Below, in pieces: positions 1 through 64,000 of a stretch of DNA of 64,000 nt. The stretch lies in assembly GCF_001548115.1 (NCBI RefSeq), contig NZ_AP014821.1, positions 1,987,262 to 2,051,261 on the forward strand, given 5' to 3'. Within the stretch, counting starts at the first letter, position 1. Each line of letters begins with the position of its first letter. The position numbers were made by a program, and so were the translations under genes. This DNA is from Geminocystis sp. NIES-3709. GTDB taxonomy: Bacteria; Cyanobacteriota; Cyanobacteriia; Cyanobacteriales; Cyanobacteriaceae. The notes beneath the pieces are model-generated. The model had not been told where the DNA came from. It saw only the letters and a list, made by a program, of their open reading frames with translations, and ran no database searches.

Positions 1-395
1 AAATAGTATTTAAGTCTAATTTATTATTTTAAAAAATGATTAATTTTTGAATAAACTTAAATAAATAGATAGATACTAACCATAAATCATTTATGATGAT
101 TTTGATTGTCTTCTCTAACCCTCTTTAAAATGATAAGAATGAACCTTTTATTCTCTTATAACTTCTATAGAAATACTATAATTTAAAATGTTATACTATT
201 AATTTGTTATCTTAAATTTATCTAGTTTAAATAGATCTTATTTCTAACCTAAAATCTATTTAACAGGCATATTCAGCATCATTCATGATAGGGTTTTAGA
301 TTTAAAATTTTTGATAAGTATTCTATGTAACAGTATCTTGACAATTCATTCGTTATGCTTAGGTATTAAAGATTCATAACATTGGTATTCTTAAA
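1..395. other. Gene-free AT-rich upstream region
   Basis: This stretch before the response regulator is very AT-rich and holds no gene that I can support. A TTGACA hexamer at 338-343 could be a -35 element for the downstream gene, but no good -10 hexamer follows at 17 bases. No repeat or RNA gene was recognised. Confidence 0.5.
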
Positions 396-1199
396 GTGAT
401 TTATATTTCTATCATCGAAGGTAATCCCCATTTACGATCGCTGTTAGGTTGGCATTTACAACAGGTGGGATATATTACCCATCAGTACGGTACTATTCAA
501 CAAGCTAGAAATAGTTTAGTGAATCAAATCCCGACTCTAGTAATATTAGACTCAGACTTACCTGACGGTGACGGTATCGATTTTTGTCAATGGTTATATC
601 AATCTCATCAGACATTAATTTTAATGTTGTCAGCAAAAATAAACGAGAAAGATGTGGTAAAGGGATTAAAAGCTGGAGCCGATGATTACTTAAAAAAACC
701 CTTTGGAATGCAAGAATTTTTGGCAAGAGTTGAATCTTTATTGAGACGTTTTCGAGTGAATAATGCCCCTTTAATTTTGGATTTTGGAGATTTAAAAATA
801 GATTTAGTTCAAAGGCGGGTAGAATTTCGACAGGAATTGATCGATCTCACCCCTCAAGAGTTTAGTTTATTATATGTCTTAAGTCAGGCTCAAGGTTCTC
901 CGTTAAGTCGTTCTGAATTATTGCGTAGAGCATGGCCTGAAGCGATCGAAAATCAAAGAACGATCGATACCCATGTGCTATCATTAAGAAAAAAAATTGA
1001 ACTTGATCCCCGTCAACCGAATCTAATCCAAACAGTGCGTAATGTCGGTTATCGTTTTAACTTAGAACTTTTACAACAAAAAAGTATTGAGTGTGATAAT
1101 AATTTTACTCAGAAAAATAATTTTTCCCAAAACGGCGATCACAATGGACAATATTTATCTAATAATAGAATAATCAAAGAAAAAATCAATGCATTTTAG
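396..1199 (+). CDS. OmpR/PhoB-family DNA-binding response regulator
   Basis: A two-component response regulator of 267 residues. Residues 1-120 form a receiver domain with a probable phosphoacceptor Asp52 (motif LDSDLPDGDG), Ser79 and the conserved Lys101 in LKKPF. Residues 125-222 form a winged-helix DNA-binding domain with the typical ending TVRNVGYRF. A polar Asn/Gln-rich tail of about 45 residues follows. The usual acidic pair near the N-terminus is reduced to Glu8 with Gly9 beside it, so phosphorylation may be atypical. The start is a GTG at 396, which fits the beginning of the receiver fold. The layout recalls cyanobacterial NblR-like regulators, but I cannot assign the target. No histidine kinase is adjacent, as is common in cyanobacteria. 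Family confident, role unknown. Confidence 0.9.
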   Translation: MIYISIIEGNPHLRSLLGWHLQQVGYITHQYGTIQQARNSLVNQIPTLVILDSDLPDGDGIDFCQWLYQSHQTLILMLSAKINEKDVVKGLKAGADDYLKKPFGMQEFLARVESLLRRFRVNNAPLILDFGDLKIDLVQRRVEFRQELIDLTPQEFSLLYVLSQAQGSPLSRSELLRRAWPEAIENQRTIDTHVLSLRKKIELDPRQPNLIQTVRNVGYRFNLELLQQKSIECDNNFTQKNNFSQNGDHNGQYLSNNRIIKEKINAF

Positions 1200-1361
1200 C
1201 TTATTAACTGACGTTACCCAAAGCAAAATATTTGACATTAAAGGTTTTAGGTTAATTTCTGACTGTTGTAATTCATTGATTTAATCTTGGTAAAATCCAT
1301 TTAGATTTTTTTAATCAATTCTTTTACCTAATTCCTTCTCAAGTATAATTAGTGACTATAA

Positions 1362-1979
1362 ATGTTCATTTTTAATAGTCCAATGAGTATAGGCGATCGT
1401 TTTAATCAATTTGTGGGTAAAACTAGATATGTAGTTTCGAGAATTTTTATCCATTTACAGGGTAATCAAATCGCACCCCTATTAGGAGTATTAAACCAAA
1501 ATGCCAGAATGGCGGTGGATGCCGATGGTGATATGGAAGTAATGGGAGAATGCCTAGTCAATACTTGTGAAGGAATATTACAGTATCGAACCTATTGGCA
1601 AAGTGCCTCTAATGAAGGGGATGTATTTTGGGATGAAGCTGATGCTGGAGATTTTGTTACAGATTTATTTACCGACTCCGCACAACGGTATCTTAGTCAA
1701 CCAGATTTAGAAGAAGTAGAGGAAAACGCACCTTTATCCTTACCCGTTACAGATAATATAATTGTTATGATCACAGTAGCCTTTGAAGGTGAAGTTCCGG
1801 AAATTGAAACCGATTTAGCTGATATGGAAGCCTTAACTGATGGACTGAAAGCTCTTATTAATCTTAACTACAAGAATAAATACAGAGCGATCGCCCTTCA
1901 TTTTTCCCCTGCTAGATTAGGAGAAAAACTTACATCTGATCAAATACTAATCAATTTTCCTGAATTAATTCCGCTATAA
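1362..1979 (+). CDS. DUF1517-like conserved cyanobacterial protein
   Basis: A soluble protein of 205 residues with no signal peptide. The C-terminal third (about residues 128-205) has the pattern of the DUF1517 family: a hydrophobic strand (IIVMITVAFEGEVP), a middle helix, and the ending LTSDQILINFPELIPL. The first half carries regularly spaced acidic residues around DADGDMEVMGECLVNTCEG. The function of this family is not known. ATG codons at 1362 and 1383 are both possible starts; the first is given. The lipoprotein gene 30 bases downstream on the same strand probably belongs to the same operon. Family resemblance is moderate; no biochemical role is claimed. Confidence 0.7.
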   Translation: MFIFNSPMSIGDRFNQFVGKTRYVVSRIFIHLQGNQIAPLLGVLNQNARMAVDADGDMEVMGECLVNTCEGILQYRTYWQSASNEGDVFWDEADAGDFVTDLFTDSAQRYLSQPDLEEVEENAPLSLPVTDNIIVMITVAFEGEVPEIETDLADMEALTDGLKALINLNYKNKYRAIALHFSPARLGEKLTSDQILINFPELIPL

Positions 1980-2009
1980 CAGTAACAAATTTAAAAAATA
2001 AAGCCAATA

Positions 2010-2894
2010 ATGTTTAAGTCAATTGTAGCCATTTTTTTGACCATAATGCTCAGTTTTGGAACTGTTGCTTGTGGTTCATCTAATAGTGTAAATACGAACA
2101 ATCCCACCACTTTTAATAATAATACTAGCACCATAAAAAATAACATTGCTAGTGGACAATATCCCGTACAACAAGCTACTTTCAATGATGTTGATGGCGA
2201 ATATACATTAATGTTATTAAATACTCCTGCAGGAAGTAGTCCTCTTTTTCGGACAACTAACCTACAAATGGCAAGGTTAACCGATGAAGAGATTAAAAAT
2301 GGACAACAAACCTTTGTCGAAATCAACGGAAATGAAGCTATAATGCACCTTACCGAAGATTTTCGTATTGAGTATGTACATAACGAAACGGAAACTGTTA
2401 CCAATCCAAATACAGGGCAACAAGAAACTGTCATCGTCAGACAACAATCCAGTTTCTGGAGTCCTTTTGCTGGAGCATTAGCAGGACAAGCATTAGGCAG
2501 TATGTTATTCAGACCTCAGTATTATGTACCACCAGTGTATCAATCAGGCGGTAATTTGACAGGTTTTGGCGGTTATGGTAGTAGTTATGATCAAGCAGTA
2601 CAAAGCTACCGTACTAATAATAATGCTATACCTCCTGTTGAAAAAAATCGTCAATCTGTGCGCACTACGGGAACAATAAAAAATAGTTCAGGCACTAGTA
2701 TTAATAAAGTTAATACTAATAGTACTAAAGGAACAGGATCTGGAGTAGGATCTAGTAACTTAAAAACTAGCGGTACATCAAGTAAAGCTAAACAACCTAG
2801 TAACAATAGTTTTGGTAGTAATAAGTCTAGTGGTGTTCGTCGCACTACACCTAGCAGAAGAAGCGGAAGTTTTGGCAGTCGTCGTCGCCGTTAA
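2010..2894 (+). CDS. Low-complexity lipoprotein, Ser/Asn/Gly-rich with arginine-rich C-terminus
   Basis: A predicted lipoprotein of 294 residues. It has a hydrophobic N-terminus ending in a lipobox-like GTVACG with Cys21, so it should be anchored to a membrane on the outer side. Residues 35-130 are a moderately conserved-looking region. A short hydrophobic stretch follows (SPFAGALAGQALGSMLF, about 151-167). The C-terminal half is built from Ser, Thr, Asn, Gly and Lys and ends in RRRR. The disordered, strongly basic tail suggests binding to an anionic partner such as peptidoglycan polymers, polysaccharide or nucleic acid, but that is inference. It follows the DUF1517-like gene by 30 bases. I do not recognise a named family. 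Confidence 0.7.
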   Translation: MFKSIVAIFLTIMLSFGTVACGSSNSVNTNNPTTFNNNTSTIKNNIASGQYPVQQATFNDVDGEYTLMLLNTPAGSSPLFRTTNLQMARLTDEEIKNGQQTFVEINGNEAIMHLTEDFRIEYVHNETETVTNPNTGQQETVIVRQQSSFWSPFAGALAGQALGSMLFRPQYYVPPVYQSGGNLTGFGGYGSSYDQAVQSYRTNNNAIPPVEKNRQSVRTTGTIKNSSGTSINKVNTNSTKGTGSGVGSSNLKTSGTSSKAKQPSNNSFGSNKSSGVRRTTPSRRSGSFGSRRRR

Positions 2895-3197
2895 TTAACC
2901 TCAGTTCGATACAAGATTTATTGGTAAGAGCAAGGCATTAGGTATTCGTTGTTAGGTATTAGGTTAAATAATTGAGGAAAAACTATTAACAATTTATTTT
3001 ACTTGGATTAATTTCATTAAATAATTCAATCAGATTTGGTTAGATAAATCTAAAACCCTTTCCGAAGCCTAAAACTTACCTAAATCAAAGATTTTTGCGT
3101 CGAACTCAGGTTGAATTAAGATAACATTAGGGTGGGTATTACCCACCATACCCATCACTACAAAAGTTTATTAACTTAATTTTGAGGTAAATAAATT
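2895..3197. repeat. Spacer with degenerate TTAGGTATT direct repeats
   Basis: A gene-free spacer of about 300 bases. TTAGGTATT occurs at 2938-2946 and again at 2952-2960, a 14-base period, followed by AGGTT. The same word pair (TTAGGTATTAGGT) recurs at 19144-19156. Further on, the spacer has a short run GGTGGGTATTACCCACC near 3131-3147 that can form a hairpin and may act as a terminator-like or regulatory stem. Otherwise nothing is recognised. Confidence 0.5.
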
Positions 3198-3451
3198 ATG
3201 GTTTTATTAAACACAAAACCTGAGATAGAAACAATACAAAAAACTTATTCTTTAGAGGAATATTATAGTTTAGAAGAAAATAGCGAATTTAGACATGAAT
3301 ATCATAACGGAGAAATTCAAGAAATGACAGGAGGAACTATTAACCATAATCAAATTATTATTAACTTTATTTTTGCCTTAAGATTAGCTCTAAAAAATAA
3401 TTCCAATTATAAAGTTTTTAGTAGTGATTTACGTTTATATATTCCTGAATA

Positions 3452-4640
3452 AGCTAAGACGCATTGATTTGGTATATAATTTAAGTCAGAAAAGATAAAA
3501 CTTAGGTGTGATTTATGCCTTCTAAAAATTTTTTGTCAGAGGAAGAAAGAAAGTATCTACAAGATGCTTTAAAAATAGAAAAGAGATCGGAAGTCAGGGA
3601 AAGAATTTTAATATTTTTATTAGAGAATGATGGTAAAAATTATCAAGAAATAGCAGTTTTTTTGGGTTGTTCCCCCAAAACGGTGGCTTACTGGGCAGTT
3701 CATGGTAATCCTAATAATGTAGATTCATTGCAAGATAAAAGAAGAAAAGGAAACCAAACAAAAGCAACGGATAAATATATTGAAAGATTATTAGAAGTAG
3801 TTGATAAAAATCCTGAAGATTTTGGATATGATTTTGGTCGATGGACGGGGCAAAGATTATCAGAACATTTGGAAAAAGAAACAGGAATTAAATTAAGCAA
3901 ATCACAAGTAGTGAGGATATTAAAAAGAAAAAAGTATAGTTATATTTGGGGAAAATATAGTTTAGAAGACAAACAAAATCAAGAACAAAGAAAAGCATTT
4001 AAAGAAAAATTAGAACATTACATAGAAATAGGTAAAGAGAATCCTGAGTTAGTTCAAGTATGGTTTTGGGATGAGTGTGGTTTTATTTTAAGGGTGATAA
4101 GAAGAAAAACATGGACGAAAAAAGGAAAAAGAAAAAAGGTGAAGGGAGAAAGAAGAAGAGGAAGAGTAAATATCATGGGAGGAATAAGATATTCGGATAA
4201 AAAAAGAAGATGTTTTGTAATAAAAAAAGGTGATTCAGAAACGTTTTGTGAACAATTAAAAAAGTTATGGGAAGAAATAAAAAATGAATGGGTAAGTAAG
4301 GGAAATGATGAAAAAGATTTTAAAGAATGTGGTCCGAAAATAATCATAATATTAGACAACGCAAGTTTCCATAAAAAAAAGGAAATAGTAGAAAAAATAG
4401 AAAAAAATCTACCGAATATAAGACTAGAATATTTACCGGTATATAGTCCAGATTATAACTTAATAGAATTAGTGTGGAATTCGGCAAAGGAATATATAGC
4501 TTATAGAAACTTTGAAAATAAAGAACAGCTAGAAAAAACAGTAAATTACTTATTAAATGAAGGAGGTTTAGTAATTAATTGGAGTAAAAAATTTAAGAAT
4601 AAGGGTGAATTAATCAATGTAAGTTAAATGCGTCTTAGCT
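3452..4640 (+). mobile_element. Complete IS630-family insertion sequence with TA target duplication
   Basis: The element is 1,189 bases long and bounded by perfect 14-base inverted repeats, AGCTAAGACGCATT at 3452-3465 and its complement at 4627-4640. It is flanked by TA at 3450-3451 and 4641-4642, the dinucleotide duplicated by IS630/mariner-type transposition. It carries one transposase gene filling most of its length. It sits inside a Uma2 gene and its exact removal restores that frame. Ends are certain from the sequence; family comes from the transposase. Confidence 0.95.
3515..4627 (+). CDS. IS630-family DDE transposase
   Basis: A full-length transposase of 370 residues. The first 140 residues contain helix-turn-helix segments (NYQEIAVFLGCSPKTVAYW and LSKSQVVRILKRKKYSY). 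The catalytic DDE domain has its first Asp in VWFWDECGF, the second in IIILDNASFH and the Glu in SPDYNLIELVWNSAKEY, the arrangement seen in IS630 enzymes. Codon usage is very AT-rich and Lys-rich. The stop TAA overlaps the right inverted repeat by one base. No frameshift or truncation is visible, so the element looks functional, unlike IS630 copies that need a programmed frameshift. Confidence 0.95.
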   Translation: MPSKNFLSEEERKYLQDALKIEKRSEVRERILIFLLENDGKNYQEIAVFLGCSPKTVAYWAVHGNPNNVDSLQDKRRKGNQTKATDKYIERLLEVVDKNPEDFGYDFGRWTGQRLSEHLEKETGIKLSKSQVVRILKRKKYSYIWGKYSLEDKQNQEQRKAFKEKLEHYIEIGKENPELVQVWFWDECGFILRVIRRKTWTKKGKRKKVKGERRRGRVNIMGGIRYSDKKRRCFVIKKGDSETFCEQLKKLWEEIKNEWVSKGNDEKDFKECGPKIIIILDNASFHKKKEIVEKIEKNLPNIRLEYLPVYSPDYNLIELVWNSAKEYIAYRNFENKEQLEKTVNYLLNEGGLVINWSKKFKNKGELINVS

Positions 4641-5017
4641 TATAAAAAAGCTACTTATCCTGATATTATGGTAATTGAAGGAGAAATAATGTTAAATAAT
4701 AATCGTAAAGATGAAGTATTAAATCCTTGTTTAATTGTCGAAGTTTTATCTCCTTCTACAGCAAATTATGACAGAAAAGATAAATTCTATTATTATCGTT
4801 CTATTCCTACTTTAAAACAGTATTTATTAATTAATCAATCAGATTATGCGATCGAAAACTATGTTAAAAGAGGAGAAAATCAATGGTTATTTCAAGAAAA
4901 TAGTGGACAAGATACCCTCGTTGATTTATCATCGATCGAGCTATGTTTTCCTATCTTAGATTTATATACTGATGTCAGTTTTTAAAGATAATTAAAAAAA
5001 TTTTAAATTATTAATTT

Positions 5018-5263
5018 ATGATTGAAAATCCACAATTTTTAACAGAAAATGAATCGATCGAAGTAGAAAAAGCCTTACTTACTACCTCAGAAAAATTTTT
5101 AACTCGCCTCACTATTTCTTCTTTTAAATTGCTACAAATTATAGCCCAAGATTTAGGAGTTTCATTGCAAGATTTAACTTCAGAAGAAATTATTAAATGG
5201 ATGGAAAAAGATAGTAAAATTAGACAAGAAAAAGGAAAAGATGAAGCCGTACTTAAATGGTAA
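5018..5263 (+). CDS. Small hypothetical protein beside Uma2 remnant
   Basis: An 81-residue soluble, mostly helical protein, rich in Glu, Lys and Leu, with no signal peptide or membrane segment. The middle (FKLLQIIAQDLGVSLQDLTSEEIIKWMEK) looks like a compact helical bundle. It starts 32 bases after the end of the interrupted Uma2 gene on the same strand and ends just before the convergent pstB. I do not recognise a family. It may have been co-transcribed with the Uma2 gene before the insertion. Confidence 0.5.
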   Translation: MIENPQFLTENESIEVEKALLTTSEKFLTRLTISSFKLLQIIAQDLGVSLQDLTSEEIIKWMEKDSKIRQEKGKDEAVLKW

Positions 5264-5279
5264 AAAGTTTTCGTTTTAA

Positions 5280-6068
5280 CTATCTCATCATTATTCCCCC
5301 AGAAGTATAAGCTAAGGTTTCTTGATTTTCAGGATTAAGAAAGATCTTTTCAACACTATTTTGTTCTACTATAAACCCTGTTTTTTCTCCTCGATCGTTT
5401 TCTCTTATATCCATGTAAATTACTTCATCACAAACCCTTGCAATTTGTTTGAGATCGTGAGTAGTCATAATGATGGTATAATCTTTTTTAAGGTGATATA
5501 ACAAGTTTTCAATCTCCAGAGTAGAAATGGGATCTAAAGCAGAGCAAGGCTCATCTAGTAGTATAATCTCTGGTTGAATTGCGATCGCTCTTGCTAAACA
5601 AAGACGTTGTTTTTGCCCACCAGAAAGAATCATAGCGTTTTTATGAAGATGATTTTTTACCTCATCCCATAACCCCACCTTCATTAAAGAATCTTCGACT
5701 AAATCATCAATATTTTTCTTATAACCGTTAGCTTTTAAAGCCATAGAAATATTTTTGTAAATAGAAGTAGGAAAAGGTGCAGGTTGTTGAAATAGCATTC
5801 CAACAATTCGACGTAACTGTACTAAATTAACATCAGGATCATAAATATTTTGATCTTTGAACAAGATATTTCCCTTAATTTTCATGCCATCAATAAAGTC
5901 ATTAAGACGGTTAAAACATCTTAAAAGTGTACTTTTTCCACAACCCGATCGACCCATAATACCAGTAATTTGTTGAGGTTTTATATCTAAAAATACTCCA
6001 GCAATAATAGAAGTTTCTTGATAAAAAACAGCTAAATTTTCTACTTTAATAATGTTGTCATTAGTCAT
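5280..6068 (-). CDS. pstB: Phosphate ABC transporter ATP-binding protein PstB
   Basis: The ATPase subunit of the high-affinity phosphate importer, 262 residues, the usual length. Walker A is GRSGCGKST at residues 39-47, the Q-loop is in MLFQQPAPFP, the ABC signature LSGGQKQR is at 148-155, Walker B ILLDEP is at about 169-174, and the H-loop His204 is in MTTHDL. The segment FNRLNDFIDGMKIKG is typical of PstB. It lies 15 bases downstream of the fused permease gene in the same orientation, the last gene of a leftward phosphate operon. It should act at the cytoplasmic face of the fused PstCA protein. Confidence 0.96.
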   Translation of the reverse strand: MTNDNIIKVENLAVFYQETSIIAGVFLDIKPQQITGIMGRSGCGKSTLLRCFNRLNDFIDGMKIKGNILFKDQNIYDPDVNLVQLRRIVGMLFQQPAPFPTSIYKNISMALKANGYKKNIDDLVEDSLMKVGLWDEVKNHLHKNAMILSGGQKQRLCLARAIAIQPEIILLDEPCSALDPISTLEIENLLYHLKKDYTIIMTTHDLKQIARVCDEVIYMDIRENDRGEKTGFIVEQNSVEKIFLNPENQETLAYTSGGIMMR

Positions 6069-6083
6069 AAATTACTCCTAAAA

Positions 6084-7967
6084 TTAACTATAAGATTTAG
6101 AGAAAAATTCCCTAATTGATAATGAAATTAAATTGAGAATTAATAACATCACCACCAAAACAATAATGGCGGCGGCGGCTAAAGATTGAACTTCCGCCTT
6201 TGGATTTTGTAACCAATAGAATATTTGTACTGGTAAAGTGGTATAACTACTGGTTAAGCCTTCCCATGATAAGGGGGGTAAAAACCTTACGGAAGCCTTG
6301 GCACCAACTCCAATTAAAGCGGCAGTTTCTGCTAAAGCACGAACTTGAGCAATTAATACCCCAGTTATAATACTTGGTAATGCAGAAGGAATAATTAATT
6401 GTTGTAATACTTGTTCTTTGGTCATCCCTACAGCATAACCTCCATTGCGCAGGGTTTTCCCTGTACTTTTTAAAGCAGTACGACAGGTAATAATCAGAGT
6501 AGGCAAAGTCATTAAGGTTAAAACTAACGCACCAGAAAGAATACTATAACCCCCTGTTATTGGTTTAAGAAGACGTACAAAAATCTCTAAGCCGAGTAAG
6601 CCGTAAATAATGGAAGGAATAGCGGCTAAATTGGCAATACTAACTTCTAAAAATCCATTTAAGGCGTTATTTTTGCGATATTCTTCCAAATAAATAGCAC
6701 TTCCTACCCCTAAAGGAATCACCATCATTAAGCTAAGTACAAATAGCCAGACACTTCCCACTAACCCTGCTAAAATACCTGATTCTTCCACTCTACGAGA
6801 AGAAAAACTGGTTATAAATGTCCAATTAAGACGATTTAAGCCTGTTTCTCCTAAATCCCATAGTAAAATAACTAAAAATATAACTCCAACGGTAGAAGCA
6901 AAAAATCCAAAAAATTGTAATATTTTATCTGGTAAAACTCTATTTAGGGGAAGATGATTATTAAGTTTAATATTTTCTCTTTTTGATGATGATAAATAGT
7001 AACTTTTTTCTGATAACTTATTATTATTAGATAATAGTATTTCTTTTTGGATTTTACTGTGATTATTATTTGATTTTGATTCTTTGTTTTGTAACCAGTA
7101 ACTAAAAGTATTGAGAAGAAATGTAGCTAGAAATAGGATAAATCCCACGGTAAAAATTGTTTTGAACATAAGAGAATCAAATTCCACTGTTCCTAAACTT
7201 ACCCTAATAATAAAGGATGTTATGGTTTCGATCGGTTCAAAAGGATTTAAAGTTAAATTTGGTTTTTGTCCTGATGCGATCGCCACAATCATTGTTTCTC
7301 CTACGGCTACAGAAGTAGCGAGGGTGATAGCCGATAAAATTTTTGGTGAGATAGCAGGTAAAAGAATTAAACGAATAACCTCTTGTTTCGTCAACGCCAA
7401 GGCATAACCAGAGTTGCGTAATTCTGAGGAGAGAGAAAGTAAGGCATCTTCCGTAAGAGAAGCAATAATGGGAATAATCAAAATTCCGATACATACACCT
7501 GCACTTAAAGCATTAAAACCCCCAAGAGAAGGAAAAAAATGACTTTGCAAAAAAGGAGTTAATAATAAAAGAGCAAAATAGCCATAAACTACCCCCGGAA
7601 TACCATTTAAAGATTCCAAAGATATTTTAAAAATTTTTCTCCATTTATTGGGAGAATATTCCGCTAAATAAATACCTGCTAAAATTCCTAAAGGAATCGC
7701 CACAATTAAGGCAATTATAGTTACTAAAAAAGTTCCAGATAATAAAACAATAATCCCAAATTGAGCATCACTAAAATTAGGAGTCCATTCTTTACTTGTG
7801 AAAAAATCAAAAATAGAAACTTCTTGAAAAAATCCCCAAGTTTGAGTTACAAAAATACTAAAAATACCGAAGGTAATGATAATCGGAATAAACCCTAAAA
7901 TTGTAAAGCAAACTTCTTGCCATGATTTACGACGATGAGTTAAATTAAAAGATGATAATTTATACAT
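6084..7967 (-). CDS. Fused phosphate permease: PstC and PstA domains in one protein
   Basis: A 627-residue membrane protein holding both permease subunits of the Pst phosphate importer, which are normally separate proteins of about 300 residues each. Residues 1-292 match PstC, with the permease loop at about 181-208 (SSELRNSGYALALTKQEV) and the segment ESLNGIPGVVYGYFALL. Residues 293-345 are a polar Asn/Ser/Lys-rich linker. Residues 346-627 match PstA, with a second loop at about 500-530 (KTLRNGGYAVGMTKEQV) and AEVQSLAAAAIIVLVV near the end. Each half has about six membrane spans. The reading frame is continuous through the linker and no internal start or stop is evident. The ATG overlaps the stop of the upstream CBS/MCP-like gene by 8 bases, indicating translational coupling; pstB follows 15 bases later. 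Confidence 0.95.
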   Translation of the reverse strand: MYKLSSFNLTHRRKSWQEVCFTILGFIPIIITFGIFSIFVTQTWGFFQEVSIFDFFTSKEWTPNFSDAQFGIIVLLSGTFLVTIIALIVAIPLGILAGIYLAEYSPNKWRKIFKISLESLNGIPGVVYGYFALLLLTPFLQSHFFPSLGGFNALSAGVCIGILIIPIIASLTEDALLSLSSELRNSGYALALTKQEVIRLILLPAISPKILSAITLATSVAVGETMIVAIASGQKPNLTLNPFEPIETITSFIIRVSLGTVEFDSLMFKTIFTVGFILFLATFLLNTFSYWLQNKESKSNNNHSKIQKEILLSNNNKLSEKSYYLSSSKRENIKLNNHLPLNRVLPDKILQFFGFFASTVGVIFLVILLWDLGETGLNRLNWTFITSFSSRRVEESGILAGLVGSVWLFVLSLMMVIPLGVGSAIYLEEYRKNNALNGFLEVSIANLAAIPSIIYGLLGLEIFVRLLKPITGGYSILSGALVLTLMTLPTLIITCRTALKSTGKTLRNGGYAVGMTKEQVLQQLIIPSALPSIITGVLIAQVRALAETAALIGVGAKASVRFLPPLSWEGLTSSYTTLPVQIFYWLQNPKAEVQSLAAAAIIVLVVMLLILNLISLSIREFFSKSYS

Positions 7968-9102
7968 TATCCTGTCCTTTTTCTACTAAATTATTTAATT
8001 TATTTAATGCTAATTCTGTACCTTGAGAGTTACGCACTAAACTTTTTACTACCTCCCTATTTTCTTGGGCAGTATTTACTAAAATCTTGATCTCTGGTTT
8101 CAACTGTTGAGCGATACTATTAACACTAGCGGTAGCTTCTGCTATTTGTAAACTCAGTTTTTTAATTTCTTCTGAAATCATATTAAAAGAGATTCCCCTA
8201 CCATCATCGGAAGGTAAATTTGCTACCATAACACCTGCTTGAAAAGAAAGATTTTCTACTCTTTTACTGATTTTATTAATTAAATCTGTGGCTTGATTAA
8301 CCATTTTAAATTTATTCTGAAAGTTGTCTCCAATTTCGTTAATTTGTTCTGTAAAATTAATCATGGATTTTACACTTTCACTAAGAGCTTGAAAAGTATT
8401 TTTTCCTTCTTTTGATAGTAATAAACCTACATCAGAAAATCTTTGATTGAGATTATTTACCTTTTGAGTTTCTAGAAATAGTTGAGTTTGTTTTTCTTCT
8501 AATTCTTTTGTTTGATTTTTTAGTAATTTATTAGCTTCTTTTAAGTCTGCTTGTTGGTGTTCTAATTGATTTGCATACTCTTTTACTTTTTGTTTTTCAA
8601 TTTCGATCGTATCAGCATAATTCCTCAAATTTTGCTCTTGTTCTAACAATTTATTATTAATTTCTGAGAAGGTTTGAGCTTGATATAAAATTAAAATACT
8701 TAGTTCTAACATCCCAATTTCTTCGCCTTTTTTTGTAACTACGATCGGTTCATAAATAAAATCTGCACTGCGTTCTAAGGCAATTTTTACAGCGTCATTT
8801 ATCTCGGTTTTTAAAGGTATTTTAAGGGGATCATAATTATAACTTTCAATGAGTAATTTTATTGGACGTTTACTATAAATATCTCTTGCATATTCTTTAC
8901 TCATTTTTTCAAAAAATTTACGTCGAGAAATGACTCCTATTACCTGATTATTTTTTAGAACAAAAACTCCTGAAAGTTTAGGATTTAATAATAATTGTTG
9001 TTCTACGATTTCTGTGGCTACCTTAATATCTACTCTGTAGTTATCTAAAGGTAACTGTTTTAAAGTGGTTTGATATTTATTAATATTGCTTTCATTTTTC
9101 AT
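7960..9102 (-). CDS. Cytosolic CBS-domain / coiled-coil / MCP-like signalling protein
   Basis: A 380-residue protein with no membrane segment. Residues about 15-140 form a paired CBS-like module (GVFVLKNNQVIGVISRRKF and YEPIVVTKKGEEIGMLEL), similar to the N-terminal module of some GGDEF proteins and sensor kinases. Residues about 145-225 are a long coiled coil rich in Glu, Gln and Lys. Residues about 225-375 resemble the signalling helices of methyl-accepting chemotaxis proteins (NLSFQAGVMVANLPSDDGRGISFNMISEEIKKLS). It is the first gene of the leftward pst operon and its stop overlaps the pstCA start by 8 bases. A role in sensing or regulating phosphate transport, perhaps in place of PhoU, is inference from this position. 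CBS ligands are often adenine nucleotides. Domain calls are fairly sure; function is unknown. Confidence 0.8.
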   Translation of the reverse strand: MKNESNINKYQTTLKQLPLDNYRVDIKVATEIVEQQLLLNPKLSGVFVLKNNQVIGVISRRKFFEKMSKEYARDIYSKRPIKLLIESYNYDPLKIPLKTEINDAVKIALERSADFIYEPIVVTKKGEEIGMLELSILILYQAQTFSEINNKLLEQEQNLRNYADTIEIEKQKVKEYANQLEHQQADLKEANKLLKNQTKELEEKQTQLFLETQKVNNLNQRFSDVGLLLSKEGKNTFQALSESVKSMINFTEQINEIGDNFQNKFKMVNQATDLINKISKRVENLSFQAGVMVANLPSDDGRGISFNMISEEIKKLSLQIAEATASVNSIAQQLKPEIKILVNTAQENREVVKSLVRNSQGTELALNKLNNLVEKGQDNV

Positions 9103-9275
9103 GATATTTTATCTTAAGATACCCTCAACTCTCTTGACAAAAGAAAAAAGATGGAGAATAATGAAATGATTTTGAGTTGATAGGATTATAAATTTAAGAA
9201 TAATTTTAAAGTAAATTACTTATTAAGTTTCAACTATTAATTATCAATTGTCAAGAGTTTTTTTTAATTTTTTAC

Positions 9276-9315
9276 TTAACTTTTATTTAACTAAAACTTA
9301 ATCTATTCTTAATTC
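9276..9315 (+). promoter_or_regulatory. Pho-box array (SphR/PhoB-type binding site) upstream of pstS
   Basis: Four TTAAC/TTAAT cores start at 9276, 9287, 9298 and 9309, an exact 11-base period. This matches the known cyanobacterial Pho box, made of 8-base units of the form YTTAAYY(T/A) spaced by 3 bases. The array ends about 80 bases before the pstS start and lies in the 294-base divergent spacer, so it may also influence the CBS-pstCA-pstB operon. The repeat and spacing are seen directly; binding by SphR is inferred. Confidence 0.8.
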
Positions 9316-9396
9316 TTTAATAACCTTAATTATTAAATTAATAAGTTATATTTTAGTCGAAGAATAAAAAAAATGTATCAATAAATACATAAAATA

Positions 9397-10455
9397 ATGA
9401 TTAAATTTAAAATGAATAAAATCAGTAAATTATGGTTATCTTTTCCTTTAATAATTTTACTGACGGGGTTACAATCTTGCACTCAAAATAATTCAGAAGC
9501 CGTAACAAAAGTTCCTGAAACCACAGATTTAACAGGAAATATTACTATTGATGGTTCATCCACAGTATTTCCCATTACTCAGGCTATGGCTGAGGATTTT
9601 CAGGACGCTAATAATGGAGTTAAAATTGCCATCGGTGTGTCAGGTACTGGAGGTGGATTTAAGAAATTTTGTGCTGGAGAAACGGACATTTCCAACGCTT
9701 CTCGTCCTATTAAAAAGGAAGAAATCGAAAAATGTGCACAGGGAGGAATTGAATATGTAGAGTTACCTGTTGCTTTTGATGCTTTATCTGTGGTAGTAAA
9801 TCCAGAAAATGATTGGGCAGTCTGTTTGACAAAAGAGGAGTTACAAAAAATTTGGCAACCTTCTGCTCAAGGTTCGATCGCCAATTGGAAACAAATTCGA
9901 TCGACTTTTCCAGATCAACCTATTAACCTTTATGGGCCTGGTACTGATTCTGGTACTTTTGACTACTTTACGGAAGCAATCAACGATAAAAGTGGCGAAA
10001 GTAGGGGAGATTATACTGCCAGTGAAGATGATAATTTGATTGTACAGGGAGTTGGTGGGGATAAAGGTGCATTAGGTTACTTTGGTCTTTCTTACCTCGA
10101 AGAAAATTTAACTAAAGTGAAACCTGTTGCTATTGATGATGGAGATCCTAGTAATGGCGAGGGTTGTATCGAACCAAGTATTGCAACGGTAGAAACTGGT
10201 ACATATCAACCTCTAGCTCGTCCTATCTTTATCTATATAAAAAAATCATCTTTAGAACGTCCAGAAATTAAGAGTTTTATAGAATTTTACCTCAGTAAAG
10301 ATCAAAAATCGATCGTTGATGAGATTGGGTATATTCACTTATCAGACTCTGTGTATGATAAAGTATTAGCTCGTCTTTTAGCACAAAAAACTGGAACTGT
10401 ATTTTCTAATAATTCAACTATTGGTGTTAAATTAGATGATGTTTTACAAAATTAG
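9397..10455 (+). CDS. pstS: Phosphate-binding protein of the PstS/SphX family
   Basis: The extracytoplasmic phosphate receptor of the Pst importer, 352 residues. A short signal sequence ends in a lipobox (LLTGLQSC), so it should be a lipoprotein. Phosphate-binding loops are visible: [30 protein letters not shown] and [12 protein letters not shown]. The C-terminal part ([20 protein letters not shown]) is typical of the SphX-like branch found in cyanobacteria. It is transcribed away from the CBS-pstCA-pstB operon and has a Pho-box array upstream. ATG codons at 9397 and 9412 are both possible; the first gives a more basic N-terminus. Confidence 0.93.
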
Positions 10456-10536
10456 GTAATATTTAATACTCAAAATCCATTTTACAAGAAAAAAGTAAGT
10501 AGAGAAATATTCAGAAAGTAGTAAGATAAATTAATT

Positions 10537-10593
10537 AGGACTTTCGCAAAAATAGTTTTTTTCGCATCCAACTCCCAATTATGGGGGAGTCCT
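10537..10593 (+). repeat. 57-bp MITE-like repeat, copy 1
   Basis: A short element bounded by AGGACT at 10537-10542 and AGTCCT at 10588-10593. It starts AGGACTTTCGCAAAAATAG and ends ATGGGGGAGTCCT. A second, divergent copy lies in reverse orientation at 24258-24319. The GGGGGAG near its right end is placed about 9 bases before the ATG of the UPF0182 gene and probably serves as that gene's ribosome binding site. It may be a relic of insertion-sequence ends. Confidence 0.65.
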
Positions 10594-10597
10594 GTTA

Positions 10598-13588
10598 ATG
10601 ATGAAAATTAGCCGAGAAAATCTGAATAAGCTAATGAAAGCACCAGAAAAATCTGAATCTATCAAAAATAAAAACTACTTACATCTTATTTTTATTATTA
10701 TAAGTTCATTAATATTAATATACTTAAGTTTAATAATTATTAGTAAGATTAATGTTAATATTTTATGGTTTAAAGAGGTTCATTATCTACAAACTTTCTG
10801 GAATACTTCTCTTACAAAATTATTTTTGTGGTTAACTACTTTTACCATTTCTCTATCGTTTTTATGGAGTAATTTAGTTATTGCAGAAAAACACAAAAAA
10901 AATCAAGCTAATTTTGCAAAGGACGCAAAAAATAAACAATATTCCCAATCTCCTGAACTACAATTAAGATATTTATTACCAATAGTTTTTGCTTTTTCTC
11001 TTTTAATTAGCATTAGTCTTGTTTACTATACAAGAATTATCAGTAAGATTTATTATGTTACCCTTGAATTACCTAATTTAAAACCTCCTGTACCTAATCC
11101 ATTTGATTTTAGTATTTTTCAAAATATCGCGAAAAATTTTTCTCAGGAAGGTTGGATAATTATTGTCATTATTATTTTTGCTATTTTATTGGTTTTTAAA
11201 ACTCAGTTATGGTTAAAAATTATTGCGGTTTATTATAGTATTTTATTTGCATTTATTTTAGCTGGTTATTGGGGAACTTTTTTACAATTTATTAACAGTA
11301 TTCCTTTTGATAAAACAGATCCTATTTTTCATAAAGATTTAAGTTTTTATATTTTTAAAATTCCTTTTATTCAAATTATTAGCTTATTGTTACAAGGTTT
11401 ATTCATCTATACGATCGTATCTGTAACTTTAATTTATTTACTCTCTAATAATAGCGTTTCTGATGGAAAATTCAAAGGTTTTTCTCGCTATCAACTAAGA
11501 CACTTATACGGTTTAGCAGGATTATTAATGATAATGTTAGCAGTGATTCATTGGCTAAATCGTTATTTACTATTACTATCCACCGATGGAGTCGTTTATG
11601 GGGCTGGTTATACCGATATTTATATTAGTTTACCAAGAGAAACTCTCGCTTGTACTTATACTTTCTTGATGGCAATTTGGTTATTTTTTAAGGCTTTTAC
11701 AGGATCAAGTACAAAAATTATATATAGTTTAAAACATAAGAATAAAGCAATTATTTCCATTTCAACTTTACCTTTTTTTATTTATTTTACCCTTTATCCC
11801 TTAGGACTTTTATTAGCGATTATAGTTCAAAATACGATCGTGCAACCCAACGAATTAGCCCTAGAAAAACCCTATATTATCTATAATATTGAACAAACAA
11901 GATCCGCTTTTAATTTAGATAAAATTGAGGTAAAAACTTTTGATCCTGAAGGTAATTTAACAGCAAAAGAAATAGAAAAAAATTATCTCACAATTAATAA
12001 TATTCGTCTTTGGGACACTAGACCTATTTTACAAGCTAATCGTCAATTACAGCAAATTCGTCCTTATTATGTGTTTTATGATGCTGACATCGATCGATAT
12101 AATATTGAAGATAAGACAGATTCAGGCAAAAATCAAGCCATAAATAAACAAGTAATTATTGCCGGGAGGGAGTTAGATTCACAACAATTACCACCTCAAG
12201 CACAAACGTGGGTAAACCAACACTTAGTATATACTCACGGTTATGGTTTTACTATGTCTCCTGTTAACAGAGTTGATAACGGCGGCTTACCCTACTACTT
12301 TATCAAAGATATTGGTACTCCTGAAGATCCGGGGGCTTTAAATACATCCTCTGAAGGGGTAAGAAATAGTATCCCCATTTATCGTCCTCGTATTTACTAT
12401 GGGCAGGCTACAAATGATTACATTATGACAAATACAAAAGTAAAGGAGTTTGATTTTCCTAGCGGTGAAGAAAATGTTTATCACACCTACGATGGAGACG
12501 GGGGAATTTATCTTAATTCCTTTAGGCGCAAATTTTTGTTTTCCTTGTATCTGAGAGATTGGCGGATGTTGTTAACGAATAACTTTACCTCAAAAACCCG
12601 TATTTTATTTCGCCGTAACCTTTGGGATAGGTTAAAAGCGATCGCACCTTTTTTGTATTATGATAGAGATCCTTATCTAGTGGTAGCAAAAGGTAATAAT
12701 GATGAATCCAATCATTTATATTGGTTAATAGATGGTTATACCATATCAGATCACTATCCCTACTCTGATGCAGGGGATAATCTCTTTAACTATATTCGCA
12801 ACTCCGTTAAAGTGTTAATTAATGCGGAAGATGGCAACGTTATCTTTTACATCAGTGATGAGAGTGATCCCATTATAAAAGTGTGGAGTAAAATTTTCCC
12901 TGAATTATTCCAACCTTTAAGTAATATGCCCGATGATATTAAACAGCATACACGCTATCCGATCGATTTATTTAATACCCAATCAGAAAGACTATTAACT
13001 TATCATGTCACTGATCCTCAAGTATTATATAACAGAGAAGATCAATGGCAAGTACCCGAAGAAATTTATGGTAGTGAAGTCTTATCGATGCAACCTTACT
13101 ATTTAATTATGAAGTTACCCATTGCAGATAAAGAAGAATTTATTTTATTACATCCTTACACACCTATTTCTCGCCCTAATTTAATCGCATGGTTAGCCGC
13201 TCGATCGGATCGAGAAAATTATGGTAAATTATTACTGTATCAGTTTCCTAAACAAAGGCTAGTTTATGGCCCTAGTCAAATTGAAGCGTTAATCAATCAA
13301 GATCCGATTATATCAGGTCAAATCTCCTTATGGGATCGTCAAGGATCAAAAGCAATACAAGGAAACTTATTAATTATACCGATCGAAGAATCATTATTAT
13401 ATGTAGAACCAGTATATATTGAAGCAGATAAAAATAGTGTACCAACTTTAGCAAGAGTAATTGTCGTTTATGAAAATAAAATAGTCATGGCAGAAACATT
13501 GAGAAAAGCCTTAGAGAATATTTTTGGTGAAGGTAAACCAGATGATTCTCCTATTGTTCGTTTTTTGAAAAATTCATCTATCAATTAA
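10598..13588 (+). CDS. UPF0182 family membrane protein
   Basis: A large protein of 996 residues, the normal size for UPF0182 (COG1615). Residues 25-440 hold about eight hydrophobic membrane segments. Residues 460-996 are a large soluble domain with characteristic stretches such as PRIYYGQATNDYIMTNTKVKE, FDFPSGEENVYHTYDGDGG and RILFRRNLWDRLKAIAPFL. The function of the family is unknown. Two ATG codons stand in tandem at 10598 and 10601. The probable ribosome binding site GGGGGAG is inside the small repeat directly upstream. No operon partner is evident; hemJ follows after about 117 bases. Confidence 0.93.
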   Translation: MMKISRENLNKLMKAPEKSESIKNKNYLHLIFIIISSLILIYLSLIIISKINVNILWFKEVHYLQTFWNTSLTKLFLWLTTFTISLSFLWSNLVIAEKHKKNQANFAKDAKNKQYSQSPELQLRYLLPIVFAFSLLISISLVYYTRIISKIYYVTLELPNLKPPVPNPFDFSIFQNIAKNFSQEGWIIIVIIIFAILLVFKTQLWLKIIAVYYSILFAFILAGYWGTFLQFINSIPFDKTDPIFHKDLSFYIFKIPFIQIISLLLQGLFIYTIVSVTLIYLLSNNSVSDGKFKGFSRYQLRHLYGLAGLLMIMLAVIHWLNRYLLLLSTDGVVYGAGYTDIYISLPRETLACTYTFLMAIWLFFKAFTGSSTKIIYSLKHKNKAIISISTLPFFIYFTLYPLGLLLAIIVQNTIVQPNELALEKPYIIYNIEQTRSAFNLDKIEVKTFDPEGNLTAKEIEKNYLTINNIRLWDTRPILQANRQLQQIRPYYVFYDADIDRYNIEDKTDSGKNQAINKQVIIAGRELDSQQLPPQAQTWVNQHLVYTHGYGFTMSPVNRVDNGGLPYYFIKDIGTPEDPGALNTSSEGVRNSIPIYRPRIYYGQATNDYIMTNTKVKEFDFPSGEENVYHTYDGDGGIYLNSFRRKFLFSLYLRDWRMLLTNNFTSKTRILFRRNLWDRLKAIAPFLYYDRDPYLVVAKGNNDESNHLYWLIDGYTISDHYPYSDAGDNLFNYIRNSVKVLINAEDGNVIFYISDESDPIIKVWSKIFPELFQPLSNMPDDIKQHTRYPIDLFNTQSERLLTYHVTDPQVLYNREDQWQVPEEIYGSEVLSMQPYYLIMKLPIADKEEFILLHPYTPISRPNLIAWLAARSDRENYGKLLLYQFPKQRLVYGPSQIEALINQDPIISGQISLWDRQGSKAIQGNLLIIPIEESLLYVEPVYIEADKNSVPTLARVIVVYENKIVMAETLRKALENIFGEGKPDDSPIVRFLKNSSIN

Positions 13589-13705
13589 ACTTAGATTTTG
13601 CACTCATAGTGAAAAACATCTCAGTTTTTAGGTTGCAGGTTTTAGGTTAAGAATATAATTGCTGACTCTGAACTCAGTTATATTAGTTATGGTTAAAAAA
13701 TATTC

Positions 13706-14290
13706 ATGAAAATTATGGCTTATTATTGGTTTAAAACATTTCACCTCATCGGCATTGTTGTTTGGTTTGCAGGATTATTCTATCTTGTACGTTTATTTGT
13801 TTATCATGCAGAAGCACAAGAAAAACCAGAACCAGCACAAAGTATTTTAAAACAACAATATGAGTTAATGGAAAAACGTCTTTATAACATCATTACCACT
13901 CCCGGAATGATTGTTACCGTAGTAATGGCGATCGGATTAATTAGTACAGAAACAGATGTGTTAAAATCTCCTTGGCTACATATTAAATTTTTATTTGTAG
14001 GCTTGTTGTTGATTTATCATTTTTGGTGTGGCAGAATCATCAAACAGCTAGAAAAGGGAGAAAACACATGGAGTGGACAAAAATTTCGAGCGTTAAATGA
14101 AGCCCCTACCTTACTTTTATTAGTTATTGTTTTATTAGCTGTATTTAAAAATAGCTTTCCTTTAGATATTGCCACTTGGTTAATTGTTGGTTTAATTATT
14201 GTTATGGCTGGAAGTATTCAATTTTACGCTAAAATTCGTCGTCAAAATGAAGCTAAACTCAACAGCGAAAATCTGGTTAAAAATAATTAA
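13706..14290 (+). CDS. hemJ: HemJ-type protoporphyrinogen IX oxidase
   Basis: A four-helix integral membrane protein of 194 residues that oxidises protoporphyrinogen IX to protoporphyrin IX, the shared step before haem and chlorophyll branches. The N-terminus WFKTFHLIGIVVWFAGLFYLVRL is diagnostic, with the conserved His in FHLIG. Other family segments are IITTPGMIVTVVMAIGL, LHIKFLFVGLLLIYHFWCG and ALNEAPTLLLLVIVLLAVFK. The ATG at 13715 (MAYYWFKTFH) fits the usual family start better than the one at 13706, so the protein may be three residues shorter. It serves the same pathway as acsF at 43.5-44.6 kb. Confidence 0.93.
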   Translation: MKIMAYYWFKTFHLIGIVVWFAGLFYLVRLFVYHAEAQEKPEPAQSILKQQYELMEKRLYNIITTPGMIVTVVMAIGLISTETDVLKSPWLHIKFLFVGLLLIYHFWCGRIIKQLEKGENTWSGQKFRALNEAPTLLLLVIVLLAVFKNSFPLDIATWLIVGLIIVMAGSIQFYAKIRRQNEAKLNSENLVKNN

Positions 14291-14382
14291 TTAATAATAT
14301 TTAGCAATTAGCAATTTAATCACTTTTCTCTAAATTAAGCTAAAATAACGGCAATTATTTATTCTTGGAGACAAATTTAATC

Positions 14383-14856
14383 ATGCTCAAATCAATGTTA
14401 ATTTCTTCTTTAGTTTTAACAACTGCCAACTTAATTATTTTACCAGCGATCGCAGAAGCTCAAACTCCTACGCCAGAAACACAATTACCATTAGCGGATA
14501 CTTTTCAGCCCGGATTTTGGCAACCAGTAGCAAGAGTTGATACGAAACAACCTATCACTCTCACAATTATTAATGAAAGTGGAATTATTTTAGATTATGC
14601 CCTAACAGATGCTAGTGTTGAACCTATGAGGCTAGAAAAAGATGCTAAAACTACGATGGAAAATTTTAAACCTCCAGCTTATATCGTTATCTATCCTGAC
14701 ATAAAAGAACCAAATAGTTCGAGAATTAATCTTAAATATTTTGTTGAAGTTACTGCAAATAATACAATTGAGTTAAGAGTACGAAAAATAGACAGTATTA
14801 GTCAAGGAAATAGAACTTTTAACTTACAAAATACTGGAGCAATTTTCTTATTTTAA
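14383..14856 (+). CDS. Exported conserved hypothetical protein
   Basis: A 157-residue protein with a clear signal peptide (hydrophobic stretch ISSLVLTTANLIILPAIAEA followed by a probable AEA cleavage site). The mature part is mainly beta-rich (ITLTIINESGIILDYALTD, AYIVIYPDI, FVEVTANNTIELRVRKI) with no cysteine, suggesting a small periplasmic or envelope beta-sandwich. The open frame extends upstream to a TTG at 14365, but the ATG at 14383 with GGAG about 12 bases before it is preferred because it starts the signal peptide cleanly. I do not recognise a named family. Confidence 0.7.
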   Translation: MLKSMLISSLVLTTANLIILPAIAEAQTPTPETQLPLADTFQPGFWQPVARVDTKQPITLTIINESGIILDYALTDASVEPMRLEKDAKTTMENFKPPAYIVIYPDIKEPNSSRINLKYFVEVTANNTIELRVRKIDSISQGNRTFNLQNTGAIFLF

Positions 14857-14958
14857 ACCTCTAAATATATCCATTTATCATGTTTTAAAAAATTATAGAA
14901 GACATAAAATTTTGTTTTCTATATATTTACTAAAGTACTTTTTTAGTAAACTTTATCT

Positions 14959-15303
14959 ATGAACAATTATCATTTACTAATTGAAAAAGTAACTCAAGCC
15001 TGTATAAATAAAAATGCGTTTATTTTTGCTTCTTTATTTTCTCAAGATGGTATAATTATTTTGAGTAAGAATAATATCATTAATAGAGCAGATATTGAAA
15101 AAATTACTCACGATTATTTCTCCGTTTTAAAATATATAAATATTGAAATTCACTCTATTATTATTGAGAAAAATAAAGCCTTTATAGAATGGTCATGGTC
15201 AGATTATAACTTAAAAACTAATAGTGAAAAGAGCCAGGATAATGTTATTGTTTTAGAATTTAAGCAAGATCTAATCTACCGTTGGCGAGAATATAAAGGT
15301 TAA
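14959..15303 (+). CDS. SnoaL/NTF2-like small protein
   Basis: A 114-residue protein with the pattern of the NTF2-like alpha+beta barrel: an N-terminal helix (HLLIEKVTQACINKNAFIFASLFSQDGII), a helix (INRADIEKITHDYFSVL), then strands INIEIHSIIIEKNKAFIEWSWSDYNL, VIVLEFKQDLIYRWREYKG. Such folds occur in polyketide cyclases and ketosteroid isomerases and in many proteins of unknown role. The protein is short and ends soon after the last strand. There is no signal peptide or operon partner. Fold is likely, function unknown. Confidence 0.65.
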   Translation: MNNYHLLIEKVTQACINKNAFIFASLFSQDGIIILSKNNIINRADIEKITHDYFSVLKYINIEIHSIIIEKNKAFIEWSWSDYNLKTNSEKSQDNVIVLEFKQDLIYRWREYKG

Positions 15304-15534
15304 AATAAATATTATTTTATTTAATAATATGAAACATATCTAAATTGATAGTCATTTTAAATAAAAATGAAATATAAAAAAAAATCTGATAAAAACTTAA
15401 CCTAGTAAGAAAAAAAGAACAAATAAGAGTACTAAAGGTTTAATTTTATTATGATATGTAAATTACACAAATTTTACTAATTGATAATGGTCAATTATAT
15501 ATTATTGAACCTGTGAAGTTCTCATAAAAAATAA

Positions 15535-17940
15535 TTATTTGTTGCTAATTTTTAAGTCCAATGCACCTTTAGGATAAACAATTCTTTGATGATTAAATTG
15601 TTGCCAAATATTGACAAAAACTTCTGCAATAGTGGGTAATTCTTCATATTTTATACCACTATTATCTAACTGATGATCTCGCCAACGGGCTTTAAAAATT
15701 TTGTTAATCATTGCCATTGCTTGATCTGGAGTCGCATCTTTCAACGATCGTAGTGCTGCCTCACAACCATCTGCTAACATTACAATACCTGTTTCTCTCG
15801 ATTGTGGCACAGGACCATCATAACGGAAAATCGTTTCATCAATATTGTGAATATTTTTTCCTTCCCCTTCCGCTTGAGTTTTTGCTTGATAATAGAAAAA
15901 AGAGATTAATATAGTGCCTTGATGTTGGGGAATAAAATCGATAATAGCTTGAGGTAAACCACATTTTTTAGCCATGATAATACCCTCGCTGACGTGTTTT
16001 TTGATAATTTCTGCACTCTGGTAAGGATTATTAATAATATCATGTTTATTTGGACCGCCCATTTGATTCTCAATAAAACCAAGAGGATCGTGCATTTTAC
16101 CTATATCATGATAAAGTGTTCCGGCTCTCACTAATTCAACATTACAATGAAGTTGACGAGCGGCCGCTTCTGCTAAACTGGCAACAAACATGGTATGTTG
16201 AAATGTACCCGGTGCTTCTGTGGCTAATCTTTTTAATAACGGACGATTAGGATTTGATAATTCTGCTAAACGTATAGGAGTAATTAAATCAAAAAATCTT
16301 TCTAAATAAGGAGAAATACCCAGGGCTAAAATACTATAAGTTAAGCCAACAGTGCCATGCCAAATAGCACCGGGTAAAATAGTGTACCAGATTGTTCCTG
16401 CTGTAGCACTACCAATTAAATGGACAATGAAATAAGTTGTTCCTTGAGTTAATCCGACTCCTGCACCTAGTAAGGCTAATTCTTCTCTGGAATGAAGACG
16501 ACTTGCCATCAAAGAGGCTAATATTCCTCCGGCAAAAGACGGAATTAAGTATTCCCAGCCCATCATCTCTGTTTGAAATAGGGTTAGTCCTGTCATTATA
16601 GTTACATTAGTTAAGGCTAAAGTAGGCCCATAGAAACTACTAACTAAAAATCCTAATGCTGGTAATGAGTTATATCCAACATCAAATACACTAATAACAG
16701 GAACAGAAATACTTAGTAACCATAGAAGTACTTGATCTCGTCTTCTTAGTCTGCCTTTAATTCTATTGGCGATCGCCATAAAAGAAAATACAGAAAAAGT
16801 TACTAGAACAGAAGAACCAGCAACTCCAGTCCAATTAATACTGCGACGACTTAAGTTAAAGTTATCGAGTAAAACAAAGTCTGTCTGGGTAATTTTTTCC
16901 CCTGCATCGACGATAACTTCATTTTTTTTGATAGAAACAACTACAGGTTCGATCGATAAAGCAGTTCTTTCAGCCCTTATTTTTGTAGCTTCTTCATCAA
17001 CTGTAAGATTAGAGTCAAGATTTTTAAACAGCAACTTTACCGCAATATTATTCACTTCTTTCGGAAGACGATTTTCTAAGTGAATTTCGACAGTTTTAAA
17101 TTTGATGTCATCAGGTAATCCGGGAGAAATTCCTTGAGTAAGAATTTTTTTCGCCACATTATTGACTTCTATTTTGGTTTTTTCCCAAGTTTGAGAATCT
17201 ATATCTAATAAAATACTTTTTTCCTCGTCATCAAGATCACTAATGTTAGATTGATAAATTTGACTTAGGGAATTTTGATAATTGTCTCGATATAGTTTTA
17301 ATTTAGTGAGAGTATTTTCAAACTCATTAGGACTAACTTTTTGTTTATAAACAAACAATGATTTAATTTTCTCATTGTAGGAAAAAGATGGTTGAGACGA
17401 TTCAATATCTTTGAGGAGTTTTTCCCACTGAGATTCAGAAATGGAATATAAATATTTTTGGGTAGAGAAAGGTAAGATATTTGTTTCAACGAGGGGAGTT
17501 TGATTAATTAGGAGACGAAGAGTGTCTATTTCTTCGAGTTTGCTATTTAGCCTGTTAATAATAGTCTGAGTTAAAGTTAAATCTTGTTGCAATACTGGCA
17601 ATAAACCATTGCGAGTTTTTCTTCGTAATTCTTCTGTACTTTTTTGATCTAAGAAGTCTCCATCACCCGGAGCAATTATTTTAGTAGGAGAAATAGTGCC
17701 AACGGCTAACTCTGGTTGGTTGTAGAAACGATAACTAACCAATCCGGTAATTGTGGAAACAGATAATAACACCATTACTGGTGAATGAATTTTATAGACC
17801 CATTGAAATATAAAAGGTTTATTTTCGTCTCTATATTTGGAACAATTTAACTCTCCCGTAGAATTTTTTACAGTAAAGGTTTGATGAGATTGATTTTGCC
17901 ACTTCTTGAAAGTGTGACGAATTAACTGTAACGTGTTCAT
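15535..17940 (-). CDS. PgpH-type 7TMR-HD phosphohydrolase, probable c-di-AMP phosphodiesterase
   Basis: An 801-residue membrane enzyme. After an N-terminal membrane segment (VMVLLSVSTITGLVSY, about 54-69), residues about 85-350 form the extracytoplasmic 7TMR-HDED domain. Residues about 370-560 contain a cluster of membrane segments (7TM-7TMR_HD). Residues about 580-790 are a cytosolic HD domain with FQHTMFVASLAEAAARQL, GTLYHDIGKM, KHVSEGIIMAKKCGLP and FIPQHQGT as metal-binding parts. Proteins of this architecture (PgpH) hydrolyse cyclic di-AMP in Firmicutes and are the usual form in cyanobacteria. It is monocistronic here. Function is inferred from family. Confidence 0.9.
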   Translation of the reverse strand: MNTLQLIRHTFKKWQNQSHQTFTVKNSTGELNCSKYRDENKPFIFQWVYKIHSPVMVLLSVSTITGLVSYRFYNQPELAVGTISPTKIIAPGDGDFLDQKSTEELRRKTRNGLLPVLQQDLTLTQTIINRLNSKLEEIDTLRLLINQTPLVETNILPFSTQKYLYSISESQWEKLLKDIESSQPSFSYNEKIKSLFVYKQKVSPNEFENTLTKLKLYRDNYQNSLSQIYQSNISDLDDEEKSILLDIDSQTWEKTKIEVNNVAKKILTQGISPGLPDDIKFKTVEIHLENRLPKEVNNIAVKLLFKNLDSNLTVDEEATKIRAERTALSIEPVVVSIKKNEVIVDAGEKITQTDFVLLDNFNLSRRSINWTGVAGSSVLVTFSVFSFMAIANRIKGRLRRRDQVLLWLLSISVPVISVFDVGYNSLPALGFLVSSFYGPTLALTNVTIMTGLTLFQTEMMGWEYLIPSFAGGILASLMASRLHSREELALLGAGVGLTQGTTYFIVHLIGSATAGTIWYTILPGAIWHGTVGLTYSILALGISPYLERFFDLITPIRLAELSNPNRPLLKRLATEAPGTFQHTMFVASLAEAAARQLHCNVELVRAGTLYHDIGKMHDPLGFIENQMGGPNKHDIINNPYQSAEIIKKHVSEGIIMAKKCGLPQAIIDFIPQHQGTILISFFYYQAKTQAEGEGKNIHNIDETIFRYDGPVPQSRETGIVMLADGCEAALRSLKDATPDQAMAMINKIFKARWRDHQLDNSGIKYEELPTIAEVFVNIWQQFNHQRIVYPKGALDLKISNK

Positions 17941-18081
17941 ATTATCGTAATTTGACTACAAAGACAAATCATAAATGTTTAATCTTAATTTGAATGAATA
18001 CTCCTCTACTGAATCTGATACTATTATAGTTTATTTGTTTTGTTCTATTACGATCGATCAATGTAAAATTGAGAATTGAGA

Positions 18082-19089
18082 ATGAAAAAAAATATGATCG
18101 AATCAAAAATAAAAGTAGGAGAAAACTTGTTTTTGTCTCCTATGGGATGTGGTACATGGGCGTGGGGAAATCGTTTTTTATGGGGTTATGATCCTAGTAT
18201 GGATAACCAATTACAGCAGGTTTTTAACTTGCACGTTTCCCAAGGGGTTACTTGGTTCGACACTGGAGATTCTTACGGTACAGGAAAATTAGACGGACGC
18301 AGTGAGAGTCTTTTAGGTAAATTTAGTCAAGAGTATCAAGGTGATCATCAACAGGATATTACGATCGCCACAAAACTAGCTGTTTATCCTTGGCGTTTAA
18401 CTCCCAAATCTATGATTAAGGCTTGTGAAAAATCTGCTCAGAGATTGGCAAGATCGATCGATTTAGTGCAAATGCACTGGTCTCCTGCCAAATATCTTCC
18501 TTGGCAAGAAAAGCCTTTATTAGATGGTTTAGCCCAGTTATATCACCAAAAAGCAGTAAAAGGGATCGGGTTATCTAATTATGGGGCGAAAAATTTACAA
18601 CGAGCTTATGAATATCTTAAGGAAAAAGGAGTCAAAATTAGTACTCTCCAAGTGCAATATTCTTTACTTTCTACTTATCCTTTTGTGCAGTTGGGATTAA
18701 AAGAATTATGTCAGGAGTTAAACATTCAAATTATTGCTTACAGTCCTCTTACTTTAGGTATTTTAACTGGGAAATACCAAGATTTGACAAATTTGCCATC
18801 AGGGCCCAGAAAAGGCTTATTTAAAGAATTATTACCAAAAATTAAACCTTTACTACAAACTTTGGAGGCGATCGCCAAAGATAATGGTAAAACCATGGCA
18901 CAAGTAGCCATAAATTGGTGTATTTGTCAAGGTACAATACCGATTCCGGGGGCAAAAAATTTGACTCAAGCTAGAGAGAATATTGGGGCGTTGGGGTGGC
19001 GTTTATCTCCATCGGAAGTGCTAGAATTAACCTCGATCGCTGTTAATTTGGATAAACAGATGATTCAAAATATTTTTCAAACGGAATAA
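18082..19089 (+). CDS. Aldo/keto reductase family protein
   Basis: An NAD(P)H-dependent TIM-barrel oxidoreductase of about 335 residues. Family features are TWFDTGDSYGTGKLDGRSE with the catalytic Asp and Tyr, ATKLAVYPWRLTP with the Lys, DLVQMHWSP with the His, GIGLSNYG, and the C-terminal cofactor segment GTIPIPGAKNLTQARENIGALGW. It resembles the cyanobacterial/plant branch that includes pyridoxal reductases, but the substrate cannot be read from sequence. The frame is open to a TTG at 18076; ATG at 18082 is chosen, and ATG at 18094 is also possible. Monocistronic. Confidence 0.9.
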   Translation: MKKNMIESKIKVGENLFLSPMGCGTWAWGNRFLWGYDPSMDNQLQQVFNLHVSQGVTWFDTGDSYGTGKLDGRSESLLGKFSQEYQGDHQQDITIATKLAVYPWRLTPKSMIKACEKSAQRLARSIDLVQMHWSPAKYLPWQEKPLLDGLAQLYHQKAVKGIGLSNYGAKNLQRAYEYLKEKGVKISTLQVQYSLLSTYPFVQLGLKELCQELNIQIIAYSPLTLGILTGKYQDLTNLPSGPRKGLFKELLPKIKPLLQTLEAIAKDNGKTMAQVAINWCICQGTIPIPGAKNLTQARENIGALGWRLSPSEVLELTSIAVNLDKQMIQNIFQTE

Positions 19090-19143
19090 AATAATTATGG
19101 TTCTTTCACTTTGAGTATGATAAATTATGTTTTAAAAAAGGTC

Positions 19144-19211
19144 TTAGGTATTAGGTGAAATTAAAACTGTCAATTGTTCATTGCTCATTTTTCATTGTTC
19201 ATTGTTCATGG
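19144..19211 (+). repeat. Short tandem heptamer repeats in spacer
   Basis: TTAGGTATTAGGT near 19144-19156 is followed by a run of heptamers: TTCATTG at 19191-19197, TTCATTG at 19198-19204 and TTCATGG at 19205-19211, with further degenerate copies just before. This resembles the short tandemly repeated repetitive sequences (STRR) known in cyanobacterial spacers. Degenerate CAACTATTAA-type words follow at about 19265-19300. Confidence 0.6.
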
Positions 19212-19353
19212 TTTCTGAGGAGTTCTTTGACAAACAATAACGGTATTTGTATAATGTTCTAAACTATCAACCATTAACCATCAACAATCAACTATTAATT
19301 TTTAGGGGCTTGATCTTCGAGTCCCTTAACTTTTTGGAGATAATAATATTTTT

Positions 19354-20829
19354 ATGAATTGGAAGCGATCGCTGTTAGCAATTTTAACTATACTGTCTAT
19401 GTATAGCGTTTTTTTTGCCCTTAGTCAGAGTTTAGGTGAACCTCAAGTTCAAGCACAATTGGAATTATATCAAACGAATTTGATTCTCAACGCCTCCTCA
19501 TGGAATCCCTCACAAGAAAATATTAGTAGTATTAGTCAGAATTTGATCGGTGAAAATCCTCTTTCTATTGCTCGATCAAGTTACGAAAAGGCTTTGACTT
19601 TAACTCAAGATTCTCTTAATAAATTAAAAGAAAATGAAGACTCGATCGCCACAGAAACCCCTAGACAACAACTAAAAAAAAGTATAATTCAAAATGAAAA
19701 ATTGATAGATGAATTAAATCTGAAATTAGGAATTATTCTTGCAGAAGAAAATAATCTTGATTTAGCGACTAATTATTGGCAACAAATATCAAATAAAAAT
19801 ATATCAGAAACCTTAAGCGATATTTGGGTAAAACAGGCTTATTTTGATGAAAAACTAGAAGAAAAAATTACTAATAAATTAGATAGTTGGTTTAAACTAA
19901 AAATTTTAGAAAAGAATTATAACAACGCCAATAATCAAATTAAAGTAGAAGAAATAATATATCAACAACAAAATTTAGCAGAAAAAGCTATTTATAGATT
20001 ATTTACCTTGAGCTTAATTCCCGTTTTTGGCGGAATAATTGGTTTTGGTTTAATTATATTTTTACTAATTCAATTACTCACAAAAAAACAAGATTCTATT
20101 CTTGCTATAAATTATAATATTTCTTGGGAATCTCCTTGGGATTGGGAAATTATTTGGCAAGTTTTCATCGTTGGTTTTTTCTTCCTGAGTCAAGTACTAT
20201 TGCCCATTATTTTTGGTATTGGTGGTTTTAATCCTGCGGTTTTAGGTATCAAGGGTAAAGCCTTATACGTTTTACTGAGCTACTTTTTAATGGCAGGGGG
20301 AGGATTATTAGTGTTGTATCTTTCCTTAAAACCCTTTTTTCCGTTGCCTCAAGATTGGTTTAAAATCACTAATAAAAATTGGTATTGGTGGGGAATCGGC
20401 GGTTATTTAGTGGCTATTCCTTCTGTTTTTTTTGTCTCAATCCTCAATCAACAATTGTGGCAAGGCAGAGGAGGTAGTAATCCCCTATTACTTCTCGCTT
20501 TAGAATCTCAAGATAAATTCGCCTTAGCAATCTTTTTTATTACTGCTTCCATTGCGGCACCAATCTTTGAAGAAATTATGTTTAGAGGTTTTTTACTACC
20601 GTCTCTCACTCGTTATCTTCCTGTTTGGGGTGCTATTATTGTCAGTGGAGTTATTTTTGCGATCGCCCATTTAAGTCTAGCAGAAACTATACCCCTCGCA
20701 ACTTTAGGGATTATTTTAGGTATAGTCTATACTCGATCGCGTAGTTTATTAGCGTCTATTATTCTACATAGTTTATGGAATAGTGGCACATTATTTAGCC
20801 TTTTTCTACTTGGAAGTAAACTTACATAA
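19354..20829 (+). CDS. CPBP-family intramembrane protease with N-terminal periplasmic helical domain
   Basis: A 491-residue membrane protein. A signal-anchor (SLLAILTILSMYSVFFALS) is followed by a helical region to about residue 210, then several membrane segments. The C-terminal half contains the CPBP (CAAX protease/bacteriocin-processing) motifs: motif 1 EEIMFRGFLLPSL with the paired glutamates and Arg, motif 2 IIFAIAHLSL-type sequence with His, and a third region SIILHSLWNSGTLF. These are the conserved acidic and His residues of intramembrane glutamic proteases. Substrate unknown. The N-terminal 200-residue helical extension with tetratricopeptide-like flavour occurs in cyanobacterial members. 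Confident on the family. Confidence 0.9.
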   Translation: MNWKRSLLAILTILSMYSVFFALSQSLGEPQVQAQLELYQTNLILNASSWNPSQENISSISQNLIGENPLSIARSSYEKALTLTQDSLNKLKENEDSIATETPRQQLKKSIIQNEKLIDELNLKLGIILAEENNLDLATNYWQQISNKNISETLSDIWVKQAYFDEKLEEKITNKLDSWFKLKILEKNYNNANNQIKVEEIIYQQQNLAEKAIYRLFTLSLIPVFGGIIGFGLIIFLLIQLLTKKQDSILAINYNISWESPWDWEIIWQVFIVGFFFLSQVLLPIIFGIGGFNPAVLGIKGKALYVLLSYFLMAGGGLLVLYLSLKPFFPLPQDWFKITNKNWYWWGIGGYLVAIPSVFFVSILNQQLWQGRGGSNPLLLLALESQDKFALAIFFITASIAAPIFEEIMFRGFLLPSLTRYLPVWGAIIVSGVIFAIAHLSLAETIPLATLGIILGIVYTRSRSLLASIILHSLWNSGTLFSLFLLGSKLT

Positions 20830-20987
20830 GTCGGATTTGCTGAATAAATCCTTTTCCCTATCCACATCCACCTGTCTTATTGATTGATACCCATAGAAAA
20901 CTATATAGATTTTGTCTTATTCCCCTCTCCCTGTCCACCTGTCATACTGTCTTGTCTCTACCGACAGAAAAATACATGAATTTTAGC
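20830..20987. repeat. Spacer with degenerate CTGTC/CCACCTGTC repeats
   Basis: The convergent spacer contains CCACCTGTC twice (about 20868-20876 and 20935-20943) within runs of CCCT/CTGTC words, a low-complexity pyrimidine repeat that also occurs at about 56860-56890 (CCTGTCTACCTGTCTCC). These are short scattered repeats with no coding content. Confidence 0.45.
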
Positions 20988-22064
20988 TTACCTCACAGAA
21001 TAATATAGTTCAGCACCAATTCCTCCATACTGTTTTAATTTTTCTGCACCCTCACCATAAACAAATTCAACCTGTGCACCTGATAAAATAACTTCAACAA
21101 TAAGAGAGTCAAATTCTTCTGTATCCATAGGATAAGGAATTACTAAAGTTTTTACTCTCGCTTCACTTAACGCTTTTTCAACTCCTTGTTTTTCAATTAC
21201 CGCAGTAGCATTTTTATTAAATTTATAGATCAAGTTCTCTACAACAGTAACATCATGATCCTGCTCATAAGCGTAGGCGATAGGGCGAACAATCTCAGCG
21301 ATTTCGTTATCGGCAAGTTTGAAGTCCATCGGTTCAATGGCAACTACTAAGTTTCTAACGGCGGGATTAAGAGCATTTTTAATTTTTCCTGCTTGTTTCA
21401 AATTACCACCAAAAATAATACGAGAATCTTCTAAATGATCGAGAAAATATTGATTGATTTCTGTTACCATTTCCCTGATAAAACGAACGTCAAATTCTCT
21501 GTCACGGCGATCGTCTGTAAGGGTATTCGCTTTGCGTCCAAATTTGCGAGACAATTCATGTTCTGTCTCTATCCTTATTTCATTAGTCGATCGAGTTAAA
21601 AATACTTCTACTATTCTCGCTTCCGAACCAGAGAAAAGGATGGCAGAATATTCTTTATACTGATCCATAGCAAATAAAAGGTGCTTAATTTGTGGCAATC
21701 CATAATATATTGCCGTTTTCATGGGTATGGGTAAATCAACACCGATTATATCTTTAAAATCAGTGAACACAACAATCGATCGACCTGTGGGCTTTTCACT
21801 CTGTAGATAATTCATGATCATTGTTTCCGTCTCAGACCAAATTTTCTGATTATCCCAACGCTTCATTTCTTCTGGATCTAATTGAGACTCAATTCGTTTT
21901 AACTCGTTTTTTAATTCAATTTGCCATGCTGGTTGTTCTCTTCTATTATCTGGATTTGTGGAATCAATATCTACATAAACACTTAAAATAGGATTGTTTT
22001 GATAATTATGAGTACCAACAAATTCAGTAAATATTTCAAGTATTTGGTGTATATCGGTTTTCAT
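20988..22064 (-). CDS. baeRF/VLRF1-like protein (bacterial relative of release factor eRF1)
   Basis: A 358-residue soluble protein. It begins with an open beta-strand region (NNPILSVYVDIDSTNPDNRREQPAW), continues through SIVVFTDFKDIIGVDLPIPM and AILFSGSEARIVEVFL, and ends with a domain carrying TLVIPYPMDTEEFDSLIVEVILSGAQVEFVYGEGAEKLKQYGGIGAELYY. The last part resembles eRF1 domain 3/L7Ae-like folds and the layout fits the baeRF group, predicted to act on ribosomes, possibly in rescue or stress response. The catalytic GGQ motif of true release factors is not seen. No close gene partner. The family assignment is by pattern only. Confidence 0.6.
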   Translation of the reverse strand: MKTDIHQILEIFTEFVGTHNYQNNPILSVYVDIDSTNPDNRREQPAWQIELKNELKRIESQLDPEEMKRWDNQKIWSETETMIMNYLQSEKPTGRSIVVFTDFKDIIGVDLPIPMKTAIYYGLPQIKHLLFAMDQYKEYSAILFSGSEARIVEVFLTRSTNEIRIETEHELSRKFGRKANTLTDDRRDREFDVRFIREMVTEINQYFLDHLEDSRIIFGGNLKQAGKIKNALNPAVRNLVVAIEPMDFKLADNEIAEIVRPIAYAYEQDHDVTVVENLIYKFNKNATAVIEKQGVEKALSEARVKTLVIPYPMDTEEFDSLIVEVILSGAQVEFVYGEGAEKLKQYGGIGAELYYSVR

Positions 22065-22173
22065 GTTTTTTGATATTTTGATTAAGTGAAGTGCGATGAT
22101 TAAATAATTATTTCTCGTGATCTACATTTAATTTTCGATGATTCATCGATTTTTAAGTGTTAACTTTTATAAC

Positions 22174-22297
22174 TATAGCAATCCTAAATGAGTTGTAAAT
22201 AATCAAAGATTATCAAAAATCAAGCCAAATCCTTGTTAGTAATGACCAATGACAAAATCTTTACGTTTTGAGACACAACCTAAATAGAAATGCTATA
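22174..22297. repeat. MITE-like element with imperfect 23-bp terminal inverted repeats
   Basis: The left end begins TATAGCAATCCTAAAT at 22174; the right end, read on the other strand from 22297, begins TATAGCATTTCTATTT. Over 23 bases the two ends match at 17 positions and both run into TTGT. The 124-base unit contains no gene. It occupies the upstream spacer of the ABC1-kinase gene and the divergent baeRF-like gene. Similar half-sites (TATAGCATTT, TATAGCGTTT) occur elsewhere in the window, for example near 24157 and 54514. Confidence 0.6.
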
Positions 22298-22403
22298 TGT
22301 ATTTTTCTTCTATTAAAATTCCATTACATTACAAAGTGACACTACTCGATCGAGACAAAACAGGTTAACGTTTAATTACTTATTCCTAATTAATAATTAA
22401 CTT

Positions 22404-24038
22404 ATGTTTTCTTTAACTCAAACCAGTTCACGACAAAGAGAAATTATTGAAATAGTCTTGGGAAATGGTTGGGAATATATGCGTGGTATTCTTACAGGAG
22501 GCAAATCCGATAAACCTCAACTACCACCTCCTGAAGTTTTTCGCAAAATCTTAGTGCAATTAGGCCCTTTTTACGTCAAATTTGGTCAGCTACTCAGTAC
22601 TCGTCCTGATTTACTACCTCCTAAATACATAGAAGCATTAACAGCACTTCAAGCACAAGTTCCCCCCGTTGCATGGGGTTTAATTGAACAAACTTTAACA
22701 CAACAATTAGACCAATCCCTAGAAACAATATTTACAACGATCGATCGTCAACCTGTAGCCGCAGGTTCGATCGCTCAAATACACAAAGCCACCTTAACTA
22801 CAGGAGAAGAAGTAGCCATCAAAGTACAACGACCTGATATTGATAGAATTGTTAATCAAGACGTAATTTTGATCAAAGGGATTGCGGAAATTATCTCCTT
22901 AACTGACTTTGGCAATGAATATGATGTGGTTAACTTAGCAGATGATTTTACCAAAGCCGTACTTGCAGAATTAGATTTTCATCAAGAAGCCAACTTTACC
23001 GATAAATTAAGACAAAATCTGAGTAATAGTCCTTGGTTTGACTCTCAACAACTCACTATCCCCAAAATTTATTGGCAATTTACCACTCAAAAAGTTTTAT
23101 TCATGGAATGGTTAGACGGTAAACCAATTCTTTCTGCTGATATTCCCAACACTCCCAAAACAAGACAACAAGTTAGTACCCTATTATTTAGAGCTTTTTT
23201 TCAACAAATATTTATTGATGGTTTCTTTCATGCCGATCCTCATCCTGGCAATATATTCTACCTTGATAACAACAAAGTCGGTTTAATCGATTGTGGCATG
23301 ATTGGCAGACTGGATCCTAAAACTCAACAACTACTAACAGAAATGTTATTAGCGATCGTTGATATAGATGCCCAAAGATGTGCTCAGCTTACCCTCGAAC
23401 TGTCAGATACTAATGCTATTCATACCAACATCGCAAGATTAGAAAATGACTATCAAAAAATGCTCAGAAAATACTATAACCTCAGTCTTTCTCAATTAAA
23501 TTTTAGTGAAGTATTTTACGAGATTTTAGAAGTTGCCCGATCGAATAAAATCAAATTACCTAGTAACATGGGATTATTTGCCAAAAGCCTTGCCAATTTA
23601 GAAGGAGTTGCTCGAAAATTTAATCCTAATATCAATCTTCTCGAAGAAATAAAACCTCTCATAACGGATCTTTTTCGCCGTCAATTTATTGGTGATACTC
23701 CTTATCAGACTCTATTTAGGACAGTTTTAGACTTAAAATCTATTACTTTACGATCGCCCCGCCAAATAGATTCAATCCTCGATAGACTCAGTTCAGAAAC
23801 TTTCCAATGGCAACTACAAATTAGGGAAATAGAAGGCTTAAGGCGTAGTGTCGATGACTCAGCGAACCGTTTATCCTTTAGTATTGTTGTTGGCTCATTA
23901 ATTATGGGGGCAGCAATCATTAGTACTGGTGCAACCACCGGACAATTAATATTCTTGAGTAACATTCTTTTTGCCGTTGCCACCTTACTAGGATTATGGC
24001 TTATTATCAGTATCCTTCGATCGGGCAGACTGAAATAA
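22404..24038 (+). CDS. ABC1/AarF/UbiB-family atypical kinase
   Basis: A 544-residue protein of the ABC1K family, linked in cyanobacteria and plastids to prenylquinone metabolism and stress tolerance. The family KxGQ motif appears as VKFGQLLSTRPDLLPP, followed by the Ala-rich loop PVAAGSIAQIHKATL in place of a normal glycine loop, the ATP-binding Lys in EEVAIKVQRP, the catalytic segment FFHADPHPGNIFYL and the metal site LIDCGMIG. Two hydrophobic segments near the C-terminus (about residues 500-540) probably anchor it in a membrane. Start by ATG at 22404. Substrate not predictable. Confidence 0.92.
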   Translation: MFSLTQTSSRQREIIEIVLGNGWEYMRGILTGGKSDKPQLPPPEVFRKILVQLGPFYVKFGQLLSTRPDLLPPKYIEALTALQAQVPPVAWGLIEQTLTQQLDQSLETIFTTIDRQPVAAGSIAQIHKATLTTGEEVAIKVQRPDIDRIVNQDVILIKGIAEIISLTDFGNEYDVVNLADDFTKAVLAELDFHQEANFTDKLRQNLSNSPWFDSQQLTIPKIYWQFTTQKVLFMEWLDGKPILSADIPNTPKTRQQVSTLLFRAFFQQIFIDGFFHADPHPGNIFYLDNNKVGLIDCGMIGRLDPKTQQLLTEMLLAIVDIDAQRCAQLTLELSDTNAIHTNIARLENDYQKMLRKYYNLSLSQLNFSEVFYEILEVARSNKIKLPSNMGLFAKSLANLEGVARKFNPNINLLEEIKPLITDLFRRQFIGDTPYQTLFRTVLDLKSITLRSPRQIDSILDRLSSETFQWQLQIREIEGLRRSVDDSANRLSFSIVVGSLIMGAAIISTGATTGQLIFLSNILFAVATLLGLWLIISILRSGRLK

Positions 24039-24257
24039 ATTTAGTCAATCATCCAGTTATAAACATTATGATTAGTAAATAAAAATTTTGTTCACTAAAT
24101 TTTCTTGTTTCAGATACAACCAACAAGAAATTAACTTTCTTGACTTGAGTTTGATATATAGCATTTTTTATGGTTACGAGGTACAAAAATAAAATTAAAG
24201 TCTTCCTTCTTAAAAGATTTAAGCATACCTCATTAGTCTAGAAATTGTTATAAAAAC

Positions 24258-24319
24258 AGGAATCCCACCATAGTTTAGTTAGGGGTTGGGTGGCAAAAAA
24301 CTATTTTTGCGAAAGTCCT
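24258..24319 (-). repeat. 62-bp MITE-like repeat, copy 2
   Basis: Read on the minus strand it starts AGGACTTTCGCAAAAATAG, as copy 1 at 10537-10593 does, and ends in ATGGTGGGATTCCT where copy 1 has ATGGGGGAGTCCT. The first 25 bases are identical and the remainder is clearly related. It lies in the spacer before the porin leader. Confidence 0.65.
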
Positions 24320-24410
24320 CATTAAGCACTTGTCATTTCAAATTTTATAAGTTACGATATTTGCAATAAACTAATTAAAAACCGTTCAGGAAGAACAGGA
24401 GGTGATGCCC

Positions 24411-24482
24411 ATGATAGATAGTAGTAGTAATATGGTGGGTTTTCTGGAGATTCAAGCTCGGCTGTGTGCTGGGGCTGTGTAA
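24411..24482 (+). CDS. Candidate 23-residue leader peptide upstream of the porin gene
   Basis: A 23-codon frame beginning MIDSSSNMVGFLEIQARLCA and ending in Gly-Ala-Val-TAA. A perfect AGGAGG at 24397-24402 sits 8 bases before its ATG, stronger than almost any other ribosome binding site in the window. A second in-frame ATG at 24405 is too close to that site. The coding stretch is notably richer in G than its surroundings. It has no membrane segment. Its stop codon lies in the stem of a hairpin (24478-24498). The porin start is 320 bases downstream. I do not recognise the peptide; it may be a small protein or a translated regulatory leader. Confidence 0.5.
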   Translation: MIDSSSNMVGFLEIQARLCAGAV

Positions 24483-24498
24483 TCAGAAAAAGATTACA
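24478..24498 (+). promoter_or_regulatory. Hairpin overlapping the stop codon of the 23-codon frame
   Basis: TGTAATC at 24478-24484 pairs perfectly with GATTACA at 24492-24498 around the loop AGAAAAA. The stop TAA of the small frame is in the left arm. There is no T-tract after it, so it is not a classical terminator. It could couple translation of the peptide to RNA folding. Confidence 0.45.
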
Positions 24499-24557
24499 GA
24501 CTGGATTAACAAAAGTTAAAAGTCTTGACTCATTATTCCTTCCAGCAGTCAGAACTT

Positions 24558-24637
24558 TGGAAAACTAGAAAATCCACATTTCACTCAAAAGCAAACGCCC
24601 TTTTTCCTTGATTAGTCATAGGTGAAAGGGTTTTCCA
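24558..24637 (+). promoter_or_regulatory. Nested inverted repeats in the porin leader
   Basis: TGGAAAAC at 24558-24565 pairs with GTTTTCCA at 24630-24637, and inside it TTTCAC at 24579-24584 pairs with GTGAAA at 24622-24627. The order is properly nested, as expected for one extended stem with a large loop. It lies 165 bases before the porin start and does not match a riboswitch family known to me. Confidence 0.4.
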
Positions 24638-24801
24638 GTTATAGAGGTTAACAATAAGTTAGGAACTCTTAACAAAATCTTTAGATTTATTAGTGATCAA
24701 TTTATGTTTTCGTGCTAACATAACATTATGAAACTGTTAAGGCTTTATTTTTTAATAAAATTACTGACAGCAAAAAAGTAAGGTGTGAGGAAACTAAAAC
24801 T

Positions 24802-26574
24802 ATGAAAAAGAATTTTTGGCAATCGATTAAAATAACCCCTATATTAGTGGGTGCTAGTCTGTTAGCTACTTCCCAAGTTCAAGCCAACGAAATCTCTCAA
24901 GCGAATCCTGAAGTGGATGCGCAAATCATCAATCAGCTAGATACCTATAGTTCCGAAGGTGGTACTTCTTCTAAAGATCAAGTTACCAGTGTTTCTCAAC
25001 TTAGAGATGTTTCTCCTACCGATTGGGCTTTTGAAGCTCTCCGTAGTTTAGTAGAACGTTATGGTTGTATCGTTGGTTATCCTGATCGTACCTTCAGAGG
25101 AAATCGTGCTTTAAGTCGTTATGAATTTGCCGCTGGTTTAAACGCTTGTATGCAGCAAATGGAGCGTTTAATTGCCGCTAGTGAAGCAGTAATGAAAGAA
25201 GACATTGAAAAACTAAAACGCTTAATGGCTGAGTTTGAAAGTGAATTAGCCGCTTTAGGTGCAAGAGTTGACAACTTAGAAGGTAGAGTTGCTTTCTTAG
25301 AAGATCACCAATTCTCCACCACCACCAAATTAAAAGGGGAAGTCATTATGGCTTTAACCCAAAACTTTGAAGATGGAAACCAAGCTATTCTTGCTGATCG
25401 TGTTCGTTTAGCATTAAATACCAGTTTCACTGGAGAAGATACCTTAATCACTCGTTTATCAGCAGGTAACGCAGGTGCATTTAACGTAAATGGAACGAAT
25501 ACTTTCCGTACTGGTGGATTACCCGCTACAAACAGAGGTGTTTCTGGACCTAGTGCAACCTTAAATCAGACTTTCAACTTATATCCCGGAGCAAATAACG
25601 ATGTCCAAGTCGATTGGTTAGCTTATTACGCACCCATCAAATTAGGAGAAAATACTGAAATTAAAACCTATGTAGCAGGTTGGGGCGGTATCCACAGCGA
25701 CTATGCACCTACATTAAATCCCTTCTTTGAAGACTACGATGGTGGTAATGGTGCCTTGTCTCCTTTCGCCTCTGAAAGTCCTATCTACCGTATTGGTGGT
25801 GGTTCTGGGGTTGCTTTCAGCTATCGTTTAGGTTTCTTAGAAGGACTTTTAGGACCTAGTACTGCTACTGTCGGTTATTTGGCGGGTGGATCACCTAACT
25901 CTCCTGAGCAAGGACAAGGTATATTCAATGGAGATTCTTCCATTTTAGGTCAACTTAACTTTAACATGAGTGACACTTTTGCGTTAGGTTTCACCTATGT
26001 TAACGGTTTCCACAAAGCTGATAGTCCTGTATTTGGTAACGGTGCTGGTAGTGGTTTTGGTGTAGTTGGTACTCAATTAGCAAACCAATCTAACAGTCAA
26101 TTAGATAGTATTTTGGGTGCTCGTTTTCCTGGTGCTACTGTGGATCAAGGTGATAAAATCAGTAATTCTTACGGAAGCCAAGTGGCATGGCGTGTTACTG
26201 ATGGCGTTAGCTTGAGTGCTTTCTTCAACTATACTAATTTAACTCGTATCGGTCGTGGTAACGATGATATTTGGAGTTATGGTGGTGGTGTTGCCTTCCC
26301 TGATTTATTTAAAGAAGGTAGTGTTTTGGGTATCTTTGCTGGGGTTCAACCTTATAACGGTAGTGCTACTTATTTTGTAACTGATGGTGGTGGTAATTCT
26401 CGTCGTGTTCGTATTACCTCTGATAATATCCCTGTTCATGTAGAGGCATTCTACAAATATCAGTTAACCGATAATATTTCCGTTACTCCTGGTGTTATTT
26501 GGGTAAGTAATACTAATCAAGGAAGTAACCAAGATGGAATTATTGGTACTTTAAGAACCACTTTCACTTTCTAA
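24802..26574 (+). CDS. SLH-domain outer-membrane porin (OprB/iron-uptake porin family)
   Basis: A 590-residue cyanobacterial porin. A signal peptide ends near QVQA. Residues about 65-130 form an S-layer homology domain (LRDVSPTDWAFEALRSLVE, GYPDRTFRGNRALSRYEFAAGL) that binds peptidoglycan-linked polymer. A coiled coil follows (LAALGARVDNLEGRVAFLEDHQF, about 148-172). The rest is a beta-barrel with alternating hydrophobic strands, Gly/Asn-rich loops and a final aromatic residue (TLRTTFTF), the usual outer-membrane signature. Family members are major outer-membrane channels. It is preceded by an unusually long spacer with a small frame and hairpins, and followed by a good terminator. Codon choice (many CGT, GGT) suggests high expression. 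Confidence 0.93.
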   Translation: MKKNFWQSIKITPILVGASLLATSQVQANEISQANPEVDAQIINQLDTYSSEGGTSSKDQVTSVSQLRDVSPTDWAFEALRSLVERYGCIVGYPDRTFRGNRALSRYEFAAGLNACMQQMERLIAASEAVMKEDIEKLKRLMAEFESELAALGARVDNLEGRVAFLEDHQFSTTTKLKGEVIMALTQNFEDGNQAILADRVRLALNTSFTGEDTLITRLSAGNAGAFNVNGTNTFRTGGLPATNRGVSGPSATLNQTFNLYPGANNDVQVDWLAYYAPIKLGENTEIKTYVAGWGGIHSDYAPTLNPFFEDYDGGNGALSPFASESPIYRIGGGSGVAFSYRLGFLEGLLGPSTATVGYLAGGSPNSPEQGQGIFNGDSSILGQLNFNMSDTFALGFTYVNGFHKADSPVFGNGAGSGFGVVGTQLANQSNSQLDSILGARFPGATVDQGDKISNSYGSQVAWRVTDGVSLSAFFNYTNLTRIGRGNDDIWSYGGGVAFPDLFKEGSVLGIFAGVQPYNGSATYFVTDGGGNSRRVRITSDNIPVHVEAFYKYQLTDNISVTPGVIWVSNTNQGSNQDGIIGTLRTTFTF

Positions 26575-26604
26575 TTTGAATCAATTAGTTTAGTCTAATA
26601 CTTG

Positions 26605-26638
26605 AACCTCTACTTGTTAATTCAGGTAGGGGTTTTTT
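26605..26638 (+). terminator. Rho-independent terminator after the porin
   Basis: AACCTCTAC at 26605-26613 pairs with GTAGGGGTT at 26626-26634 (one G-U pair), followed by a run of T to 26638. It lies 31 bases after the porin stop. Confidence 0.8.
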
Positions 26639-26676
26639 AATGAATGTTTAAAAAATATTTTTATGAATAAACTAAA

Positions 26677-27546
26677 ATGACGGTTAATATGTGGACGGAA
26701 ATTATTAAGGCAATTATTAAACATACTAATTCTCACTTTGAATTAATTAATTATCGATCGATTGGTGGTGGATGTATCAATCAGGCTTATGAACTTATCG
26801 GTAAAAATATTAGCTATTTTGTGAAGTTGAATAGTGCATCACAGATAGAGATGTTTAAAGCTGAATCGATCGCTTTAGAAGAAATGTACAATACAAATAC
26901 GATCGTTGTGCCGAAACCGATTTGTTATGGTATATCGGGTAATAATAGTTATCTTGTTTTAGAATATATCAATTTAGGCCGTGGAGATAGTCGATCATGG
27001 CCATTAATGGGACAAAAATTAGCCTTATTACATCAAGTAAAAATAGAAAAACCCTTCGGATGGTATATTAATAATACGATCGGATCAACTTCACAAATTA
27101 ACGATTGGAAAGATAGTTGGGCGGATTTTTTTGCAGAAAAAAGAATTGGCTATCAACTAATATTAGGGAATCGGCGAGGAGGTAACTTTAAAAATAGTCA
27201 GGAAATTATTGAAAAAGTACGAGAAAGTTTATTTAACCATCATCCGAAACCTTCTTTAGTTCATGGAGATTTATGGTCTGGAAATGCGGGATTTACTCAT
27301 AGTGGAGAGGGTACTATTTTTGATCCTGCTTGTTACTATGGCGATCGAGAAGTGGACATTGCCATGACAGAATTATTCGGTGGTTTTCCTTCCACTTTTT
27401 ATGAAGGATATAATCAACAATGGTCTTTAGATAAAGGGTATAACCAAAGAAAAAATATTTATAATTTATATCATATTCTCAACCATTTCAACTTATTTGG
27501 TGGTAATTATGAAATTCAAGCGAAAAGAATGATCAAAGAAATTTAA
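26677..27546 (+). CDS. Fructosamine-3-kinase family protein
   Basis: A 289-residue protein of the fructosamine kinase/ketosamine-3-kinase family, which phosphorylates sugar adducts on protein amines so that they fall off. It has the family start region SIGGGCINQAYEL (nucleotide loop), the Lys in YFVKLN, and the catalytic block SLVHGDLWSGNAGF with FDPACYYGDREVDIAMTELFGGF, including the metal-binding Asp. The start ATG at 26677 is given, but ATG at 26689 (MWTEIIK) fits the usual family N-terminus. It lies downstream of the porin terminator and is probably transcribed alone. Confidence 0.9.
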   Translation: MTVNMWTEIIKAIIKHTNSHFELINYRSIGGGCINQAYELIGKNISYFVKLNSASQIEMFKAESIALEEMYNTNTIVVPKPICYGISGNNSYLVLEYINLGRGDSRSWPLMGQKLALLHQVKIEKPFGWYINNTIGSTSQINDWKDSWADFFAEKRIGYQLILGNRRGGNFKNSQEIIEKVRESLFNHHPKPSLVHGDLWSGNAGFTHSGEGTIFDPACYYGDREVDIAMTELFGGFPSTFYEGYNQQWSLDKGYNQRKNIYNLYHILNHFNLFGGNYEIQAKRMIKEI

Positions 27547-27583
27547 TATAAAAATGTTAATTGATAATTGTCTATTTAAAATG

Positions 27584-27904
27584 TTAATGAGTAGTAGATA
27601 AAATTGGTGTAGTTACTTTTACTTGAGGTTTAATAACCCTTAAACTAGGGAAAAGAAAATGATTCTCTTCCACATATTGAGCTCCAAATAATCCTTTTTC
27701 TGCCCAAAAATATCTATCAGTAGTATGCTCATTTCTTTTAACTACTAAAAGGGCAGGGGGTTTAATCCCATTAGCTCGGATATGCTTTCTAGCGGCAGTT
27801 ACTGGCTTATCTTCTCCACTCTCGATATAGTAGTGAGGTACAAGTTCTAATATTTTTCGTCCCTCAAGGCGGCGGCGACTTTTACGCTTTCTTTTCCGTG
27901 CCAA
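27584..27904 (-). CDS. DUF3155 family protein
   Basis: A small basic protein found in cyanobacteria. The N-terminus is very rich in Lys and Arg (ARKRKRKSRRRLEGRKILE), followed by the conserved block HYYIESGEDKPVTAARKHI and later WAEKGLFGAQYVEENHFLFPSL. Function unknown; the basic start suggests nucleic-acid binding. A frame with ATG runs six codons further up to 27922, but in it the codons after ATG spell an AAGGAGG ribosome binding site. The TTG at 27904 lies just downstream of that site and matches the family N-terminus, so the TTG start is chosen (106 residues). It is convergent with the fructosamine kinase gene. Confidence 0.88.
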   Translation of the reverse strand: MARKRKRKSRRRLEGRKILELVPHYYIESGEDKPVTAARKHIRANGIKPPALLVVKRNEHTTDRYFWAEKGLFGAQYVEENHFLFPSLRVIKPQVKVTTPILSTTH

Positions 27905-28021
27905 CCTTACTTCCTCCTTCATAAGTTAAATGTTCTATTTACTACATTTTGGGGAATTATATAACGTTTTTTCTAAAAAGTCAATAGCCTTTCCATAGCA
28001 ATCAATAGTGGGCAAAAATAT

Positions 28022-30178
28022 TTAATTGATTTCTACCGAGTCGATCGCCATATCCATTAAGATGTTATGAGTATTTAATTCTTTTTCTCCGGGTTGACAT
28101 TGACGACGAATATAGCTACCATCCGACTGTAACTCCCAAGATTGTTGATTATCGGATAACATAATTCCTAAAATTTCCTGCAATTGCTTTAATAAATTAG
28201 GATCTTCTACTGGTGTAATAGCTTCTACTCGGCGAGATAAATTCCTACCCATCCAATCTGCACTACCAATATAAATTTCTTCATCACCGTTGTTATGGAA
28301 GTAAAAAATTCGAGAATGTTCGAGAAAACGCCCGATAATACTAATTACTCTTATATTATCGCTAATGCCTTCAATTCCCGGTCTTAAGCTACAAATGCCT
28401 CGAAGAATTAAGTCTATTTTTACTCCTGCTTGAGATGCCTTATATAATGCTTCAATTACAGGAACATCAACTAAGGAGTTCATTTTAGCCACAATTCTTC
28501 CTGTACCGCCATTTTGACAATGTTTTGCTTCTCTTTCAATCATAGAGATCATTCGATCCCGCATAGTTACTGGTGCTACTAATAACTTACGAAATACTTT
28601 TTGTTTAGAATAACCTGTCAAAAAATTAAACAAGTCTGTCAAGTCTGCACCTAAATCTTCTCTGCAACTAATTAAGCCCAAATCCGTATAAAGTTTAGCT
28701 GTTTTTGGATTGTAATTTCCCGTACCAATATGAACATAACGACGAATTTTATCTTTTTCTTTTCGCACTACCAAAATAACTTTAGTATGGGTTTTTAAAC
28801 CCACAAGCCCATAAACAACGTGTACTCCAGCCTTTTCTAATTTCCTTGCCCAAAGAATATTATTTTCTTCATCAAAACGGGCTTTTAATTCCACTAAAGC
28901 TACTACTTGCTTACCATTTTCAGCCGCATCAATCAAGGCTTTAATGATGGGAGAATCTCCTGAAGTCCTATACAACGTCATTTTTATCGCCATAACCTGT
29001 CGATCGTTGGCCGCTTGGGTGATAAACTGTTGTACTGTACCAGAAAAAGAGTGATAAGGATGGTGTAGCATTAAATCTGACTTGCGAATCATGGCAAAAA
29101 ATTCCTCACTAATGCTATCGCTATTTTCACTTCCTCTAACCATTTCTAACTCTCTTAATTGATCAAAAGGTGGCGGTACAACGCCATTCCAAGGAATATC
29201 TTTTAAATCTGGTAAAGGTAAACTTGTCAAAGCAAATAAGTCATTTAAACCCAATAAACCATCTATTTCATAAATATCTATTTCTTCTAAATCTAAACCT
29301 TGCATTAACATTTGTTGAATATGCTCCGGCATAGAAGGATGAATTTCTAAACGTACTGCCGAACCTGCAAAACGACGTTTTCGTAGTTCTTGTTGTATCG
29401 CTAACAATAAATCATCTGCTTCGTCTTCTTGCACTCCTAAATCTGCATCTCTAGTCAAACGAAAATTATGACATTCTTGAACGTTCATACCCGGAAATAG
29501 GGCTTCTAGGTGGTGAGCAATAACTTGCTCAAGGGGGATTCCTACCCAAATAATTTTATCCTCATTATGGCCAACTTGCCGTAATTCAGCAGGAAAAGTG
29601 ACAAAACGAGGTAATGTTTTCGGGACTTTTACTCTAGCAAATAATTCCGCACCCGTATCAGGATTTTTGACTAATACAGCTAAATTTAAGCTCAAATTAG
29701 ACATATGGGGAAAAGGATGACTGGGATCAACGGCTAAAGGAGTGAGTACAGGAAAAATGTTATTATCAAAATATTGATGTAAATAATGTCTTTGTTCTTG
29801 ATTCAGATCAACAAAATTAATGAGATGTACGCCGTAATTAATGAGTTCTTTTTTGAGATTATATTCAAAGTTTTCTACTTGTTGTTTAATAAGAGGACGT
29901 AACCGTTGATTAATCTCTTGAATTTGCTGTACTGGGGTTCTACCATCGGGGGTTAACTTACTTACTTCTGCTTCGATTTGTCGTTTTAAAGCAGCTACTC
30001 TTACCATAAAAAATTCATCTAAATTAGAACTAAAAATAGCTGTAAATTTAAGTCTTTCTAAAAGTAGTGTTCTTTCATTAATAGCCTCTTGTAACACTCT
30101 GTAGTTAAATTCTAGCCAACTCAATTCTCGATTGAAATAATATTGTGGATGTTTTAGATTACTAATTTGGTCTTGCAT
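28022..30178 (-). CDS. ppk1: Polyphosphate kinase 1
   Basis: A 718-residue enzyme that makes long-chain polyphosphate from ATP, storing phosphate imported by systems such as the Pst operon at 5-10 kb. The N-terminal domain begins YFNRELSWLEFNYRVLQEA. The HPFPHMSNLSLNL and IKMTLYRTSGDSPIIKAL segments, and the catalytic region with HTKVILVVRKE and HIGTGNYNPKTAKLYTDLGL, are diagnostic, including the phosphorylated His. The C-terminal phospholipase-D-like part carries IYIGSADWMGRNL RRVEA-type sequence. Length is typical. It is monocistronic and divergent from nirA across a 619-base spacer. Confidence 0.95.
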   Translation of the reverse strand: MQDQISNLKHPQYYFNRELSWLEFNYRVLQEAINERTLLLERLKFTAIFSSNLDEFFMVRVAALKRQIEAEVSKLTPDGRTPVQQIQEINQRLRPLIKQQVENFEYNLKKELINYGVHLINFVDLNQEQRHYLHQYFDNNIFPVLTPLAVDPSHPFPHMSNLSLNLAVLVKNPDTGAELFARVKVPKTLPRFVTFPAELRQVGHNEDKIIWVGIPLEQVIAHHLEALFPGMNVQECHNFRLTRDADLGVQEDEADDLLLAIQQELRKRRFAGSAVRLEIHPSMPEHIQQMLMQGLDLEEIDIYEIDGLLGLNDLFALTSLPLPDLKDIPWNGVVPPPFDQLRELEMVRGSENSDSISEEFFAMIRKSDLMLHHPYHSFSGTVQQFITQAANDRQVMAIKMTLYRTSGDSPIIKALIDAAENGKQVVALVELKARFDEENNILWARKLEKAGVHVVYGLVGLKTHTKVILVVRKEKDKIRRYVHIGTGNYNPKTAKLYTDLGLISCREDLGADLTDLFNFLTGYSKQKVFRKLLVAPVTMRDRMISMIEREAKHCQNGGTGRIVAKMNSLVDVPVIEALYKASQAGVKIDLILRGICSLRPGIEGISDNIRVISIIGRFLEHSRIFYFHNNGDEEIYIGSADWMGRNLSRRVEAITPVEDPNLLKQLQEILGIMLSDNQQSWELQSDGSYIRRQCQPGEKELNTHNILMDMAIDSVEIN

Positions 30179-30797
30179 ATATTTCTTTAGAAGTTAATAA
30201 GTTGATTTTTTGAATAAGGCAAAAGGCAACTGTTTTTTGTGACATTAAGTTATGACTTTCGCTAGTATATTTAACTTAAGTTATTTGGGAGAAAGAATTT
30301 ACCACTTTCAATACTGAAGTCAAATAAATATATTAGTACTAAAATGAAAAGATGTTGGGTTTGAAAAGGGTTTCAATACTTTTTCTAATACTTATAATCA
30401 CAGTGTAACTCTGCCTGTCGTTTTCCCTCATTATTATACTTAGATACGTCTGGGGCTATTTTACAATTAATAAAAATCCACCATACTTATTACTTAGTAC
30501 TTATTACTTTTCCTCGTCAATAAATCTTATCCTGAACTGAGGCTTAATCAAGTTATGATTTGGTTAACCTACATATTTGATGTAAAAAGCACATAAAAGT
30601 TATGTTATATCTGCTCCTATTCGAGTATTCGGTATTAACAGTTACAAAAGATTAAGAGTAAAATTTATAACCTGTTCTCAAATTAACTAACGATCGTTCT
30701 GAGTTTTGTATTAGATACTAGGCAAGACCACCCTTATTACAAGGATCTTTAATTTTAGTTCATATTATTGTAAAGTTTTATAAAAAGAGGTTAAACC
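30179..30797. other. Divergent spacer between ppk1 and nirA
   Basis: A 619-base gene-free spacer. The half near nirA contains an NtcA-type promoter, listed separately. The half near ppk1 has no clear element; no Pho-box repeat with an 11-base period was found for ppk1. A short inverted pair around TATTTAACTTAAGTTATTT (about 30267-30285) was noted without assigned role. Confidence 0.5.
30632..30671 (+). promoter_or_regulatory. NtcA-activated promoter of nirA
   Basis: GTATTAACAGTTAC at 30632-30645 is a perfect GTA-N8-TAC NtcA site. TATAAC at 30666-30671 follows after 20 bases, the spacing of class II NtcA promoters, in which the activator replaces the -35 element. TAAAAT at 30659-30664 is an alternative -10. 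The nirA start lies about 125 bases downstream. Binding is inferred from the match and from nitrite reductase being a classical NtcA target. Confidence 0.75.
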
Positions 30798-32345
30798 ATG
30801 ACGGTTGCAACTGAAACAAAAGTTAAATTAAATAAAATAGAGAAAATTAAAGCCGAAAAACACGGTTTAGATATAAAAGAAGAATTAACTAAATTTGCCG
30901 AAATCGGTTGGGAGGCCATGAATGAAGATGATTTAATTGTCCGTTTAAAGTGGTTTGGCATCTTTTTTCGTCCTGTTACTCCGGGTAAGTTCATGTTAAG
31001 GTTGCGTATCCCTAACGGAATTTTTACCAGTGAACAAATGCGTACTTTTGCAGAAATTATCGATCGATATGGAGAAGATGGTAGCGCAGATATTACCACT
31101 CGTCAAAATATCCAATTAAGAGGGGTTCATTTACAGGATATACCCGAAATTTTCCAACAATTAGAAGCGGTAGGTATTACTTCCATTCAATCAGGGATGG
31201 ATAATGTTCGTAACTTAACAGGTTCTCCTACTGCTGGAATTGATCCTGATGAGTTATTCGATACCAGAGAATTAAATCAAAAGTTACAGGATTTAATTAC
31301 AAATAAAGGACAAGGAAATTATGAATTTAGTAATTTACCTCGCAAGTTAAATATTGCTGTAGATGGTGCTAGAGATAATTCTATTCATGCAGAAATTAAT
31401 GATATTGCTTTTATCCCAGCTTTCAAAGATGGTGAATTTGGTTTTAATGTTTTAATTGGTGGTTATCTATCGGCACAACGATGTGCAGAATCTATTCCGA
31501 TGGATGTATGGGTACATCCTAATGATGAAGTAATTGAACTTTCGGCTGCAATTCTTTCTGTTTATAGCGAAAATGGCTTAACAGAAGGTTTAAGAGAAAA
31601 TCGAGGAAAATCCCGTTTAATGTGGTTAGTAGATAAATGGGGTATGAATCGTTTTCGTATAGAAGTAGAGAAGAAATTGGGTAAATCTCTTTATTTTGCT
31701 GCACTTCAAGATGAAATTACTTTAGAAAAACGAGATCATTTAGGAGTCCATCCCCAAAAACAGGAAGGCTATAGTTATATAGGGATTCATATTCCTGTAG
31801 GGCATTTAATGGCACAAGATATGTTTGAGATTGCTCGTTTAGCGGAGATTTACGGTAATGGAGAAATTAGGGCAACCGTTGAGCAGAATTTTATTATTCC
31901 TTTTGTGCCTAATGATAAGGTAGAAACCTTTTTGAGTGAACCTATTTTACAACGTTATTCTATCAATCCTACACCTTTAACTCGATCGTTAATTTCCTGT
32001 ACTGGTTCTCGTTATTGTAACTTTGCTCTGGTGGAGACGAAACAGAGAGGTTTACAATTAGCCCAAGAATTAGATGCTGAATTAAATATACCCGATCGAG
32101 TGCGCATTCATTGGACAGGTTGTCCTAATTCCTGTGGCCAAGCTCAAGCAGGAGATATTGGTTTAATGGGTACAAAAGCTAAAAAAGATGGCCAAGTGGT
32201 AGAAGGAGTTAACCTATTTTTAGGCGGTAAAGTGGGAAAAGACGCTCATTTAGGAGAATTAAAGGAAAAAAGTATCCCCTGTGATGATCTCAAAATTGTG
32301 CTAAAAGATTTGTTAATCAATGAATTTGGAGCTACGACAAAATAG
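30798..32345 (+). CDS. nirA: Ferredoxin-nitrite reductase
   Basis: A 515-residue enzyme that reduces nitrite to ammonium with electrons from ferredoxin. Residues RLKWFGIFFRPVTPGKFMLRLRIPNGI and DITTRQNIQLRG are typical of the ferredoxin-dependent branch. The Cys ligands of the 4Fe-4S/sirohaem centre are in SCTGSRYCNFALVETK and TGCPNSCGQAQAGDIGLMG. The sequence matches nitrite reductase better than sulfite reductase. In many cyanobacteria nirA heads an operon with nitrate transport and narB; here no nitrate genes follow, so it stands alone behind its own NtcA-type promoter. Confidence 0.93.
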   Translation: MTVATETKVKLNKIEKIKAEKHGLDIKEELTKFAEIGWEAMNEDDLIVRLKWFGIFFRPVTPGKFMLRLRIPNGIFTSEQMRTFAEIIDRYGEDGSADITTRQNIQLRGVHLQDIPEIFQQLEAVGITSIQSGMDNVRNLTGSPTAGIDPDELFDTRELNQKLQDLITNKGQGNYEFSNLPRKLNIAVDGARDNSIHAEINDIAFIPAFKDGEFGFNVLIGGYLSAQRCAESIPMDVWVHPNDEVIELSAAILSVYSENGLTEGLRENRGKSRLMWLVDKWGMNRFRIEVEKKLGKSLYFAALQDEITLEKRDHLGVHPQKQEGYSYIGIHIPVGHLMAQDMFEIARLAEIYGNGEIRATVEQNFIIPFVPNDKVETFLSEPILQRYSINPTPLTRSLISCTGSRYCNFALVETKQRGLQLAQELDAELNIPDRVRIHWTGCPNSCGQAQAGDIGLMGTKAKKDGQVVEGVNLFLGGKVGKDAHLGELKEKSIPCDDLKIVLKDLLINEFGATTK

Positions 32346-32468
32346 GGAATAGTGAAGAATAGATGGGATAAAATTATTCTCAATTGAGTATGTTTAATTT
32401 TTTTTGAGATCAGAACTATAATTAAAAGCAACTCATGTAATTTTTATATTTGCCTTGCATAATAAATC

Positions 32469-32978
32469 ATGACCGATCTCAATTTCCAATATCCCATTTT
32501 TGGCCCCGAAATCAAATGTCCTCATTGTCGTGAAGTTATACAAGCATTAACTTTAACAGATAGTTATTTATGCCCTCGTCATGGTGCATTTGAAGCAGAT
32601 CCTAACACCAAAGAATTAGTACATTTACAATCAGGCCGACATTGGCGTTTGTGGAAAAGTAAATGGTATCGGCAACATACTCATCCTGATGGTATTAGGT
32701 TTGAAATTCATGAGGCTTTAGATAGACTCTATACAGACGGTTACCGTGCTACTAAAGTTATTATCGCCGATCGATATTATTCATTAATTAATTCTTATTT
32801 AGAAAAAGGCAATAGTTGGCAAGGAGATCAAGATAGTAAAATATATAGACTATATGGTTTGCCCGTGGAATTTAGTCCAAAGTCTAGCGATGAACCTTGT
32901 TGGGGAATAATTAATTTTATTTTGGAAAAGGAAAAAGGCGCACCTTCTCGTTATCCCTATTTTCGTTTATTTGAATAA
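32469..32978 (+). CDS. TIGR02652 family protein with zinc-ribbon-like motif
   Basis: A 169-residue cyanobacterial conserved protein of unknown function. The N-terminus has a Cys pair (KCPHCREVI) and then LCPRHGAFEADP, giving a CxxC...CxxH set that may bind zinc. The middle has HWRLWKSKWYRQHTHPDGIRFEIHEALDRLYTDGY, the family hallmark. It begins 123 bases after nirA and its stop is only three bases before the next gene's ATG, so it forms a pair with the VOC protein. Function unknown. Confidence 0.88.
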   Translation: MTDLNFQYPIFGPEIKCPHCREVIQALTLTDSYLCPRHGAFEADPNTKELVHLQSGRHWRLWKSKWYRQHTHPDGIRFEIHEALDRLYTDGYRATKVIIADRYYSLINSYLEKGNSWQGDQDSKIYRLYGLPVEFSPKSSDEPCWGIINFILEKEKGAPSRYPYFRLFE

Positions 32979-32981
32979 ATC

Positions 32982-33419
32982 ATGATTCTACACCATGTAT
33001 CTATTCGCACGGCGGATATAATGAAAGCGATCGAATTTTATGAGTTATTAGGCTTTACCGTAAAAGAAAGATTTACGGCTGGTTATACTTTAGCTTGTTG
33101 GTTAGAGGGATTAGGAGGAAGACTGGAGTTAATGCAGATACCAGAACCAAAACCTGCTCCCGATGCTTTTGATGATGAACATTATGTGGGTTATTATCAT
33201 CTTTCTTTTGATGTGACAAATAATGTACTTAGTTTACCGATATGGTTAGATGAGTTGCAAAATAAATTTAAGAAAACCAGTCAGGAAAATCCCTCTGGAG
33301 TATCTCTCTTAAAGATATTATTACCGCCACAACAACAGATGATCGGCGATCGAGTTTATGAAGTAGCTTTTATTGCTGACACGGATAACTTACCTATTGA
33401 AATAATTAGGGCTTACTGA
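32982..33419 (+). CDS. VOC-superfamily (glyoxalase-like) protein
   Basis: A 145-residue protein with one set of paired beta-alpha-beta-beta-beta units: LHHVSIRTADIMKAIEFYELLGFTV at the start with a putative metal His, LEGLGGRLELMQIP, YYHLSFDVT with a second His, and YEVAFIADTDNLPIEIIRAY with a terminal acidic ligand. This is the pattern of glyoxalase I and ring-cleaving dioxygenases; the substrate is not predictable. It is directly downstream of the TIGR02652 gene with three bases between, so the two are probably co-translated. Confidence 0.88.
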   Translation: MILHHVSIRTADIMKAIEFYELLGFTVKERFTAGYTLACWLEGLGGRLELMQIPEPKPAPDAFDDEHYVGYYHLSFDVTNNVLSLPIWLDELQNKFKKTSQENPSGVSLLKILLPPQQQMIGDRVYEVAFIADTDNLPIEIIRAY

Positions 33420-33575
33420 ACTCAAAAAGTCTTTTGGCCAACCTAGGGAATGGAAATTTAATAATTTAGTGAACACGATCGATAATAATTAATATTTATG
33501 GATTTTTAAGATTTAATCGTTAACCGCCTTGCAATAAATTGACTTATAGCATAAATCAGCAAAGCCTAAATTTTA

Positions 33576-34457
33576 TTATTCTTCATCTCTCATTCCCAAT
33601 TCTTCATTAATATCACAGGCTACTCGAAAACCGATTAATTTTCCTTTAAATTGAGGTAAAGTCCATAATCTTACCCCTGATCGACAATAATAAGCAGTAT
33701 CATCCCACGAACCGCCCCTAATAACTCTGGGTAAATCTTCCTCAGAATCTGGAGAAGTTTCTAACCAAGCACTACCATCGCAAGGAGATCGATCATAATC
33801 TTCGTGCCAATGATCTTGACACCATTCCCAAACATTACCATGAAGATCATATAACCCAAAATCGTTAGCATAAAAACTATCTACATCGGTGGTTTCTTGT
33901 CTCCATTGACCACTTTTTCCATCTCCATAACCATAACTAGCCTTATAATTAGCCAATTCAGGAGTTATACTTTTACCAAAAGAAAAAGGTGTCTCAGTTC
34001 GAGCCCTACAAACATATTCCCATTCAGATTCTGTCAACAGACGAAATTGTTTACCAGTTAAAGCCGACAGTTTTTGACAAAAATTTTGAGCAGAAAACCA
34101 AGAAATATTTTCTACGGGTTTATTTTCTCCCTTAAAAAAGGAAGGATTCTCATTCATTACGGCTATATATTGATTTTGAGTGATGGGATATTTACTGACA
34201 AAAAAAGACTCGATCAATACTTGATGTTGAGGAGTTTCATCTTTACTTCTACCTTGTTCGGTTTCTGGAGTACCCATGATAAACTGTCCTTGAGGAATAT
34301 ATACCATTTCTAATAGACTATTTTCTGATAGTCGTACCTCAAAATAATCTCCTTCTTTTTCGACTTTATTTAAACTTAAAGTAGTAGGACTCTGGGAATT
34401 AAATGGGGCTAAATTGATAGTTACAACCTGATATTTATACTTTTGACAATTATTCAT
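33576..34457 (-). CDS. SUMF1/formylglycine-generating-enzyme-like protein
   Basis: A 293-residue protein with the SUMF1/EgtB/PvdO fold. Motifs include MVYIPQGQFIMGTPETEQGRS, PQHQVLIESFFVSKYPITQNQY, PVENISWFSAQNFCQKLS, FRLLTESEWEYVCRA, LYDLHGNVWEWCQDHWHEDY and the ending RVIRGGSWDDTAYYCRSGVR...GFRVA. The Cys in the last block corresponds to a copper-binding or active-site region in true formylglycine-generating enzymes, but many cyanobacterial relatives are linked to kinases or caspase-like proteins and have unknown roles. There is no signal peptide and no sulfatase nearby. The family is clear, the activity is not. Confidence 0.9.
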   Translation of the reverse strand: MNNCQKYKYQVVTINLAPFNSQSPTTLSLNKVEKEGDYFEVRLSENSLLEMVYIPQGQFIMGTPETEQGRSKDETPQHQVLIESFFVSKYPITQNQYIAVMNENPSFFKGENKPVENISWFSAQNFCQKLSALTGKQFRLLTESEWEYVCRARTETPFSFGKSITPELANYKASYGYGDGKSGQWRQETTDVDSFYANDFGLYDLHGNVWEWCQDHWHEDYDRSPCDGSAWLETSPDSEEDLPRVIRGGSWDDTAYYCRSGVRLWTLPQFKGKLIGFRVACDINEELGMRDEE

Positions 34458-35169
34458 AACTTTCAGGGTTTTCTTTTTCTTAAAGATGATTTGTTAACTA
34501 ATTATATTGAAAATTTTAAATATAATCAAATTATTATTTAATAACGCTTCAAAATAGTTTTTAATATATAGCAATAGAAAAAATAAATAAACAACATTTA
34601 TTAATTTTAACTGTTATAAAAAATAGTTTTCAATCATGAGTTGTTTAAATTATGTAAATTTTAATTAATTAACTAAAAATTATTATATAAGTATATTGAA
34701 AATATTAATTACATAAAATTAATTTTAAAAATATCTTTCGATCTTAGTATTTTAATATATACCTATTATGAAAAAGTCTTAACAAATCTTAATTAAATAT
34801 ATGATTTTGAAATTTAAAAATAAAGATATGATCAACATAAAAAAAGTTTTAAAAAATCAATAATTGTTGTTGTCATAAAATTCCGAAAGATTGACTCAAT
34901 ATTTCAAGTATAACGATCAAATAATACCTGCGTTCCATGAGAAAACTCCTTAAAAATAAGGCTTTAAAAGTCCTAACAAAATAAAACCTTTTGCCTGTTC
35001 CCTGTTCCCTCTTCCCTGTCTTGATCAATAAATTTTATAGTTCACGTTTGGTAATAATGAGGTTGATGCTGATTACCGAACTAATTACTGTACTCACTGG
35101 CACATACTAACCTTAATCCTGTGCTAAAATCAGCTATTAAACGTGGCATAGGGTGAGAAAAGTAAAATT
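34458..35169. other. Long AT-rich spacer upstream of clpC
   Basis: A 712-base spacer with no supported gene. Most is extremely AT-rich with poly-A and ATTAATT stretches. Three tandem heptamers (TGTTCCC at 34996 and 35003, TCTTCCC at 35010) form a short repeat of STRR type. The clpC promoter presumably lies in the last 130 bases, but no convincing -35/-10 pair was identified. Confidence 0.55.
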
Positions 35170-37641
35170 ATGTTTGAACGCTTCACAGAAAAGGCGATCA
35201 AGGTGATCATGTTAGCCCAAGAAGAGGCTCGTCGTCTGGGTCATAACTTCGTGGGTACTGAACAAATCCTCCTTGGTTTGATTGGAGAAGGGACTGGTGT
35301 CGCCGCCAAAGTCCTGAAATCAATGGGTGTTAACCTGAAAGACGCTCGGATCGAGGTTGAAAAAATCATCGGTCGTGGTTCTGGCTTTGTAGCGGTAGAA
35401 ATTCCCTTTACTCCCAGAGCAAAACGAGTATTAGAGTTGTCTTTAGAAGAAGCTCGTCAATTAGGACACAATTACATCGGCACTGAACACTTACTTCTTG
35501 GTTTAATTCGTGAAGGGGAAGGTGTTGCGGCGAGAGTTTTAGAAAATCTTGGAGTGGATTTAGGTAAAGTTCGCACTCAGGTTATTCGGATGTTAGGAGA
35601 AACTGAAACTACTCCTGTCGGTGTGGGTGGTGGCAGTCGATCGAATAAAACTCCAACTTTAGATGAATTTGGCTCTAATTTAACAATTTTTGCAACGGAA
35701 GGTAAATTAGATCCCGTTGTTGGTCGTCAAAAAGAAATTGAGCGTGTTATTCAAATTTTAGGTCGTCGTACCAAAAATAATCCCGTGTTAATCGGTGAAC
35801 CCGGTGTCGGTAAAACTGCTATTGCTGAAGGATTAGCTCAACGTATTGCCAATAAAGATGTGCCTGATTTGTTAGAAGACAAACGAGTCGTTACCCTTGA
35901 TATTGGTTTATTGGTGGCAGGTACTAAATATCGTGGGGAATTTGAAGAAAGACTCAAAAAAATCATGGACGAAATTCGTCAAGCGGGGAATGTTATCCTT
36001 GTTATTGATGAGGTTCATACTTTAATTGGTGCTGGGGCGGCAGAAGGAGCGATCGATGCAGCAAATATTCTCAAACCTGCTTTAGCAAGGGGTGAACTGC
36101 AATGTATCGGAGCGACTACCCTTGATGAATACCGTAAACACATCGAAAGAGACGCTGCTTTAGCGAGACGTTTTCAGCCCGTCATGGTAGGTGAGCCTAG
36201 CGTTGAAGAAACTATCGAAATTTTATTTGGATTACGGGAACGTTATGAGCAACATCACAAACTCAAAATCTCTGATGAAGCCTTAGCCGCCGCTGCTAAA
36301 CTTTCCGATCGTTACATCAGCGATCGATATTTACCTGATAAAGCCATCGACTTAGTTGATGAAGCTGGTTCCAGAGTTCGTTTAATGAATTCTCAATTGC
36401 CCGCCGAAGCCAAAGAGTTAGATAAAGAATTGAGACAGGTTTTAAAAGAAAAAGACGAAGCTGTCAGATCTCAGGATTTTGATCGTGCAGGGGAATTACG
36501 TGATCGAGAAATGGAAATTAAAGCAGAAATTCGTGGTTTAGCGGATCTCAAGAAGAAAAATCCTCAAGTAAGTGAAAATCCTGTCGTTAGTGAGGAAGAA
36601 ATTGCTCATATCGTAGCCTCTTGGACTGGTGTCCCCGTACAAAAACTGACCGAATCCGAAGCAGATAAACTCTTACACATGGAAGACACTCTCCATCAGA
36701 GAATTATCGGACAGGAAGACGCAGTAAAAGCTATTTCACGGGCTATCAGACGGGCAAGAGTTGGGTTGAAAAATCCTAACCGCCCGATCGCTTCTTTCAT
36801 CTTCTCAGGACCAACAGGAGTAGGAAAAACCGAACTTACCAAAGCCTTAGCAACTTATTTCTTCGGTTCTGAAGATGCTATGATCCGTTTGGATATGTCG
36901 GAATATATGGAACGTCATACTGTATCCAAATTAATAGGTTCACCACCGGGGTATGTAGGTTATAACGAAGGTGGACAGTTAACAGAAGCAGTTCGTCGTC
37001 GTCCTTACACCGTAGTTCTCTTTGATGAAATTGAGAAAGCACACCCAGACGTTTTCAATCTCTTATTACAAATTCTGGAAGATGGACGTTTGACGGATTC
37101 TAAAGGTCGTACTGTAGATTTCAAGAATACCTTATTGATCATGACTTCTAACATCGGTTCAAAAGTAATCGAAAAAGGAGGCGGTGGTTTAGGTTTTGAA
37201 CTAGAAAGCGATCAGAGCGAATCTCAATACAATCGTATTAAATCTTTAGTCAATGAGGAATTGAAAAACTACTTCCGTCCTGAGTTTCTTAACCGTCTTG
37301 ATGAGATTATCGTTTTCCGTCAACTCAATAAAGAGGAAGTCAAGCAAATTTCCGAAATTTTACTCAAAGAAGTATTTGCTCGTTTAACTGAACAAGAAAT
37401 TTACTTACAAGTAACAGAGAAGTTCAAAGAACGTTTAATCGAGGAAGGATTCAACCCGGCTTATGGTGCTCGTCCTTTACGTCGGGCAATTATGCGACTT
37501 TTAGAGGATGTGTTAGCGGAAGAAATTCTATCTAAACGCCTTCTTGAAGGAGATACTGCGATCGTGGACATTGATGAAGAAGGAAAGGTTGCTATCAAAG
37601 CAGAAAGACAGAATCCTTTATTAGCCAAAGCTGGTGTTTAA
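35170..37641 (+). CDS. clpC: ClpC AAA+ chaperone / Clp protease ATPase
   Basis: An 823-residue HSP100 unfoldase that feeds proteins to ClpP and is essential in many cyanobacteria. Residues 1-143 hold two Clp N repeats ([23 protein letters not shown] and [23 protein letters not shown]). The first AAA+ domain has Walker A GEPGVGKT at about 209-216 and [14 protein letters not shown]. The middle UVR-containing segment ([22 protein letters not shown]) is typical of ClpC. The second AAA+ domain has Walker A GPTGVGKT at about 548-555 and [16 protein letters not shown]; the ClpP-binding tripeptide region lies further on. Start ATG follows GGGTGAG. Followed by a strong terminator. Confidence 0.97.
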
Positions 37642-37672
37642 CTAAATTTTAGATTTAACAAATTAATTTATT

Positions 37673-37701
37673 AAGGGGGGCATTGTCCCACCTTTTTTTT
37701 T
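37673..37701 (+). terminator. Rho-independent terminator after clpC
   Basis: AAGGGGGG at 37673-37680 pairs with CCCACCTT at 37687-37694, with one internal mismatch, and a run of nine T follows to 37701. It stands 32 bases after the clpC stop. Confidence 0.8.
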
Positions 37702-37723
37702 GCCTACTTTAGGATCTGCTTAA

Positions 37724-39075
37724 CGGTACTTAGACAAAAATTATGCCCAAATAAACCCTAAACTTGCTTTATATAAGCTAAATACTTCCACATTATCTTT
37801 TAACCATTGAAAGAAACGAAAAGATACTGCCGTCCGAAACGCTTCCAATGCCTCTGCAAAAGTATTTAAGGGTTTATTTCCCCATTGCCTTCTCAATCCC
37901 CCTGTCAAACGATGCCATTGAATAAAAGTATCGGCGCAAAATACCAATATAAAATGTCTCATTAAACTTCTTTTATTTCTCACTTGGTATTCTGATAAGC
38001 CTAACCATCCCTTAATTTCACGGTAAAATACTTCTATCCAATTTCTTGATGTATAAGTTTCTACTATCCAATTTGCACAGACTTTTTCTCCTGTTTCATT
38101 GGTCATTAAATAATCAATATCTGTGGACTTTTCAAAACTGGGAGCATTCATGACGATAGCTACGGTTTTTATTCCTGATAAGGCTGATAATTTAATTTTT
38201 ATGGTTGCTACCCAAAGAGTTTTTTCTCTATTTTTACCTGTTTTTATTTCTTCAAAACTCTCTTGAGGTAATAATTTAGCTATTTCATCTATTCTTTTTT
38301 CAGACTCTCTCAAATCTTCTTTTACTACTTGTACTAATCTATTTTTTGCAATAATTCCTATATATTTTAAATTTTTTTGTTCTAATTTTTCTAATAAATT
38401 AGTATTGTTCCCATAACCCCCATCCATTAAAATTATTTGAGGATGGTAATTTCGGTTTAAACATTTTTCAATTAAATTAAAGGCAATATCGGGTTTTTTT
38501 TGAAATTGTGGGTCATCTTTTCCCAAGGGGAAATTTTCCGCTTTTTCATATAATTCAACGTCTAAGGGAAAACTTCTGACCCCATCATAAATGTGGGTGG
38601 TGACTGCGGATATTACCATTATCAGTTTTGCCAATTTCACCAATATATTGTCGTCCCACACAGTCAGTAAAATTGCCACTTTTACGATGACCTGAATCAT
38701 CGATAATTAAAGAGAAAGAGCGACTTATTTTAGTTTGACGACATGAGGCAATAATTTCTAGTCTTTTATTATTTACCTCATCATAATTCCAAGTGGATTC
38801 TGTTAGGAAATGATGTAACTTATGATAAGTAATATCAAGATTATTATGGGCAATTTGAGTGAGATTTTTTCTTTGAGAATCACCTAATAAACCGCCCAAA
38901 TAATTTCTAAACTCTCGTTTTTGTGCTTTTGTTTTTAATACAGGGTCTATTTTTTGGCACCAACGCTCGAAACAGGGTGGCATTGATGAAGATGTGATTT
39001 CTTTCATTTTGACCTAAAAACAATATAATGTAAATATTATAGCTTAATTGTTGTTATTGTTTTGTCTAAGTACCG
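37724..39075 (-). mobile_element. IS701-like insertion sequence with frameshifted transposase
   Basis: The 1,352-base element has perfect 16-base inverted ends, CGGTACTTAGACAAAA at 37724-37739 and its complement at 39060-39075. It is flanked by TTAA at 37720-37723 and 39076-39079, matching the 4-base YTAR target duplication of the IS701 family. It carries one transposase gene on the minus strand that is split by a frameshift. It inserted between clpC's terminator and the Mrp operon and disrupts no visible gene. Confidence 0.92.
37741..39007 (-). pseudogene. IS701-like DDE transposase, broken by a one-base frameshift
   Basis: The N-terminal 130 residues (from ATG at 39007) read through FSLIIDDSGHRKSGN, DCVGRQYIGEIGKTDNGN, and then leave frame near 38608. 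The remainder continues in another frame as SAVTTHIYDGVRSFPLDVELY, then IILMDGGYGNN and WIVETYTSRNWIEVFYREIKGWLGLSEYQ, ending at 37741. Joined, these give one transposase of the usual length with all catalytic regions. One extra base near GATATTACC explains the break. No slippery heptamer is seen at the site, so programmed frameshifting is unlikely. The copy is probably inactive unless supplied in trans. Confidence 0.88.
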
Positions 39076-39079
39076 TTAA

Positions 39080-39409
39080 TAAATCAGAAAACTATACAAA
39101 TCAAGCACTTAGATATACTACATTAACAAAAAAATTAAGAGGCATTGATTAATAAAAGCGTTGTTGTTTTCTCTTTTTGTTTGCGTAAGTCCTGATTCTA
39201 TTTTGATTGCCTGAAAATTAGTTTATCATATTTTATATAGTTTTTTGTCTATTATGTATTAAATTGTTATAGATTAAACACTATAATTGTCTAACTATCT
39301 ATGAATATAATGTATCAATATAAATAATATTTGGTAGTATGTTAAAGTTATTCTTTGTTACCTACTTTCATCTAAAATCAAGTTATCCCATTTCAACCTA
39401 TAAATATTT
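39080..39409. other. Spacer between IS701-like element and Mrp operon
   Basis: A 330-base AT-rich spacer with no gene. TTTGCGTAAGTCCTG at 39180-39194 resembles the AGGACTTTCGC end of the small repeat at 10537 and 24258 in reverse orientation and may be the remnant of an insertion-sequence end. The promoter of the Mrp operon probably lies in the last 100 bases but is not obvious. Confidence 0.4.
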
Positions 39410-39742
39410 ATGGTATTAGAAGTTTTTGTTTTAATAACGATATTCTGCGGATTTTTCGGGATTATTTTTAAGGAAAATTTGCTGATGAAAACTATATCTA
39501 TGGATATTATGAGTACTGGTGTTATCGCATATTATGTACTTATGGCATCTCAGAAAGGATTATTTACTCCCATTCTCTCCGATAAAAATGTTAGTTATGC
39601 TGATCCCGTACCACAAGCAGTAATTTTAACAGCGATCGTTATTGGCTTTTCTACCCTCGCTTTAATGTTAGTAACGGTGATGAAATTAGCAAAAAATAAT
39701 CCCACTTTAGAAACAAAAGAAATAGAGAAAAATAACACCTAA
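39410..39742 (+). CDS. mrpC: Mrp-type antiporter subunit C (MrpC/MnhC, NuoK-like)
   Basis: A 110-residue membrane protein with three hydrophobic segments. It belongs to the MnhC/NuoK group: GIIFKENLLMKTISMDIMSTGVIAYYVLMA is followed by YADPVPQAVILTAIVIGFSTLALMLVTVMKL, the block shared by antiporter C subunits. It is the first gene of a seven-gene operon for a multi-subunit cation/proton antiporter, involved in salt and alkaline tolerance or inorganic-carbon-linked sodium cycling in cyanobacteria. Its TAA overlaps the ATG of the next gene by one base. Confidence 0.88.
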   Translation: MVLEVFVLITIFCGFFGIIFKENLLMKTISMDIMSTGVIAYYVLMASQKGLFTPILSDKNVSYADPVPQAVILTAIVIGFSTLALMLVTVMKLAKNNPTLETKEIEKNNT

Positions 39743-41199
39743 TGGCAAACTTAACTATTCTTTGGATTATTATACCTTTATTATTAGGTTTTTTAACTTA
39801 TTTAATCCCTAAATTTGATAAATATTTGGCATTATTTGGAGTATTAATTTCCATTATATATAGTTTTTTAATAACTTTATATGATCGATCTTTAAGTTTT
39901 AAAATATTGGATAATTTTGGAGTTACTTTTACTGTTGATAATCTTACTATTTATTTTATTTTAACTAATGCGATCGTCAGCAGTTCTGTAATAATTTATT
40001 CTTGGCAACAAAATAAAAATACTTTTTTTTATGGACAAATTCTTTTTTTACATAGTAGTTTAAATTCTGCTTTTATAACGACAGATTTTATGAGTCTATA
40101 TGTCGCATTAGAAGTAATTGGTATGATAGCTTTTCTTTTAATTGCTTATCCTTGCACAGATAAAACTCTTTGGGTAGGATTACGTTATTTATTTATTAGC
40201 AGTATTGTAATGTTATTCTATTTAATGGGAGTAATATTGATTTATAAAGCCAATAATTCCTTTAGTTTTGAAGGGTTAAAAAATTCTCCCCCCGAAGCAT
40301 TTGTTTTTATTTTTTTAGGATTATTCGTCAAAAGTGGTGTTTTCTTTTCTGGATTATGGCTACCTTTAACTTATGCAGAATCAGAAACATCAGTCTCGGC
40401 ACTATTATCAGGAATTGTCACAAAAGCAAGTGTTTTACCATTAATTAGATGTGCAGGAATTAGTGAAGATATTGACTTATTTATCCGAATTTTTGCCATA
40501 TTTACAGCTATTTTTGGTGCTTGTTATGCTTTATTAGAAAAAGATATAAAACGAATGTTAGCATTTTCTAGTATTTCTCAAATGGGATTTATTTTAGCTT
40601 CTCCTGCCGTTGGTGGATTTTATGCTTTAACTCATGGATTAGCTAAATGTAGCTTATTTTTGTGTGTCGGTAATTTACCCACTAGAAATATACAAGAATT
40701 GAGAAATGAACCCATTAATACAAACTTATGGATTCCCATATTTTTAGCTTCTCTGTCAGTTATAGGATTTCCTTTATTTTCTAGTTTTGAAGCTAAGGTA
40801 TTAACCCTAGAAAATCTCCTTTCTTGGCAAGTGATACCGATGAATATTATTGGTATTTGTACCGCTATTTATTTTGGAAAATTAATATTTTTACCTCATC
40901 ATAAAATATCTGATGCAAATAATAATCTTAATTTGGCTTCATCTGTGATTATTTTAATTATTGTCCTTCTGATTTTTAATATGATTTACTATGAAAGTTA
41001 TCAATTAAGAGAAATTTTAAAGGCTTTAATAACAATTATTTTAGGATGGTTATTTTACAAATTTATTTTTAAAGAATTAGTTATAAAAATTCCTGTAGTT
41101 TTAGAAAAATTTGATAATATCGTAGGTTTTATGGTATTGGTTCCTATTATTTTATATGGCATTATTCTAATAACTAATCAATCACTAACTATTTATTAA
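39742..41199 (+). CDS. mrpD: Mrp-type antiporter subunit D (proton-translocating membrane subunit)
   Basis: A 485-residue polytopic protein with about 14 membrane segments, related to NuoM/NuoN of complex I. The conserved ion-channel residues are visible: Glu in SLYVALEVIGMIAFLL, Lys in FLGLFVKSGVFFSGLWLPLTYAESETSVSALLSGIVTKAS, and the block LLEKDIKRMLAFSSISQMGFIL. The operon contains only this one large NuoM/N-like subunit. The small carboxy-terminal subunits E, F, G follow. Start ATG overlaps the upstream stop. Confidence 0.9.
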   Translation: MANLTILWIIIPLLLGFLTYLIPKFDKYLALFGVLISIIYSFLITLYDRSLSFKILDNFGVTFTVDNLTIYFILTNAIVSSSVIIYSWQQNKNTFFYGQILFLHSSLNSAFITTDFMSLYVALEVIGMIAFLLIAYPCTDKTLWVGLRYLFISSIVMLFYLMGVILIYKANNSFSFEGLKNSPPEAFVFIFLGLFVKSGVFFSGLWLPLTYAESETSVSALLSGIVTKASVLPLIRCAGISEDIDLFIRIFAIFTAIFGACYALLEKDIKRMLAFSSISQMGFILASPAVGGFYALTHGLAKCSLFLCVGNLPTRNIQELRNEPINTNLWIPIFLASLSVIGFPLFSSFEAKVLTLENLLSWQVIPMNIIGICTAIYFGKLIFLPHHKISDANNNLNLASSVIILIIVLLIFNMIYYESYQLREILKALITIILGWLFYKFIFKELVIKIPVVLEKFDNIVGFMVLVPIILYGIILITNQSLTIY

Positions 41200-41211
41200 A
41201 TATTAAAATTA

Positions 41212-41595
41212 ATGATTTTATCTTTACTATTAAGACTAACTCTTTGGTTTTTATTAACTTCTGATTTAAGTTTATTAAATATTATTATTGGCATTCTGAT
41301 CGCTATATTATTGCCTCGCACTGATATTGAAAAAGAATCGATCGAAAAATGGCTAAAAGTGTTAATAAAATTATTAATAGTCATACCTCAAGCCTATATT
41401 GAAGCCTTAGAAATAATGATTTTTCCCCATCTTCATGAAGCTATCACTCTTGAAAGAGTGAAGGTAAATAGATCAAGAAATTTAATTTTTTTAGACATAT
41501 TTTTAATTACTTTTACTCCCAAAACTATTGTTATAAAATATTGTGAAGAAGGATGGTTTCAAATTCATAGAATTTTAAGGAGAAACACTCGATGA
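41212..41595 (+). CDS. mrpE: Mrp-type antiporter subunit E
   Basis: A 127-residue membrane protein of the MrpE/MnhE family. It starts with two hydrophobic helices (LLRLTLWFLLTSDLSLLNIIIGILIAILLPR), then an amphipathic segment, VIPQAYIEALEIMIFPH, and ends with a soluble VNRSRNLIFLDIFLITFTPKTIVIKYCEEGWFQIHRI, the shape of the family. It begins 12 bases after mrpD. The last codon and stop overlap the next gene (ATGA). Confidence 0.85.
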   Translation: MILSLLLRLTLWFLLTSDLSLLNIIIGILIAILLPRTDIEKESIEKWLKVLIKLLIVIPQAYIEALEIMIFPHLHEAITLERVKVNRSRNLIFLDIFLITFTPKTIVIKYCEEGWFQIHRILRRNTR

Positions 41596-41834
41596 ATATT
41601 ATTTTAATCATCATGATATTGACATTATTAATCCCAATATATACGGCTTGGAGTAATGAGAATATCTGGCAAAAAATGTTAAGTTTAGCGAGTATTTCTT
41701 CTAAAAGTGCCATCTTAATCTTATTTGTTTCTGTATTAAGAGATGATTGGATGATTGGCATTGTAGGCATAATAATTCTTGCTGTTGGTAATGCTGGATT
41801 AATGTTATTAGCACAATTACTTAAACGTAATTAA
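41592..41834 (+). CDS. mrpF: Mrp-type antiporter subunit F
   Basis: An 80-residue protein with three hydrophobic segments, the size and layout of MrpF/MnhF, with RDDWMIGIVGIIILAVGNAGLMLLAQLL at the end. Its ATG overlaps the mrpE stop by four bases. Assigned mostly by operon position and membrane pattern. Confidence 0.8.
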   Translation: MNIILIIMILTLLIPIYTAWSNENIWQKMLSLASISSKSAILILFVSVLRDDWMIGIVGIIILAVGNAGLMLLAQLLKRN

Positions 41835-41887
41835 CAATCCAAAAAGACTAATTAAAATCTGTCAAAATACTTTTTTTACTAATATTT

Positions 41888-42169
41888 ATGATTAATTTTC
41901 TTACTTATTTTTGCCTTATTTTAGGTTTAATTTTTTGGGTTTGGGGTACAGTTTATTTAATAAGTAAACGTTCTCCTCTTTATAAACTTCATACTCTTAC
42001 CGTATCCGATACTCTCGGTTCGATCGCTATTCTTGTAGGCTTATTGTGGAAAATTCCCACAGAATCACCTTTATTAATTCTAGGTATTATTTTTTTAGCA
42101 ATATGGAATACCATGTTGGGTTATGTTTTAGCTTATTCCTCTAGTAATCGTAAAAATGTCAATGAATAA
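41888..42169 (+). CDS. mrpG: Mrp-type antiporter subunit G
   Basis: A 93-residue membrane protein with three hydrophobic segments. The middle block SPLYKLHTLTVSDTLGSIAILVGLLW matches the MrpG/MnhG/PhaG family, where members share an R-x-x-D-x-L-x-R/HA-type loop. It overlaps the next gene by 14 bases, showing translational coupling. Confidence 0.85.
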   Translation: MINFLTYFCLILGLIFWVWGTVYLISKRSPLYKLHTLTVSDTLGSIAILVGLLWKIPTESPLLILGIIFLAIWNTMLGYVLAYSSSNRKNVNE

Positions 42170-42719
42170 TCCCGATTTGTTTATCTACATTATTACTGCT
42201 TTATTACCTTTATCGGCTTTTTTATTGGTAATTCAGGTTAATCCTTATGATGCTTTAGTTATTCGAGGAATTTTAGGTGCGATCGCCGCTTTAGTGTATG
42301 CTGTATTAGGTGCAGGAGATGTGGCTTTAACAGAGGCTTTGATGGGTACATTATTAGCTGTGGCATTATATATTATCGCTATTCGATCGTCTCTAGTGAT
42401 GCGTTTAGGTGTGTTAGAAACAGATTTATTAACTCTGAAAACTGAAGAAAAAGATCAATTATTTTTATCTTTAATCGATAATTTTAAATCTATTATCGCA
42501 AAATATTATTTACGTTTAGAATTAGTAAGTTATGAAGATCTAAATAATTTGGAAAAAGCCTTACAAGAAAAAGAAGTTCATGGTATTTGTTTTCAGAGGA
42601 ATAATGAGAATAAATTATATTTGACTCAGATAAGAATAAAACGTTTATACGAAATATTTACCCGAGAAAGTTCTAATATAAATTCTAATTTTACTTATAT
42701 TAATTTACTTGAAAAATAA
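42156..42719 (+). CDS. DUF4040 (MrpA/MbhE-like C-terminal) antiporter subunit
   Basis: A 187-residue protein. Residues 1-85 hold membrane segments of the DUF4040 family (ALVIRGILGAIAALVYAVLGAGDVALTEALMGTLLAVALYIIAI), which corresponds to a part of the large MrpA subunit in Bacillus-type operons. The C-terminal 100 residues are a charged soluble tail (LETDLLTLKTEEKDQLFLSL...). In cyanobacterial mrp operons this short form takes the place of full-length MrpA. It follows mrpG with a 14-base overlap and precedes the MnhB-like gene by 12 bases. Confidence 0.83.
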   Translation: MSMNNPDLFIYIITALLPLSAFLLVIQVNPYDALVIRGILGAIAALVYAVLGAGDVALTEALMGTLLAVALYIIAIRSSLVMRLGVLETDLLTLKTEEKDQLFLSLIDNFKSIIAKYYLRLELVSYEDLNNLEKALQEKEVHGICFQRNNENKLYLTQIRIKRLYEIFTRESSNINSNFTYINLLEK

Positions 42720-42731
42720 CAAAAAAATATA

Positions 42732-43391
42732 ATGAAAATTTTTTATTTAATCGCTGGAATTGCACTATTTTTAAAGATGTTAATTATTCCTAATTCCATA
42801 TTAGAATTAAATTTTTCTATTGTGGAAACCATTGTTAAAGAAACAGGAGTAACTAATTCTATCTCTGGAATACTTTTTCGTAATCGTCTTTATGATACTA
42901 TTTTTGAAGTGATAGTATTTACGATCGCAACATTAGGAATACAATATCTTTTTAGTGATGAAATTCCCTCTAAAAAAGTATATCAATTTAACGATGAGCC
43001 ATCGATCGTTTTAGCAAGACTGGGTTCAACTATTACCGCTTTAGTCGCTATTGAGTTAGCCATTCGAGGACATTTATCACCGGGCGGAGGATTTGCCGCA
43101 GGAGTCGCAGGAGGTACTGCTATTGGCTTAATAGTAATTACTTCTTCCACTGAATTAATGCAGAATATTTATCAACGTTATAATGTCTCTAAATGGGAAA
43201 AAATTACTGTAATTATCTTTATTTTCTTAGCAAGTATTACTTTATTTGGCTTAGAGTTACCCCAAGGAGATTTAGGATCATTAGTTAGTGGGGGTATGAT
43301 TCCTATATTAAATATATTAGTGGCTTTAAAAGTCGCTTTGGGATCTTGGGCAATAATTTTACTATTTATTCGTTATCGAGGATTATTATAA
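42732..43391 (+). CDS. mrpB: MnhB/MrpB-domain antiporter subunit
   Basis: A 219-residue membrane protein. The first 90 residues carry two hydrophobic segments. The MnhB domain follows, with GSTITALVAIELAIRGHLSPGGGFAAGVAGGTAIGLIVI; the RGH-x-SPGGGF motif is the family signature. The final part (GDLGSLVSGGMIPILNILVALKVALGSWAIILLF) completes the domain. It is the last gene of the Mrp-type operon and is convergent with acsF. Confidence 0.88.
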   Translation: MKIFYLIAGIALFLKMLIIPNSILELNFSIVETIVKETGVTNSISGILFRNRLYDTIFEVIVFTIATLGIQYLFSDEIPSKKVYQFNDEPSIVLARLGSTITALVAIELAIRGHLSPGGGFAAGVAGGTAIGLIVITSSTELMQNIYQRYNVSKWEKITVIIFIFLASITLFGLELPQGDLGSLVSGGMIPILNILVALKVALGSWAIILLFIRYRGLL

Positions 43392-43409
43392 AAAAATTTC
43401 TCAAAATAA

Positions 43410-43442
43410 AAAGCCTTCTTCTTAAAGACAAGAGAAGACTTT
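43410..43442. terminator. Probable bidirectional hairpin terminator between mrpB and acsF
   Basis: AAAGCCTTCTTCTT beginning at 43410 can pair with AAGAGAAGACTTT ending at 43442 with one or two mismatches. It lies between two convergent genes, with A/T-rich flanks on both sides. Confidence 0.5.
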
Positions 43443-43501
43443 AGTTTAAAAGAAAATACTCAATTTGATTAAAAAGAAATACCTTAATTTCTAATTTTTA
43501 C

Positions 43502-44578
43502 TTAAAGGACATTACCTTGTAAAGATTCTGAGTCAATAGGTTTTATGAAGTATAAACGAATAAATTGACTAGCGTTAGATAAGAATAAGGGTAATTTACG
43601 AAGGAATTTAACAGGAGCAATCGAATTACTTGCGTCAATAGCTCGTAATTTTTCACAGTTGCTAACACAAATTTCTAAACTGTCATAAAAAGCAGGATTG
43701 TTAACGTCAATGATAACGGGGAAAACTCGTCCTGCGGTATGATTAGTTTTTTCGATAACGTGCTTGTCATAACTTCTGGCATCTAAACCAATGGAAGCAT
43801 AAAAGTCAGAACGTTGTAAATCATTGAGATACATAGTCGCAAACACCGATAAAAGGAAGAAACGACACCATAGTTTCGCTTTCCAATCGTTTAAATATTC
43901 GGGTTTAGCTTTGAGAATTGCATCGAAAAAGTCACCGTGACGATTTTCATCTTGACACCAATTTTCAAAAAACTTAAAAATAGGATAAATACGACTTTCA
44001 GGATTTTGCTCTAAGTGACGATAAATTGTGATGTAGCGCCAATAGCCAATTTTTTCAGATAGATAGGTAGCGTAAAAAATAAATTTAGGTTGAAAGAAAG
44101 TATAGTCACGACTTTTGGTTAAAAATCCTAAATCTAAAGATAAATTGAAATCAGACATGGCTTTATTGAGGAAACCAGCGTGACGTGCTTCATCACGAGA
44201 CATGAGGTTAAAACACTCAGCTAATACAGGACTTTTGTGTTTTAAACGTCTGCCTAATTCTTTGTATAGTAAGAAACCAGAAAACTCCGCAGTACAAGAG
44301 CGTTCAAGAAATTCCACAAATAATTTACGGGTTTCTCCATCAATATGATCCCATGATTGATCAAAGTCAGCGTTACGGACAAAGTGATGACGGTTATAAT
44401 CTTCTTTAAATTCCGCTAAAATTGCTTGTAATTCCTCCTCATTAGCGGCAATATCCATTTTTGCCATGGCATCAAAATCAGTGGTATAGAAACGAGGAGT
44501 AAGAATTGTTTCTTTCGCTGGTGCTTTTATACCTGGACGTATTTCTTCGTACTCAGGTTTTTGTACTGTTGTTACCAT
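43502..44578 (-). CDS. acsF: Aerobic Mg-protoporphyrin IX monomethyl ester cyclase
   Basis: A 358-residue diiron enzyme that forms the fifth ring of chlorophyll using oxygen. The iron-binding motifs are clear: [18 protein letters not shown] and [16 protein letters not shown] for the first pair, [18 protein letters not shown] and [17 protein letters not shown] for the second. The N-terminus [20 protein letters not shown] and the ending region [17 protein letters not shown] are typical for the cyanobacterial enzyme. Cyanobacteria often have two copies (aerobic and microaerobic); this window alone does not show which. Its upstream spacer has a small direct/inverted repeat at 44624-44658. Confidence 0.96.
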
Positions 44579-45012
44579 AATATTTTTTAAAAAACTATAT
44601 TTATTGCTTTTCGATCGTCAAGGGCTACTCTGTGATCTCACAGCGCCACTCCGTGATCGTAAAATTTCAGATTAAATCTAAGTTTAACAAAATCTTTACC
44701 ATCTCATGAACCTATTTTATTAAGAGTTGTAACGAAATTTCGATAAATTGTTTATGTTGTATTTAAGTGTTGCACTTTTTTGAATTAAATTTACTTCTTT
44801 TTTCTTCACTTTCAATCTCAACTCTAAAAACCGATCGATTAAAGTAGTCTGCGAGACAAGATCTGAATAGCTAAATTATCCACAATTTACAGATAATGAT
44901 AATTAGGAAAAAATCAAATTTTTATGGGTAAAAGAGATTTTCATAGACAATGAGAATAGGAGACATTAAAATTAACCCCAGAAGTTAAAATTAATGTTAA
45001 TCAATAAGTTAA
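44579..45012. other. Divergent spacer between acsF and DUF3110 gene
   Basis: A 434-base gene-free spacer. GCTACTCTGTGATC at 44624-44637 and GCCACTCCGTGATC at 44645-44658 are imperfect direct repeats 21 bases apart, 12 of 14 bases equal. Between them TGTGATCTCACA at 44630-44641 is an inverted repeat (TGTGA/TCACA arms). They lie 46-80 bases before the acsF start and may be operator sites. The rest shows nothing recognisable. Confidence 0.45.
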
Positions 45013-45411
45013 ATGCGGATATACATTTTATTATATAATTCAGGTACGGCTAACGAGGGAATCCATACTATTCAGATAGGCGATGAAGATTTCGTGTTAA
45101 TGTTTGAATCAGAAGATGATGCTATTCGTTATAGTTTATTACTCGAAGCTCAAGATTTTCCAACCCCTTCGGTGGAAGCTATTGAACAAGATGAAGTAGA
45201 AGAATTTTGTTTGTCTGCTGGTTATGAATGGAAATTTATTAATGAGGGAATGTTAGAAATTCCTCCCGAAAAAAATGTTCCTGAAACAGATTGGAATAAA
45301 GACGGTAGTTATGCTCCTCCTGAATTTTCTGAATCTTCCGAACCCTCTGAAGCAGAGATGTCGGCTTTTGAATTAGAACGCATCCGCCGTCAGTTAGAGG
45401 GATTACTTTAA
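45013..45411 (+). CDS. DUF3110 family protein
   Basis: A 132-residue soluble protein of a cyanobacterial/chloroplast family of unknown function. The first 75 residues show the DUF3110 pattern: RIYILLYNSGTANEGIHTIQIGDEDFVLMFESEDDAIRYSLLLEAQDFPTP...CLSAGYEW. The tail is acidic and Ser/Pro/Glu-rich and ends with a helix (SAFELERIRRQLEGLL). No functional context apart from murQ 76 bases downstream. Confidence 0.88.
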   Translation: MRIYILLYNSGTANEGIHTIQIGDEDFVLMFESEDDAIRYSLLLEAQDFPTPSVEAIEQDEVEEFCLSAGYEWKFINEGMLEIPPEKNVPETDWNKDGSYAPPEFSESSEPSEAEMSAFELERIRRQLEGLL

Positions 45412-45419
45412 CAATGGGG

Positions 45420-45480
45420 AATTAGCGATTAGAGATTAGCAATTAGTTCTCAACTGTCAACTATTAACTATCAATTATCC
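45420..45480. repeat. Degenerate short repeats before murQ
   Basis: ATTAGCGATTAGAGATTAG followed by CAATTAG, then CAACTGTCAACTATTAAC and CTATCAATTATC, are tandem degenerate words of the kind scattered through the spacers here (compare 14300-14320 and 19265-19300). Confidence 0.45.
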
Positions 45481-45487
45481 ATATTTT

Positions 45488-46384
45488 ATGAATCGTGGTC
45501 ATTTATTAACAGAACAGATTAACGCCGCTAGTGTTAATTTAGATCAACTTTCGGCTTTGGAAATCGTTGATTTGTTTAATCAAGAAGATCTCAAAACCAT
45601 TGAAGCGATCGCCAATGCTAGAGAAGAATTAGCCCAAACCATTGAAATTACGGCTCAATCTTTGAATAAGGGTGGACGTTTATTTTACATTGGAGCAGGT
45701 ACTAGCGGACGTTTAGGAGTACTTGATGCGGCAGAATGTCCCCCCACCTTCTGTACTGATCCTTCTATGGTACAAGGTATTTTAGCTGGGGGAGAAGGGG
45801 CGTTAGTAAAAAGTTCTGAAGCCTTAGAAGATCGATCGCAGGATGGTGTTCAAGCTATGATCGATCGAGATATTAACAGTTTAGATGTGGTAATTGGAAT
45901 TACAGCAGGGGGGACAACTCCTTATGTTCATGGTGCTTTACAGGAAGCAAAAAAAAGAGGAGCAACGGCGATCGCCATGAGTTGTGTACCTAAAGATCAA
46001 GTACCCATAGATGCAGATATTGATATTAGACTATTAACAGGAGCAGAAATTTTAGCAGGATCAACTCGTTTGAAAGCAGGTACAGTTACAAAAATGGCGT
46101 TGAACATTATTTCCACAGGAGTAATGGTAAAACTAGGAAAAGTATATGGTAATCGTATGATTGATGTATCTGTTACGAATAGTAAACTAGAGGATCGAGC
46201 TTTAAGAATTATTAGTGATTTAACGGATTTAAGTAGAGAGGACTCGATCGAACTTTTAAAAGCTAGTGGATCTAAGGTAAAATTAGCATTGTTGATGCAC
46301 TGGAGTAAGAAAACAAGAAGCGAGGCAGAAATTTTGTTAAAAGAAAATGAAGGTAACTTGCGTCAAAGTCTTTTAAATAACTAG
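45488..46384 (+). CDS. murQ: N-acetylmuramic acid 6-phosphate etherase
   Basis: A 298-residue enzyme that cleaves the lactyl ether of MurNAc-6-phosphate, recycling cell-wall sugar to GlcNAc-6-phosphate. The SIS domain is clear: GGRLFYIGAGTSGRLGVLDAAECPPTF with the phosphosugar-binding Ser, and VIGITAGGTTPYVHGALQEAKKRGA. The catalytic Glu region QGILAGGEGALVKSSEALED and the block NRMIDVSVTNSKLEDRALRII are family-specific. Length is typical. No other recycling genes stand nearby. Confidence 0.95.
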   Translation: MNRGHLLTEQINAASVNLDQLSALEIVDLFNQEDLKTIEAIANAREELAQTIEITAQSLNKGGRLFYIGAGTSGRLGVLDAAECPPTFCTDPSMVQGILAGGEGALVKSSEALEDRSQDGVQAMIDRDINSLDVVIGITAGGTTPYVHGALQEAKKRGATAIAMSCVPKDQVPIDADIDIRLLTGAEILAGSTRLKAGTVTKMALNIISTGVMVKLGKVYGNRMIDVSVTNSKLEDRALRIISDLTDLSREDSIELLKASGSKVKLALLMHWSKKTRSEAEILLKENEGNLRQSLLNN

Positions 46385-46576
46385 CAGGAGAATTTAGAAT
46401 GATAAACAAAAAAGAAGATTAACAAGAATTTTAAGTTTTTGTTTCAGTTAAAGACTTTATAACACACCCTTCACCAGTGAATTAAGATAAAGTACTAAAG
46501 TACAAATACCAAGAAATAATAGAGAAAATTATCAGTTCTTATTACGATTATTCATATTAACTATTCATTATAAATC

Positions 46577-48136
46577 ATGTTTAATTTATCACAAGATTTC
46601 ACAACGATCGCCATTATACTGGTGGCATTAGGTATTATTTTCTGGGGTTACAAGAGGGCAAAACCCTATGGAGAAATAGGCATTTTAGCTTGGTTACAAT
46701 CTTTAAGTTTAATGACACCTTGGTTGGCTTTTTTTGTTTTATTAGCTACTGGAATTTATCTTAATTTAATTGCTGTCATTTTACTTTTGGTTATATCAGC
46801 AGGATTTTATATTTACTTAGGAAATTTAATTAGAAAAAAAGCTGAAAATCAGATTAATTCCGATATTTTAGATAAATTAAAAAAGGAACTAAGATCAACT
46901 ATTGAAGAAAAAGAAGAAGAAAATTCTGAAACCTTAGCTAAAAATAAGCCTAGCAATATAAAAGAGAATCAGTTTCCTATTAAAATTGAACAAATACAAC
47001 CAGATTTTACGCCAATAAATGAAGATGATTTAAAAGAAATTAAAAGTATTTTTGGTATTGATACTTTTTTTATTACAGAAACAATTCCTTATCAAGAGGG
47101 TGTTATTTTAAAAGGTAATTTACGGGGAGAAGCTGATTCTACTCATCAACATTTGACAGAAAAATTAACTCTTAAACTAGGAGATAAATATCGTTTATTT
47201 TTAGTAGAAACTCCCGAAGGAAAACCCGTTATCATTATTTTGCCTAGTACTAATGATCCAAAGTCTTTAACCTTAGCACAAAAAAATTTAGCCTTAGTAT
47301 TGTTTTTAGCTACTATTTTTACTAGCATGGAAGCGATCGCATTGTTATTGGGATTTGATTTAGTGGGTAACTGGAATCGTTATCAGGAAGTCTTGCCCTT
47401 GTGTATCGGTTTATGGATAATTTTATTAGCTCATGAAATGGGACATCAGATTATCGGGGCAAAAAATAACGTTAAAATTAGTTTACCCTTCTTCTTACCT
47501 ACTATTCAAATTGGTAGTTTTGGGGCTATTACTCGTTTTGAATCCTTAATACCTGATCGAACTGTATTGTTTGATATTTCTTTTGCTGGGCCTGCCTCTG
47601 GATTTGTTGTGTCTTTAACTATATTACTTTTAGGTTTTGTCGTGTCAGGTAGTGGCAGTACTTTTGAAATTCCGACAAACTTTTTTCAAGGTTCAATTTT
47701 AGTCGGTATTTTAGCCAAATTATTTTTCAATTCTAGTTTGCAAAGTGAATCTGTGGCAGTAAATCCTTTAATGATTTTAGGTTGGTTAGGATTAGTTATT
47801 ACGGCGTTAAATCTATTACCTGCAGGACAACTCGATGGCGGTAGAATAATTCAAGCAATCTATGGTAGAAAAACCTGTCGTCGTGCTACGATCGGTACAT
47901 TAATTGTTTTAGGTATCGTCAGTATCCTTAATCCCATTAACTCTTTACCTTTTTATTGGGCGATAGTAATTTTATTCTTACAAAGAGATTTAGAACGTCC
48001 TAGTCTAAACGAATTAACCGAACCTAATGATACTAGAGCCGCATGGGGATTAATATTAATTTTCTTATCCTTAACTACTCTAATCCCAATTACTCCTAGT
48101 TTAGCCAGTCGTTTAGGTATCGGTATGGGATTTTAA
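46577..48136 (+). CDS. Site-2 protease family zinc metalloprotease (EGY-like)
   Basis: A 519-residue intramembrane metalloprotease. Three N-terminal membrane segments and a charged linker to about residue 150 are followed by a soluble region (about 155-235) and a membrane protease core. The zinc ligands are in LLAHEMGHQIIGAKN (HExxH) and NLLPAGQLDGGRI (NxxPxxxLDGG). SLPFFLPTIQIGSFGAITRFESL is typical of the EGY branch found in plastids and cyanobacteria. Site-2 proteases cut membrane-bound regulators; the substrate here is unknown. It is followed after 145 bases by a small membrane protein gene. Confidence 0.93.
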   Translation: MFNLSQDFTTIAIILVALGIIFWGYKRAKPYGEIGILAWLQSLSLMTPWLAFFVLLATGIYLNLIAVILLLVISAGFYIYLGNLIRKKAENQINSDILDKLKKELRSTIEEKEEENSETLAKNKPSNIKENQFPIKIEQIQPDFTPINEDDLKEIKSIFGIDTFFITETIPYQEGVILKGNLRGEADSTHQHLTEKLTLKLGDKYRLFLVETPEGKPVIIILPSTNDPKSLTLAQKNLALVLFLATIFTSMEAIALLLGFDLVGNWNRYQEVLPLCIGLWIILLAHEMGHQIIGAKNNVKISLPFFLPTIQIGSFGAITRFESLIPDRTVLFDISFAGPASGFVVSLTILLLGFVVSGSGSTFEIPTNFFQGSILVGILAKLFFNSSLQSESVAVNPLMILGWLGLVITALNLLPAGQLDGGRIIQAIYGRKTCRRATIGTLIVLGIVSILNPINSLPFYWAIVILFLQRDLERPSLNELTEPNDTRAAWGLILIFLSLTTLIPITPSLASRLGIGMGF

Positions 48137-48281
48137 ATAATCATTCGCCAAAATTAGGTATTTTCTGTCATTTTTTCTTTTTCCCTCCTATCATCGAAAA
48201 TTTATGATAGATATGCAAGATCTAATCTAAATTTAATATATTTATATCGACAATCCACTTTTTTTATAAGTCATCAATAAC

Positions 48282-48953
48282 ATGATTAAAACAATCCTAT
48301 TTTTATCTCTTTGGTTAGGATTTATTTTCTATGCAATCTTTTTCGCACCACCGGATAATCCTGAAACCTTAGACTTAATAATTAATCTTTCTACGGGTAA
48401 ATGGGAAGGCATTAATCCTATTATTATTTGCCTATTTAACATTATGGGAATTTTACCTTTTATCTATGCTTCTTTGTTAATTATTGATGGCAGAAATCAA
48501 AAAATTAAAGCCTTTCCTTTTGTCATTGGTAGTTTCTTTTTAGGTGCATTTGCTTTATTACCTTACTTCGCTTTTCGTCGATCGAATCATGAATTTAGAG
48601 GGGAAAAAAATTTATTAATTAAAATCCTAGATTCTCGAATTTTTGCAGTATTACTTACCCTAATTTGTTTAATTTTAATTGTTATCGCTATTACCAAAGG
48701 AGATTGGAATGACTTTATTTTCCAATGGAAAAATAGCAAATTTATTCACATTATGACCTTAGATTTTTTATTCTTATGTCTATTATTTTCTGCTGTGATT
48801 GGTGATGATTTACAAAAAAGAAATATCGACAATCAAAAAGTATTTACCTCAATCATTTTGACTCCTTTAATTGGCACTTTATTATATATTTGTTTTCGTC
48901 CTTTATTAAGTGATCATAACAAGGATTTAGAGGGGTTGAATTATACTGTATAA
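48282..48953 (+). CDS. Polytopic membrane protein, DUF2834-like C-terminus
   Basis: A 223-residue protein with about six membrane segments (residues 4-22, 45-68, 76-97, 118-137, 150-172, 187-206). The ending MTLDFLFLCLLFSAVIGDDLQKRN...TPLIGTLLYICFRPLL resembles DUF2834 and related small membrane proteins in cyanobacteria and plastids. No catalytic residues are evident. Same strand as the site-2 protease, with a 145-base gap. Function unknown. Confidence 0.7.
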   Translation: MIKTILFLSLWLGFIFYAIFFAPPDNPETLDLIINLSTGKWEGINPIIICLFNIMGILPFIYASLLIIDGRNQKIKAFPFVIGSFFLGAFALLPYFAFRRSNHEFRGEKNLLIKILDSRIFAVLLTLICLILIVIAITKGDWNDFIFQWKNSKFIHIMTLDFLFLCLLFSAVIGDDLQKRNIDNQKVFTSIILTPLIGTLLYICFRPLLSDHNKDLEGLNYTV

Positions 48954-49050
48954 ATCAGGGAATTTGCTATAGTAAATTTTAATTCCTAACCTCTAAAACC
49001 TAACACTTTTAAATACTATTATTTAGGAAGAATAATTTAAGGTTGTTACA

Positions 49051-50043
49051 TTAAAAAAACCACCCGTAAGAATGTAAACCTTTACCTAAAAGATTGACTC
49101 CTAAATAACAAACCCACACCACCACAAAGCCACTAGCGGCCAAAATCGCTGGTTTTCTTCCTTGCCAACCTTTGGTTATACGCGCGTGTAAATAAGCCGC
49201 AAATACTAACCATGTAATTAATGCCCATGTTTCTTTAGGATCCCAACTCCAATAAGACCCCCATGCTTCATTTGCCCATACAGCACCAGATATAATACCG
49301 ATCGTAAGTAAAGGGAAACCTAAGCCGATGATACGATAACTAATATTATCGAGGGTATCGATTAAACTCAATCTTTCGGGAGAAAGAGAAATAACTTCTG
49401 TGGAGGGTTGAGTTAAAACGGCGGTGTTGCCCGATAAATTATCAATATCTAAATTGACAGATTCACTATTATAGTTGAGATTTAACTTTTTAACATTGCG
49501 GTAAGCTCCTGTACCAACAGAACTACCTCTTAATTGAATTTCCTTGCCTTGAGTAAGGATTAAAAATGCGATCGCAATTAAAGATCCTACCATCAAAGCT
49601 GAATAACTAAACATCATCACGCTAACGTGCATCATTAACCAATTAGATTTTAACGCAGGAACAAGAGGTTCGCTATGTTGCATTTCCGAAGGTAAAGAAA
49701 GGGCGGCAAAGGCTGTAATGCCCATCGCTACGGGGGCCGTAACGACTCCTACTAAGCGACTACTACTCATATTTTCAGCGATTAAATGTACTGCAGTGAT
49801 ACCCCAAGTCAAGAAAAATAAAGATTCATAAAGATTACTGAGAGGAAAATATCCCCCTTCAATCCAACGAGCAATTAATAAAGTTGCGATCGCTAAATTA
49901 CTGATAATCATTCCCATCGTACCAAGTTTTGGTAAGAGAGTAAAATTAGGGAAAGCTGTACCCACCCAATAACATAGCATGGTAACAAAGAGTACCGCAA
50001 AAGAAATATTATCTAAAGTATTTTGTAAATTAATTAAATCCAT
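49051..50043 (-). CDS. ccsA: System II cytochrome c assembly protein CcsA (annotated CcsB in some schemes)
   Basis: A 330-residue haem-handling membrane protein that, with Ccs1, attaches haem to c-type cytochromes on the lumenal side. It has eight hydrophobic segments and the Trp-rich haem-binding WWD motif [13 protein letters not shown], followed by [21 protein letters not shown] and the ending [16 protein letters not shown], all diagnostic. The frame is open to an ATG at 50088, but [15 protein letters not shown] from the ATG at 50043 is the normal family start, so the shorter form is chosen. Between segments 4 and 5 lies a long polar insert (about residues 170-215). Confidence 0.94.
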
Positions 50044-50170
50044 AGGGTTTTTAATAATGAGTAATTGATAATTGCTTATCTTCATCAAATATACAATTAA
50101 TTAAGACAAAAAGACTTTGTGGTTGAAAGCAAAACTTTTCTTTCTTTCTATCTTTGTTTCTTTATTTTCT

Positions 50171-50458
50171 TTATTCGCCAACCTTCTCAATTTTTTCCAA
50201 TTGCCAAAGAATTTGATTTCCTTCTCGTCTTACCCTAGATACAATCCAGTTACGCCATGACCATTCTTCACCCCTACTGGTGACAGCACTGGCGTTTATA
50301 TCCATTAAATCAGCTAATTCTGAACTAGTGATCAAGTAACCGTTTCGAGAAATTTCTTCGGCAATCTGTAAGGTGTCGATCGTATTTTTCAATTGTTTTA
50401 CCCTTTCATCACGATTCAAAGATTGTTCTTCAACAACATTAATGTAAGATTCATTCAT
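50171..50458 (-). CDS. Small winged-helix-like conserved protein
   Basis: A 95-residue soluble protein. An N-terminal charged helix (NRDERVKQLKNTIDTLQIAEEISRNG) leads to YLITSSELADLMDINASAVTSRGEEWSWRNWIVSRVRREGNQILWQLEKI, which reads like a winged helix-turn-helix with a recognition helix and wing. It may be a small transcription factor. It lies 127 bases upstream of ccsA in the same orientation. I do not recognise a named family. Confidence 0.65.
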   Translation of the reverse strand: MNESYINVVEEQSLNRDERVKQLKNTIDTLQIAEEISRNGYLITSSELADLMDINASAVTSRGEEWSWRNWIVSRVRREGNQILWQLEKIEKVGE

Positions 50459-50775
50459 AATTTTTAATTAGTAATATTCGTTACAATTTACTTTTTTTTG
50501 TTTATTTTAGTACTTATAATAATAGATTTTACTAAATAAATAACTATTTTATCTATAAATCTTCTCTATATTCATCAATTTTAACGATGAAAGCAAAAAA
50601 TTATTTTAAAAGTTATCAGTACTTATACTAAATTAATAATTTTCAAACAAAACAACTGAGAAATTATGAAGTTTAGATAAAGTTAAGTACTTATACTTAA
50701 TAAAAGGAATTAAGCTCACAGAAAGTGGGGGATGAGTTTGTAAATATTGAGAATAATAGTTGTAATATTAGCAAT
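50459..50775. other. Gene-free spacer
   Basis: A 317-base AT-rich spacer between two leftward genes. The word AGTACTTATA-A recurs about 50509, 50622 and 50690 (TACTTATACT/ACTTATAAT), which could be simple sequence drift. No gene, RNA or terminator was recognised. Confidence 0.4.
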
Positions 50776-53700
50776 TTAGGAGTTAATTATTCTTTTTAGT
50801 TTTTCTAATTCTTGATCAATAAATTCTCCTGCATTTCGGGCATTAATAGGTTTTGAATATAAATATCCTTGTCCATAATTACAGTTAATTTTTCGCAATA
50901 TTTGTTCTTGAATTTTTGTTTCAATTCCTTCCGCAACTACGTCTAAAGATAAATTATGTGCTAAGGTAACAATTGCTTCTACGATGGGATTTTTTTGCTG
51001 AGGATGAATTAAAGGTTGAATAAAAGCTCGATCGATTTTTAAAGTATTAAAAGGTAAACGGTGAAGATAGCTGAGAGAAGAATATCCTGTGCCAAAATCA
51101 TCTAAAGAAATCTTTAAATTACGTTCTTGAATTTTAGTAAGAATATCTTTAGCATGATCATAATTATTCATTAAAATTGTTTCTGTAATTTCAATTTTTA
51201 AAAGGTAAGGATTAACTTTAGTTGTGGCTAAAATCTCATCTAATTCTATTAAAAAATTAGGATTAAGTAATTGTTTACTAGAGACGTTAACAGCAGTGAA
51301 TAATTTTAATTCTGGATATTTATTTTCCCATTTTTTGATTTCTTTAGCAGCCGTGTCTAAAATCCAATTTCCCAGAGAAATAATTAATCCTGTTTCTTCT
51401 GCTATGGGAATAAATTCTACAGGGGAAATTAATCCATGAGTGGCACTATTCCAACGAATTAAGGCTTCAAATCCCGCAATAATTCCTGTTTTTAGGTTTA
51501 TAATTGGTTGATAAAAAAGTTCTAATTCTTCTTTATCTAAGGCTTTTCTTAACGCAGATTCTAAACTTAATCTTTTCACTAAATCTGTGTGCATTGTTGG
51601 ATTAAATATTCGATAACAATTGCGTCCACTTTCTTTGGCTTGATACATAGCTAAATCTGCATCTCTAATCATTTCCTCTGATTTTTTATAACCAAAAGAA
51701 CTTAATGTAATACCTATACTTACCGAAGAAAAAACTGTATTTCCATGAAGTGCTATATTAAATTTACAAGCCGTTAAAATTTTTCCAGCGATTTCATAAC
51801 TATCTTTTTCAGAATTTATATCAGGTAAAAACACCACAAATTCATCACCACTAATACGAGCGACGGTATCATTTTCTCTAACACAATCAGCTATTTTATC
51901 TGTAATTAAAACTAATAATTCATCACCTATTTTATGCCCTAAACTATCATTAATTTTCTTAAAATTGTCAACATCAATTAACAAAATAGCACAAACACTA
52001 TTATAGTTTTTATTATTTCTATTTAAAAACTGTTTTAATCGATCCATCAATAAAAAACGATTAGGTAATCCTGTTAATTTATCATGAAAAGCATCATAAA
52101 ATATTTGTTCCTCCATAATTTTTAGCTCAGAAATATCGATGATTTGTTGAATAAATTGGATGATTTCTCCTCGATTATTTCTTAAAGCGCTAGCATTAAC
52201 AATAGTATGAACAACTGAACTATTATGAGCTAAAAATCTTCTTTCTTGAGTATCTTGATCTAAATATTCTGTAATTATTTTTTGTTTAAATAATGAGCAT
52301 TTTTCTCGATCATCTGGGTGGCAAATACGACTTTCTTTTTGATTAATAATATCGGAAAGAGGATATTGTAACAATTCAGAAAGAGATTGATTAACTTGAA
52401 TAATTTTGCCTTCTAAATCAGTAATCATCATACCAATAGGAGCAAGTTCAAAGATAAGTCTAAATTCTTCTTCACTTTTTTCTAAAGCTTTTTGAATTTT
52501 TGTTTTATTGGTAATATCAGTAATGATACCATCAATTCTTATCACTTTTCCCTTATCATCATAAACCACATGAGCTCGATCTCTAATATATTTTTCCTCT
52601 CCATTTTTCAATAAAATTTTATATTCTATATCATGAGATTCGAGATTATCACCTAATAGGGAAATATTAAATAAATTAGAGTAAATTTCTTTAATTTTTT
52701 GTTGTTGTTTTGGATGTACTAACTCTAGCCAATAAGCACGTTTTTGAAAAAAATTAGACAGGGGAGAATTAAATAAAAATTCTGCAGCAGGATTGATATA
52801 TGTTAATTGTAAAGTTTGAGGATGAATTGACCAGATTACATCTTCTAAGGAAAAAAGTATATCATTTAATCTCTCTTGACTTTCTTTTAAAGCAATATTA
52901 ATTTGTTGTTTTTCTAATTCTGTTTCTTCTCTTAAAATAATTCTTTCTATAGCTTGAGTAATAGATTCAATTAAGGTATCTTGAATTGGAGATTCTGATT
53001 TACTATTATCAAATCTAAAAAGATGAAGTACTCCATAAAATTGATTATCAATCCATATCGGTGTTCCTAAATATAAAGTAATATTTAATTCTTCTGGTAT
53101 TAATAAATTTAATAAAGAGTTTGTATCCAGATTACGATCGTAAATTATAGTTTTTTCATCTATTAATACTTCATGAGCTAAAACGTTAATTAAATGATTT
53201 TCTTGAATGAATAAATTATCATTAGATAAATAATTATATAGAGCAATAATTCTGTGTTTTTCTCCAAAATACTCAGAAATAATTGATATATCTATATTCA
53301 AAATATTTGTTATATTTTCTAAATAATAGTTCAGAGGATTATCGATCGTATCATAATTAATATTATTAAGATTATTAATAGAATGTAATTGCCGATTAAA
53401 AAGTTCTAATTCTCGGGTTTTTTTCAATAGACTTTGTTCAATATTATATTTTTCAGTAATATCATTTTGAATCCCAATAAAATGAGTTACTTTTCCATAA
53501 TGATTATAAACAGGAGAAAGATAAACCTCATTCCAAAATTGCTCTCCATTTTTTCGATAATTGCAAAGAATAGCTTTAGTTTGATCTTGACTAATTATAG
53601 CTTGTCTGAGTTTATTTACCTCTTCTTGATTAGTATTTTCTCCCTGTAAAAATTTACAATTTTTGCCAAATGCTTCACTTCCAGAATAACCAGTTATTTT

Positions 53701-54480
53701 TTCAAATCCTAAATTGGTATAAATGATCGGATTTCCTTCTTTTGCCTCACTGATAACAATGCCATTTGTACTATTATTAATCGCTCTTTCAAGTAACGTT
53801 AATTTATCTGATTGAGATATGTTTTTAATTCCTTGTTGAATAACTGTAATTATATTTTGGACAAATTCAATTTCTGGATTATTAAATTTATTATTCTCTT
53901 CTATATATAATCCTAATATGGCTATTTTTTCTTTAGTAATAGGATCAATAATATTGAAATGAATAGCTGATTTTATTGCTTTTTTATTATCATAATCAAT
54001 ATGTTCTAATTTTCTTTTTAAGTCTTCAATATCATCAATAATAAATAATTTTTTTGTATTAAAAATTTCTATAAAATTATGGTCAAAAAGATTTATTTTA
54101 TAATCAGTTTTATTTTCTAAATTCCATCCTTTACTACTTTGAATGACGAAATATTGCTTATTTTTTTCAAATTTTAATAAATAGCTTAAATTAATATTTA
54201 AAGTATCATTAATTAATTCTATAATTTGATTATAAATATTATCTATATCAAGAGTATTTATTATTATATCTTTAGCTTTAAGAATTACTAAATTATACAA
54301 ATTTTGATTAGATAGTTCTTTTTCTTTTTCTCTTAAACTAAATAAATGATATTTATATTCATCTTTTTCGATCGTTAAATTTAAGTTTTTTTGTTTTAAA
54401 TTATAAATATATTTTATTAACCAAAAATTAATTAAAATAATTGATGTAATAATAACTAGCCATGTAATAAATTGATCCAT
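50776..54480 (-). CDS. GAF/PAS-GGDEF-EAL cyclic-di-GMP signalling protein
   Basis: A bifunctional-type c-di-GMP protein of about 1,234 residues. After an N-terminal membrane segment (FITWLVIITSIILINFWLI) there are two GAF-like regions and three PAS/PAC modules (for example GSEAFGKNCKFLQGENT, a LOV-like signature lacking certain proof, and SDIINQKESRICHPDDREK). The GGDEF domain has LTGLPNRFLLMDRL and VARISGDEFVVFL (SGDEF variant). The EAL domain has FEALIRW, AVNVSSKQL, EITETILMNN, LDDFGTGYSSLSYL and VVAEGIET, so phosphodiesterase residues are intact. The frame is open to 54564, but that extension is encoded by a repeat; ATG at 54480 is chosen. Confidence 0.92.
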   Translation of the reverse strand: MDQFITWLVIITSIILINFWLIKYIYNLKQKNLNLTIEKDEYKYHLFSLREKEKELSNQNLYNLVILKAKDIIINTLDIDNIYNQIIELINDTLNINLSYLLKFEKNKQYFVIQSSKGWNLENKTDYKINLFDHNFIEIFNTKKLFIIDDIEDLKRKLEHIDYDNKKAIKSAIHFNIIDPITKEKIAILGLYIEENNKFNNPEIEFVQNIITVIQQGIKNISQSDKLTLLERAINNSTNGIVISEAKEGNPIIYTNLGFEKITGYSGSEAFGKNCKFLQGENTNQEEVNKLRQAIISQDQTKAILCNYRKNGEQFWNEVYLSPVYNHYGKVTHFIGIQNDITEKYNIEQSLLKKTRELELFNRQLHSINNLNNINYDTIDNPLNYYLENITNILNIDISIISEYFGEKHRIIALYNYLSNDNLFIQENHLINVLAHEVLIDEKTIIYDRNLDTNSLLNLLIPEELNITLYLGTPIWIDNQFYGVLHLFRFDNSKSESPIQDTLIESITQAIERIILREETELEKQQINIALKESQERLNDILFSLEDVIWSIHPQTLQLTYINPAAEFLFNSPLSNFFQKRAYWLELVHPKQQQKIKEIYSNLFNISLLGDNLESHDIEYKILLKNGEEKYIRDRAHVVYDDKGKVIRIDGIITDITNKTKIQKALEKSEEEFRLIFELAPIGMMITDLEGKIIQVNQSLSELLQYPLSDIINQKESRICHPDDREKCSLFKQKIITEYLDQDTQERRFLAHNSSVVHTIVNASALRNNRGEIIQFIQQIIDISELKIMEEQIFYDAFHDKLTGLPNRFLLMDRLKQFLNRNNKNYNSVCAILLIDVDNFKKINDSLGHKIGDELLVLITDKIADCVRENDTVARISGDEFVVFLPDINSEKDSYEIAGKILTACKFNIALHGNTVFSSVSIGITLSSFGYKKSEEMIRDADLAMYQAKESGRNCYRIFNPTMHTDLVKRLSLESALRKALDKEELELFYQPIINLKTGIIAGFEALIRWNSATHGLISPVEFIPIAEETGLIISLGNWILDTAAKEIKKWENKYPELKLFTAVNVSSKQLLNPNFLIELDEILATTKVNPYLLKIEITETILMNNYDHAKDILTKIQERNLKISLDDFGTGYSSLSYLHRLPFNTLKIDRAFIQPLIHPQQKNPIVEAIVTLAHNLSLDVVAEGIETKIQEQILRKINCNYGQGYLYSKPINARNAGEFIDQELEKLKRIINS

Positions 54481-55006
54481 AGAAATTATAAAAAATAAAG
54501 TTTTAAAGAAGCATATAGCGTTTCTCAGAGTTAGGAGCGATATATTTAATTTTTTAGTTAACACTTAAAACTGAGAATGTTTTACCTCATTAATGCAAAA
54601 GTTACTATAATAATCAAAAATTATTGATAGGAAAAGTAATATTTTAAAGTTTTGGGATTATTATGAATAAGCAAAGATTCATTTTAGTTGTATATTATTT
54701 TGTGATTTATTAGTTAGTAAATTTCCTTACTCTCCTCCTTCAAAATCCGACAGTCAACAAAGAATTGTTATATATAAAGCAATATCTTTAGGAAAAATCT
54801 TTAGAAATTCTTTTTATACTGAAAAATGTGCCTTTTTACTATTATATCTAATGAGTAAGTAACATTAATTAATAGAATTTAATTCTTTCAAAAGTAAATT
54901 AAAGTCAAAATTAATGAGAATTAAATATTTATTGATGCAATCAATAACAACTCTCGAAAATTATTTATCTCAATCTTTACTTGTATTGCAATAATTATTA
55001 TATGTT
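54481..55006. other. Spacer with TATAGC repeat half-site
   Basis: TATAGCGTTTCTCAGAG begins at 54514 and CGATATAT closes it at about 54538, a short repeat related to the TATAGCATTTCT ends of the element at 22174-22297. Further on, 63 codons are open from 54671 to 54862 on the plus strand without an ATG; no similarity was recognised, so no gene is called. The rest is AT-rich. Confidence 0.45.
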
Positions 55007-55621
55007 ATGACTTTTAGTACAACTTTTACTCTATTTGTAACGATCGTTGTTCTCGCTTTTATTCCCAGTATAAGTGTATTAGCTGTGTCTTTAAGATCCG
55101 TTACCTATGGATTTACTCATGGTATTTTTACCACTGCTGGAATAGTATTTGGGGACATTATTTTTATTTTATTAGCTATTTATGGTTTATCTTTCCTATG
55201 GGAAAGTATGGGTAATTTATTTATTTTGATCAAGTTTTTAGGCGGCGGTTATCTTATTTGGTTAGGAATTAGTTTATGGAAGTCAAAACCAACAACAATT
55301 TATTTTGAAGAAAATAAAAAGTCTTCTTTTCTTTCCAGTTTTTTAATAGGATTTTTTATTAGTTTAGGAGATTTTAAAGCAATCTTTTTCTATTTGAGTT
55401 TTCTTCCTGCTTTTGTTGATTTATCTACCATCTCAATAATCGATACAGCTATAATTATCTTGACTGCTACCCTAGGAGTTGGGAGTGCAAAATTAAGTTA
55501 TGCTTTAATTGGAAATAAAACAAGTTACATATTAAAAAGATCTAATCTTATAAAGAAAATAAACATGGTAGCAGGTATAGGAATAATCGGAATTGGTTTA
55601 TTTTTAGTATTAAAAACTTAA
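55007..55621 (+). CDS. LysE/RhtB-family amino-acid exporter
   Basis: A 204-residue membrane protein with six hydrophobic segments. The N-terminal block AFIPSISVLAVSLRSVTYGFTHGIFTTAGIVFGDIIFILLAIYGL and the GGGYLIWLGISLWKS segment after it are characteristic of LysE-type translocators. Substrate (amino acid or other small molecule) not predictable. Start ATG at 55007. It is followed by argC after 78 bases, which may be coincidental, although a link with arginine or lysine export is conceivable. Confidence 0.9.
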   Translation: MTFSTTFTLFVTIVVLAFIPSISVLAVSLRSVTYGFTHGIFTTAGIVFGDIIFILLAIYGLSFLWESMGNLFILIKFLGGGYLIWLGISLWKSKPTTIYFEENKKSSFLSSFLIGFFISLGDFKAIFFYLSFLPAFVDLSTISIIDTAIIILTATLGVGSAKLSYALIGNKTSYILKRSNLIKKINMVAGIGIIGIGLFLVLKT

Positions 55622-55699
55622 ATATAGTAACAAGTCGATCGATCTAAAAAGCTAATTTCATACTAAAATTCAGCAAAAGTTGAAATTATAAAGAAAATC

Positions 55700-56758
55700 A
55701 TGGGTGAATCTCAAAAAATATCTGTTGGTATTGTAGGAGCTTCGGGCTACGGTGGTGTACAATTAGTTAAAATTTTATTGGAACATCCTCAAGTTGATAT
55801 TGTTTATCTTGGCGGTGATAGTAGTGCTGGAAAAGAATATGGAGATTTGTACCCTCATTTACAACACCGAGTTAAAACAAAAATTGAAGCCATTGAGCTA
55901 GATACGATCACATCTCGTTGTGATGTGGTATTCTTAGGACTACCAAACGGACTAGCTTGTGATATAGCACCTTCATTGATAGAAAAAGGATGTAAAGTAT
56001 TAGATTTATCTGCCGACTATCGTTTTAAAGATTTAGATACTTATACTGCATGGTACAAAACAGAAAGAAAAGATCATCAAATGGCAAGTCAAGCAGTGTA
56101 TGGTTTGCCAGAATTATATCGAGAACAAATAAAAAACAGTAGCTTAATCGGTTGTCCAGGATGTTACCCCACGGCTAGTTTATTAGCTTTAGCACCACTG
56201 TTAAAACAAGGTTTAGTCTTACCTGAAACCATTATTATTGATGCAAAATCTGGTACTTCTGGAGGTGGCAGACAAGGAAAAATAAATTTACTCTTAGCAG
56301 AAGCTGATAATTCATTGGGTGCTTACGGAGTTGGTAAACATCGACATACCCCAGAAATTGAGCAAATTTGTTCAGATTTAGCCCGAAGTGAAGTAAAAGT
56401 GCAATTTACACCCCATTTAATTCCCATGCCTAGAGGAATTTTAGCAACTGTTTATGGTACTTTAAGAGATCCAGGATTAGTTACAGAAGATTTAATTACT
56501 ATTTATAGTGCTTTTTATCGATCGTCTAACTTTGTTAAAGTATTGGGTAATGGCATTTATCCTCAAACAAAATGGGCTTGTGGCACTAATTTGAATTACA
56601 TTGGTATTGAAGTAGATACTCGTACTGGAAGGGTAATTGTTATGTCAGCGATCGATAACTTAATTAAAGGACAAGCAGGACAAGCAGTTCAGTGCTTAAA
56701 CTTAATGATGGGATGGGCTGAAGATTTAGGATTGCCGACTTTAACTTTCTATCCATAG
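55700..56758 (+). CDS. argC: N-acetyl-gamma-glutamyl-phosphate reductase
   Basis: A 352-residue enzyme of arginine biosynthesis that reduces N-acetylglutamyl phosphate to the semialdehyde with NADPH. The nucleotide-binding start [21 protein letters not shown], the catalytic Cys in [10 protein letters not shown], the [12 protein letters not shown] loop and the His in [13 protein letters not shown] are all present, with the ending [15 protein letters not shown]. Length is typical of cyanobacterial ArgC. Monocistronic or with the LysE gene. Confidence 0.96.
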
Positions 56759-56759
56759 G

Positions 56760-56889
56760 AGAGACACAGAAAGACAAGACAAGTGGACAAGTGGAAAAAT
56801 TGCGAATATTTGTGCATTTCTTATACGACCTTGTTTATTCACAAACAATACATTATTCCTGTCTTCTTATCTTCCTGTCTACCTGTCTC
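56760..56889. repeat. Spacer with CCTGTC-type low-complexity repeats
   Basis: The spacer contains AAGACAAGACAAGTGGACAAG at about 56772-56792 and TCCTGTCTTCTTATC, TTCCTGTCTACCTGTCTCC at 56859-56891. These are the two strands of the same CTGTC/GACAAG word family seen at 20830-20987 and could pair as a long imperfect hairpin between convergent argC and phosphoketolase, possibly aiding termination. Confidence 0.45.
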
Positions 56890-59298
56890 CTATCCTTGCC
56901 ACTTCCAGTTATTCATTTCAGGTTTGTCAATACCGTGAGTATGAGCATAGTTTAGATTATCAATAATCTCGTTTTTCATACGTTCTTTTAAGTATGCGGC
57001 ACGAGAACCAAGTTTCGGAACTCGATCGATCACATCAATTACAAGATTAAATCGATCGATCTGATTTTTGATAGCTAATTCGAGGGGAGTGTTAATATTA
57101 CCTTCCTCTTTATAACCTCTAACGTGAAGTCGATCGCGACTAATATGACGATAAGCTAATTTGTGGATTAACCAAGGATAACCATGAAAATTGAAAATAA
57201 TAGGTTTGTCTTCAGTAAATAAAGTGCTAAAATCCCTGCGAGATAAACCATGAGGGTGTTCAGTATCTTCCTGTAACTTAAAAATATCTACCACATTGAT
57301 AAAACGTACTTTCAAATCTGGATATTCCAGCCGTAAAATTTGAGTTGCCGCCAAAGATTCTTTCGTGGGAACATCTCCACAAGAAGCCATAATAACATCA
57401 GGTTCATCAGGTATCCCATTCATATCGTCATTACTAGCCCATTCCCAAATACCGATACCTTTGGTACAGTGTTTCACCGCCTCATCAATAGTTAGATATT
57501 GTAGGTGTTTTTGTTTATCCGCCACGATGACGTTTACATAATCCTTACTGCGTAAACAGTGATCAATAACACTTAATAAACAGTTTGCATCAGGAGGAAA
57601 ATAAACACGAGTAACATCAGCACTTTTGTTTGTTACCAAATCAACAAAACCCGGATCTTGATGGGAAAAACCGTTGTGATCCTGTCTCCATACCGTAGAA
57701 GATAAAAGAATATTTAAAGAAGAAACGGGCGCACGCCAAGGTACATGATTTTTGCAAATATCAAGCCATTTTGCGTGTTGGTTGAACATAGAATCTATCA
57801 CATGGGCAAAGGCTTCGTAAGTATGGAATAAACCATGTCTGCCTGTTAAAAGATAAGTTTCTAACCATCCCTCTAAGGTGTGTTCGCTTAACATTTCCAT
57901 AACACGACCATCAGGAGATAATTCGCCACCATCTTCATCTTCGGGTAAATAGTCTGCCATCCAGACTTTTTTAGAGACTTCGTAAACGGGATTGAGACGA
58001 TTAGAAGCTGTTTCGTCAGGGCCAAAAATGCGGAAACTGTGCATATTATTCCTCATGACATCTCGCAAAAATATTCCCATAATTTTTGTGTTTTCCACTT
58101 CTACTGCACCGGGAGCAGGAATTTCTACCGCATAGATAGGATCACGAAAATCAGGTAAATTGAGATCTTTTCTAAGTAAACCACCATTCGTAATTGGATT
58201 TGCACTCATGCGTCGATCGCCTTTCGGTGCTAATTCTTGTAATTCAGGCATTAAACGACCATGTTTATCGAATAATTCTTCAGGTTTATAGCTTTTCATC
58301 CATTCTTCTAAAAGTTTTAGATGATCAGCGTTACTGTGCATTTCTCCCATCGGGACTTGATGCGATCGCCAGAAACCTTCCATTTTCTTTCCATCGACAT
58401 ATTTAGGACCAGTCCAACCTTTCGGTGAACGGAAAACAATCATCGGCCAACGAGGACGTTTAGGAGTACCACTACTACGAGCTTCAATTTGAATCGCCTT
58501 AATTTTATTAATACACTTTTCAAGAGTAAAAGCCATTTTCTGGTGCATTTCCATGGGATCATCCCCTTCTACGAAATGAGGCTCATACCCATAACCCACA
58601 AAAAGTGCTTCTAGTTCCTCATGGGAAATACGAGAAAGAATAGTCGGATTTGCAATTTTATAGCCGTTTAAATGCAAAATAGGTAAAACTGCACCATCTC
58701 GAATTGGGTTAATAAACTTGTTAGAATGCCAAGAAGTAGCGAGAGGGCCTGTTTCTGACTCTCCATCTCCCACCATTACCACAGAAATTAAGTCTGGATT
58801 ATCTAAAATAGACCCGTAGCCATGAGATAAACTGTAACCTAACTCTCCTCCTTCATGAATAGAACCGGGAGTTTCAGGAGTAACATGACTACCAATATGA
58901 CCGGGAAAAGAAAACTGTTTAAAAAATTTCCGCATTCCTTCCTCATCAAGACTTTTATCGGGGTAAATTTCTGAGTAAGTTCCTTCCAAATAAATAGGCC
59001 CAAGAATACCCGGCGCACCATGTCCAGGTCCGGCTAAATAGATCATATTAAGATCATATTTGTTAATAAGGCGATTCAAATGAACGTAAACAAAACTTAA
59101 CCCCGGACTAGATCCCCAATGTCCAAGAAGACGATTTTTAACGTGTTTAGGGTTTAAAGATTCTTTAAGTAAAGGATTGTCTTGCAGATAAATCATCCCT
59201 ACTGCTAGATAGTTACAAGCACGCCAATAACCATGTATTTTTTGTAGCTCATCTTCGCTTAAAGTAGTGGTTACGGATTGTTGTACAGAATGAATCAT
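56890..59298 (-). CDS. Phosphoketolase (xylulose-5-P / fructose-6-P)
   Basis: An 802-residue thiamine-diphosphate enzyme that splits xylulose 5-phosphate or fructose 6-phosphate to acetyl phosphate and a shorter sugar phosphate, giving cyanobacteria a short route to acetyl-CoA. Motifs are [35 protein letters not shown], the diphosphate-binding [38 protein letters not shown], and the end [17 protein letters not shown]. Length and motifs are complete. Long AT-rich upstream spacer. Monocistronic. Confidence 0.96.
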
Positions 59299-60030
59299 AA
59301 TATGTATTAATATTCTAAAATTCCCTTCAGCTTAACACCGATCTCTAAAATTTTTCAAGTTTTTATTCTATTTTAAAATTAAGAAATAATAAAGTTATGT
59401 TTAGAAGTTCTTGACAATAAATATCATTTATAAATTACAAAAAATATTGAAGAATAAAGTTTACATAACTTATAACAACTATGTTAAATTAATTATTAAT
59501 TGAGTATATCAATAATGGAAAAAACTTTTATCATAGTTTATTTTATAGCAACAGAATATTTAGAACTGCTATAGTTATTAAAGGGAATAGCCAATCAACT
59601 ATAGACAATATAAAATTATCGTACTTAATTTGTTTATTTCGTCAAAATTTATTAATTTTCTAATTTTTTTTTCCCGCACTATCACGAAGGTCTAATATAA
59701 AAATATAAACTGGTTCAAACATGACTGATTTACCATAAGTTGATGATAACTTAAACGATCGATGTGTACTCATTCCTTCTTATTAATTCTTTTATTCTTA
59801 GGTCAGAAGTTGTGCCTCTTTGTACATTAAAATTATCATAGTTATTGATTACCATAAGTTAAAGTATCCCATCCATATATATCTAAGATTATTTGTCAAG
59901 GGTTAGCTAAGGTAAGGTAATTCAAGAGTATCGCATAAATTTTTGAGTTTAGGTTCCTTTGTACTTTTTGTTTTTCTCTTGACAATTTTTTTCTTTTTCG
60001 TTATCATTGGAAATGTGAGTTAATTCAAAT
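59299..60030. other. Long spacer between phosphoketolase and tRNA-Asp
   Basis: A 732-base spacer with no supported protein gene. TATAGCA at 59544-59550 and TGCTATA at 59567-59573 form an inverted repeat with a 16-base loop. The word TTACCATAAGTT occurs twice, at 59729-59740 and 59848-59859; after the first copy TAAGTT and AACTTA form a small palindrome around GATGAT. The tRNA promoter is listed separately. Confidence 0.5.
59979..60007 (+). promoter_or_regulatory. Sigma-70-type promoter of tRNA-Asp
   Basis: TTGACA at 59979-59984 and TATCAT at 60002-60007 are separated by exactly 17 bases. Transcription would begin near 60014, about 17 bases before the tRNA. Confidence 0.8.
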
Positions 60031-60104
60031 GGGATTGTAGCTCAGCTGGTTAGAGTGCTTGCCTGTCACGCAAGATGTCGCGGGTTCGAGTCCCGTCAGT
60101 CCCG
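60031..60104 (+). tRNA. tRNA-Asp (anticodon GTC)
   Basis: A 74-base tRNA. The acceptor arm GGGATTG pairs with CAGTCCC (one G-U pair), with G as discriminator and no encoded CCA. The D arm has AGCTCAGCTGGTTAGAG, the anticodon arm CTTGC-CTGTCAC-GCAAG carries GTC, and the T arm is CGGGTTCGAGTCCCG. All arms close. Confidence 0.97.
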
Positions 60105-60436
60105 TTCATTATTCTTCTGTTAAATCCTTAGTTCTTTTTTCGACAAATAAGGGAATTAAGGTAATTTTGATTTGTCTTTGTATTAGCGTTACATGATTTA
60201 TTTTTGACTTAAAAATTTAAAATATTGCTCGTTATGGATACTTTGAGTCTTCATTATGGTATGGATCTTAAGTAAAAAAAATATACCATTTTGACAATTT
60301 TTATTCAAAAACTGAACATTATTAATTGATCCTATTCCCTAAATAAATATTTTTATTTGTACGTATTTCTCCTATATCCTTTTTCTTCTTTTAAATCCTC
60401 TCTCCTATCCTCATCAAAACATTTTTTCACCAATCC
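60105..60436. other. Gene-free spacer after tRNA-Asp
   Basis: A 332-base AT-rich spacer between tRNA-Asp and the convergent ridA. No further tRNA, terminator with a good stem, or repeat was recognised. Confidence 0.4.
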
Positions 60437-60823
60437 CTATTTAACGGCAATACATTCGATTTCCACTAACACATCTTTGGGTAAACGAGAGACTTCAACA
60501 CAGGCTCGGGCTGGAGGATTTTCTGTAAAATATTGACCGTAAACTTCATTCATCGGAACAAAATCTGTCAAATCTTTCAAAAAAACTCCTGTTTTGACGA
60601 CATTTGACCAATTAACTCCTGCTTCTGTCAAAATTGCTTCAATGTTCTTCATTACTTGGGTTGTTTGAGCAGTAATATCACCTTGCCCGACGATTTCTCC
60701 TGTTTCGGGATTTAAGGGGATTTGTCCCGCTATGAAGATTAATTCTCCTTGTACTGCGATCGCCTGACTATAAGGGCCTACGGGAGAGGGTGCATTTTTA
60801 GTATAAATAACTTTTTTGATCAT
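60437..60823 (-). CDS. ridA: RidA-family enamine/imine deaminase
   Basis: A 128-residue trimeric-type protein that hydrolyses reactive enamines and imines formed by pyridoxal enzymes. Hallmarks are [12 protein letters not shown] at the start, [73 protein letters not shown] with the active-site Arg in PARAC and the C-terminal Glu. Length is typical. It is followed by the sps gene on the same strand but with a separate spacer. Confidence 0.94.
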
Positions 60824-61006
60824 TTTTTTATTAGATATTAGTTTTGTAGATTGGGTTGAAAAATGAAACCCAACATTATTTATAAATTATGATTTTATTT
60901 GATATTTGATCGTAGATTTAAGATATTTTCAATAACTTACAGGGAAATAAATTTGACGGCTAACAGTCTGCTAGAGCGATTCAAGCTAAATTCTACATTC
61001 TCAAAA

Positions 61007-63139
61007 TTATTCACAGAGGGAAAAAAAGTCATAGTGATTCAACCCGTCAATAATACCGGCTGCAAATTGTCGATCGGCAAAGTATATCGGTTCTACTTCA
61101 CTGAGGTTAGAAAGTTCCTCCTGATGACGATTAGCCACAACTACGGACAAAGTATTACCTAACATCATGTCTTCGTCTCCTCCTGAACCACCAGCCGTGA
61201 GGATGCGATTTAAAGGTATATCCCATTGAGTGGAAAACCATCGTACCGCATAGCCTTTAGATGCTCTAATAGGTATAATATCTAAAAATTGTCCAAAAGA
61301 AAAGATTACATTCACTGTTTGCTCATTTTGATGTAAAATACTTTTAATATCTTCTATTCTAAGGGCGATGCTAGGATCATAAAAGTAGCTAATTTTATAT
61401 ATGCTTTGTTGTGCTTTTGGTTGCAAAGTTAATCCGGGTAATTCTGATAACAGAGTGACGATTCCTTGACGATTCCAAAGGTAATTAATATGGTTTGTCC
61501 AAGCTGTATCTCTGATAAGATCTTGAGAATAGTAAATTTCTGTACCCATGCTAGTTATTAAGACATCAGGTTGAGGTATATCTTGTTCTCTTAACACTTT
61601 TAATGCAGAATCGAGTCTTCTTCCAGTAGCGATACAGAAACTAATGTTTTTGCGTTTTTCCTGAATAATATTCATTAATTCTTGTAAGGACTCTCGATCG
61701 CCGAGTAAATTCTGATCTATACTAGACACGATCGCTCCATTATGATAAACGCTAGGTCTCCGTTGGGAAGACATTCGGACTAAAGGTTCACTTTTATCAA
61801 TGATAGGTTGTAAGACTTTGAGATAAGTTTCGACATGAGAAGCCCAAGTATAATATTCTTTCACCTTTGTGATACCAGTTTGGGCTAAAGTTCGCCATTT
61901 TTGTTGTTCTCCCAGTACTTTTAAGATTTTATCACCGATGTCTTGAGGATCAAGAGGATCAATTAAATAACCATTCTGACAGTTTTTAATTATATCGATC
62001 GGTCCTCCATCTTTTGTCGCTACAATAGGTAAACCACTAGCGGCGGCTTCAATCAATGTTAAGCCAAAAGGTTCCGTTAAGGCAGGATTCACGAACACAC
62101 CTCCAGAAAGTGCGGCTAAACGATACATTATCTGAATATCCTCTAAGGTGATAGTTTTAGGATAGGCTACCTTACCATATAAATCATATCGATCGATGGT
62201 TAATAGTAAATCTGTAAAAATTTCCTGTAAACCACTGTCCATATCTTTTACATCATCCCTTGTACCGGCAAAAATAACTAAATTTGCTTCTTCTTGTAAT
62301 TGGGAATTTTGTCCAAAGGCTTCTATGAGAGTTTGAATATTTTTTCTTTGATCTAACCGTGAAAGGGCTAATATAATAGGCTTATCAGGATCTGTTAAAA
62401 ATCGATCGATTGTCTTAAAAACATTACTATCCCATTCATTACCCTCTGGAGGATAAAATTTTTCTACATCTGTACCAGGAGGAATGACGCGCATTTGTTG
62501 CGGTTCATAATAGTCATATTGGGCATACTGCTCATTTATCTCCTGAGAAGTGCTAGTGATAACCCTTTGGGCTGAACTAAGAGTTTCTTCTTCTGCATTA
62601 ATACGACGAATCATGTTATAGCGTTGTTCAATAACATCTTTTTTCACCCCACTAGCCAAAAGCCTTTTGCGCTTACTGCGTCCTAAAGAGTGTCCTGTAT
62701 GTATCAAAGGTATTCCTAATTGATGGGATAACCTTACCCCTACATAACCAGCATCGGCATAATGGGTATGAATAACATCAGGTAATCTTTCTTGACTTTT
62801 TAAATACTCGATCGCATTATCCGCAAAATTATCTAAATAATCCCATAATTCTTCTTTGGGGATGTAATCATCATTTCCTGCACTAATACGGATAATCTGA
62901 GCTTTTTCCTTAATAGGTTCAACAGTTTGACTATAATCACTGCTAACTTGAGAATCGATTAACAGTTTTGTCATTAAATCAACTTTCCCAATCTCCTCAC
63001 GAGAAGCCAATGCTTCTGCTAACTCTAAAACATACTTTGTTTGACCACCAGTATCTGCATCCTTCCCTAATTCTAAATCTTTTACTCTAATTAGACCGTG
63101 AATACTAATGAGTAAGATATATTTTTGTGAATTTTTCAT
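61007..63139 (-). CDS. Sucrose-phosphate synthase with degenerate phosphatase domain
   Basis: A 710-residue enzyme of sucrose synthesis, joining UDP- or ADP-glucose with fructose 6-phosphate. Residues about 1-465 are a GT-B glycosyltransferase: ISIHGLIRVKDLELGKDADTGGQTKYV with the sugar-acceptor loop, HTHYADAGYVGVRLSHQLGIPLIHTGHSLGR, VIPPGTDVEKFYPP, ALSRLDQRKNIQTLIEAFG, NPALTEPFGLTLIEAAASGLP. Residues about 475-710 resemble sucrose-phosphate phosphatase (HAD fold), but motif I reads SSIDQNLLG where an active enzyme has DxDxT, so the nucleophile Asp is replaced by Ser. A separate phosphatase is therefore probably needed. Sucrose is a salt-stress solute in cyanobacteria. The gene is divergent from a Uma2 gene. 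Confidence 0.93.
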   Translation of the reverse strand: MKNSQKYILLISIHGLIRVKDLELGKDADTGGQTKYVLELAEALASREEIGKVDLMTKLLIDSQVSSDYSQTVEPIKEKAQIIRISAGNDDYIPKEELWDYLDNFADNAIEYLKSQERLPDVIHTHYADAGYVGVRLSHQLGIPLIHTGHSLGRSKRKRLLASGVKKDVIEQRYNMIRRINAEEETLSSAQRVITSTSQEINEQYAQYDYYEPQQMRVIPPGTDVEKFYPPEGNEWDSNVFKTIDRFLTDPDKPIILALSRLDQRKNIQTLIEAFGQNSQLQEEANLVIFAGTRDDVKDMDSGLQEIFTDLLLTIDRYDLYGKVAYPKTITLEDIQIMYRLAALSGGVFVNPALTEPFGLTLIEAAASGLPIVATKDGGPIDIIKNCQNGYLIDPLDPQDIGDKILKVLGEQQKWRTLAQTGITKVKEYYTWASHVETYLKVLQPIIDKSEPLVRMSSQRRPSVYHNGAIVSSIDQNLLGDRESLQELMNIIQEKRKNISFCIATGRRLDSALKVLREQDIPQPDVLITSMGTEIYYSQDLIRDTAWTNHINYLWNRQGIVTLLSELPGLTLQPKAQQSIYKISYFYDPSIALRIEDIKSILHQNEQTVNVIFSFGQFLDIIPIRASKGYAVRWFSTQWDIPLNRILTAGGSGGDEDMMLGNTLSVVVANRHQEELSNLSEVEPIYFADRQFAAGIIDGLNHYDFFSLCE

Positions 63140-63243
63140 TATCTTAGTGATACGGCGTACTTTTGTATATTATAACCTAAGATGTTGAAATTTCATAAAT
63201 TATTTAGAATGGAACCATCGAGTATCAAAAAAGGTGAAATAAA

Positions 63244-63819
63244 ATGTCCTCCCCTTTAACAATTCATTTTGATTCTTTTAAATTAACCGATAATCAGTTT
63301 TATCAATTGTGTCAAGATAACCTTGATTTACGCTTTGAAAAAAATGCCTATGGAGATATTGTAATTATGCCACCCACTGGAGGATTAACTAGCAATAAAA
63401 ATCTTAAAATTATTCAACAATTAGCTAATTGGACGGATAAAAATGGCAAGGGAATTGCTTTTGATTCTTCAGGAGGTTTTAAACTACCAAATGGGGCGAT
63501 TCGATCGCCTGATGCTAGTTGGTTAACCTTAGAAAAATGGCATAATTTAACTTTAGAAGAAAGAGAGAGATTTATTCCCTTATGTCCTGATTTTATCATT
63601 GAGTTACGATCGAAAAATGATGATTTAAAACTCTTACAAGACAAGATGAAAGAATATATTGATAACGGTTCTAAATTAGGGTGGTTAATCAATCCTCAAG
63701 ATAAAAAAGTAGAGATTTATCGAGAAGATAACACCAGAGAAATATTAGATCATCCTCTTACTTTATCAGGAGAAAATATCTTACCTAATTTTGTACTTAA
63801 ATTAGAGACTATTTGGTAA
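63244..63819 (+). CDS. Uma2-family putative nuclease
   Basis: A complete 191-residue member of the Uma2 (DUF820) family, predicted PD-(D/E)XK nucleases that are strongly expanded in cyanobacteria. Features are DLRFEKNAYGDIVIMPPTGGLTSNKN, the acidic residue in GAIRSPDASWL, and PDFIIELRSKNDDLKLLQDKMKEYIDNG with the E-x-x-S/K catalytic pair, then LGWLINPQDKKVEIYRED. Biological target unknown. It provides the intact counterpart to the interrupted gene at 3.2-5.0 kb, though the two differ clearly in sequence. Confidence 0.9.
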   Translation: MSSPLTIHFDSFKLTDNQFYQLCQDNLDLRFEKNAYGDIVIMPPTGGLTSNKNLKIIQQLANWTDKNGKGIAFDSSGGFKLPNGAIRSPDASWLTLEKWHNLTLEERERFIPLCPDFIIELRSKNDDLKLLQDKMKEYIDNGSKLGWLINPQDKKVEIYREDNTREILDHPLTLSGENILPNFVLKLETIW

Positions 63820-63830
63820 TTATTTATCAC

Positions 63831-64000
63831 TTATTTTTGAACAATATTCATTTTTAAGTATTGTAAAATTGCCATACCTAAAATTACTGTTAAAGCTAAA
63901 ATTAACCAAAAATTATGAGCATAAATTATACCTTGATCTAGTACCCATCCCCCCAAAGGAGGGCCTATTAAATAGCCAATTGCCCAACATTGAGAATTAA
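63831..64000 (-). CDS. C-terminal end of an MFS transporter (cut by window edge)
   Basis: The last 56 codons of a gene on the minus strand, running beyond the window. The translation contains CWAIGYLIGPPLGGWVLDQ, then NFWLILALTVILGMAILQYL and ends KMNIVQK. The GY-x-IGPPLGGW-x-LD loop and the final helix are typical of the last part of a major facilitator superfamily permease. Substrate unknown. It is convergent with the Uma2 gene, with 11 bases between stops. Confidence 0.75.
   Translation of the reverse strand, partial: NSQCWAIGYLIGPPLGGWVLDQGIIYAHNFWLILALTVILGMAILQYLKMNIVQK

Follow-up and report, generated by a model that had tools for sequence, protein, structure and literature searches.

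The whole stretch of 64,000 nucleotides of Geminocystis sp. NIES-3709 that was analysed here (hereafter, the window) encompasses a pst operon headed by a gene for a 380 aa protein that combines a CBS pair, a coiled coil and a degenerate MCP hairpin (7960..9102, minus strand; ATG start, 380 codons; hereafter, the CBS/MCP-like gene). This gene is followed by pstCA, encoding a fused PstC-PstA permease (6084..7967, minus strand; TIGR02138 348 bits and TIGR00974 345 bits, both above the cut-off), and pstB, encoding the ATPase (5280..6068, minus strand; TIGR00972 326 bits, slightly below the cut-off of 343); pstS is divergent (9397..10455, plus strand; TIGR02136 318 bits, above the cut-off). The 8-base overlap between the stop of the gene and the start of pstCA that was reported in the initial annotation is present at 7960..7967 (minus strand). 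The protein shares 88% identity with the copy from the nearest relative (genome G008), and the dN/dS ratio between the two genomes is 0.094 for the CBS/MCP-like gene, compared with 0.150 for PstCA and 0.079 for PstB; on the strength of this identity and this ratio, and hence of sequence comparison, we count the open reading frame as a real gene.

Within the window's family (f1), a full-length match was found in 8 of the 15 genomes, and the order CBS/MCP-like gene-pstCA-pstB with divergent pstS is kept in all 8. By longest open reading frame, the 8-nt overlap is present in six of these; in L036, an ATG lies at the same place, and L038 differs. Of the 15 genomes, these 8 also contain fused PstCA at E <= 1e-120 (two of the 7 genomes without it are less than 70% complete). 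Because all 8 genomes with the gene have another PstA at a separate locus (C1:540152 in the window genome), this operon constitutes a second Pst system.

Several further genes bear on this genomic setting. The region G000:C1:540152-541945 of the window genome contains another pstA-like/pstC-like pair, which brings the number of Pst permease loci to two. A PhoB/OmpR-type response regulator is encoded at 396-1199 (plus strand) of the window, ~4 kb from pstB, and scores 179 bits against the PhoB model (cut-off 296 bits). Its 70%-identical homologue (L138 1248-1928, f28) is located ~0.9 kb from a fused pstCA, and thus the response regulator may belong to this Pst system. A transposase-like open reading frame, IS630-like by eye, lies between the response regulator and the pst operon (3515-4627, plus strand).

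The AlphaFold model of the protein (61 sequences; pLDDT 81.6, pTM 0.41), together with Foldseek matches to CBS-pair structures, places a CBS pair at residues ~20-133 (8704..9045, minus strand), followed by an antiparallel helical hairpin at residues 134-380 (7963..8703, minus strand) that consists of a helix (134-294), a loop (295-301) and a second helix (302-379), with an MCP-like stretch at residues 241-375. The tip loop (8200..8220, minus strand), which is modelled with low confidence, is near the place of the CheA/CheW-binding motif of MCPs and is eroded. All Foldseek matches ranked 1-25 are CBS-domain proteins, and the model matches solved CBS pairs with an E value of 4.9e-6 and a probability of 1.00 (TM 0.72 by target length, 0.28 by query length). 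The fold of residues 20-133 is shared with CBSX1 (4gqw), OpuCA (5iip) and AcuB (9s51); the window protein differs from these CBS-pair proteins in the attached MCP-like hairpin and the absence of the ribose-binding Asp from CBS1. The protein is probably dimeric.

At the level of sequence profiles, the two parts are detected below the gathering cut-offs: the window protein scores 19.1 bits against the Pfam CBS family (cut-off 24 bits) and 22.8 bits against PF00015, the MCP family (cut-off 34.6 bits). A relative from f43 (L157) passes both, with 66.2 bits for MCP and 24.8 bits for CBS, and at E <= 0.01 MCPsignal is detected in 34, and CBS in 11, of the 61 aligned relatives. A sequence search of the PDB yielded MCP matches near E 1e-4 (2ch7, E 1.2e-4), the weaker matches being mostly to coiled-coil proteins; the other matches in the protein's own genome are only 22-26% identical stretches of frames of ~1130 residues. 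The sequence has no predicted membrane segment (maximum 19-residue Kyte-Doolittle mean, 1.0), and no match to PhoU (PF01895) was found among the families at E <= 1. The initial description of a cytosolic CBS and MCP-like protein that heads the pst operon is thereby supported. Compared with the MCP signalling domain (PF00015; PDB 2ch7, 1qu7), the protein has the helical hairpin and the weak profile match in common and differs in having no membrane or extracellular part and in the loss of the CheA/CheW tip. According to PMC1592074, the signalling helix is often found after CBS domains, and this helix is typically not fused to MCP domains.

As judged by comparison with the aligned Thermotoga maritima MCP, the tip motif NAAxEA is lost in 72 of the 74 aligned sequences and is kept, as NAAVEA, only in two sequences from f43 (an automatic comparison with the MCPs of the window genome itself yielded no tip to compare). 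Given that L157 passes both Pfam cut-offs and keeps NAAVEA, and that the motif is lost in those 72 sequences, the protein most likely descends from a soluble chemoreceptor, with erosion of the CheA-binding tip. For nucleotide binding by CBS domains, we take the ribose-binding Asp motif to be G-x-x-T/S-x-x-D. At the CBS1 position (62), this Asp is absent in 25 of the 26 Pho-type sequences, the single exception not being the window protein, and at the CBS2 position (136), it is outside the six commonest letters among the Pho-type sequences. In these sequences, conservation within the CBS pair is 90% or higher at positions G45, G56, F63, E65, P80, I81, R111 and P119. The nucleotide sensing suggested in the initial annotation is thus weakened as far as the canonical CBS motif is concerned, and the eroded tip together with the absent CBS1 Asp argues against both a working chemoreceptor and simple nucleotide sensing.

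Across the order, 222 of the 388 genomes contain a match at 1e-15. By our own count, ~90 of these matches extend over nearly the full length (two of them without at least the first 74 residues), and the others mostly cover the CBS module. In a sample of 386 genomes from the phylum, 32 have a match at 1e-34, including ten from outside the order. Neighborhoods were taken for 59 of the 82 near-full-length matches outside f1 and for one partial match (G216), several being cut by contig ends. The pairing with pst, far from being absent from all relatives, recurs: it was observed at 11 of the 19 relative loci of f1, f7, f8, f11, f13, f18 and f26, and at none of the 48 loci of the rest. In f18, f11 (where the linkage is to a pstCA frame of 150 codons located at the end of a contig) and two of the four f13 loci, pst adjoins the gene, though outside one operon.

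This linkage is not strict. The gene is found beside pstCA in none of the 13 fused-pstCA loci read in other genomes, and 8 of the 19 orthologue loci are not near pst; hence direct contact with PstCA is not a requirement. The f7, f8 and f26 genomes that carry the gene contain no unbroken fused PstCA at E <= 1e-120, which likewise speaks against an obligatory partnership with the fused permease, and this possibility was rejected. The unlinked orthologues show no clear conserved neighborhood either: a pstB-like group that includes general ABC ATPases was found in five families and pstCA in three, and the other shared neighbors occur in two or three families at varying distance. Two loci from a clade without Pho boxes (L109, L119) were considered as pst-linked and rejected, the respective ABC ATPase being only 29-30% identical to PstB and read as a general one. 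One pst-adjoining orthologue (L080 1983-3182 in G093, f13) is broken by a stop codon.

The intergenic region between the CBS/MCP-like gene and pstS contains a tandem array of Pho boxes with an 11-bp period that reads towards pstS (9275..9326, plus strand), comprising an exact three-box match at 9275-9304 (plus strand) and two boxes, 9308-9315 and 9319-9326, added by eye. The layout is the same as that of the SphS-SphR Pho regulon, for which three tandem 8-bp boxes with 3-bp linkers are described in PMC1906773. Upstream regions of 350 bp were scored with a matrix derived from 63 boxes in 21 published SphR sites; 9 of the 30 Pho-box rows of Table 1 of that paper were left out, namely three from PCC 7942, which are near repeats of those from PCC 6301, and six from Prochlorococcus and WH8102. 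None of 1000 dinucleotide shuffles reaches the score of the window array. The exact three-box pattern occurs three times in the 4.43 Mb of the window genome, one of these being this site, and the reversed pattern never occurs. The other two sites, at G000:C1:1848088 and 3891917 (L158 and L160), are near a frame resembling glutamate-cysteine ligase and a gene resembling sepF (names assigned by eye), and the genes examined at these sites show no clear link to phosphate.

The best array that faces the CBS/MCP-like gene in f1 is weak (7.5 in the window, at most 12.5 in the 7 relatives), and a promoter scan of the stretch between this gene and pstS found 5 matches against 3.2 expected, no more than by chance. 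Given that the strong array reads towards pstS, control of the gene by SphR in the window genome is only putative, and the independent evidence of Pho control comes from the 15 loci without pst nearby (one in f7, four in f8, two in f13, one in f26, two in f39 and five in f40). At 13 of these 15 loci, a gene-facing array exceeds the 95th percentile of control upstream regions, and at 13 of 15, the best array on either strand is equalled or exceeded in no more than 14 of 1000 dinucleotide shuffles; L075 and L148 fall short (42 and 54 of 1000 shuffles, respectively). A role in phosphate control, as initially proposed, is supported by these boxes, which precede orthologues located away from pst.

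Linked and unlinked loci were also scored together. For f1, f7, f8, f11, f13, f18 and f26, 16 of the 19 loci reach the 95th percentile of 98 control upstream regions and 13 reach the 99th (Mann-Whitney p 5e-11), the controls having been taken from the same loci as the tested genes. In the other families of the order, only 2 of the 46 loci score at or above the 95th percentile of 199 controls, and no locus attains the 99th (p 0.07). Outside the order, both f39 loci and four of the five f40 loci are above the 95th percentile of 83 controls, and the single loci of f38 and f43 are not. Pho boxes above the 95th percentile are present in eight family groups (f1, f7, f8, f11, f13, f26, f39 and f40); the tested loci are related, and therefore these counts are not independent, with the unlinked set spanning six families. 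Among the linked loci, two are weak (L037 and L077, with 147 and 59 of 1000 shuffles reaching the score, respectively), and the upstream regions of L118, L127 and L156 are too short for the test.

In the phylogenetic tree, for which f43 was chosen by us as the outgroup because it is the most MCP-like, most of the sequences with Pho boxes fall within a group of 25 (moderate support, 91/80) that also includes four sequences below the threshold of 12.5 (L131, L148, L077 and L037). The f39 sequences are placed beside this group, and 35 sequences without boxes form another group (85/98). Over 64 sequences, the Pho trait (score >= 12.5) requires 6 changes and the pst linkage 3. An earlier tree without the sequences from outside the order grouped the 18 sequences of f1, f7, f8, f11, f13 and f18 (100/99) and placed f26 with the rest. 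Several branches are long, and the placement of L083, L131 and others is unsure; L080, L095, L110 and L130 were excluded from the trees, 10 near-duplicates were also excluded from the second tree, and alignment A2 further excludes L076, L127 and L129. The members of the sister clade L084-L130 (f2, f5, f20, f28) are mostly longer (~390-460 aa), most with a C-terminal extension, and show neither pst linkage nor Pho boxes above chance.

In the textbook view, PhoU connects Pst transport to Pho signalling. The initial annotation saw no PhoU here, which is correct for the vicinity of the operon but not for the genome, where a two-domain PhoU is encoded at G000:C1:1820347-1820910, ~174 kb from the operon. 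PhoU was found in 25 of 27 genomes with and without the CBS/MCP-like gene, including all 24 near-complete ones, and the two genomes without it are both less than 70% complete. Because the genome carries phoU at another site, and because phoU is present regardless of this gene, the CBS/MCP-like protein is not a replacement for PhoU, and the idea that it compensates for a lack of PhoU was discarded.

Collectively, these observations suggest that the protein is probably an undescribed part of the cyanobacterial phosphate response. The best explanation, to which we assign an even chance, is that it is a cytosolic accessory regulator under Pho control, which acts on Pst or on Pho signalling and evolved from a soluble chemoreceptor. 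Under this explanation, phosphate shortage would trigger production of the protein. Its CBS pair would read an intracellular signal, probably by means other than the canonical nucleotide motif, and its long hairpin would relay the change to a partner, with the co-translated PstCA-PstB complex as the likeliest candidate, followed by SphS or PhoU. Transport or Pho signalling would thereby be trimmed as cells starve and recover, with the protein working beside PhoU, not in its stead. The transporter is favored as the target with moderate confidence, the choice being made by co-translation alone, which is conserved in f1. A bolder version, which we regard as possible but doubtful, posits a second, PhoU-independent arm of Pst/Pho control formed by an SphR-controlled former chemoreceptor with an eroded tip that, in one lineage, became a dedicated, co-translated permease regulator.

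If the adjacency to pst reflects only shared control, the protein could instead be a second modulator of the Pho signal that acts on SphS (or PhoU). The persistence of Pho boxes without pst linkage and the presence of PhoU elsewhere in the window genome fit this scenario, but the conserved operon and the overlap with pstCA in f1 favor the transporter, and contact with SphS is conjectural; we consider this scenario unlikely. A working soluble chemoreceptor that, via CheA/CheW or pilus taxis, steers starved cells towards phosphate would account for the MCP-like hairpin, for the near-canonical tip NAAVEA in the f43 relatives, one of which scores 66 bits as an MCP, and for the very faint similarity to HmpF, a pilus taxis protein (14.8 vs 200 bits); such a role is improbable for a protein that is itself below the MCP cut-off and belongs to a family in which the NAAxEA motif is lost in nearly all aligned members.

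Low probability also attaches to a coiled-coil scaffold or assembly factor for Pst or another starvation structure, in which the CBS pair would dimerise and sense nothing. The missing canonical CBS1 Asp, the 160-residue helix that dominates the model and weak matches to coiled-coil models (e.g., SMC, 23.6 vs 567 bits) are compatible with such a structural role, but the conservation of the eight CBS positions in the Pho-type sequences suggests more than dimerisation. Finally, the existence of fused pstCA operons without the gene could indicate a mere passenger in the operon that does not matter for phosphate, a notion to which we give very little credence in view of the purifying selection, the conserved gene order and the Pho boxes on unlinked orthologues.

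The preferred interpretation, that of a Pho-controlled accessory regulator, can be compared with PhoU-type proteins: a dedicated importer for each phosphate accessory protein is a theme already published for them (PMC13170248), and the likeness consists in an accessory cytosolic protein that is tied to one phosphate transporter and is a proposed modulator of transport and signalling. The window protein differs in that it contains a CBS pair and one helical hairpin in place of PhoU domains and coexists with PhoU, and would be a case unrelated to the PhoU-type accessory proteins. Among the open-licence titles and abstracts listed, there is no description of the protein, which might appear under another name; the passages of PMC1906773 covered here name no gene of this kind, its main text does not contain 'CBS', and 'CBS domain' is absent from the main text of PMC11358556. 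What is novel is the combination and use of known parts, namely the CBS pair, the chemoreceptor hairpin and Pho control. If correct, the proposed role would add an unrecognised regulator of phosphate supply in cyanobacteria, the growth of which phosphate often limits, and an example of how a metabolic regulator can arise from a chemoreceptor. The N-terminal CBS-pair module alone matches many other cyanobacterial frames, from ~220 to 1270 residues long, and apparently is a common input module.
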